A DNA stretch of 64,000 bases from Acanthochlamys bracteata (Eukaryota; Streptophyta; Magnoliopsida; Pandanales; Velloziaceae). This document shows positions 1 through 64,000 of this stretch, piece by piece. The stretch lies in the NCBI GenBank assembly GCA_019914995.1, contig CM034144.1, positions 5,611,489 through 5,675,488 of the forward strand, written 5' to 3'. A program made the translations under genes and the position numbers. The notes below the pieces were generated by a model, which saw only the letters and a program-made list of their open reading frames with translations, made no database searches and was not told the origin of the DNA. How positions within the stretch are numbered: the first letter of the stretch is position 1; each line of letters opens with the position of its first letter.

Positions 1-2320
1 CTGTGCTTGAATCTACACACTTAAATATTTTTTGTTCGTGTGACACAGAATTTCTAACAAAATAAATATATGATCTCATGCTCTGATACTCGTAAGTATA
101 TTTTCTATTTTTCGGATTTAAATTGATTAGACATTTAATTGCAAGCCTCTTCGAAATTTAGAAGGAAGTCATCTATACTTCTCTCCATTCATTTGGCATT
201 TCAAGATATAAATAATACGGCGATGCGCAATTTTAACTTTTATATCTCTCATCGCCCAACAATACTAATTTACTCATTCCAAAGAACTACAAAATAGAGG
301 ATGTGATCTATACAGTTCTCTATGAACGAATTTCTTTAAACGATCGACGAAATTTATGACATCAAAATATACTTGTTAATTATCTTTACATATTTTTTCT
401 AAAAATACAACTATTCTTTTTATTACTAACGCGATGTCGAAAAAATTATCAACATTTACCATCTTTATATAATCATCCAAAATATAACATACTTTTACCC
501 TTTTATACTTGAAAACTAAATATTGTATGAGATTGATGTACCTATACGGACATCCTACTATCTATCTCAAGCGCTCCTTTCAGATTGTCAACTATAAGAT
601 CTTTGAGTAGTTCTAAAATTACTATAATATTATTGTTCCGGTTATATTTTCAAAACATATGAAAGTTATTAGCTAAAAAATAGAAACTCAGAATACCATC
701 ATTCTCGAAAAAAAAAAATGTTCACAAAAGTACGAAACGGTTTCATTATGTTCGGAAGCAATATGACACACAAATATTTTTCTACTGTGTTTGGATCTGC
801 TCCATTAAATATATTTTCTACGTGTGACACAGAATTTCTAACAAAATAAATATATGACCTTACACTATGATACTCGTAAACATTTATTCTATTTTAGAGA
901 TTAAATTTATATAGTCATTCAATTGCCAGCCTTTTCAAAATTTAGCAAAAGTTTTTTATACTTTCCTCCACTTATTTTGCATTTTAGGATATATATAATC
1001 GGCGACATAATTTTATGTTTTAGCTTTCTCCTCGCCCAACAATACCAATTTATTCTTTCCAAAAAACTCTTGAATAGAGGATGAAATATGTACAATTCTG
1101 CACGATTAGATTTTTTTTAGACGATTGATGAAATGTATATCATTAAGATGTACTTTCTAATTATCGTTACATTTTTTTTCCAAAAACACAGCTATCTCTT
1201 TATTACTAATGCGGATTCGAAAAAAATGTCGATTTTCTCTATCTTTATATGATAATTCAAAATATAACATATTTCACCGTTTCATAGTTGAAACTAAATA
1301 TTGTTTAAAATTGATGTACCTATACGGACATCTTCTACCATCCGTTTCAAGTGCTCCTTTTATCATATCAACTATAAGATCTCTTAATAATTCCAATATT
1401 TCTATAACCTCATTGTTCCGATTATATTCCCAAAACATATGAAAGTTATTGGCCAAAAATCGAAAAGCGAAATACCGCCATTTTCGAAAAGATGAATGTT
1501 CGAAAAAGTAGAAAACGGTCTAATTATGTTCGGATGCAATAGGACACGTAAGCATTCTTCTACTATTTTTGGATCTACTCTTTTAAATATGTTTTCTACG
1601 TTTGACATAAAATTTCTAACAAGATAAATATATGACATCACACTCTGATACTCGTACATATTTCTTCTATTTTCGTTATTAACTTCATATAGATAGTCTC
1701 TTCAAACTTTAGAAATAAGTACTATATACTTCTCTCCATTCATTTGTCGTCTCAAGATATAAATAATACGACGACGTGCAATTTTATCTTTTAGATTTCT
1801 TTTTGTCCAATAATATTAATTAACTATTTCCGAAGAACTTAACAACAGAGAATATGATCTTTGCAATTTTTTATTATTGGATTTATTTAAACAATTTTGA
1901 AATATATGACATCAAAATTTACTCTTTAATTATCTTTACATTCTTTTTCTAAAAACGCAACTATCTTTTTTATTACTGACGCGATTTCGAAAAAATTGTC
2001 AATTTTTGTCAATTTTACATGATCATCCAAAATATAATATACTTTTACACTTTTATAATTGAAAAGTAAATATTATCTATAATTGATGTACCTATGCAGA
2101 CATTCTCTACCATCTATTTCAAGCGCTCCTTCTATTATGTCAACTATAATTCTCTAAATAGTTTCGAAATTTTTATAACCTCATTATCCCAGTTGTATTT
2201 TCGAAACATATAAAGTTAATGCCAAAAAATCAAAAAGCAAAATACCGCCATTTCAAAAAAAAAATTATTCAAAAAAGTACAAAACGATCTCACTATATTC
2301 GAATGGAAAGAATTTAGGAC
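1..2320 (-). repeat. Tandem array of about 780-bp units carrying a decayed coding frame
   Basis: Three consecutive units are recognisable (about 1-780, 781-1560, 1561-2320). The motif TGACACAGAATTTCTAAC or a close variant recurs at 41, 825 and 1603, a spacing of 784 and 778 bp. The first unit may be cut by the window edge. On the minus strand each unit contains the same reading frame: a block starting YEYQS, then motifs like VEEYL, LLPNI and RPF, and after about 160 codons a block with ILDD, DNFF and a shared end KDN-stop. Copies have diverged and are broken. The shared frame shows the unit once encoded protein. I do not recognise the family; it could come from a host gene or from a mobile or viral element. 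An inverted copy lies at 5885-6478. Confidence 0.75.
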
Positions 2321-2344
2321 ATCACATATTTAATGAAAATAACT

Positions 2345-2990
2345 TTTTGGAATTGTTATACTAGTAAAGCACTCGTGCTTGTACTTGACAACGTTGTCTT
2401 TATTGGGTAATTGTTGGAAACATTCAGGCTGGCTTCATAAAACTTGAAAAGTCTGATTCTTTTCCTCATCTAAAGGCACAAAACAAATATGGCCAGGTCC
2501 AACTATAATTGGTTCGACTTCTTCATCATAGCCCATGTTTTCTGTTTGCTGACACCCGTTGTTGTGTTCCTCAAGTTTATGCCCATTGTCATTATCTATC
2601 TTGTCATACAAGATTTTTTGTGTGTCTTTTTCTAGCTTGATACTCTATAGTAATTTCATGCATTTAACCTCACGTAGCCACCTTTTTTGGCCTTCGTGCG
2701 ACGAGCTTTTTTTCTTGGAAGCTCTTTAGAGCCACTATTAGGACGAGTACTTCCATCTCTTCAAAAAATGTCTTGAATTAGACCATGCCAATCTATGTTG
2801 TCATCTGCATGAGGTATTTGCTTGCCACCAATTTTTGTATAGTTGGTATCTAATTCAATAACTCCAGCCAGAGGTGTTCTCTCAACGAGTAACTTTTCTT
2901 TAGAAGCTTCACACGTGTGAGGGGAGATTTTACTTTTCTTTTTTACTTTCTCATCTTTGCCGGCTTCGGCTTCCTTTTCCAATAAAACAT
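2345..2990 (-). pseudogene. Coilin-like gene fragment (decayed)
   Basis: Three minus-strand segments in order read like the middle of plant coilin, the Cajal-body scaffold protein. They are a Lys-rich piece starting MEKEAEAGKDEKVKKK (from 2982), a basic piece containing LPRKKARRTKAKK (about 2680-2740), and an acidic piece with DEEVEPIIVGPGHICFVPL (about 2455-2540). Plant coilins carry a basic ARRKKAKR-type stretch followed by an acidic linker and a VxPGHIRFxPL motif in this order, so the match rests on order as well as motifs. The segments are in different frames with stops between them. Both the N-terminal ubiquitin-like domain and the C-terminal Tudor-like domain are missing. It is therefore a fragment, lying between the tandem array and the oleosin gene. 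Identity is from memory of the family, not from a search. Confidence 0.45.
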
Positions 2991-3523
2991 GACGATTCCA
3001 TGAATTTTAACATGGCGCCGGATCTATTCAGTTTTATTGAATGAATAGAAAGCAGCGATTTTGGAACGAACATGTTCTGTTTAAAATTTGAAATGATGAA
3101 ACTAAAAATTAGTGATGAATAAAACTCGTAGAAAAAAATCATAGTTTTATATTTTTTAATAAATAAAAATGACTTAAATATTAAATTTAATAAATTGGTT
3201 AAAGAATAGTTTATCATAGCAATGAATTATTGTCCAAGATTGTATTCACTTCAATTATTTTCACCAGCATATTCCCTTAATCACTTTATAATTACTTTAC
3301 TTAAAAAGCTAAATTTTCTTTTTGACAATTTCATCTTTTAATAATAACTCTTACAAGAAATAAACCTTACCTTCTTTTGTCGTCACATGCTTTATTATCT
3401 CGAATCCACTACCACCTGTCCCACTACACGTTGCTTCACTTTCTTCAAAACCTTACCACCACCGCTTTAAGTTTTTCTTCATTTCCATTCTCTAGACTTT
3501 TCTTTCTACACATTCCCGCAGTA

Positions 3524-3964
3524 ATGGTTGATCAGAAGATGAGCATCACCGACACCGGCTCCAGCGGACGAGCAATTCTCTTCACGGTAATCGCCGGAGT
3601 TATAGTTTGCGGGCCGTTACTGCTCACTATGGGATTAGTACTCCTTGCAACAACTACGCTTCTCTTGATAGCAACACCTCCGCTTCTCTTGTTCAGTCCT
3701 GTTATTATTCCCGCGGTGTTGGCTATAGCTACAGCGCTTGCTGGGTTCGGTGGTGCCGCTGTTATGGCGATTTCTGGACTCTGGGCGCTAAGATGTGCTT
3801 GTAGCATGGTAGTGGTTGAAGGGCGACCGGTTTTTCATCATGCGGTTGAATCGGCAACGGAGACTGGGCAGGTTGTGAAGAACAGGGCTTTGGATATCGG
3901 TAATCATGAAGGGCAGGTTCCGTATGAAGTAGAAGTGCGCCATGCAAATGATGATGAGGAGTGA
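3524..3964 (+). CDS. OLE: Oleosin (oil-body structural protein), 146 aa
   Basis: The protein coats and stabilises seed or pollen oil bodies, inserting a hydrophobic hairpin into the lipid core. A short polar N-terminus (residues 1-16) precedes a hydrophobic stretch of about 70 residues (17-86). In its middle lies the oleosin signature, the proline knot P-x5-S-P-x3-P, exact at residues 52-63 (PPLLLFSPVIIP). Gly/Ala-rich zipper-like sequence follows, then a polar C-terminal tail of about 55 residues ending in acidic NDDEE. The length fits low-molecular-weight oleosins. The gene is intronless, as most oleosins are. I chose the ATG at 3524; the open frame runs on upstream only through non-ATG codons in a CT-rich stretch that looks like 5' leader. 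The tail is less typical of the family than the hairpin, so a tapetal or minor oleosin class is possible. Confidence 0.9.
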   Translation: MVDQKMSITDTGSSGRAILFTVIAGVIVCGPLLLTMGLVLLATTTLLLIATPPLLLFSPVIIPAVLAIATALAGFGGAAVMAISGLWALRCACSMVVVEGRPVFHHAVESATETGQVVKNRALDIGNHEGQVPYEVEVRHANDDEE

Positions 3965-4497
3965 AGGATTAATTCTACCTTTAATTTGTACTACTGTGTT
4001 TATTTTTATGGTACTAATTAAGTAGCAGATGTTATGCTGTTGTTTAGTTACATTAATCTACTAGTCACTAGAAATTAAAAAGCTTTTGTAAAAATATGGT
4101 TAAATTATTGTTATCTGTGTGATTTTAAGCTAGATTTTGTTTATGCTAGTTGTTTGAGATGTTATGGTTCATGCCCTACATACATAAATTAGCATGTAGA
4201 AATATATGTTAGGCATGGTCTTACTTTAGTTTGTAGGAATGTTTACTTGTTGGTGAGGGAAGTAAATAGTTCATCAGAAATAAGTTCTTAAAAAGTAGAT
4301 TATTGAAAAATGAGTTTGTAAAATAATCTTGTAAACATATATGAATTTATTTTGAACTTATGTTTTGAGTAAAACATGTCAGTTAGATCAAATTTGGTAA
4401 ACTGAGTTACTATAAAACAGAAAGAAGTGAGTTTCATAAATTCTTAATAAACAAAATTATAGAAAGTGAGTTTAAATTGAAATTTTGACGAGGTAAT

Positions 4498-4685
4498 GGG
4501 CTTGTTTATTAATTTACTAATTTATTTTTTAAGGCATTTTTTATGTAAAATAAAAAACAAATTTAAATTTTTAGTTAATATTATTTTAATTATTTGAAAT
4601 ATATAAAATTTTATAAAAAAATTTTATTTCTATTTTTAATTTTTAATTTTTCTGAAAATGTGTTTATTTTGAAGTAAACACGTAC
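4498..4685. mobile_element. Tourist-like MITE (probable)
   Basis: The left end GGGCTTGTTTATTAATTTAC pairs with the right end GAAGTAAACACGTAC as an imperfect inverted repeat. These ends resemble the element at 29378-29607. The target duplication is not clear. Confidence 0.4.
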
Positions 4686-4842
4686 AAAATTATTTGGTAG
4701 CGAAACAGATTCTAAAATTGTTTATGTCGTAGAAGATAGTTATTTTTAACATTTTTAGAGAAATTAATTTTTCTATTACATTTTGTTATTTGAAATATGC
4801 ATGAATATGGTTTAAGCATGAACGGTTTTCTTTTTTATTTTA

Positions 4843-5050
4843 GAATGTATTTGGGAATGAAATGATTATTTTAAAAGAAGAATATTTTAAAAAATATAAA
4901 TTTTAATAAAAATAACAAAAAATAGATTTTTACATTATAGAATTTTTTATATTTTTAAATGAAAAGTTTATAAAATATTTGTAAAATTTATTTAAAAAAT
5001 ATAAAATAAAAATTAAATAAAAATGAGTTAGAATATTCTCAAACATTATC
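4843..5050. mobile_element. Tourist-like MITE with TTA target duplication
   Basis: TTA at 4840-4842 and 5051-5053 flanks imperfect inverted ends (GAATGTATTTGGG and CTCAAACATTATC). The interior is AT-rich and like the other copies in the window. Confidence 0.6.
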
Positions 5051-5884
5051 TTAATTCGTAGATATTCTCCTATGTGTATATACTGATCGGTAAGTCAGGT
5101 ATATATTGTATTTATTATTAGTTTTTATAACTCGGTAAAATGAAAGTCATTTCTTCGAATTATGTGAGAAATTAAGCGGCATGTTTTAAATGTACGAATA
5201 TTTTTATTTTAAATATTATATTTGAAATTTATATATTTTTAATTAATATTTTAATTGTATTTATTTTTATATTAAATTTATTTTATAAATTTTAATTATT
5301 ATTTAAAATTATTTTTAACTAAAATTTAATTATGAAACTTATTTTCGTAAAATTTATCTTCGTTTGAAATATATCCTAAACGAGAGGCAAGATCAGAAGC
5401 TATTTACTTTTATTTCATTTTCATTATTCTTTGAAGTTTTGGTTTTTAATGTCAACATTTTCTAAAGTTAACATGCATAACACCGTTGATTCGTGTTGTC
5501 ATAATAATCAGGAAACAGTGGAATCATTATCAAATCTAAAACATATACAATGAAAACGTTTTATCATTTAAGAAAATAATATTAACAGTCAACTCTATTC
5601 ATTTAACAATAATGAGCAAAATTAAAATTAATACTGAAATCAAAGGAGGATGTCAGAAACTCAATCCTCTCAAGATCAACGGTCCGAATTTAGCGTGTGG
5701 TTTGACTAACAGAAGTGAATTTTGTGAAATTTATTCCAGTAAAAATTAATTAAATTTTTATAAAAGATGAATCTGTTAATATTTAAAGTTAAAATTAGAT
5801 GTATAATAATTTATTTAGTTAAAATTTATAACTGAGTATTTAGAAAATATTTTATAGGTAAATCAATCTAATACAATATTTAGT

Positions 5885-6478
5885 TTTAAAGTATGAAAGG
5901 GTAAAAGTATGTTATATTTTGGATGACTATATAAAGATTAAAAAAACTGACAATTTTTTCGACATTGCGTCAGAAATAAAACGAATACTTGTGTTTTTGA
6001 AAAAAATATGTAAAGATAATTAAAGCGTACATTTTGATGTCATACATTTCGTCGATCGTTTAAAGAAATCCGATCATAAAGAATTGTATAAATCACATCC
6101 TCTATTTTGGAGTTCTCGGAAGGAGTTAATTAGTATTGTTGGGCGAAGAAAATTTTAAAAGATAAAATTACGCGTCGTCATGTTATTTATATCCTAAAAC
6201 GCCAAATGAATGGAGAGAAATATAGATGACTTTCTGCTAATTTCGAGGAGGCACGCAATTGAATGCGTATATGATTTTAATTCCGAAAAATAAAAAAAAT
6301 GCTTATGAGTATCAGAGCATGAGATCATATATTGATTTTGTTAGAAATTCTGTTTCACACGCAGAAAATATGTATACGTGAGCAGATCCAAGCACAGTGG
6401 AAGAATATTTGCGTGCCCTATTGCTTCTGGACATAATTAGACCGTTTCGTGCTTTTTCGAACATTTATTTTTGCTTCT
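5885..6478 (+). repeat. Inverted fourth copy of the decayed coding repeat
   Basis: This stretch matches the reverse complement of the array at 1-2320, for example TAAAAGTATGTTATATTTTG at its left end against the tract near 480-505. On the plus strand it carries the same protein blocks in the same order around the unit: first the ILDD, DNFF and KDN-stop end, then the intervening spacer, then the YEYQS start block and an IIRPF motif. The orientation is opposite to the array and it lies about 3.6 kb away, across the oleosin gene. It is a decayed copy of unknown family. Confidence 0.7.
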
Positions 6479-6508
6479 GGCCTGATCACATTTTGGAAGC
6501 GGACTTCG

Positions 6509-6766
6509 AGTGCGTTTGATAGTACATACCAAACACTACTTTTTAATTTTTTTTATTTCATATTTTTTAATACATATTTTATAAATATTTAAAAAATTTA
6601 TTTAAAAATTTAGATAGTGTAAAAAAATTTAAGTAATAAGATCTTTTTATTGTATATTTTTATTATTTTTTTAGAAATAAAAAAAATAGAGCTTGTTTTT
6701 TAAAAAGAATAAAAATATCTTTTATTTTAAAAAAATTTTATTTCATAAGCAATTTCAGACGCATCC
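6509..6766. mobile_element. MITE of the abundant AT-rich family, abutting the GAUT fragment
   Basis: The left end GAGTGCGTTTGATAGTAC and right end GCAATTTCAGACGCATC form an imperfect inverted repeat. Internal landmarks shared with many other copies are AAAAATTTA, AAGATCTTTTTATTG and TTTCATAAGCAAT. GAUT homology begins just to the right of it. Confidence 0.5.
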
Positions 6767-6767
6767 T

Positions 6768-6974
6768 TCCCCTCTAGATCGATTATGGCATGTGCTGGGG
6801 CTTGGGTACAACCCAAACTTGACTAACAAGGAGATCGAAAGAGCTGCTGTTATACATTACAATGGAAACATGAAGCCATGGTTGGAGATTGGCATACCCA
6901 AGTACCGCAACCTCTTGGCCAAATATGTTAATTATGATCAAATATATCTAAGAGACTGTAACATCAATCCTTAG
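6768..6974 (+). pseudogene. 3' end of a GAUT-type galacturonosyltransferase gene (GT8), front missing
   Basis: About 68 codons match the C-terminus of plant GAUT proteins, Golgi glycosyltransferases (family GT8) that transfer galacturonic acid during homogalacturonan synthesis. Recognisable blocks are PLDRLWHVLGLGYNPN, then IERAAVIHYNGNMKPWLEIG, then YDQIYLRDCNINP before the stop. WHVLGLGY, HYNGNMKPWL and the terminal CNINP are strongly conserved, and CNINP suggests the GAUT3/GAUT4 group. The frame is intact here, but the DXD catalytic region and all earlier exons are absent. Homology stops at a MITE (6509-6766), and before that lies an unrelated inverted repeat. This is a truncated gene relic, unless the missing exons lie beyond those insertions outside what I can recognise. 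Confidence 0.75.
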
Positions 6975-7630
6975 AAGCAACTGGTGTGTCTTCATCCTCG
7001 TCTCCTCAGCGTTTTGGCTTAATTTTGTAGCTGCTTCTTTTTTCTTACATGGTATTTGCTATTTCTTCTATGAGGCCATTTTTTGGTTTTATTCTTTCTT
7101 CCATGATCATCATTTTTCTTAGAAGAAAACGCAGATATGTTGTACATGATTGCCTACAGAACTCAGATAGTCCAGTTCTACAACATTACATCCATTGCTA
7201 TGCTTCTCTCTTTTGCATACCAATCAAGTAATAGCTATTTATTTACTTTTTTATTTGTTTTGAAAAACAGTGTTAGCTGCTTTTGGAAGACGGCACTTTA
7301 TGAACTAAGGTTCTTCTGTCTTGGCAGTTGTAGAAAGTATTTGGATACAAACAACCTGTTTATGAATGGACTGTAAATCATATCCTGATCTGTCGGCGAC
7401 ATTGTAGGGTATAGCAAGTTATTGCTCAAGCTCCAAGCTGCATAGCATGGATAATATGTGATGTAGCTTTTACGAGTTGCATACTGATTTCTGGTTGCCG
7501 TTACAACTTTATTGCTTTCCCGTGGAGTAGGTGCAGTGATGCTTATCATACTTTCATATGCTGCTGCAGTTCTGATTTATATTGTTTTGTTTTATAGCCT
7601 TTTCAATTATAAATAATATTTTGTTGGTAA
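6975..7630 (+). other. Former 3' untranslated and downstream DNA of the GAUT fragment
   Basis: The sequence after the GAUT stop is less AT-rich than its surroundings and has no convincing coding frame. It is probably the retained 3' UTR and downstream region of the parent gene. Confidence 0.4.
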
Positions 7631-7639
7631 TTCTTTTCA

Positions 7640-7872
7640 ACGTAAAGGATATTTTAGATTATTTATGAAATAAGTTTTTCTAAAATAAAAAATATTTTAA
7701 AATTTTTTGAAAAACGAAATTTTTGTTAACCTAATAAAAAATAATAATAATATAATTTTATAAAATATTTTTCAAATTTAAAATTTTTTTATTATATTAT
7801 AAAAAATTTATTAAGAAACGATAAAATTAAAAATTAAAATAAGAAATTATTGAAAAGTACTACTAAACGGAA
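7640..7872. mobile_element. MITE copy (AT-rich family)
   Basis: The interior is typical (TTATGAAATAAGTTTTTCTAAAATA at the left, TTGAAAAGTACTACTAAACGG at the right, mutually inverted in type). The ends are blurred. Confidence 0.4.
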
Positions 7873-8842
7873 ATGTCTTTTGTTCCGTTGCCGTGAACGG
7901 TAAATAATCAGAAGCTAGAAGCGGGACTAGATAAGTATACAAGATTATTGATAAGTGGAAAATACTTAAATTTTTAGTTATACTGTTATTTTTAAAAACC
8001 GTTGTTCTTCCAATTCCAACTCTTTGCTTAATAGTTCCTTTTGTTTCTTTTATACTAAAAAACAACTTTAAGATGTTCTTACATGTCTTGGAGATCAAGG
8101 GAAAATTTTGAGATTACTGAGATGATCAGGCAAGCGTGGAATATTGTGTCAAACCTTTTTTAGCTAGCATTAGAGTACGTTCGGAATTATTTTTCAGAAG
8201 TAGTTTTTTGAAAAGAGTTTTTTTTTTTAAAAGTAGTTTCTGAATAATAGAAAAAAATAAATTTTTAGAAAAGTGTATATAAATACTTTTAAATAAAATA
8301 TTTTTAGTTTTTCAATTGAAAAAAATATATAAATAAATAAATAAATAAATAATTTTTTGTCGCAAAAATTTCAAGGTAAAGTTCTTCCATCTGTAAAATA
8401 TAAACTTTACAGTAATAGATCTGGTAATACGATTAAAAAATATTATTCTAATATATGAATATTTAACTAGTATAAGTTTGGGTAATTGTAAAAAACAATA
8501 TTGATTCAATGAGTTTCTATTAATCGTCAAATTGATTACCTCACCGATTTTTAAAATTAGAAAAAGGCTTTACGACATATGGGCTTTTCTGGGCCCGGCA
8601 GCCCATTAAGAATGTCAATGAACTTTCTTGACGTACAAGCAACTTTTCAGAGTCAAAGTCAACTCCTATTTAGATAACTTCCCTACGAAACATAAATTCA
8701 ATTCAACTTCCTGAATTTGCACGCACACATTTTTTCCTTAAAAGAAAATTTTCTAAGGAGCTCTCAAACATTGCCTACCCAGATAAGATTCAAATAATTA
8801 AAAGTCAAACATATGATATATGGATAAATATCTCCCTCTCTC

Positions 8843-8850
8843 TATATATG
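8843..8850 (+). promoter_or_regulatory. TATA box of the first glycine-rich gene
   Basis: TATATATG lies 52 bp before the chosen ATG at 8895. It is embedded in a block (about 8796-8855) that is nearly identical to the block before the paralogous gene at 12740, including the CTCCCTCTCT lead-in. Confidence 0.6.
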
Positions 8851-8894
8851 ATCTTGAAAACGTTTTTTCAGCAAGCTATCTACCCATTTACCAA

Positions 8895-9119
8895 ATGGTT
8901 AGATTGATCGAAGCTATCGTCACCAGCGATGAAAATGGCACCGGAAAAACCATGCCTGAACTTCCAGCATCTCTAATAATGTTCTGCGCTATCACAGCGA
9001 TGCTGTCAATGATTGTTTTCATATGTGGGCGTCCTAGTAGAGACCGTGGCGGTGGTGGTGGCGACGGTGGCGGTAGTAGTGGCGACGGTGGTGGTGGCGG
9101 CGGGGGGTGCGGTGGTTAG
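8895..9119 (+). CDS. Short glycine-rich single-span membrane protein, 74 aa (paralogue 1)
   Basis: I do not recognise a named family. The protein has an acidic N-terminus beginning MVRLIEAIV (1-27), a hydrophobic span of about 20 residues (SLIMFCAITAMLSMIVFIC), then a basic RPSRDR and a Gly-rich tail ending GGGCGG. The start was set at MVRLIEAIV because the paralogue at 12740 begins identically and both sit about 50-70 bp after a conserved TATA box; the frame could run 25 codons further upstream. Compared with the paralogue it lacks the Tyr/Pro-rich and Ala/Gly-zipper section of about 90 residues. The flanks on both sides remain homologous, so this looks like an internally deleted copy. A plasma-membrane or endomembrane location is inferred only from the hydrophobic span. 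Confidence 0.6.
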   Translation: MVRLIEAIVTSDENGTGKTMPELPASLIMFCAITAMLSMIVFICGRPSRDRGGGGGDGGGSSGDGGGGGGGCGG

Positions 9120-9322
9120 TGGTTATCTAGTAATGAGTATATAGTTTGTTGTTGTTGTTGATACGAAGATAATGTCTACAGATTTGTGGAGCAATTTCTC
9201 ATAATTTTTTCTTTTGAAACGGAAAGTATTGGATCATGTATTCTGCTATAAAACTTCGTATTTAAGAAGAAGATAATGTTATAAGATTTGTGAAACATTT
9301 GAAGCTGTAGAGCAAAGCTTTA

Positions 9323-9576
9323 TGGAGCGTTTGGCAAAAAGTTTTTTCAAAAGTAATTTTTAAAATTTTTTATATTTTAAGTACACAGTTTATAAATATT
9401 TAAATAATTTATTTAAAATTTTAAAAATATAGAAATTTTCTATTATAGTAAAATATTTTTATTTATTAATTTTTATATTTTTTTAGGATAAAAAATATTA
9501 AACTTATTTTTTTTAAAAATAAAAATATTTTTATTCTGAAAAAACTTTTTTAAAAAAATACTTTCTAAACGCACTC
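9323..9576. mobile_element. MITE copy (AT-rich family)
   Basis: Inverted ends GGAGCGTTTGGCAAAAAG and ACTTTCTAAACGCACTC enclose the standard AT-rich interior. It lies just downstream of the first glycine-rich gene. Confidence 0.55.
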
Positions 9577-10734
9577 TTCAAATATTTACCTCTCTATATA
9601 AGCAGTACCTTTGAAAATAAAATTTTTGAAACAAAATTATTTTTTTTGGAAATGATTTTTATCTTTCTTATTTAAAACAGTAATAAAAATAATTAATAAT
9701 AAGATTACAGAATATTTAAAATTTTTGTATTAATTTATAAAAAGATATTAAAAATTCTAAAATAAAAAAAGGAATAGAAAATCAAACCGGAACATGCACT
9801 TATATTTCATGATAAAGATTTCACTCCAATTCATAACTTTTGGTTAGATGCGTATCATAGTTACGGATATATTACAGATTTGTTTTCGTTAGCTTTTAAC
9901 TTAAAATTAAATAAGCATTATTGACATTGTTAATCAGAATTCTTTCAAAGGTTGACGTGTAAGGATCATTACTTTATATAATTTAAATTTAAATTTCAAC
10001 ATTAATAATATTCGATAAATTATATTATTGTGACATATTTTAGAATTTTTAAAAATTAATTAATAATAAAAAATAAGCTCCAATATTTATTAATATTATC
10101 TCTGATTAACAATATGTGATTATACTTTATTAACACATTCTATGTAGCACAGAGATTATTTTTTTAAAAAAAAATTGAAATAAATTAAGCTATATATCCT
10201 ATGAAACGGCCTATTTATTTTAAAATAAAAGAAATCATTGTTTTCAATGAAGCCGACTATAAAAATTTGAAACAAAATGAATGATATATCCTAAAATAAA
10301 ACTAATCACGAAAGTCACGAAATAAAACGTGCTATAAAAATTCCGATAAGGATAAATAATGAAATTAATTTAGCCTAAATATCGAACCAAGTTCGCTCCG
10401 CCAACTTTGGTAATTTGAAATAATTTTTGAAATCAACTGACAATAAAAAGATGAGTTCAAATTTTTATAAAATTATGTTAGAATTAGTAATAAATAATAT
10501 GAAATTAATTTTTTTTAAAATTAACTAAGTTATATCAGAACCAAATGAGTACCGCCTAACACCACCGTTAATAGTGTAATATAGTCACATATAAGAAAGT
10601 TAGGTTTCAATTTCCATAAACTATGATAACATACTTCATAATTTTGATTTATATGCATTTGATTTTATGCTATAAGACACAAGAATGTGGTAAAGATTCA
10701 ACTCGTAGTTAACTTAGCCTCTTTGAGCAACCAA

Positions 10735-10955
10735 ATTTCAAACGTTTCTTTTCAATTTTTATTTTATATTTATATATATATTTTTTATAAATATTTAATA
10801 ATTTTATTTAAAAATTTAAAAAATGTAAAAATTTTACATAAATTTTTTTATTCTATATTTTTATTATTTTTTTAAAAGATAAAAAAATAGAACTTATTTT
10901 TTAATAAAATAAAATAAAAATATCTTCTATTTTTAAAAATTTTTATTTCACAAGC
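10735..10955. mobile_element. MITE copy (AT-rich family)
   Basis: The interior matches the family closely (AAAAATTTAAAAAATGTAAA, TTTTATTATTTTTTTAAAAG, TTTCACAAGCACTCC at the right end). The left end is less clear. Confidence 0.4.
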
Positions 10956-10981
10956 ACTCCTATATGATTTTTAAAAGCTAA

Positions 10982-11300
10982 GATGATGTTTGTATAAATT
11001 TTTTATAAACTATTTTATATTTTTAATAAAATATTAATAATAGTTTATAATTTTTTAAAAATATAAAAAGTTCATATATAGTACAATTATATATAAAAAA
11101 ATAAATTATAATCTACTCTATGTTCTCAAAGTATTTATAAATACACTTTCGTAAGGGAGAGTATAAATTTATCTACTGTACAATAATTTATTATAAATTT
11201 TTATATTTTTGATAAAAAATTAAACTTATTTTTTAATATATTTTTAAAATAAATTTTTATTTTAAAAAAAATTATTTGACAAATATTCAAAACGCTCTCT
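10982..11300. mobile_element. Tourist-like MITE, TAA target duplication, possibly nested
   Basis: TAA at 10979-10981 and 11301-11303 flanks GATGATGTTTGTATA and ATTCAAAACGCTCTCT. At 319 bp it is longer than its relatives and may hold a second insertion. Confidence 0.5.
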
Positions 11301-11686
11301 TAATCAGTCGCTTTCAAGTTTAACAAAATATCTCTATTCTTAGTAGAGATATCACGAAATACTTTCGAAGTTCGAACTCTAATTTTATAAAAAGTTATTA
11401 ATTTAAACAACAAAATTATTAATTAGATATTAAATATTAATAATTGTTACGAACTTCCTGACGAACAGCTCTTTGAAGTTTGAAGATTCAAAGTCAACTC
11501 ATTTTTTGACACCTTGCTTCAAACAACAACGATTTCCGTTAGTTTTGCATTGCTTTTAAATTCATTTGATTCTTAAAAAACTTTTTACTATTTATCCTTA
11601 CATAAATTAAATAATAATACGTCTTTTTATTTTTAAATATTTTATCAGGAAAGCTCAAGTATTTACAAGAGTGCCACAGTTCTTAA

Positions 11687-11923
11687 AGAGTGCCGTTTGG
11701 CTATGATTTTTTAATTTTTTAATTTTAATTTGAAATGTTTTAATAATTTTTTTTAATATTTATAAAAACTTTTAACAAATTTCAAAAATAAAAATAAATT
11801 ATCGTAATAACATCATTATTACTGATATTGTTATTGTATTAAATAAAAATTAAAACTCTTTTTTAAAATTTTTAAATATATTTTATTTTAAAAATTAATG
11901 TCAAAAACACTTTCAAACATATT
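11687..11923. mobile_element. Tourist-like MITE with TAA target duplication
   Basis: TAA at 11684-11686 and 11924-11926 flanks AGAGTGCCGTTTGGC and CTTTCAAACATATT, an imperfect inverted pair. Confidence 0.62.
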
Positions 11924-12318
11924 TAAATCCATTAAATAGCTGTACATGTTGTCTTGGTTACGCGTTTGAACGTTTTATTTTAAAAAAGATTATAATAGTT
12001 TATTTTTTTAATTTAAAGAATCTATATAAATTTTATATATTTCAACTTTTAGATAAAAATAAATTTATTTTAAAGAAAAATAAAAAAATTTATTTCTCAA
12101 AAGACTTTTATTTGTTTAATAGAACTATCAACACTGCTAACGCAAGAAAAAAATCCAATTCAATCGAAACTAGTTAGTTATGTAATTAGACAGTGACCTT
12201 CAATTATTTCGAACTCAAATAATGTACAGCAAAACAAACACGTAAACAAATTCTTATATAGATATATTTCATAATGGCCACATACGTATCCCACGGTACG
12301 TAACTTAAAATTCTTTAA

Positions 12319-12632
12319 ATGTGTGTTTCAAATCGTCTATAATTTTTATTTTTTTTAAAAATTTGAATTCCAAACTGTTCATATATTTTAATTATATAAA
12401 AAATTTAAAACTTTATTTTTACATACAAAATTTTAGTTTTAATTTTCTTATTTATATTTTTTTCAATTATATTTTTTAATTTTCAACATATTTTTAAAAA
12501 TTATTAAAATATAAATATTAAACTTTATTTTTATTTTATTTAAAAAAAAATTTTACTTTTTATTTTTTATTTTATAAAAATTTAATTACAAATATTTGAA
12601 ATAAACTTCATAACCGAAACTTTCCAAACAAC
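12319..12632. mobile_element. Tourist-like MITE beside the promoter of glycine-rich paralogue 2
   Basis: TAA at 12316-12318 and 12633-12635 flanks ATGTGTGTTTCAAA and CTTTCCAAACAAC. The paralogous locus has the corresponding TAAAAGTCAAACATA (near 8798) without the element, so the empty site is visible in the same window. The insertion lies about 35 bp upstream of the TATA box at 12668. Confidence 0.65.
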
Positions 12633-12667
12633 TAAAAGTCAAACATACGGATAAATATCTCCCTCTC

Positions 12668-12676
12668 TATATATGA
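12668..12676 (+). promoter_or_regulatory. TATA box of glycine-rich paralogue 2
   Basis: TATATATGA lies 72 bp before the ATG at 12740, inside sequence shared with the promoter of the 8895 gene. Confidence 0.6.
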
Positions 12677-12739
12677 TCTTAGGAAGTTAAGGTTGCCGAA
12701 TTTCTAGCAAGCTATATATCTTAGAAATTAACGTTGCAA

Positions 12740-13237
12740 ATGGTTAGATTGATTGAAGCTATCGTCACCAACACCGAAGATGGCACCGGTAATGCCATGC
12801 CTGAGCTTCGAGCAACTCTAATAATGTTCTGCGCAATCGCAGCGATGCTGTCGATTATTGTTTTCGTATGTGGCCTTAGTTCAGGGAAAAACCATAAGAA
12901 GCCTCAACCTGCTGCATCTAACGTTATGTATTACGGACCAGGAGGTACAGCTTATCCTGCCGCCGGATATCCACCACCAGCATACGGCGGATATCCGGCG
13001 TATCAGAATACTGGCGGGTATCCGGCATATGGAAAACCCGGTGGTGGTATGGGGAACGCTGCTGTTGGTGTTGCTGCTGGCGCTGCTGCTGGACTTGCCG
13101 CTGGACTTATTATTGATGATATTGTTGACAATGATAGCAATCATAGTAACAGTGGTGGTGGTGGTGGTTGTGGTGGCGGTGACGGTGACGGAGGCGGCGG
13201 TGGGTGTGGTGGTGGTTGCGGCGGTTGCGGTGGTTAG
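12740..13237 (+). CDS. Tyr/Pro-rich and Gly/Cys-rich single-span membrane protein, 165 aa (paralogue 2)
   Basis: The N-terminus MVRLIEAIV and the hydrophobic segment TLIMFCAIAAMLSIIVFVC (about 27-45) are nearly the same as in the 8895 gene. A basic GKNHKKP follows, then a section with repeated GYPP/GGYPAY motifs (about 70-98). Next come a Gly/Ala zipper ending AAGLAAGLIIDDIVD and a tail of GGGGG/CGGG runs. The order XYP repeats, Gly/Ala zipper, IxDIV is like the C-terminal part of plant SRC2-type and GRP-A3-like proteins, but the N-terminal span is not part of those families as I know them. Function is unknown. A membrane-anchored, cell-surface or stress-related role would be inference. The ATG at 12740 follows a TTG codon that an automated caller might prefer; homology supports the ATG. 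Confidence 0.7.
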   Translation: MVRLIEAIVTNTEDGTGNAMPELRATLIMFCAIAAMLSIIVFVCGLSSGKNHKKPQPAASNVMYYGPGGTAYPAAGYPPPAYGGYPAYQNTGGYPAYGKPGGGMGNAAVGVAAGAAAGLAAGLIIDDIVDNDSNHSNSGGGGGCGGGDGDGGGGGCGGGCGGCGG

Positions 13238-13783
13238 TCGTTATCTAGTAGTGAGTGCATAGATTTTCTGTTTTCTTTATGGATCTTGGTTTTCTGTTCG
13301 TTTTTTTTATATCCATATTTTTTGTTTCTAGTTTTCTTGTTGTCAGTTGATATTAAGATAATTGAGAAAAGGGTAACAATTTCTGATATTTTTCTCTTGT
13401 AAAGGAAAATAATGGAGCACGATACACAGCCTCAAAGCTTGAATAAAATATATATATATATTTTTTTCGATTGTTAACAACAATAAAAGCTTCGTGCATG
13501 TTTCAGTAGTACCAAATTTAACTTAATTTCTTAAATTCTAAATTCGAATTACTTTATATATTTCAACTTTATTTTTTATTAAAATTTATTTTTATCAAAT
13601 TTTATTATAAAATTTATTTAGTTACCAATTCAAACATTATGTTGCAAAACTCTACTTTAATATATAAGTTTTATGTTTCGATCAATTTCACGATCAAGAA
13701 ATCAACTCCAATTAATAAGTTTTTGTTGATGCGTACTTATTAATCATGCGCATCGGACAAAACTTCTTTCGTTAGCTTATTTA

Positions 13784-14026
13784 GGGAGCGTTTAAAAATA
13801 TTTATAAAATAAAACTTTTTTAAATAAAAAATATTTTTATTTTTTAAAAAATAAACTTTATTATTTTTATTTTTAAAATAATAACAATAATATGTAAAAA
13901 AATTTTATTATGTAAAATTTTCTATATCTTTTAAACTTTTAAATAAAATTTTTAAATATTTATAAATTATGTATTGAAAAATATAAAATAAAAATTTGTA
14001 AAGAAAACGCAAATCTAAACGTCCAC
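13784..14026. mobile_element. Tourist-like MITE with TTA target duplication
   Basis: TTA at 13781-13783 and 14027-14029 flanks GGGAGCGTTTAAAAAT and TCTAAACGTCCAC, which are inverted repeats. This is one of the clearest examples of the abundant family. Confidence 0.7.
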
Positions 14027-14359
14027 TTACAATTCATTTTACAATATCTGTTTTGAAAACGATACGTCGATACATCAAAATCATATTTTTAGATTAGTTA
14101 GCTATTTTTTTCATCTTCTTTTAAATTTCTTATTTTTCAAAATTTTTCTATAAAACTTTTTAATAAAAAATATGAAAATTGTACATTATAAAATTATATA
14201 TATCTTTTAATTTTTAAGTTAAAAATAAATTTAATTTTCAAAAATTTATCAAAAACTTATTTTCATCAGAAGTATTTTTTTATAAGTAGTTAGGTATAAC
14301 TTTGGACAATTAAAAATTTACTTAGTTATAACTTTACCACCTCTTATTTTTATATATCA

Positions 14360-14600
14360 GAGATATTTGAGATTGCTTATGAAATAAAATTTTTTTAAAA
14401 TAAAATATATTTATTTTTTTTAAAAATAAGTTCTATTTTTTATTTTTAAAAAAATAATAAAAATATTTTTAAAAAAATCTCATTACGTAAAATTTTTTTA
14501 TATTTTCTAAATTTTTAAATAAATTTTTTATATACTTATAAAATATATATTAAAAAATATAAAATAGAAAAAAGTTATAAAATAGTTTTTCATAAGCCGT
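14360..14600. mobile_element. MITE copy (AT-rich family)
   Basis: The left end TTGAGATTGCTTATGAAATA and right end TTTTTCATAAGCCGTGC are inverted. The interior includes TCTCATTACGTAAAATTTTT, shared with other copies. Confidence 0.5.
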
Positions 14601-14765
14601 GCAAAAGAGAAAAAGAGAAAGCTTTAATTGATTGGTGGATCTTTCCTGTTTTTGCGGTTCTTAATATATCAACAACTACTAGCATTTGTTAGCCTCACTA
14701 ATTAAAAATCAGAGTTAGTTCAAACATTAATTATACCAGTTATTATTTTAATTCAATTTAATTGA

Positions 14766-14773
14766 TATAAATA
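14766..14773 (+). promoter_or_regulatory. TATA box of the 14843 gene
   Basis: TATAAATA stands 77 bp before the ATG. With initiation about 30 bp downstream, the leader would be about 45 nt, and most of it would be the A tract at 14812-14842. Confidence 0.5.
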
Positions 14774-14810
14774 CCATCCATCAGACACTACGCAAAACAA
14801 TTTCATTGCA

Positions 14811-14811
<1 letters not shown>

Positions 14812-14842
<31 letters not shown>
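14812..14842 (+). repeat. A31 homopolymer directly before a start codon
   Basis: Thirty-one consecutive A residues run straight into the ATG at 14843. If the promoter at 14766 is used, this forms most of the 5' leader. Confidence 0.85.
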
Positions 14843-14845
<3 letters not shown>

Positions 14846-15085
14846 AATCTAGTTGAAGCGCAAGAGGGAGGAGAGTTGATCATGTATTTTCTCATTATAA
14901 TTTGGTTAGTGATTATAACCATGTCTATAATTTTATCATGCGACGGCGACAATGAAAATGATCTGAGTTTCAACGGCGATCGGAAGCTTTCTAAATGTCG
15001 AGGGTTGGTGTTCGCCGGAGGAAATGATTGTAGCTGCCGCCGGCTTGGTAGTTGGCCTTGTATTTGTGGTACTTATCTAGGATGA
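14843..15085 (+). CDS. Short putative membrane protein, 80 aa
   Basis: I do not recognise a family. The N-terminus MNLVEAQEGGELIM leads straight into a strongly hydrophobic segment (about 14-32, FLIIIWLVIITMSIILSC). A polar, acidic then basic middle with DRKL and a Cys-rich end (CSCRRLGSWPCIC) follow. The layout (short acidic N-terminus, LIM, one span) is like that of the genes at 8895, 12740 and 22014. In another frame the 3' part would read hydrophobic (MIVAAAGLVVGLVFVVLI), reminiscent of the Ala/Gly zipper of the 12740 protein. The gene may therefore be a frameshifted relative. A TATA box at 14766 and a poly(A) leader precede it. Confidence 0.45.
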
Positions 15086-15367
15086 GTTGGTACTTTTTAT
15101 CAAGTGTTTTTTTTTTGGCTTTTTGAAGGTTTAGTTTGTTTAGCTTCTATATCTTTCATTTATCGTAGATATTACAGCAAATTGCCAAATTGTACTGAGA
15201 ACGAAAAATTGGAAGTGAACTAATTTTGTAAATATTGGAACATTCTGCAAAATCTACTAAGACGTTAGTTGTATCAATTGGTCTATTTGAAGATCTGCAG
15301 AAAACGCTCCAAAGCCTTATAGTACCGTGAATTCTGCAAAATATTATACTTAGCCATTGTAAACTTA

Positions 15368-15586
15368 GTGCATATTTTAATTGTAAAAAAATTTATTTTT
15401 TCTCTTCGTTCCAAACTCTACTCTATTTCTATATCAAACTACAGTTCTATCAAATTTAACTTTAAATTTTACTTTACGTATTTTAATTATTATTTTAAAA
15501 ATTACTTATATAATCCTTCTCACCGAACTATACTTTTACAAAACTCATTTTCACGAAATTTATTTTTATATAATTAAAACACGTCT
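15368..15586. mobile_element. Tourist-like MITE (second family), TTA target duplication
   Basis: TTA at 15365-15367 and 15587-15589 flanks GTGCATATTTTAATTGTA and TATAATTAAAACACGTCT. The interior (CCAAACTCTA, AAACTCATTTT) is like the elements at 32572 and 48693. Confidence 0.5.
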
Positions 15587-15589
15587 TTA

Positions 15590-16258
15590 AGTAATGTTTG
15601 TTGTGTTTTAAGTGCTTCTTTCTTGTCATTTAATTTTTAATTTTTAAAAGGACTTTTTATGGTATAAATAACTTATACATTATATAATTTTTATTAAAAT
15701 TTCTAGATTTAAAATTAAAAAACAAACTTATCTTTCGAAAGATTTTAAAACAAACTTTTTTTTTTCAAAAAAATAATTTATTTCTGAACTACATACAACT
15801 CTTTAGCTTAATTTGTTATGAGGATATTGGTTCGGTTGATATAGCCACCTAAAATTTTTCTGTATCTTGTAAATTTAAAAAAATCTGTAAAATATCATAG
15901 AAAGTTGTTAAAATATATGAAATAAAAAATTGTTAAAAGGTACTGCCAAATGATGCCTTAGGAAAAGAAAAAGAAAAAACACAACATGATAATTATAAAA
16001 TTAATTAACAAAACTCAAGAGAAAATTTGAAAAGTTAAATATAAAAGTAGAAAAATTAATAATAACTAAAAAGAAAAAAGAAAACAAAAGCACGTGAGGG
16101 CTTTTTGCTTCTAAACATAAAAGCAGTGCAGAACAAGTCTCCGAATTGGCCACTGCCTACTAAGAAACCAACTCATGAGGCTCTTAATTGGCCCGCTATA
16201 ATAGGTTAGCCCATTACAACTTCACAAAAGAATAGGTGTAATGAGGAAGGAATCGGAT
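15590..16258. other. Intergenic DNA, no gene recognised
   Basis: AT-rich, with a MITE-like block at about 15600-15790. Near 16190-16215 is a GGCCCGCTATAATAGGTTAGCCCATTA stretch resembling site II-type motifs, but no gene follows. Confidence 0.4.
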
Positions 16259-17110
16259 TAGGAGTAACAATTTAAATTGGTAGATCAGTTTTGAATCGAT
16301 TTATTTAATAATCGGGTCAAATTTATTTAACTCTAATATAATTATGAATTTATATGGATCAAAATTGTCAATCCTAACACAACATATTAATAACCGAATC
16401 AAATTCGGATCGACCCATTTAATAATTATAATTTTTAATTTTTAATTTTATAATTTTAAGATTTAGCAAATTTATAATATCAGTTGTAATAAAAGTGCAT
16501 AATATTCTTAGTGACGAGATATAGTGAATACCAGTCAGAATATGCTTTCTTGAGTATTTTTATCAGTCCTTAAAATATTCAAAAAAGTTATTTTTATTTT
16601 TTGAAAATATGTGGTGACAGCTGAAATTTTATGATTATAACTACATACATACTAATAATTTCAATAAAAATTTTGATAAATATAGCTATCTGACAAAAAT
16701 TTTATACAAAATTTAAATCAGTCATTACCGAAACACCTACATAGTAATGATTTCGATAATATTATAATTCTCATCGTACACTATTTGACTAAAATATAAA
16801 AGTAACGATTAATTATAAATATCATATAATTTAATAATTTATAAATTACTATTATTGATTATTTTTATTGTTATATTTTAATAAACGAAAAGGAATAATC
16901 AAATGTTGTTTCTTCAAGAAATGACAATTCGAATTAGTAGGTCAATTTTGGGTTAACTCGGATCGACCCATTTAATAACCGGGTCAAATTTGTTCAGCTC
17001 TAATCCAATCTATATATTTATATGGGTCAAATTTTTTAACTATAATCCTAATTAAATGGGTCGGTTTTGAATTGCATTTTCGGATCAGGTCTTATATATT
17101 GCCACCCCTA
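16259..17110. mobile_element. hAT-type non-autonomous element, about 852 bp
   Basis: The ends are TAGGAGTAACAATTT and TATTGCCACCCCTA, the TAGGGGTGGCAA-type terminus seen in many plant hAT elements. The 8-bp flanks AATCGGAT (16251-16258) and AATGGGAT (17111-17118) match at seven of eight positions. Blocks like CGGATCGACCCATTTAATAA occur twice inside (near 16410 and 16960), so it has an internal duplication or is two nested elements. No transposase frame is present. Confidence 0.6.
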
Positions 17111-17540
17111 AATGGGATGATCCAAGGACAAAGTTTCAATTGCTACAAATTTCACTTCCTTTCTTCAAATTTAGAATTTGACTACTGTATGCGGTACAAT
17201 TATCATTCCGGACTCCATTCATTTTTATACAAAAAGCTACTTCATCAAAATTGAACTCCAAATTCTATTTCATGTGTTTTAATTACCACCATTATTTCTA
17301 TCGAACTTTATTTCACACCGAATTTTATTATTTACGGAATTTCACTTTCATGAAAATTATTTTTGCTAAATTCAACTTCATATAAATAAAGAACGCGTTA
17401 AAAATCATTTAAAGTGTGTTTTTCTTAGTGATAAGTGATTTTGTAAGAGATTATTTTGTAAAATTTTTTTTAAATAAATTATAATAAATTTGAAAAGTGT
17501 TTTTTCAAAGATGTCATTTCAGATAGAAAATGTATCCTTA

Positions 17541-18066
17541 CGCTGTGTTTGGAATACAGATACACAAAGAAAAGGAAGGAGAAGGAAAAACAATTCTCCT
17601 CCTTTTGCGTGTTTGGATTAGAGGTTACTGTTAGGGAGGAAGGAGAATGGAGAAGAGAAAGGGAAAAAATACATAGCTTTTCGTTTCTTTTTTTTTCTCA
17701 TTCTACCCTCACTTTCGTTCTTGTTAATGACATTGAACTAAATTCGAAACATCTCTATTTTTCATTTTTTATGACAGTGACTATCAAAAAAAAAATATTT
17801 TTTTATTATTTGCGCAAAATAAAAAATAAGATTTAATATTTTCATCTCAAAGATAAATAAAATTATGCAATTTACATTTTTTTTTCAATTATTACAAAAA
17901 AATACATATATAAAGACAATTTTGTCTTTTTTATCTTTTTACTTCCTTCTCTTTATTAATTTATTCAAATACTATTAAAATTTTTTTTTCTCTTCCTTCT
18001 TCTTCTTTTTCTATTTTTTTTTTTTTTACTTCTACTTTTTTATGCATCCTTCGTCCAAACACAGCG
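17541..18066. mobile_element. Tourist/PIF-Harbinger-type MITE, 526 bp
   Basis: Inverted ends CGCTGTGTTTGGA and TCCAAACACAGCG are perfect over 13 bp, flanked by TTA at 17538-17540 and 18067-18069. The interior is poly-purine at the left and poly-pyrimidine at the right. The open frame at 17549-17836 lies inside and is not a gene. Confidence 0.8.
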
Positions 18067-18329
18067 TTAGGGTAAATATTCGATCAAAATTTACTACTCC
18101 AAGGTGATTATTAGACGTCAGTCTTGATATGATGAGAGATCACGATTGCACCACATCACTCTATCAGTCAAACTTCTTAACATCGCATCTTTGCCTTTTC
18201 TCCATCCTTGGGAAAAAGCTAAGTGCAAGGTTCTTCTCCGCCGCTGTTTTGTGCAGGTGCATTTGAACTCTAATGATCCCGACTGCAATTGGACGAATAA
18301 TTATGGTGCAATGCCTATTAGGCGCTGAT

Positions 18330-18528
18330 TAGCAAAGTTTTTCAAAAAAATAATTTTTTAATTTTTCAGTTTATATTTTTTATAAATATTTAGAAAAATT
18401 ATTTAAAATTTCAAAAAATATAAAAAAATTTTATACAATAAAATATTTTAATTTTATTTATTTAAATAAAAAATAAAATTTATTTTATAGAAATATCTTT
18501 TATTTTAAAAGCATACATTTCTTATTCT
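18330..18528. mobile_element. MITE copy (AT-rich family), ends worn
   Basis: It has the family interior (TTATATTTTTTATAAATATT, AAAAAATTTTATACAATAAA). The terminal repeats are not clear. Confidence 0.4.
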
Positions 18529-18529
18529 G

Positions 18530-21330
18530 TCCCAGTGTTAGGAGTCAACCTCACGCACCTTATCCTGCTCATAACAGACTTAGCATTCGTGCATTTACTT
18601 GGATCAGCGCTACATCTTTCCACAACGAGTACGTATTGTGGACGCAATTTCTCAAAGGTTAACCTATTTTTTATGAGGTCGGTGGTGTGGGGAACCTTGA
18701 AATGATGAACTTTTGGTTCCCAAGAACAAAAGCATTCCAAGCTGCTCTAAGCTTAAGCTTCCGATCAACGAGCATACCTAGTTGTTAGAAATCCTGATGA
18801 CTCTCTCCCTCTATAGAGCTTAATGAATCAAATCAAAAGAACCAAAAAAAGAAAAAAGAAAAAGGTGTTTTGGATTCCATAATTTCGGCTTGTTAGCATG
18901 CCACTAGATTAGTGGGCACACTATCGCTGACGTTATCACGGCGACGCTAGTTGAGCATCAATAGTTACTGGATCACAAGCTTTTTAACTTTTACTAATTT
19001 CAAAGAAATGATGAGACCGCATTTAGGAGTTAGGAACTCCGGAGAGGGGAATAGACTATAAGTTGAGTTTGTTCTAATTGAATGCTCTTTTGTAAGAACT
19101 GGTCTTTTTTGCGTCGAGTTGGACAGTCACCGCCTCAGTTAATAATTGAGAACATATGGCAGATGTAGTACTACTAGTTAGCAAGTTCAACTCTACTGGG
19201 TCAATTTACGAGCAGTAAGGAGCAGTAGATGTTATACCTTGCGATGCTCGGCGTTCTCACAGAAATTGCGAAGGATGCGGAGCTGGGCAGTCGGGCAAAT
19301 CCATTTGGCGTCGACACGACAGAGCGCCTCGATCTTATCCTACCATTTCTTCATATGCTCCATGTGGATCCTGTTCACAACCATTACAAGAAGAATTCCA
19401 CATCTATCCATCATATAACTCACAAAACAAATTACCAATGACAATGTTTCAAGAAGAATGATGCTGAATGACTTGCGTGATTAGAAAATCCTCAAACTCT
19501 AGTTCTTTGAAAGTGTCTTCCATTGATTCCAAAAGTTTTAAGACCTGAATCCAATTTACTCAATGCTCTACGATTAAAACATTACTAAGAAAAGTATTGA
19601 AACAAAAAAGAGGAGCGTATAAACAATTAGTAGTTAACAACAAGAAGTCCATAAGTTCTACAATCCAAAGCTAACTAAGATGGTGTTTGAAAGTACTTTT
19701 CAACTCCATTTCGTTACAATCTTTTATTTCATATTTTTTACTAAATCTTTTACAATATGATACAGAATTCTTTATAAAATTTTAAAAGTACAAATATTTT
19801 TACATTTTACTTATTTTTATTAATTTAAAAAAAATAGAATTTATTTTAAAAAAATTTTTGAATAGTTTTTATTACAGAAAAAGAGCTCTAATCATAAGCA
19901 ATTCCAAACATCTCTAAATCACAGCCTGAAATGAGTAAGAACTAAGAAAAATAAATTTCACAAAAATATGAATCAAAGTTACAAACATACAAACTTAGTA
20001 ACATATACATATATTTAGCATTGATGATTCAAGCAAATTTTCAGCTGATTTATGCATCATACATTCAGCTAATCAAACTAAAAAAACAACTCTGCTACAA
20101 GAAAATTACTGTTTATAACCAAGCAGTTTTGCAGTTGATTCATATCTAAGTTTAGTTCATCAAACAAAAAACTCAATTACCATACAAACAGAGAACAAAT
20201 TGCTTATGTGTCATGGAAGCAGAAGAGATTATATTTCAAACCTGCTGTGTGAACCTATCAATTTTATCGAGGATTCGTTGATTGCTAAGCTCCACCTCTT
20301 CAGATGAAACTCCACGTCAGCGCAATCTTCAGCAGCAGCAGCAGCAGCAGTAGCCACCATCTCAACGTCCTCCGTCTCTACTCCGCCGCCGCCGCCTTCT
20401 CCCTCGCTTCTTCCTGTTTTAAATTGAACCGATTGGAAAACGAATAATGTTACTGGGATTAACAATTAGAAGCTCGTAGCAAATTAGAAGGGCCAGAATA
20501 TCAGAGAGCCATTGTCAGGTCTAAATCTCACTGAAACGAAGACGAATAGCTAGTAAAATCGAACGAGAACAAGAAGATGCAGGAGATTTCAATGAATATA
20601 CGGTACTATGAGCTTTGCGCTTCTGCAGAACCTCCATTGATCGGACAAATCTCAGCGGCCGCAGGCGGAGAGTTTTCTGTCGGAGAGAGAAAATCTAATC
20701 GATGTTGAAATACTATGGGATTTAAATGGAAATCGCAGAAAGAAGTAAATGAATCACAGAACGAAGTTTTACGAAACCGAAACTAAAACCGAAAAATCTG
20801 AATCAGAGAAACAGAAATCAAAGGAACTTAGGAATCATGAGAAAGAGATTGACAACGTTTCAACAATGGATCTGAAAATTTCTAAAACGAAACAAAAGCG
20901 GCTAGAATAAGTAGAACAGAAATCGAAATGAAAAACAGAAACCGACCAAGTTCGACTAAAATTGGAAATTAAATTAGAGCACAATTCAACTGAGCAATCT
21001 GAAGAGAACGAACTTAATCTGAGACCGAAATCGATGAAAAGCACAGACACTACAACCAAGAAAATTGAAATTGCTGAAGAAAAAAGAAAAAGAAAACGTA
21101 AATCATAAGTCGAAATCACACATACAGAAAACAACATTTAAACAGAAAACCGAATCGATAGGGAGAGGAACTGATATTGGAATCTGGAAATTGATCTAGA
21201 TCTATAAAATGATACCTGCAGATTGACTTCCACGGGTTCTGCTCTTCTTTTTCTCTCGCTAGCTTTCAGTAAATCTTCTTCTTTTCTTTTTCCACTAACA
21301 ACAACAATTCGAAATTTTCGTTCTCAAACG
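18530..21330 (-). pseudogene. Decayed minus-strand gene with preserved promoter and first intron
   Basis: I cannot name the gene. After a TATA box (21336-21347) comes a short leader exon ending at a good donor (CAG|GTATCA, boundary 21216). A long intron follows, then exon 20242-20413 with acceptor TTTAAAACAG and donor CAG|GTTTGA. That exon holds an ATG followed by an Ala run (MVATAAAAAAEDC), but a second frame reads like real protein (ELSNQRILDKIDRFTQQ). Further exon-like pieces are 19455-19544 (VLKLLESMEDTFKELEFED), 19238-19370 with good splice sites but an in-frame TAG (DKIEALCRVDAKW, LRILRNFCENAEHRK), and 18530-18760 (KLRPQYVLVVERC). A MITE (19679-19914) sits in an intron. Conflicting frames and stops argue for a recently broken gene. 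Confidence 0.4.
19679..19914. mobile_element. Tourist-like MITE with TAA target duplication
   Basis: TAA at 19676-19678 and 19915-19917 flanks GATGGTGTTTGAAAG and GCAATTCCAAACATCTC. It lies within the presumed intron of the decayed minus-strand gene. Confidence 0.7.
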
Positions 21331-21335
21331 AGGTT

Positions 21336-21347
21336 CCTATTTATATA
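21336..21347 (-). promoter_or_regulatory. TATA box of the decayed minus-strand gene
   Basis: Read on the minus strand this is TATATAAATAGG, followed about 30 bp on by an AC-rich and then GA-rich leader and a splice donor at 21216. Confidence 0.5.
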
Positions 21348-21463
21348 CAATTCCCGGTTTCTGCTGTTAGATGCTACGTACACGTAAGACGAGTCGGCCA
21401 ATAGGTATCCGCAAAGTGTCCACTTAAAATTTCTCTCTTACGTCCCCTTTGTTATCTCAACAT

Positions 21464-21828
21464 TGGAGCGTGCTTCAATATGATCGAACTCAATATGCTT
21501 TATCCAAATTTTGATTCAATTATTACTTAAAACTTAGTTTTATTTTTATACTTAAGTCATTGCAATTTTAATAAATACAAATAGAAATATCTACCACAGC
21601 TAGTGAGCTGAAAATATAAGACTCCAATTGAATTAACTTACTTCGTACATACTCGGAAGTGAGTTTCTGATAAATGAAGTTACTTAAAAAAGTGAAGGTT
21701 TTAATTAAGAAGTGCATTGAAAAGTAAGTTCTGCCCACTTAATTTGTAGTAATTGAAACACCGAAAGTAACTGTAAATTCAAATTCTTGCTGAAAACTAT
21801 GAGGTCGGGGTAACTTAAACATGCTCTA
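21464..21828. mobile_element. Possible Tourist-like element
   Basis: GGAGCGTGCTTCAATA at the left and TTAAACATGCTCTAA at the right are imperfect inverted repeats. The target duplication is unclear. The element separates the two divergent promoters at 21336 and 21913. Confidence 0.35.
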
Positions 21829-21912
21829 ATCATTGGAATCCCAGAAGAATAATAAAATTAGAGTTGAATTCTAACTCTACAACTCAAATCTCTTGCATTA
21901 CGTGTTGCTCTC

Positions 21913-21920
21913 TATAAATA
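21913..21920 (+). promoter_or_regulatory. TATA box of the 22014 gene
   Basis: TATAAATA lies 101 bp before the ATG, preceded by the pyrimidine-rich TTGCTCTC. Confidence 0.6.
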
Positions 21921-22013
21921 AACCCAAACATAGATATTGCGTACTTGAAAAATCGATCTCTTTCATAATCCTTCCAGCTCTTCGATCATCGATATCGAAT
22001 TAAATTTTATGAG

Positions 22014-22460
22014 ATGGTAGGATTATCGATCAATGTGGAAGATAAAACTGAAGCAACTCTGATCATGGTCGCAGTATGCCTTGGGGCAGCAGTGATCGTC
22101 ATGTTATTTCTCAATCTGGTTCTGCACTGCTGTTTTGAACTTCGACGCAGTAACAAGAACAGCAACCGCAACAACTGCGGCGATATTGAAAGCGGTAACG
22201 GCGGTAACAACAACATGTTAGCAATTCGGAAGACAACGTTGGAGATCATGGTTGCTGCGTTGGGGACCTTAGAGCTCAACAACGGCGGTAACAGAAGTGG
22301 TGCTGTTGCTGTTGTTGCCAGTAATAGTCACGTAGAAAACGGCGATAAAGCGAATCAACTACCTGCCGGAAAAGGAGAACATCGCGTATATATTCAGCAA
22401 GTTAACGGGGACGTAACTCACAACAACAACAACAATGAGATTGTAGAAGAACAGGTTTAG
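22014..22460 (+). CDS. Single-span membrane protein with Asn/Gly-rich tail, 148 aa
   Basis: The family is not recognised. The N-terminus is short and acidic (MVGLSINVEDKTE). One strong hydrophobic span follows (about 15-41, ATLIMVAVCLGAAVIVMLFLNLVLHCC), then a basic stop-transfer region ELRRSNKNS. The rest is hydrophilic, rich in Asn and Gly, with NNNNN near the acidic end IVEEQV. The ATLIM motif at the start of the span is shared with the 12740 protein. The predicted topology is a short N-terminus and a long polar C-terminal domain. The gene has no intron. Codon use is varied and the frame is free of low-complexity A/T, which supports a real gene. A three-codon upstream frame (22009-22020) overlaps the start codon. 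Confidence 0.65.
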   Translation: MVGLSINVEDKTEATLIMVAVCLGAAVIVMLFLNLVLHCCFELRRSNKNSNRNNCGDIESGNGGNNNMLAIRKTTLEIMVAALGTLELNNGGNRSGAVAVVASNSHVENGDKANQLPAGKGEHRVYIQQVNGDVTHNNNNNEIVEEQV

Positions 22461-22783
22461 GGAACATTAATTTTTGTTATGTGATCATAGTGCATGCTGA
22501 AGTAGTTTCTTAGTGTTAATTAGTCATTAATATATTATTACTATTATTATCAGCATTATTATTATTAGTTTATAAAAATATGGGTATTTATGTTTGTAGT
22601 TGAGCAATTACATTTAATATAAGCATTTACCTTATTTTTTCAAAATTTATTATTTCTTATAAGAGTGATTTATTTATTTGTGGAGATCGTGCACTGTCAT
22701 TAGATATCACTTCTCGATTACAAATTTTTGCTTAATTTGTCCATACCTATATTGAGATTATACTTATATAGAGATTGGACTAA

Positions 22784-23014
22784 AGGGTTGTTCAGAATTG
22801 TTTAAATAAGATATCCTTTTGAAAAAAATTACTTTTGATGGAGTTGTGAAAAATGAGCATTTTTTTAATTTAAAAATAATAAAATTACATATATAATAAT
22901 AATGTATAATTTTGTATATTTGACAAATTTAAAAAAATTAAATATAAAAATATTTGATGAGCTAGTGGGGGTGACTTTTTAGATTGGAAATAAAACGCAC
23001 TTTCAAACATACCC
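22784..23014. mobile_element. Tourist-like MITE with TAA target duplication
   Basis: Left end AGGGTTGTTCAGAATTG follows TAA; right end CTTTCAAACATACCC precedes TAA at 23015-23017. Confidence 0.62.
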
Positions 23015-23121
23015 TAAGTTATTATTTATCTAACAAAGGTAGAACTATTAAGATTGAATTTAATTATTATTGTTGTAATTATTTAATTAGAAGACTTACT
23101 TTTAGAATTTCGAAAAACTAA

Positions 23122-23350
23122 AGGAATATTTGAAGATATTTTTGAAAAAAAAGTTTTTATGAAACGCAAATTTTTAAAATTTTTTTTTAAAAATAAACTC
23201 TAATTTTAATAATAAAAAATAATAATAAGATTTTTTTTAAAACTTTCTAAATTTTAAAAAAAGTTTATAAAATATTCTAAAAAAATTATTGAAAAACTTA
23301 AAATTAAAGTTAAAATAGAAATTAAAAAATAAGTACTTTCAAACAAACTT
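23122..23350. mobile_element. Tourist-like MITE with TAA target duplication
   Basis: TAA at 23119-23121 and 23351-23353 flanks AGGAATATTTGAAG and CTTTCAAACAAACTT. Confidence 0.6.
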
Positions 23351-23769
23351 TAAATCATTCGCTATCAAACAAATACTCGCTAAAATAAAAGAATTCCATG
23401 TCCACATAATATAAAAAATAAAGCGACATTAGACCATGATTGATTTGAACATATAATTGTAGATAATGAAGTAGCATTTCCATATTCGTAATCCGTAAAA
23501 ATATAAATGAGCATTTAGAGTTATATTGTAATATATGACATTAACTCTGTAATAAAAAACTTACCAATCTTTCTATACGTCTACGACTCCCTTTTTGTTG
23601 TTTGGATAACAAAATAATAAAAAAAAAGAACAAGTAAAGGAGACGAGAATAAAATAGAGTGCAGTAGAAGAAAATGATAAAATGTACTAGCACACTATTT
23701 AGATATATTAATCAAAGTAATAAAAATAAAAAAGTAATATTATTTGGTTAGAAAAATAAAGTAAGATAT

Positions 23770-24140
23770 ATTCGCTCTCCTCACCGCTCACTAGTTGCGA
23801 TTTTCTCGACAGTTCGAATAGCTGCTCTCCAGCAGTTCTTGACAAGGTCTCTATCTCTCTGCTTCGGCAATTTTTTGTCTCTCCGTTCCGCTTGCATTTT
23901 TTGTCTTTGGCTCTCCATTTTGCTGCTTCTCTCCGCCTGCTAATTTCATTCTTTGCCATTCGATTAGCCGCTCTCCGACTGCTTTCAGGAACGACATGCA
24001 GTTCTCTTGCTCTTTGCTTCACTGGTAATTTTCATTCTCTGGCTCTCCACTCGGTTGCTTCTCTCCATCGGCAATTTTTTTTCTTCGTTGATTCCCTCCA
24101 GCTCTCCATTACGTTGTTGTCGGTTTGCAATTTCATTGTC
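23770..24140. repeat. Degenerate CT-rich repeat
   Basis: Variants of CTCTCCA..GCTGCTTCTCTCC..GGCAATTTT recur at irregular spacings (near 23822, 23914, 23968, 24044, 24104; 54-92 bp apart). The open frames on both strands here are a by-product of the repeat. Confidence 0.5.
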
Positions 24141-24976
24141 GTGCCATATAATATCCAGTACTGGTTCTAATCCCTCGACTAATTCTGGAAGACAATTTTT
24201 AACAATTCCACAAATTCAAAATTCTTTGCGAAAAAAATGAACCTGCTTGGAATCACTATAAGTTAGCTGAAATTGGCAACAACAATAAAAAAGCCAAATT
24301 AGTATCCAACAACAAAAAAGTCTATTTACATTAATAGTGAAAAAAATTGAAATTTTATTTCCTATGACATGCATGATGCATCTAGTTGAATGAGTCAACA
24401 TTCATTCTTATCGTCTGCTTGTATGAGTCTCTTTACTTCTTTACGTGATTGAGTAAACTTCCATACTTTGTGGATGTGGCTTTTGGCTTTGGTTGATTTA
24501 ATAATAGGTCAATGTATAATTTTGATCTTTGGCTATGCAAAACTGTAAAATATTTTACTACTAGTATTTGTCTCTAGCTCTCTGTAAGGTTGAGTCATTG
24601 AGTCCTGTTGCTGGAGACTGTTGTGCCTGTTAGGACAATAGTATTTAGAAATAAAATAGCTTGTAGCAATAATATATACCTGTCCATTAGCATTTTAACC
24701 TACCCTTTTTCCTTTCTCATTTTATTGTATAGGTTCCTAAATCCCGAAGGACCTTTTAAAGTAATGATGCAATTCACAATTACATGCATTTTTCTAGTTC
24801 ATGAAACTGAATTTTGGTGTGAGGTAAATGAATCACAATCCTAATATCTAGGAATATATTCATTTTGTTTATAAAGATTAAGAGAGTCTTTCTGTGATTG
24901 TGGTGTCTTAGATGTTTTCTTATTTTTCAATTTAATGAGAATTAGGGATAACATACATCTAGCTGTTATTACAAGT

Positions 24977-24981
<5 letters not shown>

Positions 24982-25016
<35 letters not shown>
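24982..25016. repeat. (AT)n microsatellite
   Basis: About 35 bp of uninterrupted alternating A and T. Confidence 0.95.
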
Positions 25017-25020
<4 letters not shown>

Positions 25021-25937
25021 GACCTTCAACACATCTTTAGCATTTTGAGATGTATATACAAATACCATTAATATACAAATAGATCTTCTACTTCTGAAAC
25101 GAGCAGGACTAGGGCTTGTGCAAGCTTCTTCATCGAGCAATTGTTGTTGTGCACATTGTTTTGCAGGATTCACATATTCTAGAAAGAAATTTTGATATGT
25201 TAGAATCTATCATGAAAGAGTATAGTCCAATATTTATAAAATATGAGAGGGTTGAAAATCTTAGATTTCATAATAGGTGAACAAGTGGTTTGAGGAAGGT
25301 CAAGAAGATAAAGCTTATAGAGAAGGTTATATGGTCGTAGTTGTCTTTCAATTAGTGCCCCTTTTGTAAAATTAAGCAAGAAAAACTTTCTTACCTAAAG
25401 TTGTCCTTGTTCATGTTAAAACTCCTAGAAGAGAAATTTCAATTTCAGATACTTATTTGATAAAGTTGAAAATTACGGGATTTCAAAAAGGTTTCTAATT
25501 TTGTAATCTTAGCTTCTTGCAAGACATATATTTGGATTTAAACTGGATGGACTACGTTAAGAGGTCCTCATCTCAAATCTTCTTTAATGCTTTCTAAAGC
25601 ATGATCTAACAAAAAACAATAGAAGAAAGTTGAATCTTAAGGATGTTAGGGAGTAACTAATACAGTTATACTACCTGGACAAAGTTTCTTTATGTTAATG
25701 TTTTCCAAAAACAGCATGGTGTTGGTTCTGCAGTTTACTAGCTTGTTTGATTAGAATTACCTGGTGCTTTTGTCTACATTGTGAATACTACAATTACTAT
25801 GCAAAATTAAACCTGAGAATACAAAATCCATTATAGATATAACGATAAACTTAGCAAGATCAACGAATATGCACTTACCTGAATAAGTTTTTTGAATATA
25901 TAGCAGCAACTAATCAGGGTCTAAAGTCCTTGAAACA

Positions 25938-28610
25938 TCAATATTGGTTGTCATAGAATCGAACAATTGGAATGTGCTGGACTTTGAGGTGATCAGGGCC
26001 TGTGTTCTTTTGAAGTTTCTGGAAAAATACTTCAGGCATATCAAGCAGGTGCAGCTCCCTGAGTCTAGCTTCCTCAATGCCTAGGGGCACTGCTTCCAAC
26101 TGAGTACAACCCCTGATGTACATCTTGCGGAGGTTAAGCATTGGTCCTTCAAAGATGACATAGTTTAGATTCTCTAGTTCTTCAAGATCTAATACCCTCA
26201 ACTTCTGAAACCTATCTTTCTTGCAGCATAATCTGACTCCATCATAAGCACGGATCAGTGTCAGCTCAACCAGATTTGGCAAACTTTCCAGAATTGCAAT
26301 GGAACCTTCTTTCAATTTCGACCACCTTAAGCGCATCCTGGCTAGGTTGTTGAGACAGCCAATCCATTCAGGGAGAGTATTCAATGGTCCTCTCAAGTAT
26401 AAACGTTGAATGCATGGTGGCGGATCTGACAATGATTCTAAATTCAGAATTTCCTCCTTACTAATTGCTGAAACAGAAAGAGATTCAAGGTCTCTCATCT
26501 TCTGGACAGCAGCACAAAGATCTTTGTCATCAATACTTCTCATCTGCACAATCCCAAGCCGTTTTAGTTGAGTGAGATTCCCCAGCTCTCGAATTATTCC
26601 TGTATCATGATCAGCCTTTGCATAGGAAAGCTTCTGAAGTTCTTTCAAGCGCCCAATTCCACAAGGCACATTCACACCGTTTATGTCATAGAAGGTCGGG
26701 TGGCGGCCAGCTGTGTAGTAATATGCGAGGAGATGGCGAAGGTTTTGGAGCTTCAGGATACTTTTGGGCAGTTCTGAAACGTTGGTGCTCTTAAGGTCCA
26801 GCGTCTCTAGATTTTTGAGCTGCCCTAAGGTCTTGGGGAGCTTGTTGATCCTTGTCCCTCTAAGGCTTAGATACCTTAAATTATTAAGCTTCCCAAATTC
26901 TACTGGGAACTGTTCTATTGGTGCACCTTCGAGATCAAGGACCTTCAACCGTCTAAAGCCAGAGAAAATGGTGCGCAAGCAATTGGTTGATAAAGTGTTT
27001 AATCCAAACATGAAGAAAGCACGGAGATGGCACAAGCTTACATCTTTTAATTCTGTTGTATTATGGACACCAAAGCGTCTGAGTTTGCCCTGCTTTTCTG
27101 CACCTCTTCTTGCGAGTGGCGTGCTCATGAAATTCTCTTCATTCGACTTCAGCACAATGATCTCATGAATAAGATCATGGACTCTGCAGCTTCGAACTCT
27201 TCCATAATCATAATGCTCTGCCACCTGAATCATGCTCCTATCAATGAGCTGTCTGAGATAATCTCCAGCAATCATTTCCATTGTTTTCCCCTGCTCAGCT
27301 TCTATAAATCCTTCCGCCATCCATAATCGAATCAGAGTAATGCGCTTGACTGGATGATCTTTGGGGAAAAGGCTAAAATACAAGATACCTGACTTGAGGG
27401 GATGAGGCAGGTCATTGTAACTCATTGACAGTATTCTCTTGATGGGCTCAAGTTTGGGATTGTTGGCTAACTCTGACCGGAGATTGTTATGCAAGGTTTT
27501 CCATTCTAGAAGCCTGACATTCCTAGACAGGAGGCCTCCTATGGTGACAATTGCCAGTGGCAGGCCATCACATATGCCAACTATGTCACGTGCTGTATCT
27601 TCTAGCTCTGGGGGACAAATTTGGTCTGTGATAGTTCGAAAGGCCTTCTTACAGAAGAGGGACCAGGCTTTGGTGGGCGGTAAAGGGTGCAGTTGGTAGA
27701 CATAAGCAGATGATTCTAAGCATGAATCACTCACATCATTATTTGTAGTTGTGACAAGAATTCGACTACCATGGTTGTTATCAGGTAATGCATACTTTAA
27801 ATACATCCATGCCTCTACACACACATCATCAAGAACAACTACGAACCTTTTATCTTGAAGAAAGCGGCTGATTATCTCTATCAGCTGAATGATTTCCATC
27901 ATATCAATTCTTTCAGGCAGGGGTTCGACCAATTCATCAAAAAATTGGATTATGATGACCCTCAGTATGTCAGCAATAGCAAATGATTGAGTCAAAGTGA
28001 TCCACGCGTGGCATTTGAACCAGGCCCTGACGGTTTCATTTCTGTAGACTTTCCGAACTAGAGTGGTCTTGCCCAATCCACCCATGCCGACCACTGAAAT
28101 CATCTTCAGCTGTAGATCTTCCATTGTTAACCACATAATTAAGTCTTCTCTAGGTTCTTCTATTCCAACTAGCTCGGCTTCATTAACGAAAACAGCCTCC
28201 ACATGACCATGCAGCTGATCTCTTACACTTTCTGAGGTTGGAACGTCACCAACTGAAGTCAAATTGTACATATTTCTCCTTTGTGAGATGTCGTAGAGCT
28301 GGGCTTTGATCTCGTCGATCTCGTTAATCTCCTCGATCTCCTCGATCGAAGTTCTAATATGGAGGTTGAACTCGTCAAGAACGTCCTCAATATCATTTGC
28401 TAATTCTCTCACCTGCCTTATCCATGTCTTCATGCCAGCTTTCTGATCTTCATCGGCTTCTGCTTCTGTCATGGATGATTTTATGCTCTCCAACTTATCT
28501 TTGATGTTTGCTTCTGCTTCTGCTTCTGTCATGGATGATTTTATGCTCTCCAACTCATCTTTGATGTTTCTAACTCCTGTCTCCACCCTAGCCAGAAGCT
28601 GCTCCTCCAT
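25938..28610 (-). CDS. CC-NB-ARC-LRR (CNL) disease-resistance protein, RPM1-like, 890 aa
   Basis: An intracellular immune receptor: it senses pathogen effectors or guarded host proteins and triggers defence. One exon. An Rx-type coiled coil (1-140) carries an EDVID-like DIEDVLDEF (73-81). The NB-ARC has P-loop GMGGLGKTT (175-183), Walker B FVVVLDDV (256-263), GSRILVTTT (281-289), GLPLA (349-353), RNBS-D-like YFSLFP (about 411-416) and VHD in place of MHD (477-479), a common tolerated variant. About 350 residues of leucine-rich repeats follow (LDLEGAPIEQFP onward). All nucleotide-binding motifs are intact, so it looks functional. Two oddities: a 20-residue tandem duplication (15-34 and 35-54), and a short start lacking about 20 residues usual before helix 1 of RPM1-like proteins. 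No MADA-type N-terminal motif is visible. It stands alone, not in a visible cluster. Confidence 0.93.
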   Translation of the reverse strand: MEEQLLARVETGVRNIKDELESIKSSMTEAEAEANIKDKLESIKSSMTEAEADEDQKAGMKTWIRQVRELANDIEDVLDEFNLHIRTSIEEIEEINEIDEIKAQLYDISQRRNMYNLTSVGDVPTSESVRDQLHGHVEAVFVNEAELVGIEEPREDLIMWLTMEDLQLKMISVVGMGGLGKTTLVRKVYRNETVRAWFKCHAWITLTQSFAIADILRVIIIQFFDELVEPLPERIDMMEIIQLIEIISRFLQDKRFVVVLDDVCVEAWMYLKYALPDNNHGSRILVTTTNNDVSDSCLESSAYVYQLHPLPPTKAWSLFCKKAFRTITDQICPPELEDTARDIVGICDGLPLAIVTIGGLLSRNVRLLEWKTLHNNLRSELANNPKLEPIKRILSMSYNDLPHPLKSGILYFSLFPKDHPVKRITLIRLWMAEGFIEAEQGKTMEMIAGDYLRQLIDRSMIQVAEHYDYGRVRSCRVHDLIHEIIVLKSNEENFMSTPLARRGAEKQGKLRRFGVHNTTELKDVSLCHLRAFFMFGLNTLSTNCLRTIFSGFRRLKVLDLEGAPIEQFPVEFGKLNNLRYLSLRGTRINKLPKTLGQLKNLETLDLKSTNVSELPKSILKLQNLRHLLAYYYTAGRHPTFYDINGVNVPCGIGRLKELQKLSYAKADHDTGIIRELGNLTQLKRLGIVQMRSIDDKDLCAAVQKMRDLESLSVSAISKEEILNLESLSDPPPCIQRLYLRGPLNTLPEWIGCLNNLARMRLRWSKLKEGSIAILESLPNLVELTLIRAYDGVRLCCKKDRFQKLRVLDLEELENLNYVIFEGPMLNLRKMYIRGCTQLEAVPLGIEEARLRELHLLDMPEVFFQKLQKNTGPDHLKVQHIPIVRFYDNQY
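28440..28570 (-). repeat. 60-bp tandem duplication inside the CNL coiled coil
   Basis: Two adjacent 60-bp units encode NIKDELESIKSSMTEAEAEA and NIKDKLESIKSSMTEAEADE. They differ at only a few bases. The duplication keeps the frame and lengthens the first coiled-coil helix. Confidence 0.9.
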
Positions 28611-28619
28611 CTCTGATCG

Positions 28620-29370
28620 TTCTCACAAGTTTTGTGTAAAGAACTTTTAAAGTCTATCTTGGAATGAGAATCTTGCTATTTTTTTGTTTACCTCTCAAGT
28701 GAAGGTCATGTATGATTCTAATGGCCTGCCATACTATCTGCTACCTACCATAGTTTGTATTGATCCTGTAGATTGAGAGTTACCAAGTATGATGAGATAT
28801 ATTCTTTCTCAGATCCTTTGGTAATACATCTATTTAACAGTTTTATCCGAATTAGTCTTGCTGATTTATTCTTGTATATAATTCTCTAGGATTTCAGATT
28901 GGCTCACTTCTAATATCTCCATTTTTTAAAAATGCAAAACTGTGAATTAGTTATTTTAAATATCTCCGTCTAAGATTACAAGTTCTTCCATCAGAGGCTT
29001 AGAGCTATGACCTGTGTTCGCGATTCATATTCTACACTTAAATAGTAAGAGTATGTGATGCAGATATGATTGCTTTTGTTCAATCAATAGCAAGGTTTTC
29101 CATATCTTATTATATATAGACTAAAGACCAGAAGCCATTATTAATTGCTTAGAACTTGACTTATTTCCTCAAGTAAATTCCGAAGAATGCATTTCTTCTG
29201 CAAGTTGCATAAGTGAAAGTCCTTTCATAAAGACTTCTCAAGATTTTGATCCTTTGCATGATAATCTTTTATATTGATAGGTACATCTAACAACTGTATT
29301 TATCTGATATCTATACTAAAATAGGATTTCAACACCGTCTGGCATTGTATTTAAAGAGTTTTTGTTTCCA
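28620..29370. other. Upstream region of the CNL gene
   Basis: No gene was seen. It would hold the CNL promoter (minus strand). No single clear TATA box can be tied to the start. Confidence 0.4.
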
Positions 29371-29377
29371 ACTTTTA

Positions 29378-29607
29378 GGGCGTGTTTACCAACACCCTAA
29401 AACTCCACTTTTCTTAAACTCATTTTCAACATAAAATACATACAAAAATTAAAATAATTTTTTTATCAATAAAATTTTTTTTTAAATTTTAAATTTAAAA
29501 CTTACTAGAAATATATAATTAATATAAATATTATTTTTTATTAAATATTTTTAATTTTTAAATTTATTTTCTAAAAACTCCACTTCCACCTCAAAGTAAA
29601 CACGTCC
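29378..29607. mobile_element. Tourist-like MITE with TTA target duplication
   Basis: TTA at 29375-29377 and 29608-29610 flanks GGGCGTGTTTACCAACACC and CCTCAAAGTAAACACGTCC, good inverted repeats. Length 230 bp. Confidence 0.75.
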
Positions 29608-29614
29608 TTAATTT

Positions 29615-29800
29615 CATTTTTTAATAAATTTTAAGATATTTTATAAATTTATTTAAAATTTTAAAATATTAAAAAATAATAATTTTATTTAAAATTTATT
29701 TATTATTATTTTTTTATAAAAACTTATTTTTAAAAAAATAATTAAAATATTTTTTATTTCAGAAATATTTTATTTTATGAACACTTCCAAACGTTCACAT
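29615..29800. mobile_element. MITE remnant directly beside the previous one
   Basis: The AT-rich interior is shared with the abundant family and the right end is TTTATGAACACTTCCAAACG. The left end is lost, probably cut by the neighbouring insertion. Confidence 0.4.
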
Positions 29801-30019
29801 CTTTTTTCCATAGCTCTGATTGGACCCACTTGTTGAAACTTCAATATTAATTTTGAAGATAATAATAATTAAGATTTATAATTTGTAAATTAGGATGGAC
29901 TAATTTGAAATAAGTTATGAAGCTTTTCACAAAGAGAATCATCATATACATAGCAAATGAATAACAAGCTATATATATGCACTGCTCTTCATCGAGAATA
30001 AGATTGTCAAATTGACTAA

Positions 30020-32020
30020 GTATGGAGACAGTACAAATATATTTCACTGAGCGTCATAATAGAGCATTGAGCGGCGAACAGAGAAAAGTAAAGTACTCGA
30101 TAGCCGCATCTTATTGCCGCTCATCGAACACAGAAAAATTCGAGATCGTGATTATCTTTCACTTTTCAAAAACGACTTCAAAGATGATACAGATTCCATT
30201 TGAGCTCCAACTTCTTATTAAGGTTAGAACAACATGCAAACTACAAAATTGATCTAATAGCCCATCAGTTCACGATCAACACAATATTAGAAAAATTATG
30301 GAAGGATGAAAGAAAATTCGAAAATAGTGAGCTGTAGAATTCAGGCATTGCTGGAATAATTTTTCAAATAAAATTCGATTAAGAATTCGTCATCCATTTG
30401 AAGCAAAATTTTGAAACTTACTGACCATCTTATCAACAAGTCCACACTAAGTGTTCATCAAATCGGCATCTAAACAACTCTAAAAAAAGCATGGAAGATT
30501 GGTATGCATTATCTATATCTAAGCTCAAAAATCAAATTTCAGTTCTTATTCAAGAAGAGTTCACTGATTAAGCTATAAGGAGTTTTATTAGCATGCACTA
30601 TCATATTGCAATCATATATTACACTACAAGGTGAAATCATCTACTACAACCATACATCATTTCTCCTACTGATAGAAAAGAAGTCAAAGACATAGAGCAT
30701 CTTTAGAAAAAGATTTCAAATCTCATATCATCATTGATCACAGCAACACATGTAGAAGCTACTCTTGATTCAATTCGCAAACATGCTTTATTGAAGAACA
30801 AGTTCAAATATTGAATCTAAGAACAAGATCTAGAATACTCGAAGCTACAACGAGCATTACAAGCCATAGGAAGAAATCCAAGCCAATCAATAAATTTAAC
30901 GTGAGAAATTCAAATAGCATACAACTTCACACCAGAAATTTGAATTGAATTAATGGGGGGCCACACCAAACAAGAAATTTCAAATTCGAACAAGTGAGTG
31001 CACAAGCAAGCGGGAGTTTCAAATTCACACCGGCTGAATTCAATACTTATGAAAATCGCAATCTTGGTGTAGCTAATCAAAATTAAATGCTAGATGATGG
31101 TCAACAGAAGGTCTAATGGATATTCTTACAACAACTTTCAATAGCTCTAGTCTCAAGTGTAAAGAAAAGTCCCAATAGAAATTATTTCGAGAACTGTAGC
31201 AGACGAGGAACCTTCAATGGGAAGATTTCTAATGGAAAGATTTCAGAAGCTCAAGCCTGTAAGAAGAAAACATACAAACAGAAGAATCAGACAAGGAAAT
31301 AACAGAGAAAAAAATAGAAAGTAGAAGAGAACCATAAAATACATTAAGAATACATATAAGAAAGAAAAGCTTCACAGAGTCAAGATGTTACTAGTTCTCT
31401 CTGTCAGAGCATATTAAGAGAATATCTTTAGGCATTCCATTTTGATCTTCTCATATTACTTACATTGAGTTTAATTTGTAATGAGATTAATTTTGTGCTC
31501 AACTAGTGATTCTAACTTTCATCGCAATATAAAGATTAAGTGTTTGGAGCACTTGGAGAGTGCACTTGGTTAAGCCTAGGTTAAAAATCACTTATCGTAT
31601 AAGTTAGCTATTAAGGTGCAAGCGGAGAGATTTGGTGAAAAATAGGAGATTACGTTGGCTCTTCTCGAGGAGAGAACTGGTTGAGGTAAGGGTGCTGCTT
31701 AGTTAAGCACATTGACTTGGTATTATAGCTCTTTAAAATATTTGTGAATTTTCACTCTTGACAAAAAATGACAGTGAATGTAAGCAAATAGATTTGCCGA
31801 ACCACGTAAACTCTTACTTTGCTCTACTGTAATATTTGCTTGAACTTTTGTGTTCTTTAAAATCTCACTGACATTAATAACAATTGTCTTTCAAAAATTA
31901 TCCTATATATAGCCGATTATTTCTCTGCTACTTGTAGAAAAATTTATGTTCGAATTTTTTTTATATCAACTCAATCACCTCTTCCTTCTGGGTTGATATT
32001 GCAGGTTGCACTAGCACAAC
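30020..32020 (+). mobile_element. LTR-retrotransposon-like remnant (fossil; possibly a Copia-type LTR)
   Basis: The composition changes here: less A/T-rich, no MITEs, no host exon. Near the right end are stretches that resemble the 3' part of long Copia-type LTRs, such as TTAAGCCTAGGTTAAAAATC and GCCGAACCACGTAAAC, then a pyrimidine-rich region and GGTTGATATTGCAGGTTGCA. No gag or pol coding region is recognisable, so it is a broken fragment or solo LTR. Borders are approximate and the family call is from memory. Confidence 0.35.
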
Positions 32021-32571
32021 ACATTGTTTCTAATTTGAAGGTCATTATACTTGAGATCCCTATCAAAAATACACCAACAATTAATTATCAAGATATACTC
32101 GTTATTCTTTTCTTCTAATTTCTCTTAGAAACAGAAAATAGTAACACAACTAACAATTTTAATCAAAATATTAAGAGAGGTACGCATTACATAAACTAAC
32201 AACACATTAATTTGCCAACTGTTCAGAGTAATAATAATAGTGCTGCTGCAGCTTATCACATTGCTTATCCAATAGCCACTACTGCAAGTGATGGTGATCA
32301 TAAAGGTTAGCGGATAGCAAATTTGACAAGTTTGTGTTTAAGTATTTATTATACGTCTTCTTATTTGAGTGAATGTTTGGTGTCTCATTTTCATTTATAA
32401 CTAACATGGAGTTAATCATAATGAAGGCCATATATGTATATGCAAGTTTTTTTTTATGTTTATAGTTCTTCATATTGATTATTTATGTCATTTGTATATT
32501 GATTATATATATTGAAAAGTTTTTAGAAAGGATGTGGAGAGTTATTTTTACTAAGATTCTGCGAAATAGTA

Positions 32572-32810
32572 GGAGCATGTCTCAGTTCCAACGAACTCTA
32601 TTTTTTTCCTTCATATTTGAAGTTGGTGCCATTTCACTTATTTTAGTCATTTTGATTTCTATTTTTATTTTCATTCCGAACTCTATTTCTAAGAAAAAAA
32701 TTTTCCAAATTTCACTTAGTATTTTTGTTACTACTTCAATCAAAATTTATTTCTCACGTTTGCAGAACTCATTTCTGCAAAATTCAGTTTCAATAAATTG
32801 AAACACATGT
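32572..32810. mobile_element. Tourist-like element of the second family
   Basis: Left end GGAGCATGTCTCAGTTCC and right end AAATTGAAACACATG before TTA. The interior (CCGAACTCTATTTCT, CAGAACTCATTTCTG) resembles the elements at 15368 and 48693. Confidence 0.4.
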
Positions 32811-33678
32811 TAAGCTTATTAATACATCATAAGAGGGACATGCAAATGCTAGAAACAGTTTAATCCTTCTAATATTTGGGAAAAAAAGAATTAGAAGGTT
32901 GTGTTTAAGTGTTTAGATATAATTTTTCTTGTTCGATTGAATGTTCGACAAATCATCTCATTTATAACAATAGGACGGTGGAGTTAATCATTAGACACGT
33001 GTATATATATCAAAGACGGTAGGAGAGAAGGGAAAATAGGAGTGCTTTTCTTCTTTAAGCACTCCTTCAATAGAAAATATTATTAATAAAATTTCAGATT
33101 AATTGAATTATAAATTAATTTCTAATAACAATATAAAAAAATATGCAATAGTTTGATAGATAAAAGAACTACCAATTACGGCGTATTTTGAATGCATGCA
33201 AGTGAATTTTTTGAAAATAAAATATAAAAGGTAAAATTTCTTTAAAAATAGTTAAAAAGAGAGTTCAAATTTTTATGTTCATTTTTTTTAATTGAGTTAA
33301 AAGTAAAGTTTAATTTCTTTAGTGGTGACTTGGAAGTGAAGTAGCTTTGAAGTATAGATTTGAGTTTATCTTATATTTGAAATATGTAAATCGTTCGAAA
33401 CTTTAAATTTAGTCAAAATAATTAGAATTTCAGGTATTTTAAACACTTCCTTTGTGGCATGGATGTTGAACCAAATAAGAAGGGTACGTTCGTTAATTTA
33501 TATACATTATCGAAATTAAAATCTGCACCATTTTTACAGCAGTGGGTGGCATATGACTCAGGCTAAAGAACAAATATATTACTCAAATACTCCATAAAAA
33601 TATTAGCAACGTTTTGATAGTTTCTCATGAACCCAACCGTGCAAACAACAAGCTTCTTGCACCATGTAGACATTTTAT

Positions 33679-33950
33679 GAGGCTGTTTGGGGCTGCTTTT
33701 CAAAAGTAGCTTATCAATTTTTTTCAATTTTTTTTTATTTTATATTTTTTAATATATATTTTTAAAATATATAAAAAATTTATTTAAAAATTTAGAAAGT
33801 GTAAAAAAATTTTACGGAATGAGATCTTTTTATTGCATATTTTTATTATTTTTTTGGAAGTAAAAAAAATATAGCTCATTTTTCAAAAAAAAATAAAAAT
33901 ATTTTTTATTTTAGAAAAACTCTATTTCATAAACATTGCCAAACACTCCC
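33679..33950. mobile_element. MITE copy (AT-rich family), well preserved
   Basis: Ends GGCTGTTTGGGGCTGC and CATTGCCAAACACTCCC are inverted. The interior includes ATGAGATCTTTTTATTGCAT, shared with the copies at 6509 and 58905. Confidence 0.55.
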
Positions 33951-34044
33951 ATTGGCCAGAATTTGTAATAATCAAAGCTTCTCAATGCTCTAGTAAAAAG
34001 TAAAAACATGCCTCTTATTGAACATCGCTGCTTGTCATAGTTGG

Positions 34045-34245
34045 GCATTTGGGAGTATTTATTAAATAAAATTTTTTTTATAATTAAAATTAATTTTATT
34101 TTTTTAAAAATAATAAAAATATATAATAAAAAAATTTTATTACGTAAAATTTTTTTTAATTTTTTAAATATTTATTTAAAATATATATTAAAAAATATAT
34201 AATTAAAAATTAAAAAGTATTGTTAGAAAAATATAATTCTAAATG
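34045..34245. mobile_element. MITE copy (AT-rich family)
   Basis: The left end is GGGCATTTGGGAGTATTT and the interior has TTATTACGTAAAATTTTTTT. The right end is worn. Confidence 0.4.
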
Positions 34246-34515
34246 GATACAATAGAATACTTTATAGAAGAATACAATTTAATAAAAAATGGTGTAAACA
34301 TAACAGTCTAGAGGATCAATTAGGATTTATCCAAAAATAATTGTTTCAAAAATTTCTTTTGAATAGTTTATTATATTTACTGTCATAAATTTAACTTTTA
34401 TGAATTTATGTTTTAATAATTGTTTTCAAAATTTTACTTTTAGTTTAATTACGGACAACTAAAGCACGCATTTATAAAAACTTGAAGATTTTGTGTTCGT
34501 AGACTTATAGTTAGA

Positions 34516-34735
34516 AGATGTTTGGAAATATTTATAGAATAAAAAACTTTTTAAGTAAAAAATATTTTGAAGATTTTTTAAAAACGAGTTTTTAATTTAT
34601 TATCTAAAAAAATAAAAATAAATAATAATAGAATTTTTCAATGTAGAAATTTTGTATATTTAAAATTTTAAAAAATATTATAAATATTTTTTAAAATTTA
34701 TTGAAAATAAAATGAAACTGAAAACTACTCTCCGC
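34516..34735. mobile_element. MITE copy (AT-rich family)
   Basis: TTA precedes GAAGATGTTTGGAAATATT. The interior is typical and the right end is not clear. Confidence 0.4.
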
Positions 34736-35692
34736 TTATTGCTCCAATCCAATTTGTCATGAAAGATGAAAATTTTGTGTTTTCTAAAAGAAATGTGGCC
34801 TACATGTGTAAACAAATTTGTGGCTCAATGATAATGCAAGAGAACTAGCCAAGTGTGTGGTTTACTGGACGCAAAACTTTGCTTTCACAAATGGCAACCT
34901 TTTATTTAACATGAAATCATTAGACAACTAAGCAAACCAGGTGGGCATTCAAAAGAAAAAGAATATTCAAAAGATAAACAACTAACAAAATAAAAAAAGA
35001 TTTATATTCATATGTTCAATTGAAATGTTTAAAAGGTGTAAAAGTCAACCAATGTGATTTAAGATTCGTGCAACATGTTTATTAAGAATGTGTTCTTCTT
35101 ATCTTACAACTGAATTTTTTTCATTAAAGAATCACTAAAAAACACATAAAATCATTCCAATTTATTTCTTCTTATAAAAAATTAAACTCACTTCTAATAA
35201 TATTATTTATAATATTTACTTTTTTAATAATTCATTTTTTAATAATTTAATTTGAAGTCAAAAGTACACACTTTATAAGTCAATCAATGCACTCGGATAT
35301 AGCACAGGTTTTTGGCTTTTGCACTATTTTCACCACCATCCATTTAAAACACATACTAATTAACACTAGCCTAATTTTTATGCGTGTCCATTGATTGTGC
35401 TATAACTAACAATAACGATTTCATGTAAAATCACTTTTTGTAAAATGAATCACTTATGTCATAAAATAAGATTTTATATCTAATCATTTAAAAATCTTGC
35501 ACCTTTTATCCTACTATTTAAAAGTTATTGAATATTCAACATAATTAGCCTTTATTCTGTTACATATAATCATCTAAATAATAATTAAGAAATCGTTTGA
35601 AATTGCCTATAAAAAATGGTTATGATTAAAAAAAAAGTTTTAGTAAAAATTTTTAAAAACAATAAGTTAATTTTTTAGCTAAAAAAATTATA

Positions 35693-35701
35693 ATATATAT
35701 A
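35693..35701 (+). promoter_or_regulatory. Possible TATA box of NF-YC
   Basis: TATATATAC is followed about 50-130 bp on by a CT-rich stretch (CCACTTCAAACTCG, CACCCTCCTTTCTCC) typical of plant leaders. A leader intron separates it from the coding exon. Confidence 0.4.
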
Positions 35702-36259
35702 CATAAAAAAAAAGAAAGAAAATTATTAACTTGGAAACAGTAAGGGTTCTTTCCTTTTTCCCACTTCAAACTCGATCACAACACCCTCCTTTCTCCATCC
35801 AAATCAAAAGCCCCAAACATTAACCCTAGAAACAGTTTAAATCCTCCTCAAACCAGGTGGAGAAAAAAGACGATTTCTTTTTTTTGTTCTAATAGCTTTT
35901 GTGTTCGTCTTCTATTTTGTCTCTTCAATTGATTGTGATTCTTGAGTTTTTTATTCTTATATTCAACAACGGGTTTCCCAGCTCTCATAGTTTCAAAGCA
36001 AGAAAAGCAGGTTTTCGACTTTGCTTTGTTTCACTTGATCATTTGCTTTCTGATTCAAGCGAACCGATTTTGACTTGTTTGTGCTTCGAAAGAATCGAGT
36101 TTGACTTGCGGGTTTTCGGGAAGAATCGATTTTTTGTTCTGGGCACTTCAGAAGAATCGATTTCGACTTGAGGTTAGTTAACAAGAATCAATTTTGATAT
36201 AGGGATAGTTAACCAAAGTCGATTTTGAATATTGGGTTTGTTCGGATTTCAGGGAACGT

Positions 36260-36781
36260 ATGGATCAACCAGGACATGGCACTCCTCCGGTGATGGGTGT
36301 TGCTGCACCACCGCAGTACGCCGCCGCTGCGGCCGCTGGTGTTCCTTACCAAGCTTACCAGCACATGTATCAACAGCAACAGCAACAGCAACAGCAGCTT
36401 CAAATGTTTTGGGCAGACCAGTACCGGGAGATTGAACAAACCACAGACTTCAAAAACCATAGTTTGCCGCTTGCCCGGATCAAGAAGATCATGAAAGCTG
36501 ATGAGGATGTCCGTATGATTGCTGCTGAGGCTCCTGTGGTATTTGCTAGGGCATGCGAGATGTTTATCTTGGAACTGACACAAAGGTCCTGGGCTCATGC
36601 TGAGGAGAATAGGCGCAGGACATTGCAGAAGAATGACATTGCTGCTGCTATCACCCGCACAGACGTGTTTGACTTCCTTGTTGACATCGTGCCCAGAGAA
36701 GAGGGCAAGGAAGATGTCCTTCCCTGCGCAGCGATCCCTGGTCCTGCTGATGCCTTGCCCTACTACTATGCCCCTCAGTAA
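36260..36781 (+). CDS. NF-YC: Nuclear factor Y subunit C (HAP5-type histone fold), 173 aa
   Basis: NF-YC pairs with NF-YB through a histone fold; the dimer binds CCAAT boxes with NF-YA or joins CONSTANS-type proteins in flowering, light and ABA control. An Ala-rich N-terminus and a nine-Gln run (38-46) precede [20 protein letters not shown]. The conserved histone fold (about 68-143) contains [35 protein letters not shown] and [20 protein letters not shown]. The sequence matches the NF-YC1/4/9-type group. The C-terminus is short (ends PYYYAPQ), so the protein is smaller than the usual 200-250 residues. There is one coding exon. The ATG follows a strong acceptor (GGATTTCAG at 36244-36252), so the leader has an intron, as in Arabidopsis relatives. 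It is convergent with the KH gene downstream. Confidence 0.95.
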
Positions 36782-39138
36782 TTGTGCTGCACAGTGTAAG
36801 TTTTGGTTTTAATCTACGACTCTATTATATGCTTCCTGCATTACAGATGTTGATTAGGTTGGTGTTGTAACACAGTATGATTAGGTTGGGATGTTTGGAA
36901 ATGTGAATTGTGACTATCATTATGTGATGGTCTTAGTATGTGCGGATTATGAAGTATTATTGGGTTATTAGAGAACAGCTCATGTATATCATCCTTGTTA
37001 TCCCATTTGAGTAATTTTTCTCACATGCTATGACTTTTTTTCTTAATTATTGAGTGACAAGTAGAATAAAAGGCATGTACTAAATTTGTTGAACTCAATG
37101 CTCAGTCTAATTTTTACTGTAGCTTGTGCTGATCCTCACTTGTGCATCCAAAGTTCATGGTTATTTATTTGTGCAAGTCATTCTAGGATTTTATAAGCTG
37201 CAGAAGCTAATAATTGATAGAAGATGGTTTTGTCTATAATGAATTTTTTCTTGGATTTTCTAGATTGTTGTCTAGGGCTTTGTTATTGGCTATGAAGGTC
37301 TGTTCTCTATTTTAAGTGATTTTTGCATGTGTGCCACAATCACTGAAGTAGCTCTTAAAATCCATCCTACATCTTTTCTGGACTGATATTATGTGCAGAA
37401 ATGTAGATTCAAAGTTTTATTCGAAAGTCTGGAAGAGTGATTACATACTGTAAGGTCAATAAGAATAATTTAAAGGATGCATGTGTCATTTCCATCCATG
37501 AATGCTTATTGTTGTTTTAGTCATCTGATATCAGAAAGTTTTGCTCATCTTTCAAGTTTGTCGTTCATATTGTGTCTTAATCACAATAGAAACTTGACAA
37601 TCTTTTTACAGCAGCTGGTATGTGAGATATTATTGTATGAAGTTTGCAGATGTTGAACTTCTTTCCTACACGTTCTTGTAGCTAGTATTCTTGGAAATAT
37701 TTTGCCCTGAGTATCATAATTTTACAGTATTTGCAGCCAGTAATTTAAGGAGTAGTAGTTTAGCAGATTGACAGGTTTTTCCACTCTCTGTAAATTATAA
37801 CATTTACATGGATTATAGTTTGTAACATAGTTCTTCTAGTGTCGCGAAATGACCGATGTGGTTGATCTTCCTAATGGGATAAATGTGGCTGGTTGGCTGT
37901 TATGTTCTTTTTGGATAAAATAGTAGCAGGTTAAGATTTCTTGTATGAAACCTTACTTTCACCTGAAGTAGGGATGAGTCCGTCCAGCTTTGGCTTTTTC
38001 TGAATCCCATTCATTTTTTGTGGTATTCTTTTTTTTCATGTCCATTTGTTAGTACTGACTTTTCAATAGCTTGTGTCTAGTTGCAATCTGTTACTCTTAA
38101 CATCAGAGAAAAGCTAAAAAATTGTTTTAGGAATTTGGTTTGCAAGGTAGTCAGAAAAGCAGTGGTACCGAAAACTTGGTATAATTGGTTGCAGGGAACC
38201 TCTTCATTTTTAGACTGTACTTCTATTTTCTGGTAAGTGAACTTTGTAGGTGAAAAATGTTCACTATACTACATACCGTTAAACGTCCTGGTGAATTGTT
38301 TACATCTGCTTGTGCATTTGACGTGTAGTTTTCTTATATCTTCCTCCGCCAAATTCTTTTTCTTATAGTTTTGCGTACTAGCTGCGTAGAAGACTCGCTC
38401 AGTTGCGAAATTTCAATGGCTCTCAATGTTTCCGGAAGTAAGGTGTCATACAACGTTGCTGAAACATGAATAGAATCCTACGGCTCCTATCACCGTCTGT
38501 TATGAGAACTAAAAATTTTTGAAGAACAAATTCCTATCACCGTTTAAAAATTCTTGAGAATAAATATCAAGAGAGCAGCTGAACGCAAATTTGCTAAACA
38601 AAACCCTAGCAATTGTTACATTGCTCGGATTTCCAATAGTTGACATAGCTAAACAAATATATTATAATCTTCTTTTACAGCCAGCGATATTGTAATAAGA
38701 TACAAGTAATGCAGAAGAACGCAAGGCAAGGGCATAACAACCAATATTTAACTTAAATAACGAAGACTCACTAAAGAGCATTATTCGTCTCAGTTTATAC
38801 ACAAACAAGAACCTACGTTCTATACAAGCCCCCGCGACTTTATGATTACCGCAAGCACAAACACACATATTACTACTGATGCATAACATGTAGATACTAA
38901 TCCCCATGCAAATTTCACAAACGCAATGTGGCACCTTTACCTGTACTCCATGATTTCACTCAACGTCCCCGTAGCACAGCAGAAACTTCCAAACAAGCTT
39001 TAGGTTTGACAAGACCCGACGACCTGATGCCATTGCCCACTGGCAATCTATGGGCCACCATCAGACATCTCATACAGGAGATGACTCACAAGCATAACCT
39101 ACTCCCACTGCATAGTGGGTAATCATGTTGCAGTCGAC
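36782..39138. other. Shared 3' region between NF-YC and the KH gene
   Basis: The 3' UTRs of the two convergent genes and the DNA between them. Base composition is more balanced than in the MITE zones. No further gene or element was recognised. Confidence 0.5.
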
Positions 39139-42100
39139 TTAGCCTCTTGTCTTCGCTCTCTTCATGCCAAGGCTATTATATGGAGACACCGAGCCAGACA
39201 TATGAGAACCTTCTTCACGGAGTGTGCCGTTCAGCATGGCAAGCTCTCTAAGTTGCTGCTTTTTAAAGAAATCCTGTGATTCATCCTAGATAAAAAGACA
39301 AAAAAAAAAAAAAAACAAAAAAAAAACAGCTTAGACAAATTAACTCCCAAACTAACCAAGAAACTTGAAATATCACAGGAGTCAACATACCACAGGCTTG
39401 AGTAAATCTTCAAGGATCTCACGAGCTTGCATCAAGCGAGCATCGACAATTTCAACCGGCAACTCTGCCTCAACAAGGATATGTAGGGTTTCGTTCAAAT
39501 GTTCATATCCAGGTTTTCCCCTCATCAACTCTTCCTGTTGACAAATGTGTGCTAACTGTAAGCATTCAACACACTTCAAGTTCGGGAAAATAAATAAAAA
39601 ATTCATTGTAAAAACAAGCTGCATTAAGAACCACTCAATTACAGAATACAGGAAAATGGAAGTCATCCTCTTCTTCCATCACAGCAACAACTTGAATCCA
39701 ACAACAGCAATTTAAGAGTGAGAAGCATACGGCTCTGAGTAAACTTCCAGTTGCTGTTAACTATCCTTGTTTTTGTATAAACAATATCCCTAACTGTATT
39801 TTTCGGACTGTATAAATAATAGCCCAAATACTGCATTTATATTTCTGCCAATCGATATAAACATTGCAATTTTATCCCTTCTAAACGTGTAGACAGGATA
39901 AAATAGATATAGGCTTTATGTTCATATAGCCATCAGCTAGAATAAGTGGATAACTAATTGCACAATAAAAAACAGACAGGAATATGAAACATCCAACCTC
40001 AGGTCATATTTTAGATCTTTAGGGCTGATTAGTTCATTGATAATGGTACCGATGATTCAGCCTATTCAAGCATTAGTGTCTCGAAAACATAGCCAAAAAT
40101 TGCTACAAGATACACATTTTTCTTGTTAGTGCCCTTTAATGGTCAACGAATTCTAAAGCTCACATTTGATTGTTAAAAAGATATCATTAAGTTAGGTGTT
40201 AGTTGAAGATATGCCGACTTACAATACCAAGTGCGTAAAACCACAACCTAAATAAGTGAACATAAATAAGAGATTACTTATAGTAATTGTATAATGACAT
40301 ATAAAGTACAGACAAAACCACCTCGATAGAAAGGGCCTTCCTGTTTTGTAATTTGATACAAAGAGTTATAGCAATAGCAAGCCGACCTTTCTGCAATAGC
40401 AGATTATCTAACTCAACCAACAAAGGGCGTCTTTTGCAGTCATTTAAGTGAAGGTGCACAATGAACCAACAAATGACACAATACAGTACCACCTTAAAGC
40501 TTTCAACTAGGGAAGACCAGCTTGATAACAGGTTTGTATTTGCGGAAAGCTGTGAACTATAAAAGTGTTCCATAGGAAAATTGTCCAAGATGTTCCTATT
40601 GCACAATATTTTGAACAAAAAGACAGGAGGCCGGCCAAAATCAGGACTAATTGCAAAAGAACCAATCATCATTACAGGAAACAAATTCTAAAGAAACAAA
40701 CATGGAAGAGCCCCAAGAATCCTTCCTGATACCAATATCACATCTTTGAATTCATCTTAAAGAAATAAGTATGCATGAAATTTTCTGAAGGGTTTCAGAA
40801 TTGCCGGTTCATGCTTTCTTACCTGAGCAGGATCCTTAATGCTGCCATGTCCGCGTATCAAGACACGACATTCAGTAGTTGCCTCCACTCTCTTAAGAGA
40901 GTTTCCTCTGGGACCAAGTAAACGACCAACAAAATTGTACTGCAGACCACATTAAGAAAACATGTAATTAGCACAAAAGCAAGCGTCAGTAGATGATGCG
41001 AAAACTTAAAATTCTAGCATACATTAGGGTACTTGTCCACATGAATATCCACCCTAATTGTTCTCTTAACAATGCGCCCAGCTGTGCTACCTTGTGAAGC
41101 AAGCCAGCCATGAGGAAATGTTGGATGAACAAGACCCAACCTCTGTCAAAGCACAAGTCATGTTAGGAAGCTCACATATTTAAATGGACAAGATAAGGAT
41201 AATTAGAAAAACAAATAATGATAGATCAAACAATACTTGTAAAGAAAGGGGATAACGAATAACTTTTAATTCAGACATGTAGAACCAAAATGAAACATTT
41301 CTTATCATTAGATCCCAAAGCTAAATTAAACAAGAAAATGTATCAGCTAATAGCAGTTGAATTATCATTCAAAAAAGGGATGAAGATTGTGTGTGAAAGT
41401 GCAACAGATGATAGTAGATAGTATAAACAAGAAGACAGACATACAACATGACGGGCAGTCATCCCAGTGCATCAAACTGTCCTTTGTTACATCTTCAGGC
41501 ACTTCTGTCCTTAGATCATGGTACAGTCTACATGATGATATAACCTCAAGACCGTAACCGTCACGTAGCAGGCAAGTATTGTTCCTAAGTTATGTAGTTC
41601 CTAAGAAATGTTAATTTGTGAGGGCCAGTCAGAAAGCCAAAACTAATTACAAATGTTCTCTATTTGAATAGGATCTAGACAGGCAACACAAAAACCAGGA
41701 AACCAGACTCAATTAGCATAGAATCAATATGAGTTAGCAGGACATGCAGAAAGTTCATGAATGCAGGCAATTACACGAAGCAGTTAAAAAATCTTAACTA
41801 TGTCAGCAATGCTTAATCCAGCAATAAAAATAGATCAAAATAGAAGCTAATGTTAATAGTTAGTATCCATACTTCTGGAAATGCTGAAGTCCAACCATTC
41901 ATATCAGCTTCTCCTGCATTGGAAAATATTCCTCCAGCGCTCAGTGGACTACCATGTTCTAGAGCACTCTGATCTAAAAGAGACGCATTCCCCAACAGTG
42001 TGGTTATACGCAAAATTTCTGCTTCAGTCAATGTCAAGCATAAGATTTACCAGTTAGCATTTGTTGACAGTCAGTAAACTGACTCATATGTCAATCTATT

Positions 42101-44947
42101 ATGTTAGTTCAATATCACAGAGCAACTTCATAGATGTGCAAACTAGACTTGCAATAATGTCGTCTTACAAAAACCTAAATGATGGCTTAGTTTCACTTTG
42201 AGCGAGTGATGTTGCGGACATATTTAGTCAAACTAACAAAAATGGGTAACTCATAAGGAACTGGTGGGAACATTTCACATATGCATAATTTTGCTCTATG
42301 TACTTGAAGAGATAGAGGTGGCGGTCATCTATATACATAAGTGAATATACACTTGAAAAATTTTCACCAAGAAAAGACATTTGAAAGAAAGATAGTGAAC
42401 TAAGAAAATCTCATTTACAAAAGTTCTCTAAACAAATTTATAATTGTTAAGAGTTATGAAAAATATATATTTAGAAATCATTTTGTAAAAGTACATACAA
42501 GGGTCAAAAGAATCAAAATCGCCACATGTTATTCAAATGAGAGTTCAAAACATGAGAATGTTACTGACACCAAATTAGAGAAGGTCGTCTTATACTTATT
42601 TAAGCAAGTATAACCCTCTTAAATGAGTCTAATTGCCTAGAACTGAACATACTAAGATATTGCAACTGTGATATTGAGATCACCAGCTGATGACACCATC
42701 ACATGAGATCACCAGCAGATGATATCGTCGCATGTGAGAGAAGACTGACGTAGGGTATTAACCAGTACTAATAAGTTACCAGGAGATTTCCATGTCGGCA
42801 AATCGAACCACTAAAATGGTCACAATTGTCATTGTTTGGGTACGAGCTCAGTTTTCTGTAATATAACCCACCGTAGGTGTAAGTCCTTTAAAATTCATGT
42901 TCAATCTCGGTCCTAGCTAAGTCCTGATTACTCCTTCCGATCTCCATCACCGGAAACATACCTTTAAACTGCGTAAGGTCATCTTCACTTCTTGCTTTGT
43001 CCTTTTCCCTGTCTCTAGACTGATGCTAAGTACACTATATGTCTACGTTTAATCTGAAGGCTCACCTTTCTTTCAATTGAAACACTCTAAAATCCTCCAT
43101 TAGGAACATAGTCACCATAGCATCCATGTCAGCACATGTAAATTGTATAAGACTTGTTAAGTTCAAGTATCCATATCCGGCATTGGGACATGGCTCCAGA
43201 AAACATTGAATACATATTCTTTTTTTTACATGGAGTTATAGCCAATTTTGGTGAGGAATTTTCATGGTTGTAACTTATAGCATAGATATTCAGAATTGGG
43301 TTCCAGCAAACAGAGGACAAATCCTGTATTAAAGAGAAATTTTGCAGCTGTAACTGCAAGCTGATGTCAACAACTCACCTTTCATACATATGTGAAAGCA
43401 CTTGAAATACAAACCTGACTTCAACTTCCAAGCAGAGACATGTGAAGAGCACCTTCATTTTAAATCACTTATGTACGAAGATGACTATTAAGTTGTCTAT
43501 TGCTTGGGATTATTAAGTTACATGTTGTTGGTCTTATGGCTAAGGAGTGAATGACTTGGACTAGAGACATAGATATTGAACTGTTGAATTGTTTGCAATG
43601 GTGATATTTCTTCCTTCCTAGCTACTAGAGATGCATTTGAGGTGCACTTCGAGAGAGGAGAATTCAATCAACAAAAGCCAACAAATTTCACAATTTGATG
43701 CATAATGACCTACACAAGTTTTCGGTGACAGTCTAGAAGCAAAATCACTAATTGACAACCATAAGTGAACAAAAGGAAGAGACAAGATAATGCCTTTAGA
43801 TCAATAATGGTAGATAAAAGAGAGTCTACCATAGTTATTAAGTTTCAGTACTGAAACACAAGAGAGAGTGTGCTGCACAGCATCATGACAAAGCCAAGCA
43901 TTAACTACAATCATCAAAATGAAAAGTGAGCTCACCCTGGTTAAGTAGACGATAACAATGTGGAAGCACAGCTGTAAAAGGACTAAGTTTATGGCGTTCT
44001 GCCAGCAGCTCCGAGAGGTACCTGTTATGAAATGCATGCTTTAACTCTTATCATTTGACCTCATAGAAAACGCATTCTTTCACAATACATATCACTGTAA
44101 TTCATTGTAAAGGAATGAATACAGCAAATTGGCTATTTCCAGTCTACCGACATTAACAGCATCCACAACTAGCATATCTACTTCCTCAGCAGACTGAGGC
44201 TAACAAATTAGCCAAATCCTCAGGCACAAGCATACCCAAAGAAAGAAAAATGAAAAAAGAAAAGGATAGAAATAATGATAATCACAAAATTTTGCTTTAA
44301 GAAATTCTTATCAGTTCCCTATTACCACATAAGTTGCCAGAGACGCAAATAGGAAACACTACAAAATTCACCAGAACCTCCATATCCAAAGCACAGTCTA
44401 TAAAACCATCTGCAGATTCCACAAAAGGATTAAAGCAATAAACCTACTCCCTATACACAAACAAGGTGGTTAAGCCAACGAGGTAGTGAATCAAACAAGA
44501 TCTAAAAGAACTGCGCCATATCCTATCTTCTCAGACTAAATCCATTGGATACACATAAACAAACCATTCAACCAAATCCAATTAGTTGTTTATTTCCAAA
44601 TACGATTAAAACACAAGCACTTCTAGCTAACAAACTCCATCAGTGAGAAAAATAGCCAGATACACAGAGAGATTAATGAACTAGATAGGCAGTCCAGTAG
44701 CAGACTGAAAACTATCTCAGTGGAGCAAATCAAATTAGATAATCCAGTAGCAGAATGAACACTCAATCACCACAGCACAATCTCTCCATCAAATAACCAT
44801 CAGATTCATAGATCAGCAGAGAAAGCTTCAGAGTGTTGAATACTTCTCTTGTTCGGCGATTGCAGTAGAGCGCATGCCAGAGATATGAGGCGACTGTGGC
44901 GCAGTCGACGGCGATGGAGAGTAAGCCATGTATCTTCCCGACGACAT
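39139..44947 (-). CDS. STAR/QUAKING-type KH-domain RNA-binding protein (SPIN1-like), 7 exons, 287 aa
   Basis: The protein belongs to a plant family of nuclear RNA-binding proteins with one extended KH domain; rice SPIN1 is a flowering regulator. Coding exons on the minus strand are 44844-44947, 43936-44021, 41873-42018, 41023-41142, 40823-40939, 39391-39534 and 39139-39285. All have GT-AG junctions and phases that join (864 bp). The N-terminus [14 protein letters not shown] leads to the STAR dimerisation block [15 protein letters not shown] and [23 protein letters not shown], the KH core [19 protein letters not shown] and [13 protein letters not shown] follow. After [10 protein letters not shown] and [14 protein letters not shown] the tail has [19 protein letters not shown]. 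The GPRG loop is intact and the length is normal. Introns reach about 1.9 kb. The exon model is mine from splice consensus and homology. Confidence 0.93.
42676..42733. repeat. Two 29-bp tandem units in a KH-gene intron
   Basis: GAGATCACCAGC(T/A)GATGA starts at 42676 and again at 42705. The units differ at several positions. Confidence 0.7.
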
Positions 44948-45189
44948 CTCTCAATTAATCTATCAATCCAAAAAAATCAATTAAAATCAACTACTAAAAA
45001 ATATCAATCGATCTCAAGAACAAATTCACTCACTCCAATCAACTCCACAAACCGATCGATTGATTAAAGAGGATTTAGATCAGATCGATCATGAAGGAGG
45101 AGAAAATAGTCACGACGAGATCTATAAGAATCTCGGCTGCCGCTCTCGAGAGAGAGAATGGATTGAAGAAGAGAAGGAGCGGTGGTGGC

Positions 45190-45201
45190 ATTATATATAT
45201 A
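45190..45201 (-). promoter_or_regulatory. TATA box of the KH gene
   Basis: On the minus strand this reads CTATATATATAAT, about 240 bp before the start codon at 44947. GA/CT-rich DNA between them fits a 5' leader. A (GA)n run lies just upstream at 45250-45264. Confidence 0.6.
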
Positions 45202-45419
45202 GGGAGTTGAAGAATGGTAAGAAAGAAAGAATTGAAAGGAAGCGAGTGACAGAGAGAGAGAGAAAAAAAAAGAACAGTGACAGAGTGACATTGGTTTGGA
45301 GAACAGAGCACAGTTAGTTATACTAACAACTATTTAACTAACTCTAGATTGATAGATTTCTTCCTTTGTACTACTACTGGCGCTACTGTTACTGCTCCTG
45401 TTGCTCTACTACAAGGGTC

Positions 45420-45605
45420 ATTTGAGGAAAGCTTTTTTAATTATTTTTTATAAATATAAAAATTATTTAAAATTTTAAAATAAAAAATTTTACGTAATAA
45501 AATTTTTTTATTACTTAATTAAAAAAATAAAAATTATTTTTCAAAATAACTAAAAATATTTTTTATTAAAAAATTTTATTTATAAATATTTCTAAATGTT
45601 CTTAA
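45420..45605. mobile_element. MITE copy (AT-rich family)
   Basis: Left end GGTCATTTGAGGAAAGC and right end TATTTCTAAATGTTC with the typical interior (TTTTACGTAATAAAATTTT). Confidence 0.45.
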
Positions 45606-46179
45606 TATTTTTTTTAGAAGTTGCTGCTGTTACTCCTCTCTTTAATTCTTTTTCAAAAAAAATTATTTTCAAATTCAACTTTTAAATACAATTAAAAATA
45701 TTAATTTCAATTTTTTTAATATAATTAGATAAATTAACTCATTTTTTAAAAAAATTTTAATAATTTATTTTTTATGAACTTATTTTACTAGAATTCAATA
45801 AGGCAAAAAATAAAATAAATTTTTTAAAATGAGTTATTAGAAATTAGTTTAATTTTGTTATTAGTGTATTTGAAAGTTAGTTTCCAAATTAACTTTTGTA
45901 TTTAATTCTTTTATACAAGTGAAAATTGAAAATAAATTTCGTTAAAAGAGTGTTTTACATAGTTTTGTACTTATTTTCAAAATTTATTCTTGCAAACTTA
46001 ATTTTAAATAATTCATTCTCACATACTTATTCGGTCACTGATTCGGCATGTCTGACTGGCCACTGATTCGGTCCGATATTATAGAGAACCCGCTATATAT
46101 ATGAACTTCGATGAACCGGATTCTACATTGGTTCGAGCAATTTTCTAAGCCGAATCGAATACTATGTCTTCTAAAGTTA

Positions 46180-46400
46180 GGGTGATTTTGGCTAAGATTT
46201 TCAACTCTTTTATTTCGTTCTAATTTTTTATTTTAATTATTAATAAATTTTTATAATTTTTTATAATTTTTTTTAAAATTAAAAAATATAAAAAGAAATT
46301 ATTATTATTTATTATTTTATTTTTTAGATAAAAAATTATTTATACCAAAATTTAAAAAAATTTATTAAAAATCTTTTTTTTTCAAAAACACTTTTAAACA
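46180..46400. mobile_element. MITE copy (AT-rich family)
   Basis: TTA precedes GGGTGATTTTGGCTAAG; the right end is CACTTTTAAACATCCGC. The interior is typical. Confidence 0.4.
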
Positions 46401-46971
46401 TCCGCTTCTGGCCGAGCAAGTCTTATGCTGCTATTTTATAAGCTTTCAGATAAGTATAAGAAGTAGACAATTATTGTTAATTTGAGTTAAACTTACAAGA
46501 TACCAAGAAGAAAAACAAGTGCAACCAACAAGCTAACAATATTTTTTAGAATTTTCTGAAGATCTAGGAATTATTTGATATTTATAACTAAAGTACTTTT
46601 TGCAAAAAGATTTAATGGAGTTTTTAGCAAATGAATTTATTTTTTTAACTTAAAACATTATATATAGTATATAACTTACAAATTATTCATATTTTTTGAA
46701 TTTTTGTATAACAATTTTTAATTATTATTAAAAAATTAAATGTAAGTAGCTAGGATGGACTATGTAGATGAAATAAATACCTAAAAACTATAGTGATTAA
46801 CATAATACAGTCAAATAATATTGGGATTAGTAAGACCGGTTCGACTCCGGTCTAGTTATGTTAAACTATACAGCAATCTGGTTCTTTTTTTAGTGCCGTT
46901 TTTATTTTTATTTATTTATTTTTTTTGTTTGAGTAGAACTATAATTTTTTTTTTTGCACCGTAGAGATAAT

Positions 46972-47379
46972 TAGGGATGATAATTTGGATTCCTAGATCG
47001 GTTTTCCGATCGACCCATTTAATAATTAAAATTATTAAAATAAAAATAATAAATATTAATTTTTATAATAATATATAAAAATTATTAATTATGATATATT
47101 TAAAAAATATATAATTTTGACAAATTTTATAAATTAAATAAAAATTAGTTAAATTAAGATAATAAAATATATATATACAAATTAAATTCAAATTTTTTGC
47201 TATTATTTTCTAATTATTAAGTAATATATATTATATAAATAGTTAAACGAGTCAATTTCGGGTCAACTCGATCCGAATCTATTTAAAATTTCAGATCATT
47301 TTCGGATCGACTCGAATCTGACTTTTTCGGATCGATTTCGGATCGAATTTTTAGGTCGAATCGAAATTTGTCACCCCTA
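46972..47379. mobile_element. hAT-type non-autonomous element, 408 bp, clean 8-bp target duplication
   Basis: GAGATAAT at 46964-46971 is repeated exactly at 47380-47387. The ends TAGGGATGATAATTTGG and AAATTTGTCACCCCTA are inverted repeats of the TAGGGGTGGCAA type. The interior has repeated CGGATCGAxxCG motifs near the right end. No transposase is encoded. Confidence 0.85.
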
Positions 47380-48692
47380 GAGATAATAGGAGATATCTCT
47401 ATTACATATACTACAAAAAGATTTTATAGATCAGTCTGAAAAATTAAATATAATTTTAAACATGTCTAATTACTTTTTCACCTACTCAATTTTTATTTCT
47501 AAATTCGCTTCAGGATTAAGAATTTGATAGAAAATAACTAAAGCTATTTTTCACATGTTATAAGTTTGAAACCTTGAGTAGTTCATTTTTTTTCCAACCA
47601 ATATATGATGCATGGTCGCAAAAACCGCATTTAAATTTTGAAATGAGAAAACATTTAAAGTTGGAAATGTCAAATTAGATTTAAAAATAAAATATTTTTC
47701 CTTCAAAAATTGGCCAACTTACATTACACTATAATAAAAATATTCTTAGCTTAAAATATTTTAATCTATAACTACACTAAATACTGGCTAACTAGAAGCC
47801 AGCAAATAAAAGTTTTTCATGTTACCGATTAATAATTTATCTAGTCAGTAAATTAGATACTATATAAGCAAATATTTTTGAATCCGTAATCTAATTACCG
47901 ATGTGCAATTGTAGACATTTTGCGATTAGACTTATTTTAGTCGATAATCGTATTTGTTGACTAATTTTGAACCATTACGGAGTGTTTTTTTCTTGAAGGG
48001 ATAAAAGATTGATTTTGTTGTAGTGAATTTCAATGATCAACGTCAAGATACAAAATTTAGGCGTAAATGTGATTTTAAATTAACAATTACTAAGTTTAAA
48101 ATAAATACATGCTAAAACTCATTAGTTTTAATAATCTTAATAAGCTTATTTTTAAAGAATATTTTATCAACTTTAATCAGTATATTTTAATTATATTTAA
48201 GATATGTTATTTATATTTATTTGTATATGTAGACATATATTTGTAGTATTTTTTGAATCAATTTGTGTCGTAATCTTTTACAAACATTCTAAATCATGCA
48301 GTAAATTTGAATAAAAATCAGTTTAGAGTTTTGAGGATAATTCATCTAAAAAGTGCTGAAGTGTATTTTATTTTTTTTTATCCAAATATGATTAGAAAAA
48401 TAAATTTTGAAAAAAAGTGGACTACAAAAACAAACTTGAGTTGGCTTTGGCCTTTTCAATTAAATAACCATTCTATTAATCTTATTTATTTGTTCTTATA
48501 GGATATGCAAATATTAGATCTATCTATACTCTCCAAAATTTTCTACTCTGTGCTATAAAAATTACGGTTGTATTTTTGTAAGTCGATAGATTGCAAAAAA
48601 TCAATCAAGTTTGATTTAAATTAAACTTGATGGTTGCCGTCGGCGAGCTAACGATGACATGACCGCATATACGTTCGAACTACTTAAACTAA

Positions 48693-48979
48693 GGACGTGT
48701 TTTAAATACCGGTAACTAAATTTTATAAAAATAAAAGGTAAAATGTAGATTTTTTTGAAAAATGAAGTGAAAGTGAAGTTCAATATTTGTGTTTCAATAG
48801 ATTTTGAAAGTGTGTTGAAAATTAAAAAATATAATTCTTGTATAAATAAGAAAGTTAGAACTGGAATTCCGCACGTAGAAGTAGAGTTCTGAATTTTTTG
48901 TGTAATTGAAACATAAAAACTGTTCGGAACTCAAAATCTGGTGATAGAAAGTAAAATTACGGACATTTGAAACACGCCC
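48693..48979. mobile_element. Tourist-like MITE (second family), TAA target duplication
   Basis: TAA at 48690-48692 and 48980-48982 flanks GGACGTGTTTTAAAT and ACATTTGAAACACGCCC, good inverted ends. The interior differs from the AT-rich family (AGAACTGGAATTCCG, TCGGAACTCAAAATC). Confidence 0.78.
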
Positions 48980-49140
48980 TAAGTAGCTTTTATAAAAAAA
49001 ATTATATTTAATTGCTTTTGAAAATAAATTTAATTTTTTAGATAAAATAAAATAATATAAATAGATTTTATGATATATAATTTATTTATATTTTTTAAAA
49101 TACTATAAAAATATTTTAAAATAAAATAAAAATCGCGCTA

Positions 49141-49560
49141 ATGCAAAAGAGATTGGGTTTGTATGTTGTTCGAATGTGTTATCGGCATTCAAGATTGCAG
49201 CAGCCAATTATGTTAGATCTGTCTACAGGAATAGTCGTTCATGCCATCGATCGGAAGCTTCGGCATAGCAATAGCTTGCTATCCTTGACCGCAATCATCG
49301 CCGGCAATGGTAGTGCCCGCCGCTGCCATCATGATTATGTCTTCAGCCATGTGGATTCCAACTACTGGTGGTTAATTATTCTCTAGATGTACACTTCCAG
49401 TCTCTCTTCTCCGGCACAGGCAAAACTCTAATACGCGTACGGCCATCATGAGATCAACTGCAAGGTCTTCGGGGAGATAAAATCATCCGGTAACCGTTTG
49501 TTGTTTGCAAGTTCACCTGCTTTTGTACAAAGATCATATGAATTCTACTATTCGGTATTC
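49141..49560 (+). pseudogene. Small gene or gene fragment, unrecognised
   Basis: A balanced-composition island in very AT-rich DNA. An open frame at 49141-49386 (81 codons) contains PIMLDLSTGIVVHAIDRKL and a His/Arg-rich AGNGSARRCHHD. Beyond its stop another frame reads protein-like (HEINCKVFGEIKSSGNRLL, about 49440-49500), as would be expected of a decayed gene. I cannot name it. It may also be a degraded relative of the short genes near 8-15 kb, with which it shares only a 12-bp motif. Confidence 0.3.
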
Positions 49561-50761
49561 TGTAGATTATTCTAACTTGCTATTGTGTTGTGTTGTCTCG
49601 GAATCTTTTGAACAGCAAACAGGTTTAATTAAAGAGTGTTATAGGAAGTTCTTACAGAATAGTATTAGATAAAACATAACAAAGTTATGAACTCAGGACG
49701 GGCCGTCCGAAAATAGTTTTAAAAATAGAATTTTATATTGATATAAATAATTATTAATATAATTTTATATAATTAAATTATTAAATTTTAAAAAATAATA
49801 TATCAAAAATAATTAAAAGTTTTATAATATATTAATTACTATATATTTAGAAATATTTTAGTTATTATATTTTTATATAAAAATAAGTATAAGTTTAGTC
49901 AAATATTTTATTCAGCTTTCGGTATTAAAAAGTACGATATAGTAAAAATTTATCTAACTATTTTTCAGTATAAAGTTTTTTTTATAGCAAAAATTTTACA
50001 ATCGTTATAGTATTCTAAAGTAATTTTATTTCAAAAATATAAAAATTTTATCAGGTTCAAACAGGACCTTTATCTTTAGCATTGTTTATGAAGATGCTTC
50101 TTCGTCTCAATTTTTAACCCTTCATTTCTCAAGAAATATTATATCATATTTTAAATTTTATTTAAAATATTTCTATAAACTTTTGTTAGTTTTTTGAGAT
50201 AAAAAATATAATTATGTTTCAAGAAACTTAGAAATAGGTATTTTTTTAAAGACCTGTTAGAGCACAAACTTATGGCCGAGTTACGAAAGTCTAATGGGCT
50301 TCATGCTCTTTGTTTGGGCCCACAAGAAAAGTGTGCATACTTCTTAAAAAAAAGAAAAAACAATTTAATTCTACAGCGTCTTTAGCAAAAATATTATTCG
50401 AAAATATAATAAAATTCAATCATTAGCTATCCCATATGTTGGATCGTTTGACGATACTTATTAATAACTTTTTATTTTATAATTTTTACAATATTTTATA
50501 TATTTTAAATTCTAAAATATAAAAACTTCAATATTATTTTAATTTTATTATTACTTTCTAAAAAAATATAATTCATCTTTCAGAAAAAATAAAAAATATT
50601 CTTTAAAAAATTATTGTAGTAATACTCCTATATATTCATAATTTATATTCCCTCCACTACTTTTGATTCATGATTGACATTTTGTTTTCTTTATATAACG
50701 AAAACACAAATATATGATGTAGCATCTCACATGTTGCAACATGTTATATGGTACATGCTTA

Positions 50762-50982
50762 GGGCTTGTTTCATACCGCTTCCATTTTATTTTCTTTAAA
50801 CTTATTTTTAATAAAAAATAATTTAAAAAATTAAAATAAATTAATTTTATTAAAAATTATTTTTTAAAATTTACTTTAATATAAAATAATTATAAAATAT
50901 TATTTTTAAAATATTTTAATTTTAAATTTTATTTTTTAAGTTCACTTTAAAAAAATAAATTTATCCCATAATAAACACACCC
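50762..50982. mobile_element. Tourist-like MITE with TTA target duplication
   Basis: TTA at 50759-50761 and 50983-50985 flanks GGGCTTGTTTCATACC and CATAATAAACACACCC. Same group as 29378-29607. Confidence 0.75.
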
Positions 50983-52022
50983 TTACTAATCCTTTTTTTT
51001 TTTCCCGACATATCTTTCAGATAGCTCCGAACTAAGTTTCATACATAACGAATTTCTGAAAAAATATTTTATTTTATTGATAATTTATTTGTTTCTAGCA
51101 AAAATATTTGATAAATTTACTTTAAACAATTTGTTTTGAAATTTTAATTTAAGTTTACGACGTTTAAAGAAAGCAGAAAAAGAAAAGCCTAAAGTTTTGG
51201 ACTTATTTATCTATAAATTAAACTCATTTTTTTAAAATTTATTTTAAACTAAATTAAATATAAATTCTAAATAAATTTTTCATCAAAAATTTACTTTTCA
51301 AATTTAATTTTAAAACTAAAATTTTTTTCAAATTATATTTAAAATAAAAAAATATAATAATCACTTGTTTACTAAATTTTATTTTTATAAACTTATTACA
51401 AAAATAAATTTAACATCAAGATAGACATATGCGGAAAGTTTGTTAAAAAGATACGATAGAGTCGCTCTATTTTTTTATTTTTTGAACTATTTTAAAGTAT
51501 TTTTGAAAAATATTTTTTAAAATAAAAATAATTTAATTTAATTTTGATAAATTATTTAAAAACATAGAAATAAGTAAGTAAATTTTTTATCATTTTTAAA
51601 TTTTTACATAAATTTTATAATTATAAAAAGTTATCACAAAATGTAAACTAAAAAATTAAAAAATGAATTTTTCTGAAACGCTAATGAATCATCATTTTGC
51701 ATTATTGTTCTTAGATTATTCTTTTAGCTTCGACATACCCCTCAAAATGGTGTCCTTTTCGCTAGAAATTGACCCCACATTCCACAACTTTCTATTCCAA
51801 ATTTCCAACGACACTGTTTTTGCTTACCTAATATTTTAATGATGTTTTTGAATCAGTTGGAACTTGGAAGTAAATGAAATTAACTTTGATGAAATTAAAT
51901 TAATGTATAAACAGTAAATTTGAATAAAATTTGATAAAAAACTTTTGTAATTAAACAGTAAAGTGTAAATTGTTCAAAACTTATAGATTTCTATATCATA
52001 GTCTCCAATATATATATATTTA

Positions 52023-52229
52023 AGGATGTTTAGAAATATTTATTAAAAAAAATTTTAAAATAAATATATCTTTGAAATTTTTTAAAAATATGATTTTTTT
52101 ATTTTAAAATAATAAAAATAATTAATACAAAAATTTTATGATGTAGAATTTTTTGTACTTCTAAAATATTTTAAAAACTTTACAAAAAATATAAAATAAA
52201 AAAGTTTATAAGCTTTTTTAAATATCCAC
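52023..52229. mobile_element. Tourist-like MITE with TTA target duplication
   Basis: TTA at 52020-52022 and 52230-52232 flanks AGGATGTTTAGAAATA and TTTTTTAAATATCCAC. Confidence 0.65.
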
Positions 52230-52267
52230 TTAATATGTGTTATTCACACTTCAAAACTGATAATATG

Positions 52268-52503
52268 GCTATTTGATTGAGCTTATTAACTTAATTATTT
52301 AAATTTTTAATTTTATATTTTTTAATATATATTTTATAAATACGTAAAAAATTTAAAATTTTACATAATAAGAACTTTTTATTGTAAATTTTTATTTTTT
52401 TTAGAGATAAAAAAATTTATTTTAAAAGAAATATTTTAAAACTTTTAATAAATTTAAAATTTTTATTTCAAAAAATTTTATTTTAAAAATATTTCTAAAC
52501 TTT
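52268..52503. mobile_element. MITE copy (AT-rich family)
   Basis: Left end GGCTATTTGATTGAGCTTAT and right end AAATATTTCTAAACTTTCG, with the typical interior. Confidence 0.45.
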
Positions 52504-53084
52504 CGAAGAAAGTAGCTTATCCTTACCATCATACGATAATGGTGGAACGGACCTAAAGGCAAATAATTAATTTTAGGGATTATGTTGCCATGCATTTTGA
52601 GTGTTTTATTTTCTTTAAACTTTTTATATTTAAAAATTTTCTCTTTAATATTATAGATACTTTTAAATTTTTAAATATATACATAATTTTAGTCATAAAT
52701 TTTTGTTTAATATAATTTTATATATTTTGAACGAACAACAATATTTTCAAAAACTTTACTAAAACTTATTTATTAAAAATATTTTATTAAATAATTTTTA
52801 TTTTATTTTATTTTTTTTGAAAAGGTAACCCAATCAAATACATCTTTGAGGACAAGAAAGATTACAGCTGTCACAAGTTCAAGTAAAACCAAAAAGTTTG
52901 TAAAATTTGATATTTGTTAAATTTATCTCTCTCTCAATATGAAAATTAAAAAAAGAAGAAGAAGCATCAGCGCTGTGTTAATTCCAATGCTTTTTGGTCC
53001 GTTTCTTAAACGAAAACGTCAAGTGTGCCTATTCAGAAATTATTGATGATTGTTGACCAAATTACTAAAATAATAAAAATTGTC

Positions 53085-53091
53085 TATAAAT
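53085..53091 (+). promoter_or_regulatory. TATA box of the ARF-GAP gene
   Basis: TATAAAT is followed by a GACGACGACGAGGACG leader (53139-53156) and a likely leader intron starting after CAGGAAAAAG (near 53176). Confidence 0.5.
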
Positions 53092-53788
53092 GTAATTATT
53101 ATGTTTTTACAATCAAACAGTTGAATTAATCCTTTCGGCGACGACGACGAGGACGAAGGACATTTCAGGAAAAAGGTGGGATATTGGTGTGCGTCTCTAT
53201 CTCTATAATCTTTAATTTGAATTCAGTTTCGCTGCTTTGATTTTTCCTCTCTCCAGGTTTGATTCTGTTTGCACTCACGATCATTAATCTATTAATTGTT
53301 GTTAATTAGATTGGTTTCTGGAAAAAAAGAAAATTGATGAATTAGATTGGTTTTAGTAGAAAAAAAATAAAATCATAGCTAGATTGTTATCTTTATTTAG
53401 TAATCATTCATGTTCAATTTCAAAATGTTGGTATGGAGCTCATAGTAACGAAGATTTCTGTTTTATTTTAACCAGAGACTGCGATGTCAGAAATTATATT
53501 TTAATTCATGTTATGATTTTAGGTTTAATTCTCTAATGAAATTTGTTTGGTCGTTGTTTCAGATATGAATTGGTTTGGAGTAATAACTAACCTTTTTTTG
53601 TAATGTTTAATCTAGCTTAGCACCTTCAAGTAAGAGTACAAGCCAAAAATATATTGCTATAGTTGTTACTCTGGTATTGTAGCACTGTAGGTTTTATTAT
53701 GTATTATCTTTAATTTGATCTTTACTTTATACTGTAATGTGACTTTAGGTCTATCAGTTTTGAATGTTCAAGTTATCTAAGCGAAAGG

Positions 53789-56700
53789 ATGAGTAGGCGC
53801 TTCTACGAATATGATGTGCCTTCCAAAGGTATACAATCTAGAATATCTTTCTCAGGTCCCATTGACACTAAATATACTGCTAAATACATTATGTACAGTT
53901 GATTTGTTTAATTTGATTTTACTCGTAAATGGTTTTGATAATGCGCAGATTTCCTAAAAACAAAGTGAAAACTAAATTCGTTTCGTACCTTTAACTGAGT
54001 TTGACCTCAGCTTGATTTACTGCTAAAATCAATCTCCTTGTTTGTGTAAGGTACCTATGAATTTGATTTTTTTAGATTTACAGGGAAAAACATCTCTGCA
54101 TTATGCGTCCTTTAAGCAGAGTAAATGGCCTACCCTTATCTCTTAATCATTTTTTCTTTCTTTAGTTTAATGACCCTTATTCATTGCTGAACTTAGCTTT
54201 AAGTAAATAATGTTTACTATTTAGATGATTTCCTACATTGATGCGCAAAGTGACATTTTATAATAGGGATTTTCAAGTGACGCCGGTGTTGTAAGAACAA
54301 ATGTTTGATGAGAGAGTATTGGCCCAAACAACAAGCTCATTATACCTTTCTTCTAACTATTTTCAATTATCCGGGTGCTGGTTTGGAGATCCAATTGCTG
54401 GGTTGCTTAAATCTGTGTCTGATGGAACTGGCAATTGATTGTTTCACCATGCAGAATAAAAGTTACAAGATGTAGAAATTGTAATATATACTAGTTCGTG
54501 CACATATATGATGGATTTTCAGGTCATGTATAAGCCTTTTGTTGTTAGAGTGTCACTTTGTTTGAGATCAAATGAGTTGCTTCAACAAATATATCACATT
54601 TGTTTGGAACATATACTATTTTATTCTTGAGCATGTACTTAGAATTACTTGGTTTGAAGCTCATAATCTAGTTTTGCTCATTTCTCAAGCAGGTAATCAC
54701 CCAAGAAGACTTAAAGAACTGTTGAACAAACCTGACAATAGGGTCTGTGCAGACTGTGGGGCTCCGGATCCTAAATGGGCGTAAGTTCCTCGGCATGTAG
54801 TAATCTCTTAGTTTTTACATGTTAGCATTAGTTTTCATGAAAGTTTTATGAGCTGCTATTAATTGTATTCTGGATTTGGTCAATTTTCTAAACGATCTCT
54901 GATACTACTATCATATAATATTTGTGGTACTTTTAGACTTGACAAGGTCCTGGGCCACCAGTGTAGCAAGTTGAGACTGAAATTTGACGTTTTGTCTTTA
55001 CAGGTCATCTAATATTGGCGTGTTTATATGTTTGAAATGCTGCGGAGTGCACAGAAAACTTGGACCACATATCTCGAAGGTAGAGATACTGTTAACCTAC
55101 CCAAATTTGTCACAGTGTAACTTGATTTAGTTTTGATTGTTTCTTGCGTAGAAAGAGTCATTCTGATTATTTCTGGTAATTAGTAGCAGTAGCTTCTTTC
55201 TTTTTGACAATGCAATACTTCTGGATTAGGTGATGCAAACACTTGTTTGCTTGCTATCCATCTGCTGTGAATTGAATACATTAATCCCAATCATATAGAA
55301 GAATGATGACTTAAAATTTTCATTTTTATTTTGTGTCTGATTACTATTCTACTTGAGTTATATCAATCTTGCTGGTGGTTAAGGTCAATAAGTCCGTAGG
55401 CATTCAAGATATAAACTTATTTCTTAAGTTTCATTATATTTTCATCTAGCTACTCTTCTTACCAGGTCATGTCTGTGACATTAGATGAATGGTCTGACGA
55501 GGACGTCAATGCCATGATTGAGGTTGGTGGAAACTCATCTGCAAATTCAATATATGAGGCTTACATTCCAAGTGGAGTGCAAAAGCCCAATCCAGATTCT
55601 AGCAACGAAGAACGCACAAAGTTTATAAGGTAAACTCCCTTCGTCAAATTGCAAAAGATAGCTAATGACTTCTTACTCATGAAAATCTTTTTCTATCTTC
55701 TTATAGATCAAAGTACGAACTCCAAGATTTTCTGAAGCCAAGCTTGCGAATCATCTCGTCAAAATGTTCTTTTAATTCCTATAGCTCTGGAAGAGATGTG
55801 GGTGGTGATTTTAACTCAGAGAGTTCTAGGAAGGGGGTAATTTTATGTTCTTCAGCTCTATTCTTCATAAATACTTCTATATAAGATTTCTATTGTCCAA
55901 TTATTTGGATGTTACTCTGCTGACTAATTTGTTTTTAATCCAATTCCAGCTGATGTGTCTTGACTTTTGAGTTTATGGTGGTAAATGTAGGGAGCCATGT
56001 TGGACTTCATAGGTTTATTGAAGGTCAAAGTAAAAAGAGGCATAGATCTAGCTGTTAGAGACATGCTGACAAGTGATCCTTATGTTGTTTTGACTCTTGG
56101 GCAGCAGGTTAGTTTTCAAATCACTTCATCACTCTCTTGATAGCATTCTGTGTACCGGTGGTTGTACCTTACACTTCACCTCTCTTCCGAGATTTTTTGA
56201 GCAGAAGGTCCAAACTTCAGTTATAAAAAGTAATCTAAATCCAGTTTGGAATGAGGATCTCCAGCTTGCAGTTCCTCAATGCTTTGGAGCCCTAAAGCTG
56301 GTGAGTTGGAATTAACCAATAAGCTTCCTCGTAGTTTAGATTATTACATTTGTGTCTATTTCTTTGTAGTAGATATCAATTTTTTTCCTGTTCTAGCTGG
56401 TATTCTATTTTCTTCATTTCATAAAATCTAGAACTGATGAAGATTGACAATTAGTTTCTTAATACTTAATAGTGTGTTACATAGGAAGTATATGATTTGA
56501 TCACTGTAGGCTGGTGATAACAAGGATGGTTTCATCTTGTCAATAGGTTTCATTTTTACCAAAATCAGCATTCGTATGATATAAGTGAAATAGTGATGTC
56601 ACAGGCCATAGTTTTGCAATCCTACAACAATACTTGTTCATATTCTTTTTGGGAATGAGAACTGAAGCCTTTTCCTAATCTGCAGCATGGTGTTTAATAA

Positions 56701-57343
56701 GGCTAGTCCACCTTTTCATATGCACTTTCCTTCGCTTGAGGGCAAAACAATAACTTTTGGGGAAAATACAGTCTCCTGAGAGCACCTATTCCACCGATAC
56801 TAATAAGCAATGAAACCAATGACATAAATAAACTATGTTAGCATTTACATTTGCTCAATATTGAAAATCTGAAATCTAAAAATTTTGTGCATCTAACAAT
56901 GTTGTTATAGAAACATTCTTAGTGCACACTGCATGATCTTTTATGGATGAATACTTTGCAGTATCATTTAGGCACCGTAAAGTAGATAAGAGTTAATTTG
57001 TTTTTATGTAAAATCCCATCACTTTTTGGTGATAGCGATTGTTCTTTTCTTTCTGCTGCAGCAAGTTTATGACCAGGACTTGTTCTCTGCTGATGACATA
57101 ATGGGTGAAGCTGAGATCGACTTACAACCAATGATCACAGCTGCAACGGCTTACGGTGATCCCAAATTATTTAGTAATATGCAGATTGGGAAATGGTTAA
57201 AGTCAAACGATAATGCACTTATCAGCGACAGTATTATTAATATCGTGGATGGAAAGGCCAAGCAAGAGGTCGCTTTGAAGCTGCAGAATGTTGAATCTGG
57301 CGAGATAGAATTAGAAATGGAATGGAACCCATTGGAGCAATAG
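53789..57343 (+). CDS. ARF-GAP with C2 domain (AGD12/ZAC-type), 8 coding exons, 330 aa
   Basis: A GTPase-activating protein for ARF small G proteins in vesicle traffic; its C2 domain binds phospholipids in a calcium-dependent way, as shown for Arabidopsis ZAC/AGD12. Exons: 53789-53828, 54693-54780, 55004-55079, 55466-55629, 55707-55836, 55991-56107, 56205-56300, 57062-57343. All junctions are GT-AG and phases join (993 bp). The short first exon encodes [13 protein letters not shown]. The ARF-GAP domain follows: [19 protein letters not shown], zinc finger C-x2-C-x16-C-x2-C, and the arginine finger in GVHRKLG. A linker leads to a C2 domain ([61 protein letters not shown]), and the tail ends [11 protein letters not shown]. 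Key residues are present and length matches the family (about 337). Confidence 0.93.
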
Positions 57344-58257
57344 ACCTTTTTAATATATATTGTTTCCAAATTTGAGAGCTGCCTTTATTGTTTTCTTCCA
57401 ATTCTTTTCTATTTATTGTAAATCTTGTTTAGGTGTGTATTATTGTTTTTGTAATACATCCACTTTCTTGAAAAAAAAATGTATGATATTATTGTGACCC
57501 TCATTGATGACCTAGTAGATGTAATGTAGAACTCTATTCAGTGTCCTTAATTTTCATCAAATTCTTCATCAAATTCAAACTTGAAACCATCATCAGTAAG
57601 TAATCGTAACATGCCTTCCATCCTCGGACAGCTTCACATTTCTGCCACCAGATCTTATTATATAATTATTTTAGTTATTTTTACGTATATAAAATTTTAT
57701 TATTAATTATTTTGGCTATACTTTTAATTAAAAAATAAAAAATATGTTTTGAAAAATATAAAAAAAAATTTCGAAAGTACTCTTACCGTCCCTAAGAAGC
57801 TGATGAATTCTGTGTTTTCTCCGAAATCAAAATACCTTCCAAAGTTTCTGCTTTTTGGGCAACAGGAAGTTAATGTGTGTTTTATGATTTTTCTTTTGTT
57901 TTTTGAGTAAAGAAAATATATGAAAGTTTTGGGCAGCATTGAAGTTATTGTTCTTCTCCAAACCATACTTTTTTTTTTTAATTCACTCTCTTTAGTAAAC
58001 TAAATACGTAATAATAATATTATATATCTTATCAAATATCCACTCAGGGTTTTCATAAGGTACCATAATGCTCTTTGAATAGACTGTAACTTTTTGCACT
58101 AAAAAATAATTTGTTTATTTTTTTATAATACTTTAATTTTTATAACTTATTTATCAAAAGTTTATTTTTTTAAAAAAATTACTTTAACAAACACTTCCTA
58201 CATTGAAAAGTATAGTATTATTGGTGGATATGTAATGTCTTAATATAAACCAAGCCG

Positions 58258-58455
58258 TTTCGCAAAGCTTTCTTGAGAAATTAATTTTTAATTTTTTAAT
58301 TTATATTTTTTAATTTGATTTTTATAAATATATAATAAATTTATTTAAAAATTTAAAAATATAAAAAAATTTTATGTGTCGAGATTTTTTATTATATATT
58401 TTTATTATTTTTTTAAATTAAAAAAATAAAACCCATTTGTTAAATAAAATAAAAT
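58258..58455. mobile_element. MITE copy (AT-rich family), right end worn
   Basis: Left end GCCGTTTCGCAAAGCTTTC, interior with TATTTTTATTATTTTTTTAA. The right end is not found. Confidence 0.45.
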
Positions 58456-58904
58456 ATAAGTGGAAGATATTCAGTATCTAACTTACGTACCTAGAATATT
58501 TCTGCTTTTTATATAAAAGAAAAACATGAAACTATTCTTGCTTTCTGTTTTGCTCTTTAAGAATCTACTAGGTATCATTTTAGGTGTTTGGTTATAAAGT
58601 GAAAGCGCAATTCATTCACTCACTATCATATCAGGGTGGTGTCGATGTGTAAAGAACGAATTGCTGACTTCTTCCACGTTGTTTACTTGCCCTACACATC
58701 ACTTGCCGAAAGAAAACAATCCGAATAAATGGCATATTATGTAAATTATTTCACATTTAGGATTAATTATCTATGTGCAGATTTTGCTTGATCCAGCTCC
58801 TAGAATTGCTTTTACAAATCAATCCCTAAATAGCACAATATTCTTTAACAGTTAAAAACTCTTATGCAAAATTGTGAGTTTTGTTAGTTGTCTATTGGGA
58901 TTAC

Positions 58905-59152
58905 GTTTCCCAAACGTTCTTTTTCAGTTTTTCCAGTTCACATTTTTTAATATATATTTTATAAGTATTAAAAATTTATTTAAAATTTTAGAAAATGTAA
59001 AAAAATTTTACGTAGTGAGATCTTTTTATTGCATATTTTTATTATTTTTTTAATCAAAAAAATAAAATTTGTTTTTTCAAAATGGATAAAAATATCCTCT
59101 ATTTTAAAAAAAGCTTTATTTCATAAGCAATCCTAAATGCTCACTTATAGCT
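58905..59152. mobile_element. MITE copy (AT-rich family)
   Basis: Interior AGTGAGATCTTTTTATTGCA and right end TTTCATAAGCAATCCTAAATGC match the copies at 6509 and 33679. TTA stands at the right border; the left end is atypical. Confidence 0.5.
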
Positions 59153-59659
59153 TTCTAGTTCCGTAACGGAAGTTCTATATTTTACATGCCATTATCGTCA
59201 AATGGTTCGTTAGTTGTCTACTATAATTAGTAAGATTTTGATATATAAGTGTTACTAAATAAATAGAGAGAAATGATACTAATTTGAAAAACTAGTTCAT
59301 CAAAAAATGAAATAGAATTAAAACATATCCTAAGGATTTACATTAATTTTTCAGTCTTTATTGTCTACTTTAAAAATAATTCTTATATTATGTATAGAAA
59401 ATTTATGCTGTTATCTTTTATTTGAAGTGCAAATATATAAATCCATTAGACATTTTCATAAAAGTTTAAAATTTTTTAGTACTATTTAACAGTGAAACAA
59501 ATAAATTTGAGTAAAATTTTAATCTTTTTTATCTTTAAAAATTCTTAATACATGTTTGCGTTATTCAAATATTATAATTTTATGTAATTAAAATTTACAT
59601 TATCATGATAGTACAACACTGATAGTTTAATTACTTATATGTGTAGAATTGGATAACTG

Positions 59660-60535
59660 TATTGTTGGACCTCCGAATGAGGCAAAGTTCAAATTAGTAG
59701 CGTATAAGACTTGATGGGCACGAGTGAAAGATTAGTTAGCTTGCTATATTATGTTCGGATTAGTAGCGTAGTAGTCTAAATAGTATCTAAGTGAATCATA
59801 TTAGTAGCGTAGGAGCTTAAATAGTACTTAAGTGAAAAAGCAGACTAGCTAACTTGAATGTGGGCCAACAATTCGTTTGAATTGGCTAAGTGGACTCTAG
59901 CTTGGTGGGCTTAACAGCCCATATCTCTTAACTGTCTCACATTAGTTGGATGTTAAAATTGATATGTATCTATAAGTGGGAATGTTAATTATTAAAAGAT
60001 TAACTAATTCTTTTAGTATATGCTCCGATTCTATAATTAAAATCAGAGCCCGATAGATTGGAGCCACTCTGCATATTGCGTGTAGAATTTGGTGGGTCCG
60101 AATGAAAGATGAACTATTTTATTAGATTAGATCCGAATTTAGCGTAGGGATCTAGATGGTGCCTAAATAAAAAATAGATTAGTTAATTTAGATATGGACC
60201 AGTAACTCGGCTTGAGTTGGACCAATTAGACTCTAACTTGATAGACTTAACGGCCAACGCTTTTTAATTGTTCCACATTAGATAGATATTGGAATACGTA
60301 TGTGCTTATAAGTGAGAAATACTAACTTTTAAAAGATTGGTCAATTCTTTTAACATGAGAACTCAATCCTACATATTTTATGTTATTTTTATTAAATATA
60401 ATATCATTATTTTAAAATTTTATCTATTAAATAGTTTGTATGGTTATTTAATTCTTAATGAGCTTGCATTCTATATTTTGTAAGTGAGGAATGCTAATTT
60501 TTAAAAGATTGACCAATTTTTTTAGTTCAATTGTG
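59660..60535. repeat. Two-copy direct repeat (period about 336 bp) with a third partial end
   Basis: Blocks such as TGTCTCACATTAGTTGGATG (from 59933) and TTCCACATTAGATAGATATTGG (from 60271), followed by CTTATAAGTG-type and TTTTAAAAGATTGG-type sequence, recur 336 bp apart. A shorter third piece (TAAGTGAGGAATGCTAATTTT) lies near 60482. Such CCACATTGG/TATAAGTG tracts are common in promoter parts of plant LTR-type elements and TRIMs, so this is probably a worn LTR-like element. No coding part is seen. Confidence 0.5.
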
Positions 60536-60553
60536 ACAAAACAAACATTGTAA

Positions 60554-60803
60554 TGAGCTTTTGGTAGTGCTTTTGAAATGAAGCTTTTCTAAAATAAAGA
60601 GTATTTTTATTCTTTTTAAAAAATAGCTATATTTTTTTAACTAAAAAATAATAAAAATAAATAATAAAAAGATCTTACTACGAAGAATTTTCTATACTTT
60701 ATAAATTTTTTAAATAAAATTTTTAAATATTTATAAAAGATATAAAAAATATAAAGTTAAAAATTAAAAAATTGTTTTTGGAAAAAGCAATGCCAAACGC
60801 CCT
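60554..60803. mobile_element. Tourist-like MITE with TAA target duplication
   Basis: TAA at 60551-60553 and 60804-60806 flanks TGAGCTTTTGGTAGTGC and GCAATGCCAAACGCCCT. Length 250 bp. It lies 300 bp upstream of the PA200 TATA box. Confidence 0.65.
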
Positions 60804-61102
60804 TAAACGGTAACAAAAGCATGTCTACTCTCATGTATCTGTTATCAACTGTCCAAATGATTAAAACACAAACAACAAGGTCCATTACTAAAACCAAATC
60901 CTAACCAGCTCTATTATGCAAATCATCACTTCTTAGTTCACACTATCTAATTCGGTCTAAATTCCGTCATATACTCTCGGACAGTTTTCATTTTCGTTCT
61001 CACGTTTCACACCGGCCACAGTCGTCAACAATCTTTTTCTTCTCTCCGTCGTCCCCAAGCATTCTTCTTGCGACAGAAGAAACTCTCTTTATATTTATCT
61101 TC

Positions 61103-61110
61103 TATAAATA
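61103..61110 (+). promoter_or_regulatory. TATA box of PA200
   Basis: TATAAATA followed by CCCCGCAAACC and a CT-rich leader; 131 bp before the ATG at 61234. Confidence 0.65.
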
Positions 61111-61233
61111 CCCCGCAAACCATTCTCCCCCTTCTCTCTTTCTCATTTACCAATTTCGTTGCACAAAAATTTCTGAGAGAGATTAGAGCGAGAAGACCTT
61201 GTTGATTGATCTAGGGTTACTAGAGAGTGAAAG

Positions 61234-64000
61234 ATGCATCTGTACAATGCTTGGTTGCCGGGACCGGTGGCGGATGAGACGAAGAAGGAAGCTGAAGCGT
61301 TTTCTGGAGTTGTCAAAGCTGTGAAGGATGCTTGGAGACCGAACGAGCCTGATACTGTGTACTCTACTCTCAAGTGGATCTCCGTCATCAACGTGTGAGT
61401 TTGATTTTCGAGTTGTTCTTTGTTTTTTAGTATTTTAGTTTTTAGCTTTTAGTTTTTTTTTATTTGTTTGAGGATTTGAGTTTGTAGGAGAATTAGCTAT
61501 GGTTTTTTTAATTTATTCATTTCTACTTTATTTTGTAATCGAGTGGTCTACTGGTAAAAAATTTTATTATTTTTAATATTTTTTTTTGGAGTTGTTGTTT
61601 GTTTTGATTGTTTTCCGAATTTCTTTGTTATTATTTCTTAAGAGTATCGAACGTGAATGAAGCTACTTACTGTGCGTATTTGTCGAACTACATTCATGCC
61701 ATGTAATACAGGAAATAGAGTTTGAGTTTAGAAAGTATTAGCTGATAGTTAGTATTGCTGTATTCTCTAATAGTGTAATTGATTTACCAAGCTAGGAGGT
61801 CCACTAGTTCTTTCTCATACAATCTCTCTGAAGTTGGAAGAGAATGACTGGGTAACTACTACTTGCTATAGATTCTGCTCTTGCTTCTATCAAGCTGATA
61901 TTATTCCACATATATTGTTGAGAAAAACAGGACATATTATGCTCATTTCATGGAATATGTTTATTGGATGTATATAGTACTGGACTTTGAGATTGAAAGT
62001 GTTTTAAGTGTTGCACACTCACGAATTAGAAGTGTCGTAACTGCTGCACACTCACAAAAATTTACCAATCTACTATAATGTCATTTCATTTAGGTCTGTA
62101 ACCCACTAGATCAATGTTTTCTATTGTCATTGTTCCCCTGAGATGTGTGTCATACTTGCCACTTTTTGCTCTTTCAGCATTTCTTTTGTACCTGCAACTT
62201 CTAACTTCATGTCAGTTGTTTATGGTTTGTTTTACCCTACATGCTGTAGATTCATAAAGGCAAAAAGTGAAGTCTCACCAGAGGATGTGAAGGAGCTGGT
62301 AGAGCTTGGTTTACAGTTGTTTCACGCATCACAAGACAAGCTTTTTGCTCAAGTAATTGCATTTTGCTTAGTCTTCATACTGTGGCATTGAAAATTGTTG
62401 TCATTTTTGTGTTAGTGGTAATTTATGGTATGATTAGGTGAGATGGGGATCTATCATAATAAAACTTTTAAAGAAGCACGGGAAGAATATGATAATCAAG
62501 ATTGAGTGGAGGCCATTGTATGACACTTTGACCAGGACTCACTTCAAAAGGTGAATTTCTTTCTTCATCATTGATATGATTTACTGATGATACAATTTCA
62601 AATAGTACAAGGTGGCTTGTGGGGATCTCCTAGTGAGATAAGGCTGGTTGCTATTTTTGTTTCACTCTTGAGCATATTCATGTGAACTGTGAAGTCCAAA
62701 AAAACTTGCTATTTTCAGATTGTTACCATCTTCATTTTTAGCCAATTCTCTGAGGATTTAAAACGCACAAGCGTGTAAGTTTACAAGTTTTACTAGTTTC
62801 AAATTTTCTGAAAACAAATTCCTTATTGTGCAAATTGTAAGTATTGACAAACCTTTGTAATTGCTCAATATGGAATGCAAAATTCGTAGGAAAACTGCAT
62901 GAATATAGGGAACCACGAAAATAGCTTAATAGCCACTGTTTTCATGGACACGATTCTAATTGAATTCTCTTAAAATTATTCAGACTAGGTTACTCAACTT
63001 TTGGATATTTTTTGTTTTACTAGTTTAAGATGTTACACTAAGATAAAATCTCCTCATTGTGAATATGTTGTATATGCCATCATCATGCATCTGGGAACAT
63101 GCAATCACGTTGACTTGATCTGTTAATAATTCCATTGATATACTTGCGAAAATAAGTTCATTACTGGAGCTAGAAGTTCCCACAGTCCATGCTATCATTA
63201 TATTCGTGAGTATTGATTGGAATACTGAAGTTTGCGATGCATAACATGTCTAATTCTAATTAATTGGTCGAAGTAGATTGACTACTTATCACCAAATGGT
63301 ATGCTCAAGTTTATACCAATTCAAAGCTGGGTCTGAAAAAGCTTGCACTCATTGGATAAGCTATGATTCTCTGCAGATTAGAAACTTAACCATCAAATAT
63401 ATTTTAAGATCTATTCAAGAATTACGAGCACTAGGTGCAGTCATATTCTTCCAAGATTTTTGTTGTTTATCAATTTTGTATGGAGTTTTTACAGCTGTTG
63501 GAATTTCTAAAGCAAATGACTTGTTTATAGTTTGCATTTACTGGGATGGTTTAAGTACTATCCCCTTGTGACATATCTATGTCCTTTGACCTTTCCCTTT
63601 CAAGGAGGGAATCTACTCTTCTTTTTGTTGAGATTTGTTCCGTCATAATGTTCCATTTTGAGCAGAACTACTGGGCCTGAAGGATGGAAGTTGAGACAAC
63701 GTCATTTTGAGACAGTTGCTTCTCTTGTTCGAGCCTGCCGAAAGTTCTTTCCTGCAGGTTCTGCTTCTGAAATATGGTCTGAGTTCCGGTAAGTTTGTTT
63801 GTCATAGCATTTATCATACCTACTTTTTCAGTGATGTTACTGCTTTCTTTTTTAAAGCCATGACTACGAAATCCACTTTGGTTTTGTCTTTCGCAATAAC
63901 TACATTTCTGCTAAATCAGTAGTATACTTAGCAGTGGCAATAATTCTAAAACTCGAACAAAATTTTGTCTAGCAAGCAATGTTAGTAAAGTACTACTGCG
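61234..64000 (+). CDS. PA200: Proteasome activator subunit 4 (PA200/Blm10), first four exons, continues past the window
   Basis: PA200 caps the 20S proteasome and opens its gate, in plants often together with the 19S particle. Four exons are visible: 61234-61394, 62250-62352, 62438-62550 and 63666-63788. All have GT-AG junctions and phases that join. They encode about 166 residues of a protein normally near 1800. The start MHLYNAWLPGPVADETKKE is the family's conserved N-terminus. It is followed by VYSTLKWISVINVFIKAKSE, VELGLQLFHASQDKLFAQVR, WRPLYDTL, GPEGWKLRQRHFETVASLVR and ACRKFFPAGSASEIWSEF, matching the start of plant PA200. No break is seen. Intron 3 is 1.1 kb, and further exons lie to the right. 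Confidence 0.93.

Follow-up and report, generated by a model that had tools for sequence, protein, structure and literature searches.

Layout of the array

The window analysed here is a 64,000-nucleotide stretch of Acanthochlamys bracteata DNA, corresponding to C19:5611489-5675488 of the 195.5-Mb genome. Positions 1-2433 of the window are the head of a tandem array, and a genome search showed that the same units run upstream to C19:5605801. The complete array consists of ten complete units (U1-U10), one unit present in two halves and a stub of approximately 75 bases, and it spans C19:5605801-5613921 plus a displaced end. The original prediction had confined the feature to positions 1-2320, which proved too narrow on both sides, as the array continues upstream of base 1 and the first unit, together with the retrocopy to which it belongs, extends to 3138. 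The parts that lie in the window are as follows, with L013 denoting the intron-containing gene on C14 to which they were aligned.

1-784, minus strand: unit U8, type A, a dead, intron-free copy of IRE1-like exons; the array goes on upstream as U7-U1.
785-1562, minus strand: unit U9, type B.
1563-2433, minus strand: founder unit U10, matching L013 in blocks 2433-2145, 2142-2014, 2006-1877 and 1860-1583.
1583-1860, minus strand: copy of the KEN (RNase) exon inside U10.
2436-2980, minus strand: coilin-derived exons of U10's retrocopy, intron-free and directly joined to U10, in blocks 2980-2862, 2789-2722, 2723-2645, 2616-2580, 2589-2470 and 2471-2436.
2983-3138, minus strand: 5' exon of the retrocopy, probably untranslated, ending at the 5' limit of similarity to L013.
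5853-6399, plus strand: the rest of a split type-A unit (unit positions ~239-784), the first 240 bases of which are at C19:5605801-5606040.
6400-6472, plus strand: stub made of the opening ~75 bases of a type-B unit, at the array end; its best match is U5 (94.7%).

The three direct units in the window (1-784, 785-1562 and 1563-~2330) are spaced by 784 and 778 bases, in agreement with the period of about 780 bp described originally, and are 76-78% identical to one another. Along the array, two types of unit alternate to form a dimeric repeat. Type A comprises U2, U4, U6, U8 and the inverted copy (83.5-92.5% identity within the type) and type B comprises U1, U3, U5, U7 and U9 (82.5-91.5%), with 76.1-80.1% identity between A and B. 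U10 is 74.5-77.8% identical to every other unit, and the units are 75-79% identical to L013.

An inverted fourth copy had also been predicted within the first 2,320 bases. Such a copy exists; it lies outside that interval, at 5853-6472, and appears to be the array end after an inversion. The 240 bases left over at C19:5605801-5606040 match A units best and stop where the inverted copy starts, at unit position ~239/240, and the stub that follows the inverted copy is nearest to B units, as the A/B alternation predicts. Because the two halves of the A unit are complementary at ~239/240 and the stub is of type B, we infer an inversion of C19:5605801-5617340 from this genome.

The window contains other features. 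An oleosin-like open frame (PF01277, E 1.3e-12) at 3527-3964 on the plus strand lies inside the inferred 11.5-kb inversion. On the minus strand, 25941-28622 holds an open 894-codon disease-resistance gene of the Rx_N/NB-ARC/LRR kind, whose 5' part carries a nearly perfect 60-bp tandem duplication (28456-28569, 98% match). An NF-Y-type histone-fold transcription factor at 36209-36781 on the plus strand contains a short CAACAG repeat at 36371-36396.

Source genes and the intron-free copy

The units match the spliced exons of two genes on C14, L013 (C14:117 kb) and L014 (C14:156 kb), which upholds the original view that the array is not a plain satellite. These genes have GT-AG introns at four identical places. 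We compared intron sites across eleven loci, some of them overlapping, and the first 7,000 window bases, with two C8 matches left out; among the loci compared, introns were seen in only L013 and L014. L014 encodes a complete 348-codon protein with an ATG start. The IRE1-like part of L013 is 340 codons long, and approximately 118 coilin-derived codons lead into it in frame and free of stops. Over 329 codons, the pN/pS between L013 and L014 was 0.466, compared with 0.786 ± 0.085 for neutral shuffles, none of which was as low (0 of 500). In 200 shuffled copies from this test, stops averaged 13.7 and never numbered fewer than 6. Judged from this comparison, L013 and L014 are open and under purifying selection, as genes that are selected or were until lately. 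The gene structure of the chimera at C14:115.5-118.4 kb is visible in the genome; that it was expressed is suggested by the retrocopy. Downstream of the chimeric gene, further copies of some coilin-derived 5' exons are present (L013 6380-7529).

On the minus strand, window positions 3138-1583 match L013 exon by exon with the introns absent. A single alignment of U10 (2433-1538) crosses all four IRE1-like junctions, so that all four IRE1-like introns are gone. In total, the first copy lacks ten introns relative to L013, eight of which are missing flush on both sides; at the two non-flush sites, the retrocopy retains exon sequence that is missing from L013. L013 is not the exact parent of the retrocopy, which retains about 28 nt and a portion of one coilin exon that are absent from L013. 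Since the units match the spliced exons of an open gene at another locus, the minus-strand frame that they share, as noticed originally, is real.

Of U1-U10, only U10 has the genuine 5' portion of the first IRE1-like exon. In the other nine units, U1-U9, terminal-exon sequence comes first and is fused to the 'PNIMRPF' part. The 3' end of the retrocopy has been lost, as the last units of the array are truncated. The absence of the parent's introns, the disabling mutations and the neutral pattern of change described below are those of processed pseudogenes. The C19 copy resembles such pseudogenes in its precisely absent introns, its disabling mutations and its new chromosomal site; it differs from them in that its parent is chimeric and its 3' half was amplified to eleven units and a stub in a dimeric repeat. 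Since coilin and IRE1-like exons are spliced together in the window retrocopy, a chimeric mRNA very probably existed.

Coilin-derived and IRE1-like exons

We traced the 5' exons to coilin, the Cajal-body scaffold (PF15862, PF23086). A gene on C18, spliced by eye, matches Tudor_Coilin (1.3e-34), and its exons preceding the Tudor part recur in L013 on C14 and, in spliced form, in the window. The exons of the Tudor part matched only C18, with no match at C14 or C19, where IRE1-like exons take their place. A search of the genome for Coilin_N (PF15862) gave one match, at C9, which scored 29.7 bits against a cut-off of 32.9, and none in the chimera. Thus the chimera shares exons with the C18 coilin gene but, unlike coilin, has neither the C-terminal Tudor domain nor the N-terminal domain. 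Among the literature matches listed, no title described a coilin-IRE1 chimera or an IRE1-like retro-array, which does not prove absence.

The remaining exons on C14 appear to encode a degenerate relative of the stress kinase/RNase IRE1, consisting of a kinase remnant and a KEN RNase; sequence profiles taken by themselves are weak. Two standard IRE1 genes, L051 and L052, are present in the genome, with kinase and KEN matches recorded for L051. In both standard IRE1 genes, the intron before the KEN exon is apparently of the GC-AG kind (L051 ~4401 and L052 ~4987). IRE1 introns lie at R/D, R/P...HPLFW and ELQ/E (the slash marking the intron) in phases 2, 2 and 0, and those of L014 lie at E/D, R/NLYRSHPLFW and MFQ/, also in phases 2, 2 and 0, with L013 in agreement. 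Three of the four introns of L013 and L014 (introns 1, 3 and 4) therefore equal those of L051 and L052 in place and phase; intron 2 occupies the equivalent region but differs in phase (0 in the family, 1 in IRE1). The KEN exon measures 301 bp in both L013 and L014 and 304 bp in IRE1 (PF06479), and it is this exon that the original prediction had taken for a conserved spacer of about 290 bp.

The residues Y, R, N and H of the KEN domain, which we take to be catalytic, stand at IRE1-like spacing in L014: Y precedes R-N by 13 residues and H comes five after R, a spacing shared with the IRE1 proteins of plants, human and yeast, in which R-N follows HPLFW by 76-79 residues, compared with 83 in L014. 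L013 departs from this pattern, with C and T at the Y and N places. In the alignment, Y is retained in all eleven array units, and eight of them have R, N and H as a set. Because most units keep these residues and L013 reads C and T at two of the places, the parent of the array was less worn at the KEN residues than L013 is now. PMC3710099 describes R, the next polar residue and H as important in KEN domains.

Profile comparisons gave a more qualified picture. Aligning the KEN parts with hhalign yielded P 5.2e-5, and none of 300 column shuffles reached the score; longer alignments gave P 8.7e-4 over the same region. Once the HPLFW block was removed, the KEN profile match fell to chance, as a score at least as high came from 100 of 200 shuffles in local mode and from 13 of 200 in global mode, although the best local alignment was still the expected Y...RN...H block. 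For the kinase-like part, profiles aligned only over HPLFW. When 1,832 ORFs, some from overlapping loci, were ranked with an IRE1 KEN model, exons of the IRE1 genes took ranks 1-4, followed by L013 and the inverted copy in the window at ranks 5-6 (E 0.18 and 0.19). Reciprocally, a model of the family placed an IRE1 KEN exon as the first non-family ORF (rank 31, E 0.096), with an unrelated ORF next (0.14); in these rankings the key E-values are not significant and unrelated ORFs lie close behind. No IRE1, KEN (PF06479) or kinase model in Pfam matched the family, at E up to 1 in one search and up to 10 in another, and no IRE1 chain in the PDB matched it, whether single pieces or a five-row alignment served as the query. 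By eye, HRD, DFG and part of the activation segment, by which an active kinase is known, are unrecognisable, and L014, at just 348 aa, is too short to include the lumenal sensor of IRE1. Because the KEN profile match depends on HPLFW, we base the relationship to IRE1 on intron place and phase, the residue pattern and the reciprocal ranking. The original prediction had recognised no family in the units, whose parts we now assign as IRE1-like (kinase remnant and KEN RNase) and coilin-derived.

Expansions of KEN-domain genes in particular lineages, separate from the standard IRE1 kinase, are described for rice and other monocots in PMC3710099. The family studied here differs from those expansions in that most copies are dead retrocopies and the parent has a kinase remnant and, in one case, coilin exons.

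Decay of the units

All eleven units carry stops in the frame, as well as indels, and a 9-bp deletion is common to all eleven. In 10 of 11 units, the founder U10 among them, the codon for Trp176 of the source has become a stop; U2 is the exception and reads CAA. This is the 'KDN-stop' that had been proposed as the shared end of the unit. It falls inside the protein, and coding homology extends beyond it. Because one nonsense mutation is common to 10 of 11 units, the coding unit was probably disabled before it was multiplied. The proposal that a coding unit was multiplied and then decayed together thus holds for the multiplication and the decay, but probably not for their order.

We next considered substitutions. 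Over all 55 unit pairs, dN/dS was 0.657 (ratio of means), compared with a neutral control of 0.646 ± 0.042 (100 shuffles of 12 sampled pairs each), and the two other frames gave 0.593 and 0.794. The eleven units compared with L013 had a mean dN/dS of 0.46, below all 100 shuffles (0.68 ± 0.04, minimum 0.60). An excess of synonymous change between copies had been suggested originally as the check on whether the frame is genuine. No such excess exists among the units, yet the frame is real, as demonstrated by the comparison with L013 and by the match to spliced exons. The array therefore looks as if it diverges like neutral DNA, with the constraint sitting on the gene lineage, and most likely has no function now.

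Dispersed copies

The genome-wide count of copies that had been proposed gave at least 30 DNA matches to unit U8, at least 41 matches in a protein search with the open stretch of a diverged copy, and at least 31 and at least 33 in searches with L013 exons. These counts are lower bounds, and the other copies found are dispersed or in short arrays. Copies on C1 (two loci), C4 (five units), C7 (several) and C2 (fragments), like those in the window, cross the intron sites with indels of at most 7 bases where aligned. There are two exceptions. L015 on C1 retains approximately 67 bases at intron 3, and L053 on C7 (527-2091; C7:1.995-1.996 Mb) is interrupted, about 10 bases away from intron site 1, by approximately 1.56 kb of sequence that looks to have been inserted later.

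Some of these loci have structures of their own. L010 3360-8811 (C4:2.931-2.937 Mb) is a second tandem array of the family, with five L014-type units at a spacing of about 1.23 kb; four of these run from the 5' exon into a first coding exon whose opening ~45 bases are missing, as if an alternative splice acceptor had been used. At L012 4405-3720 (C1:14.007 Mb), a retrocopy has its 5' exon joined directly to the second IRE1-like exon and seems to record an exon-skipped mRNA. A third cluster, L016 3073-6876 (C2:3.068-3.072 Mb), consists for the most part of the 5' exon and the beginning of the first coding exon, recurring every 290-530 bases.

Origin of the array

Taken together, these observations make it highly likely that a chimeric host mRNA was reverse transcribed into a processed copy, which was then amplified as the dead tandem array seen here. 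The tandem units, dimeric higher-order structure and neutral-like divergence of the array would also suit a plain non-coding satellite with a frame shared by chance, a reading that we consider scarcely credible given that the units match spliced exons of open, selected C14 genes and differ from L013 by fewer non-synonymous changes than neutral shuffles. Nor does the locus have the long, genome-abundant monomer arrays that define satellites: there is one array, of eleven units and a stub. The tandem step was surely made at the DNA level, and the whole array might in principle descend from tandem duplication of the gene followed by intron loss, with no reverse transcription. This is very improbable in view of the first copy, from which ten introns are absent, eight with both flanks flush, and of the dispersed relatives on C1, C4, C7 and C2, which are also intron-free where the alignments cover the sites.

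It is just as improbable that the units once encoded a working tandem-repeat protein that was later lost independently in the copies. The fused junction is in frame, and a 107-aa open stretch in L009 (8454-8774), the locus in which the upstream units were read, spans it; one in three junctions would be in frame by chance, the units show no selection among themselves and the Trp176 stop is common to 10 of 11 units, U10 included. We reject the satellite, DNA-level duplication with intron loss, and the live tandem protein on the exon match, the missing introns and the shared stop. A different kind of proposal, which we regard as very unlikely though marginally less so than the others, is that the array and its inverted piece may give rise to small RNAs directed against the chimeric parent or related KEN genes, silencing them. 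Copies on opposite strands lie 3.4 kb apart (window 2433 and 5853), a layout able to give hairpin RNA, and the units retain 75-79% identity to L013; that identity is low for guided silencing, and the units diverge like neutral DNA.

For the amplified processed copy, we propose the following history. A partial duplicate of the coilin gene would have been joined in frame, via splicing, to a degenerate IRE1-like gene in the present lineage. The spliced chimeric mRNA would then have been reverse transcribed, presumably by a LINE-type element, and inserted at C19, where the ten introns are absent. The nonsense mutation at Trp176, now shared by the units, would have preceded amplification. The 780-bp unit may have been created when the terminal exon recombined with the first IRE1-like exon, the two having, by eye, a few bases around TCCG in common; the resulting junction is present in the units, and the route to it is conjectural. 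Diverged neighbours A and B would subsequently have been co-amplified as a dimer of approximately 1,560 bp, as their alternation indicates. Finally, the inversion of approximately 11.5 kb, with one break within an A unit, would have moved the distal end to window 5853-6472.

Discussion

Retrocopies, tandem amplification and KEN expansions are known kinds of event, and the array, though its history is unusually easy to read, is dead DNA of an ordinary sort. It shows a route from a dead retrocopy to satellite-like DNA, in which the junction, the dimer stage and the inversion can be read within 12 kb. By preserving the splice joins of a chimeric coilin-IRE1-like mRNA, it also draws attention to a host gene family that escapes Pfam and PDB searches.

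The chimeric source gene is of greater interest than the array. We suggest, tentatively and as a possibility that we hold at slightly less than an even chance, that the C14 source is a plant gene of recent origin, under selection, whose transcripts link coilin exons by in-frame splicing to those of a degenerate IRE1-like pseudokinase-KEN protein. Its product would be a relative of the ER stress RNase that is nuclear or linked to Cajal bodies, and the dead array would be a DNA record of the chimeric mRNA in the germ line. If the family makes protein, this plant would have KEN-type RNases or pseudo-RNases outside the ER membrane.
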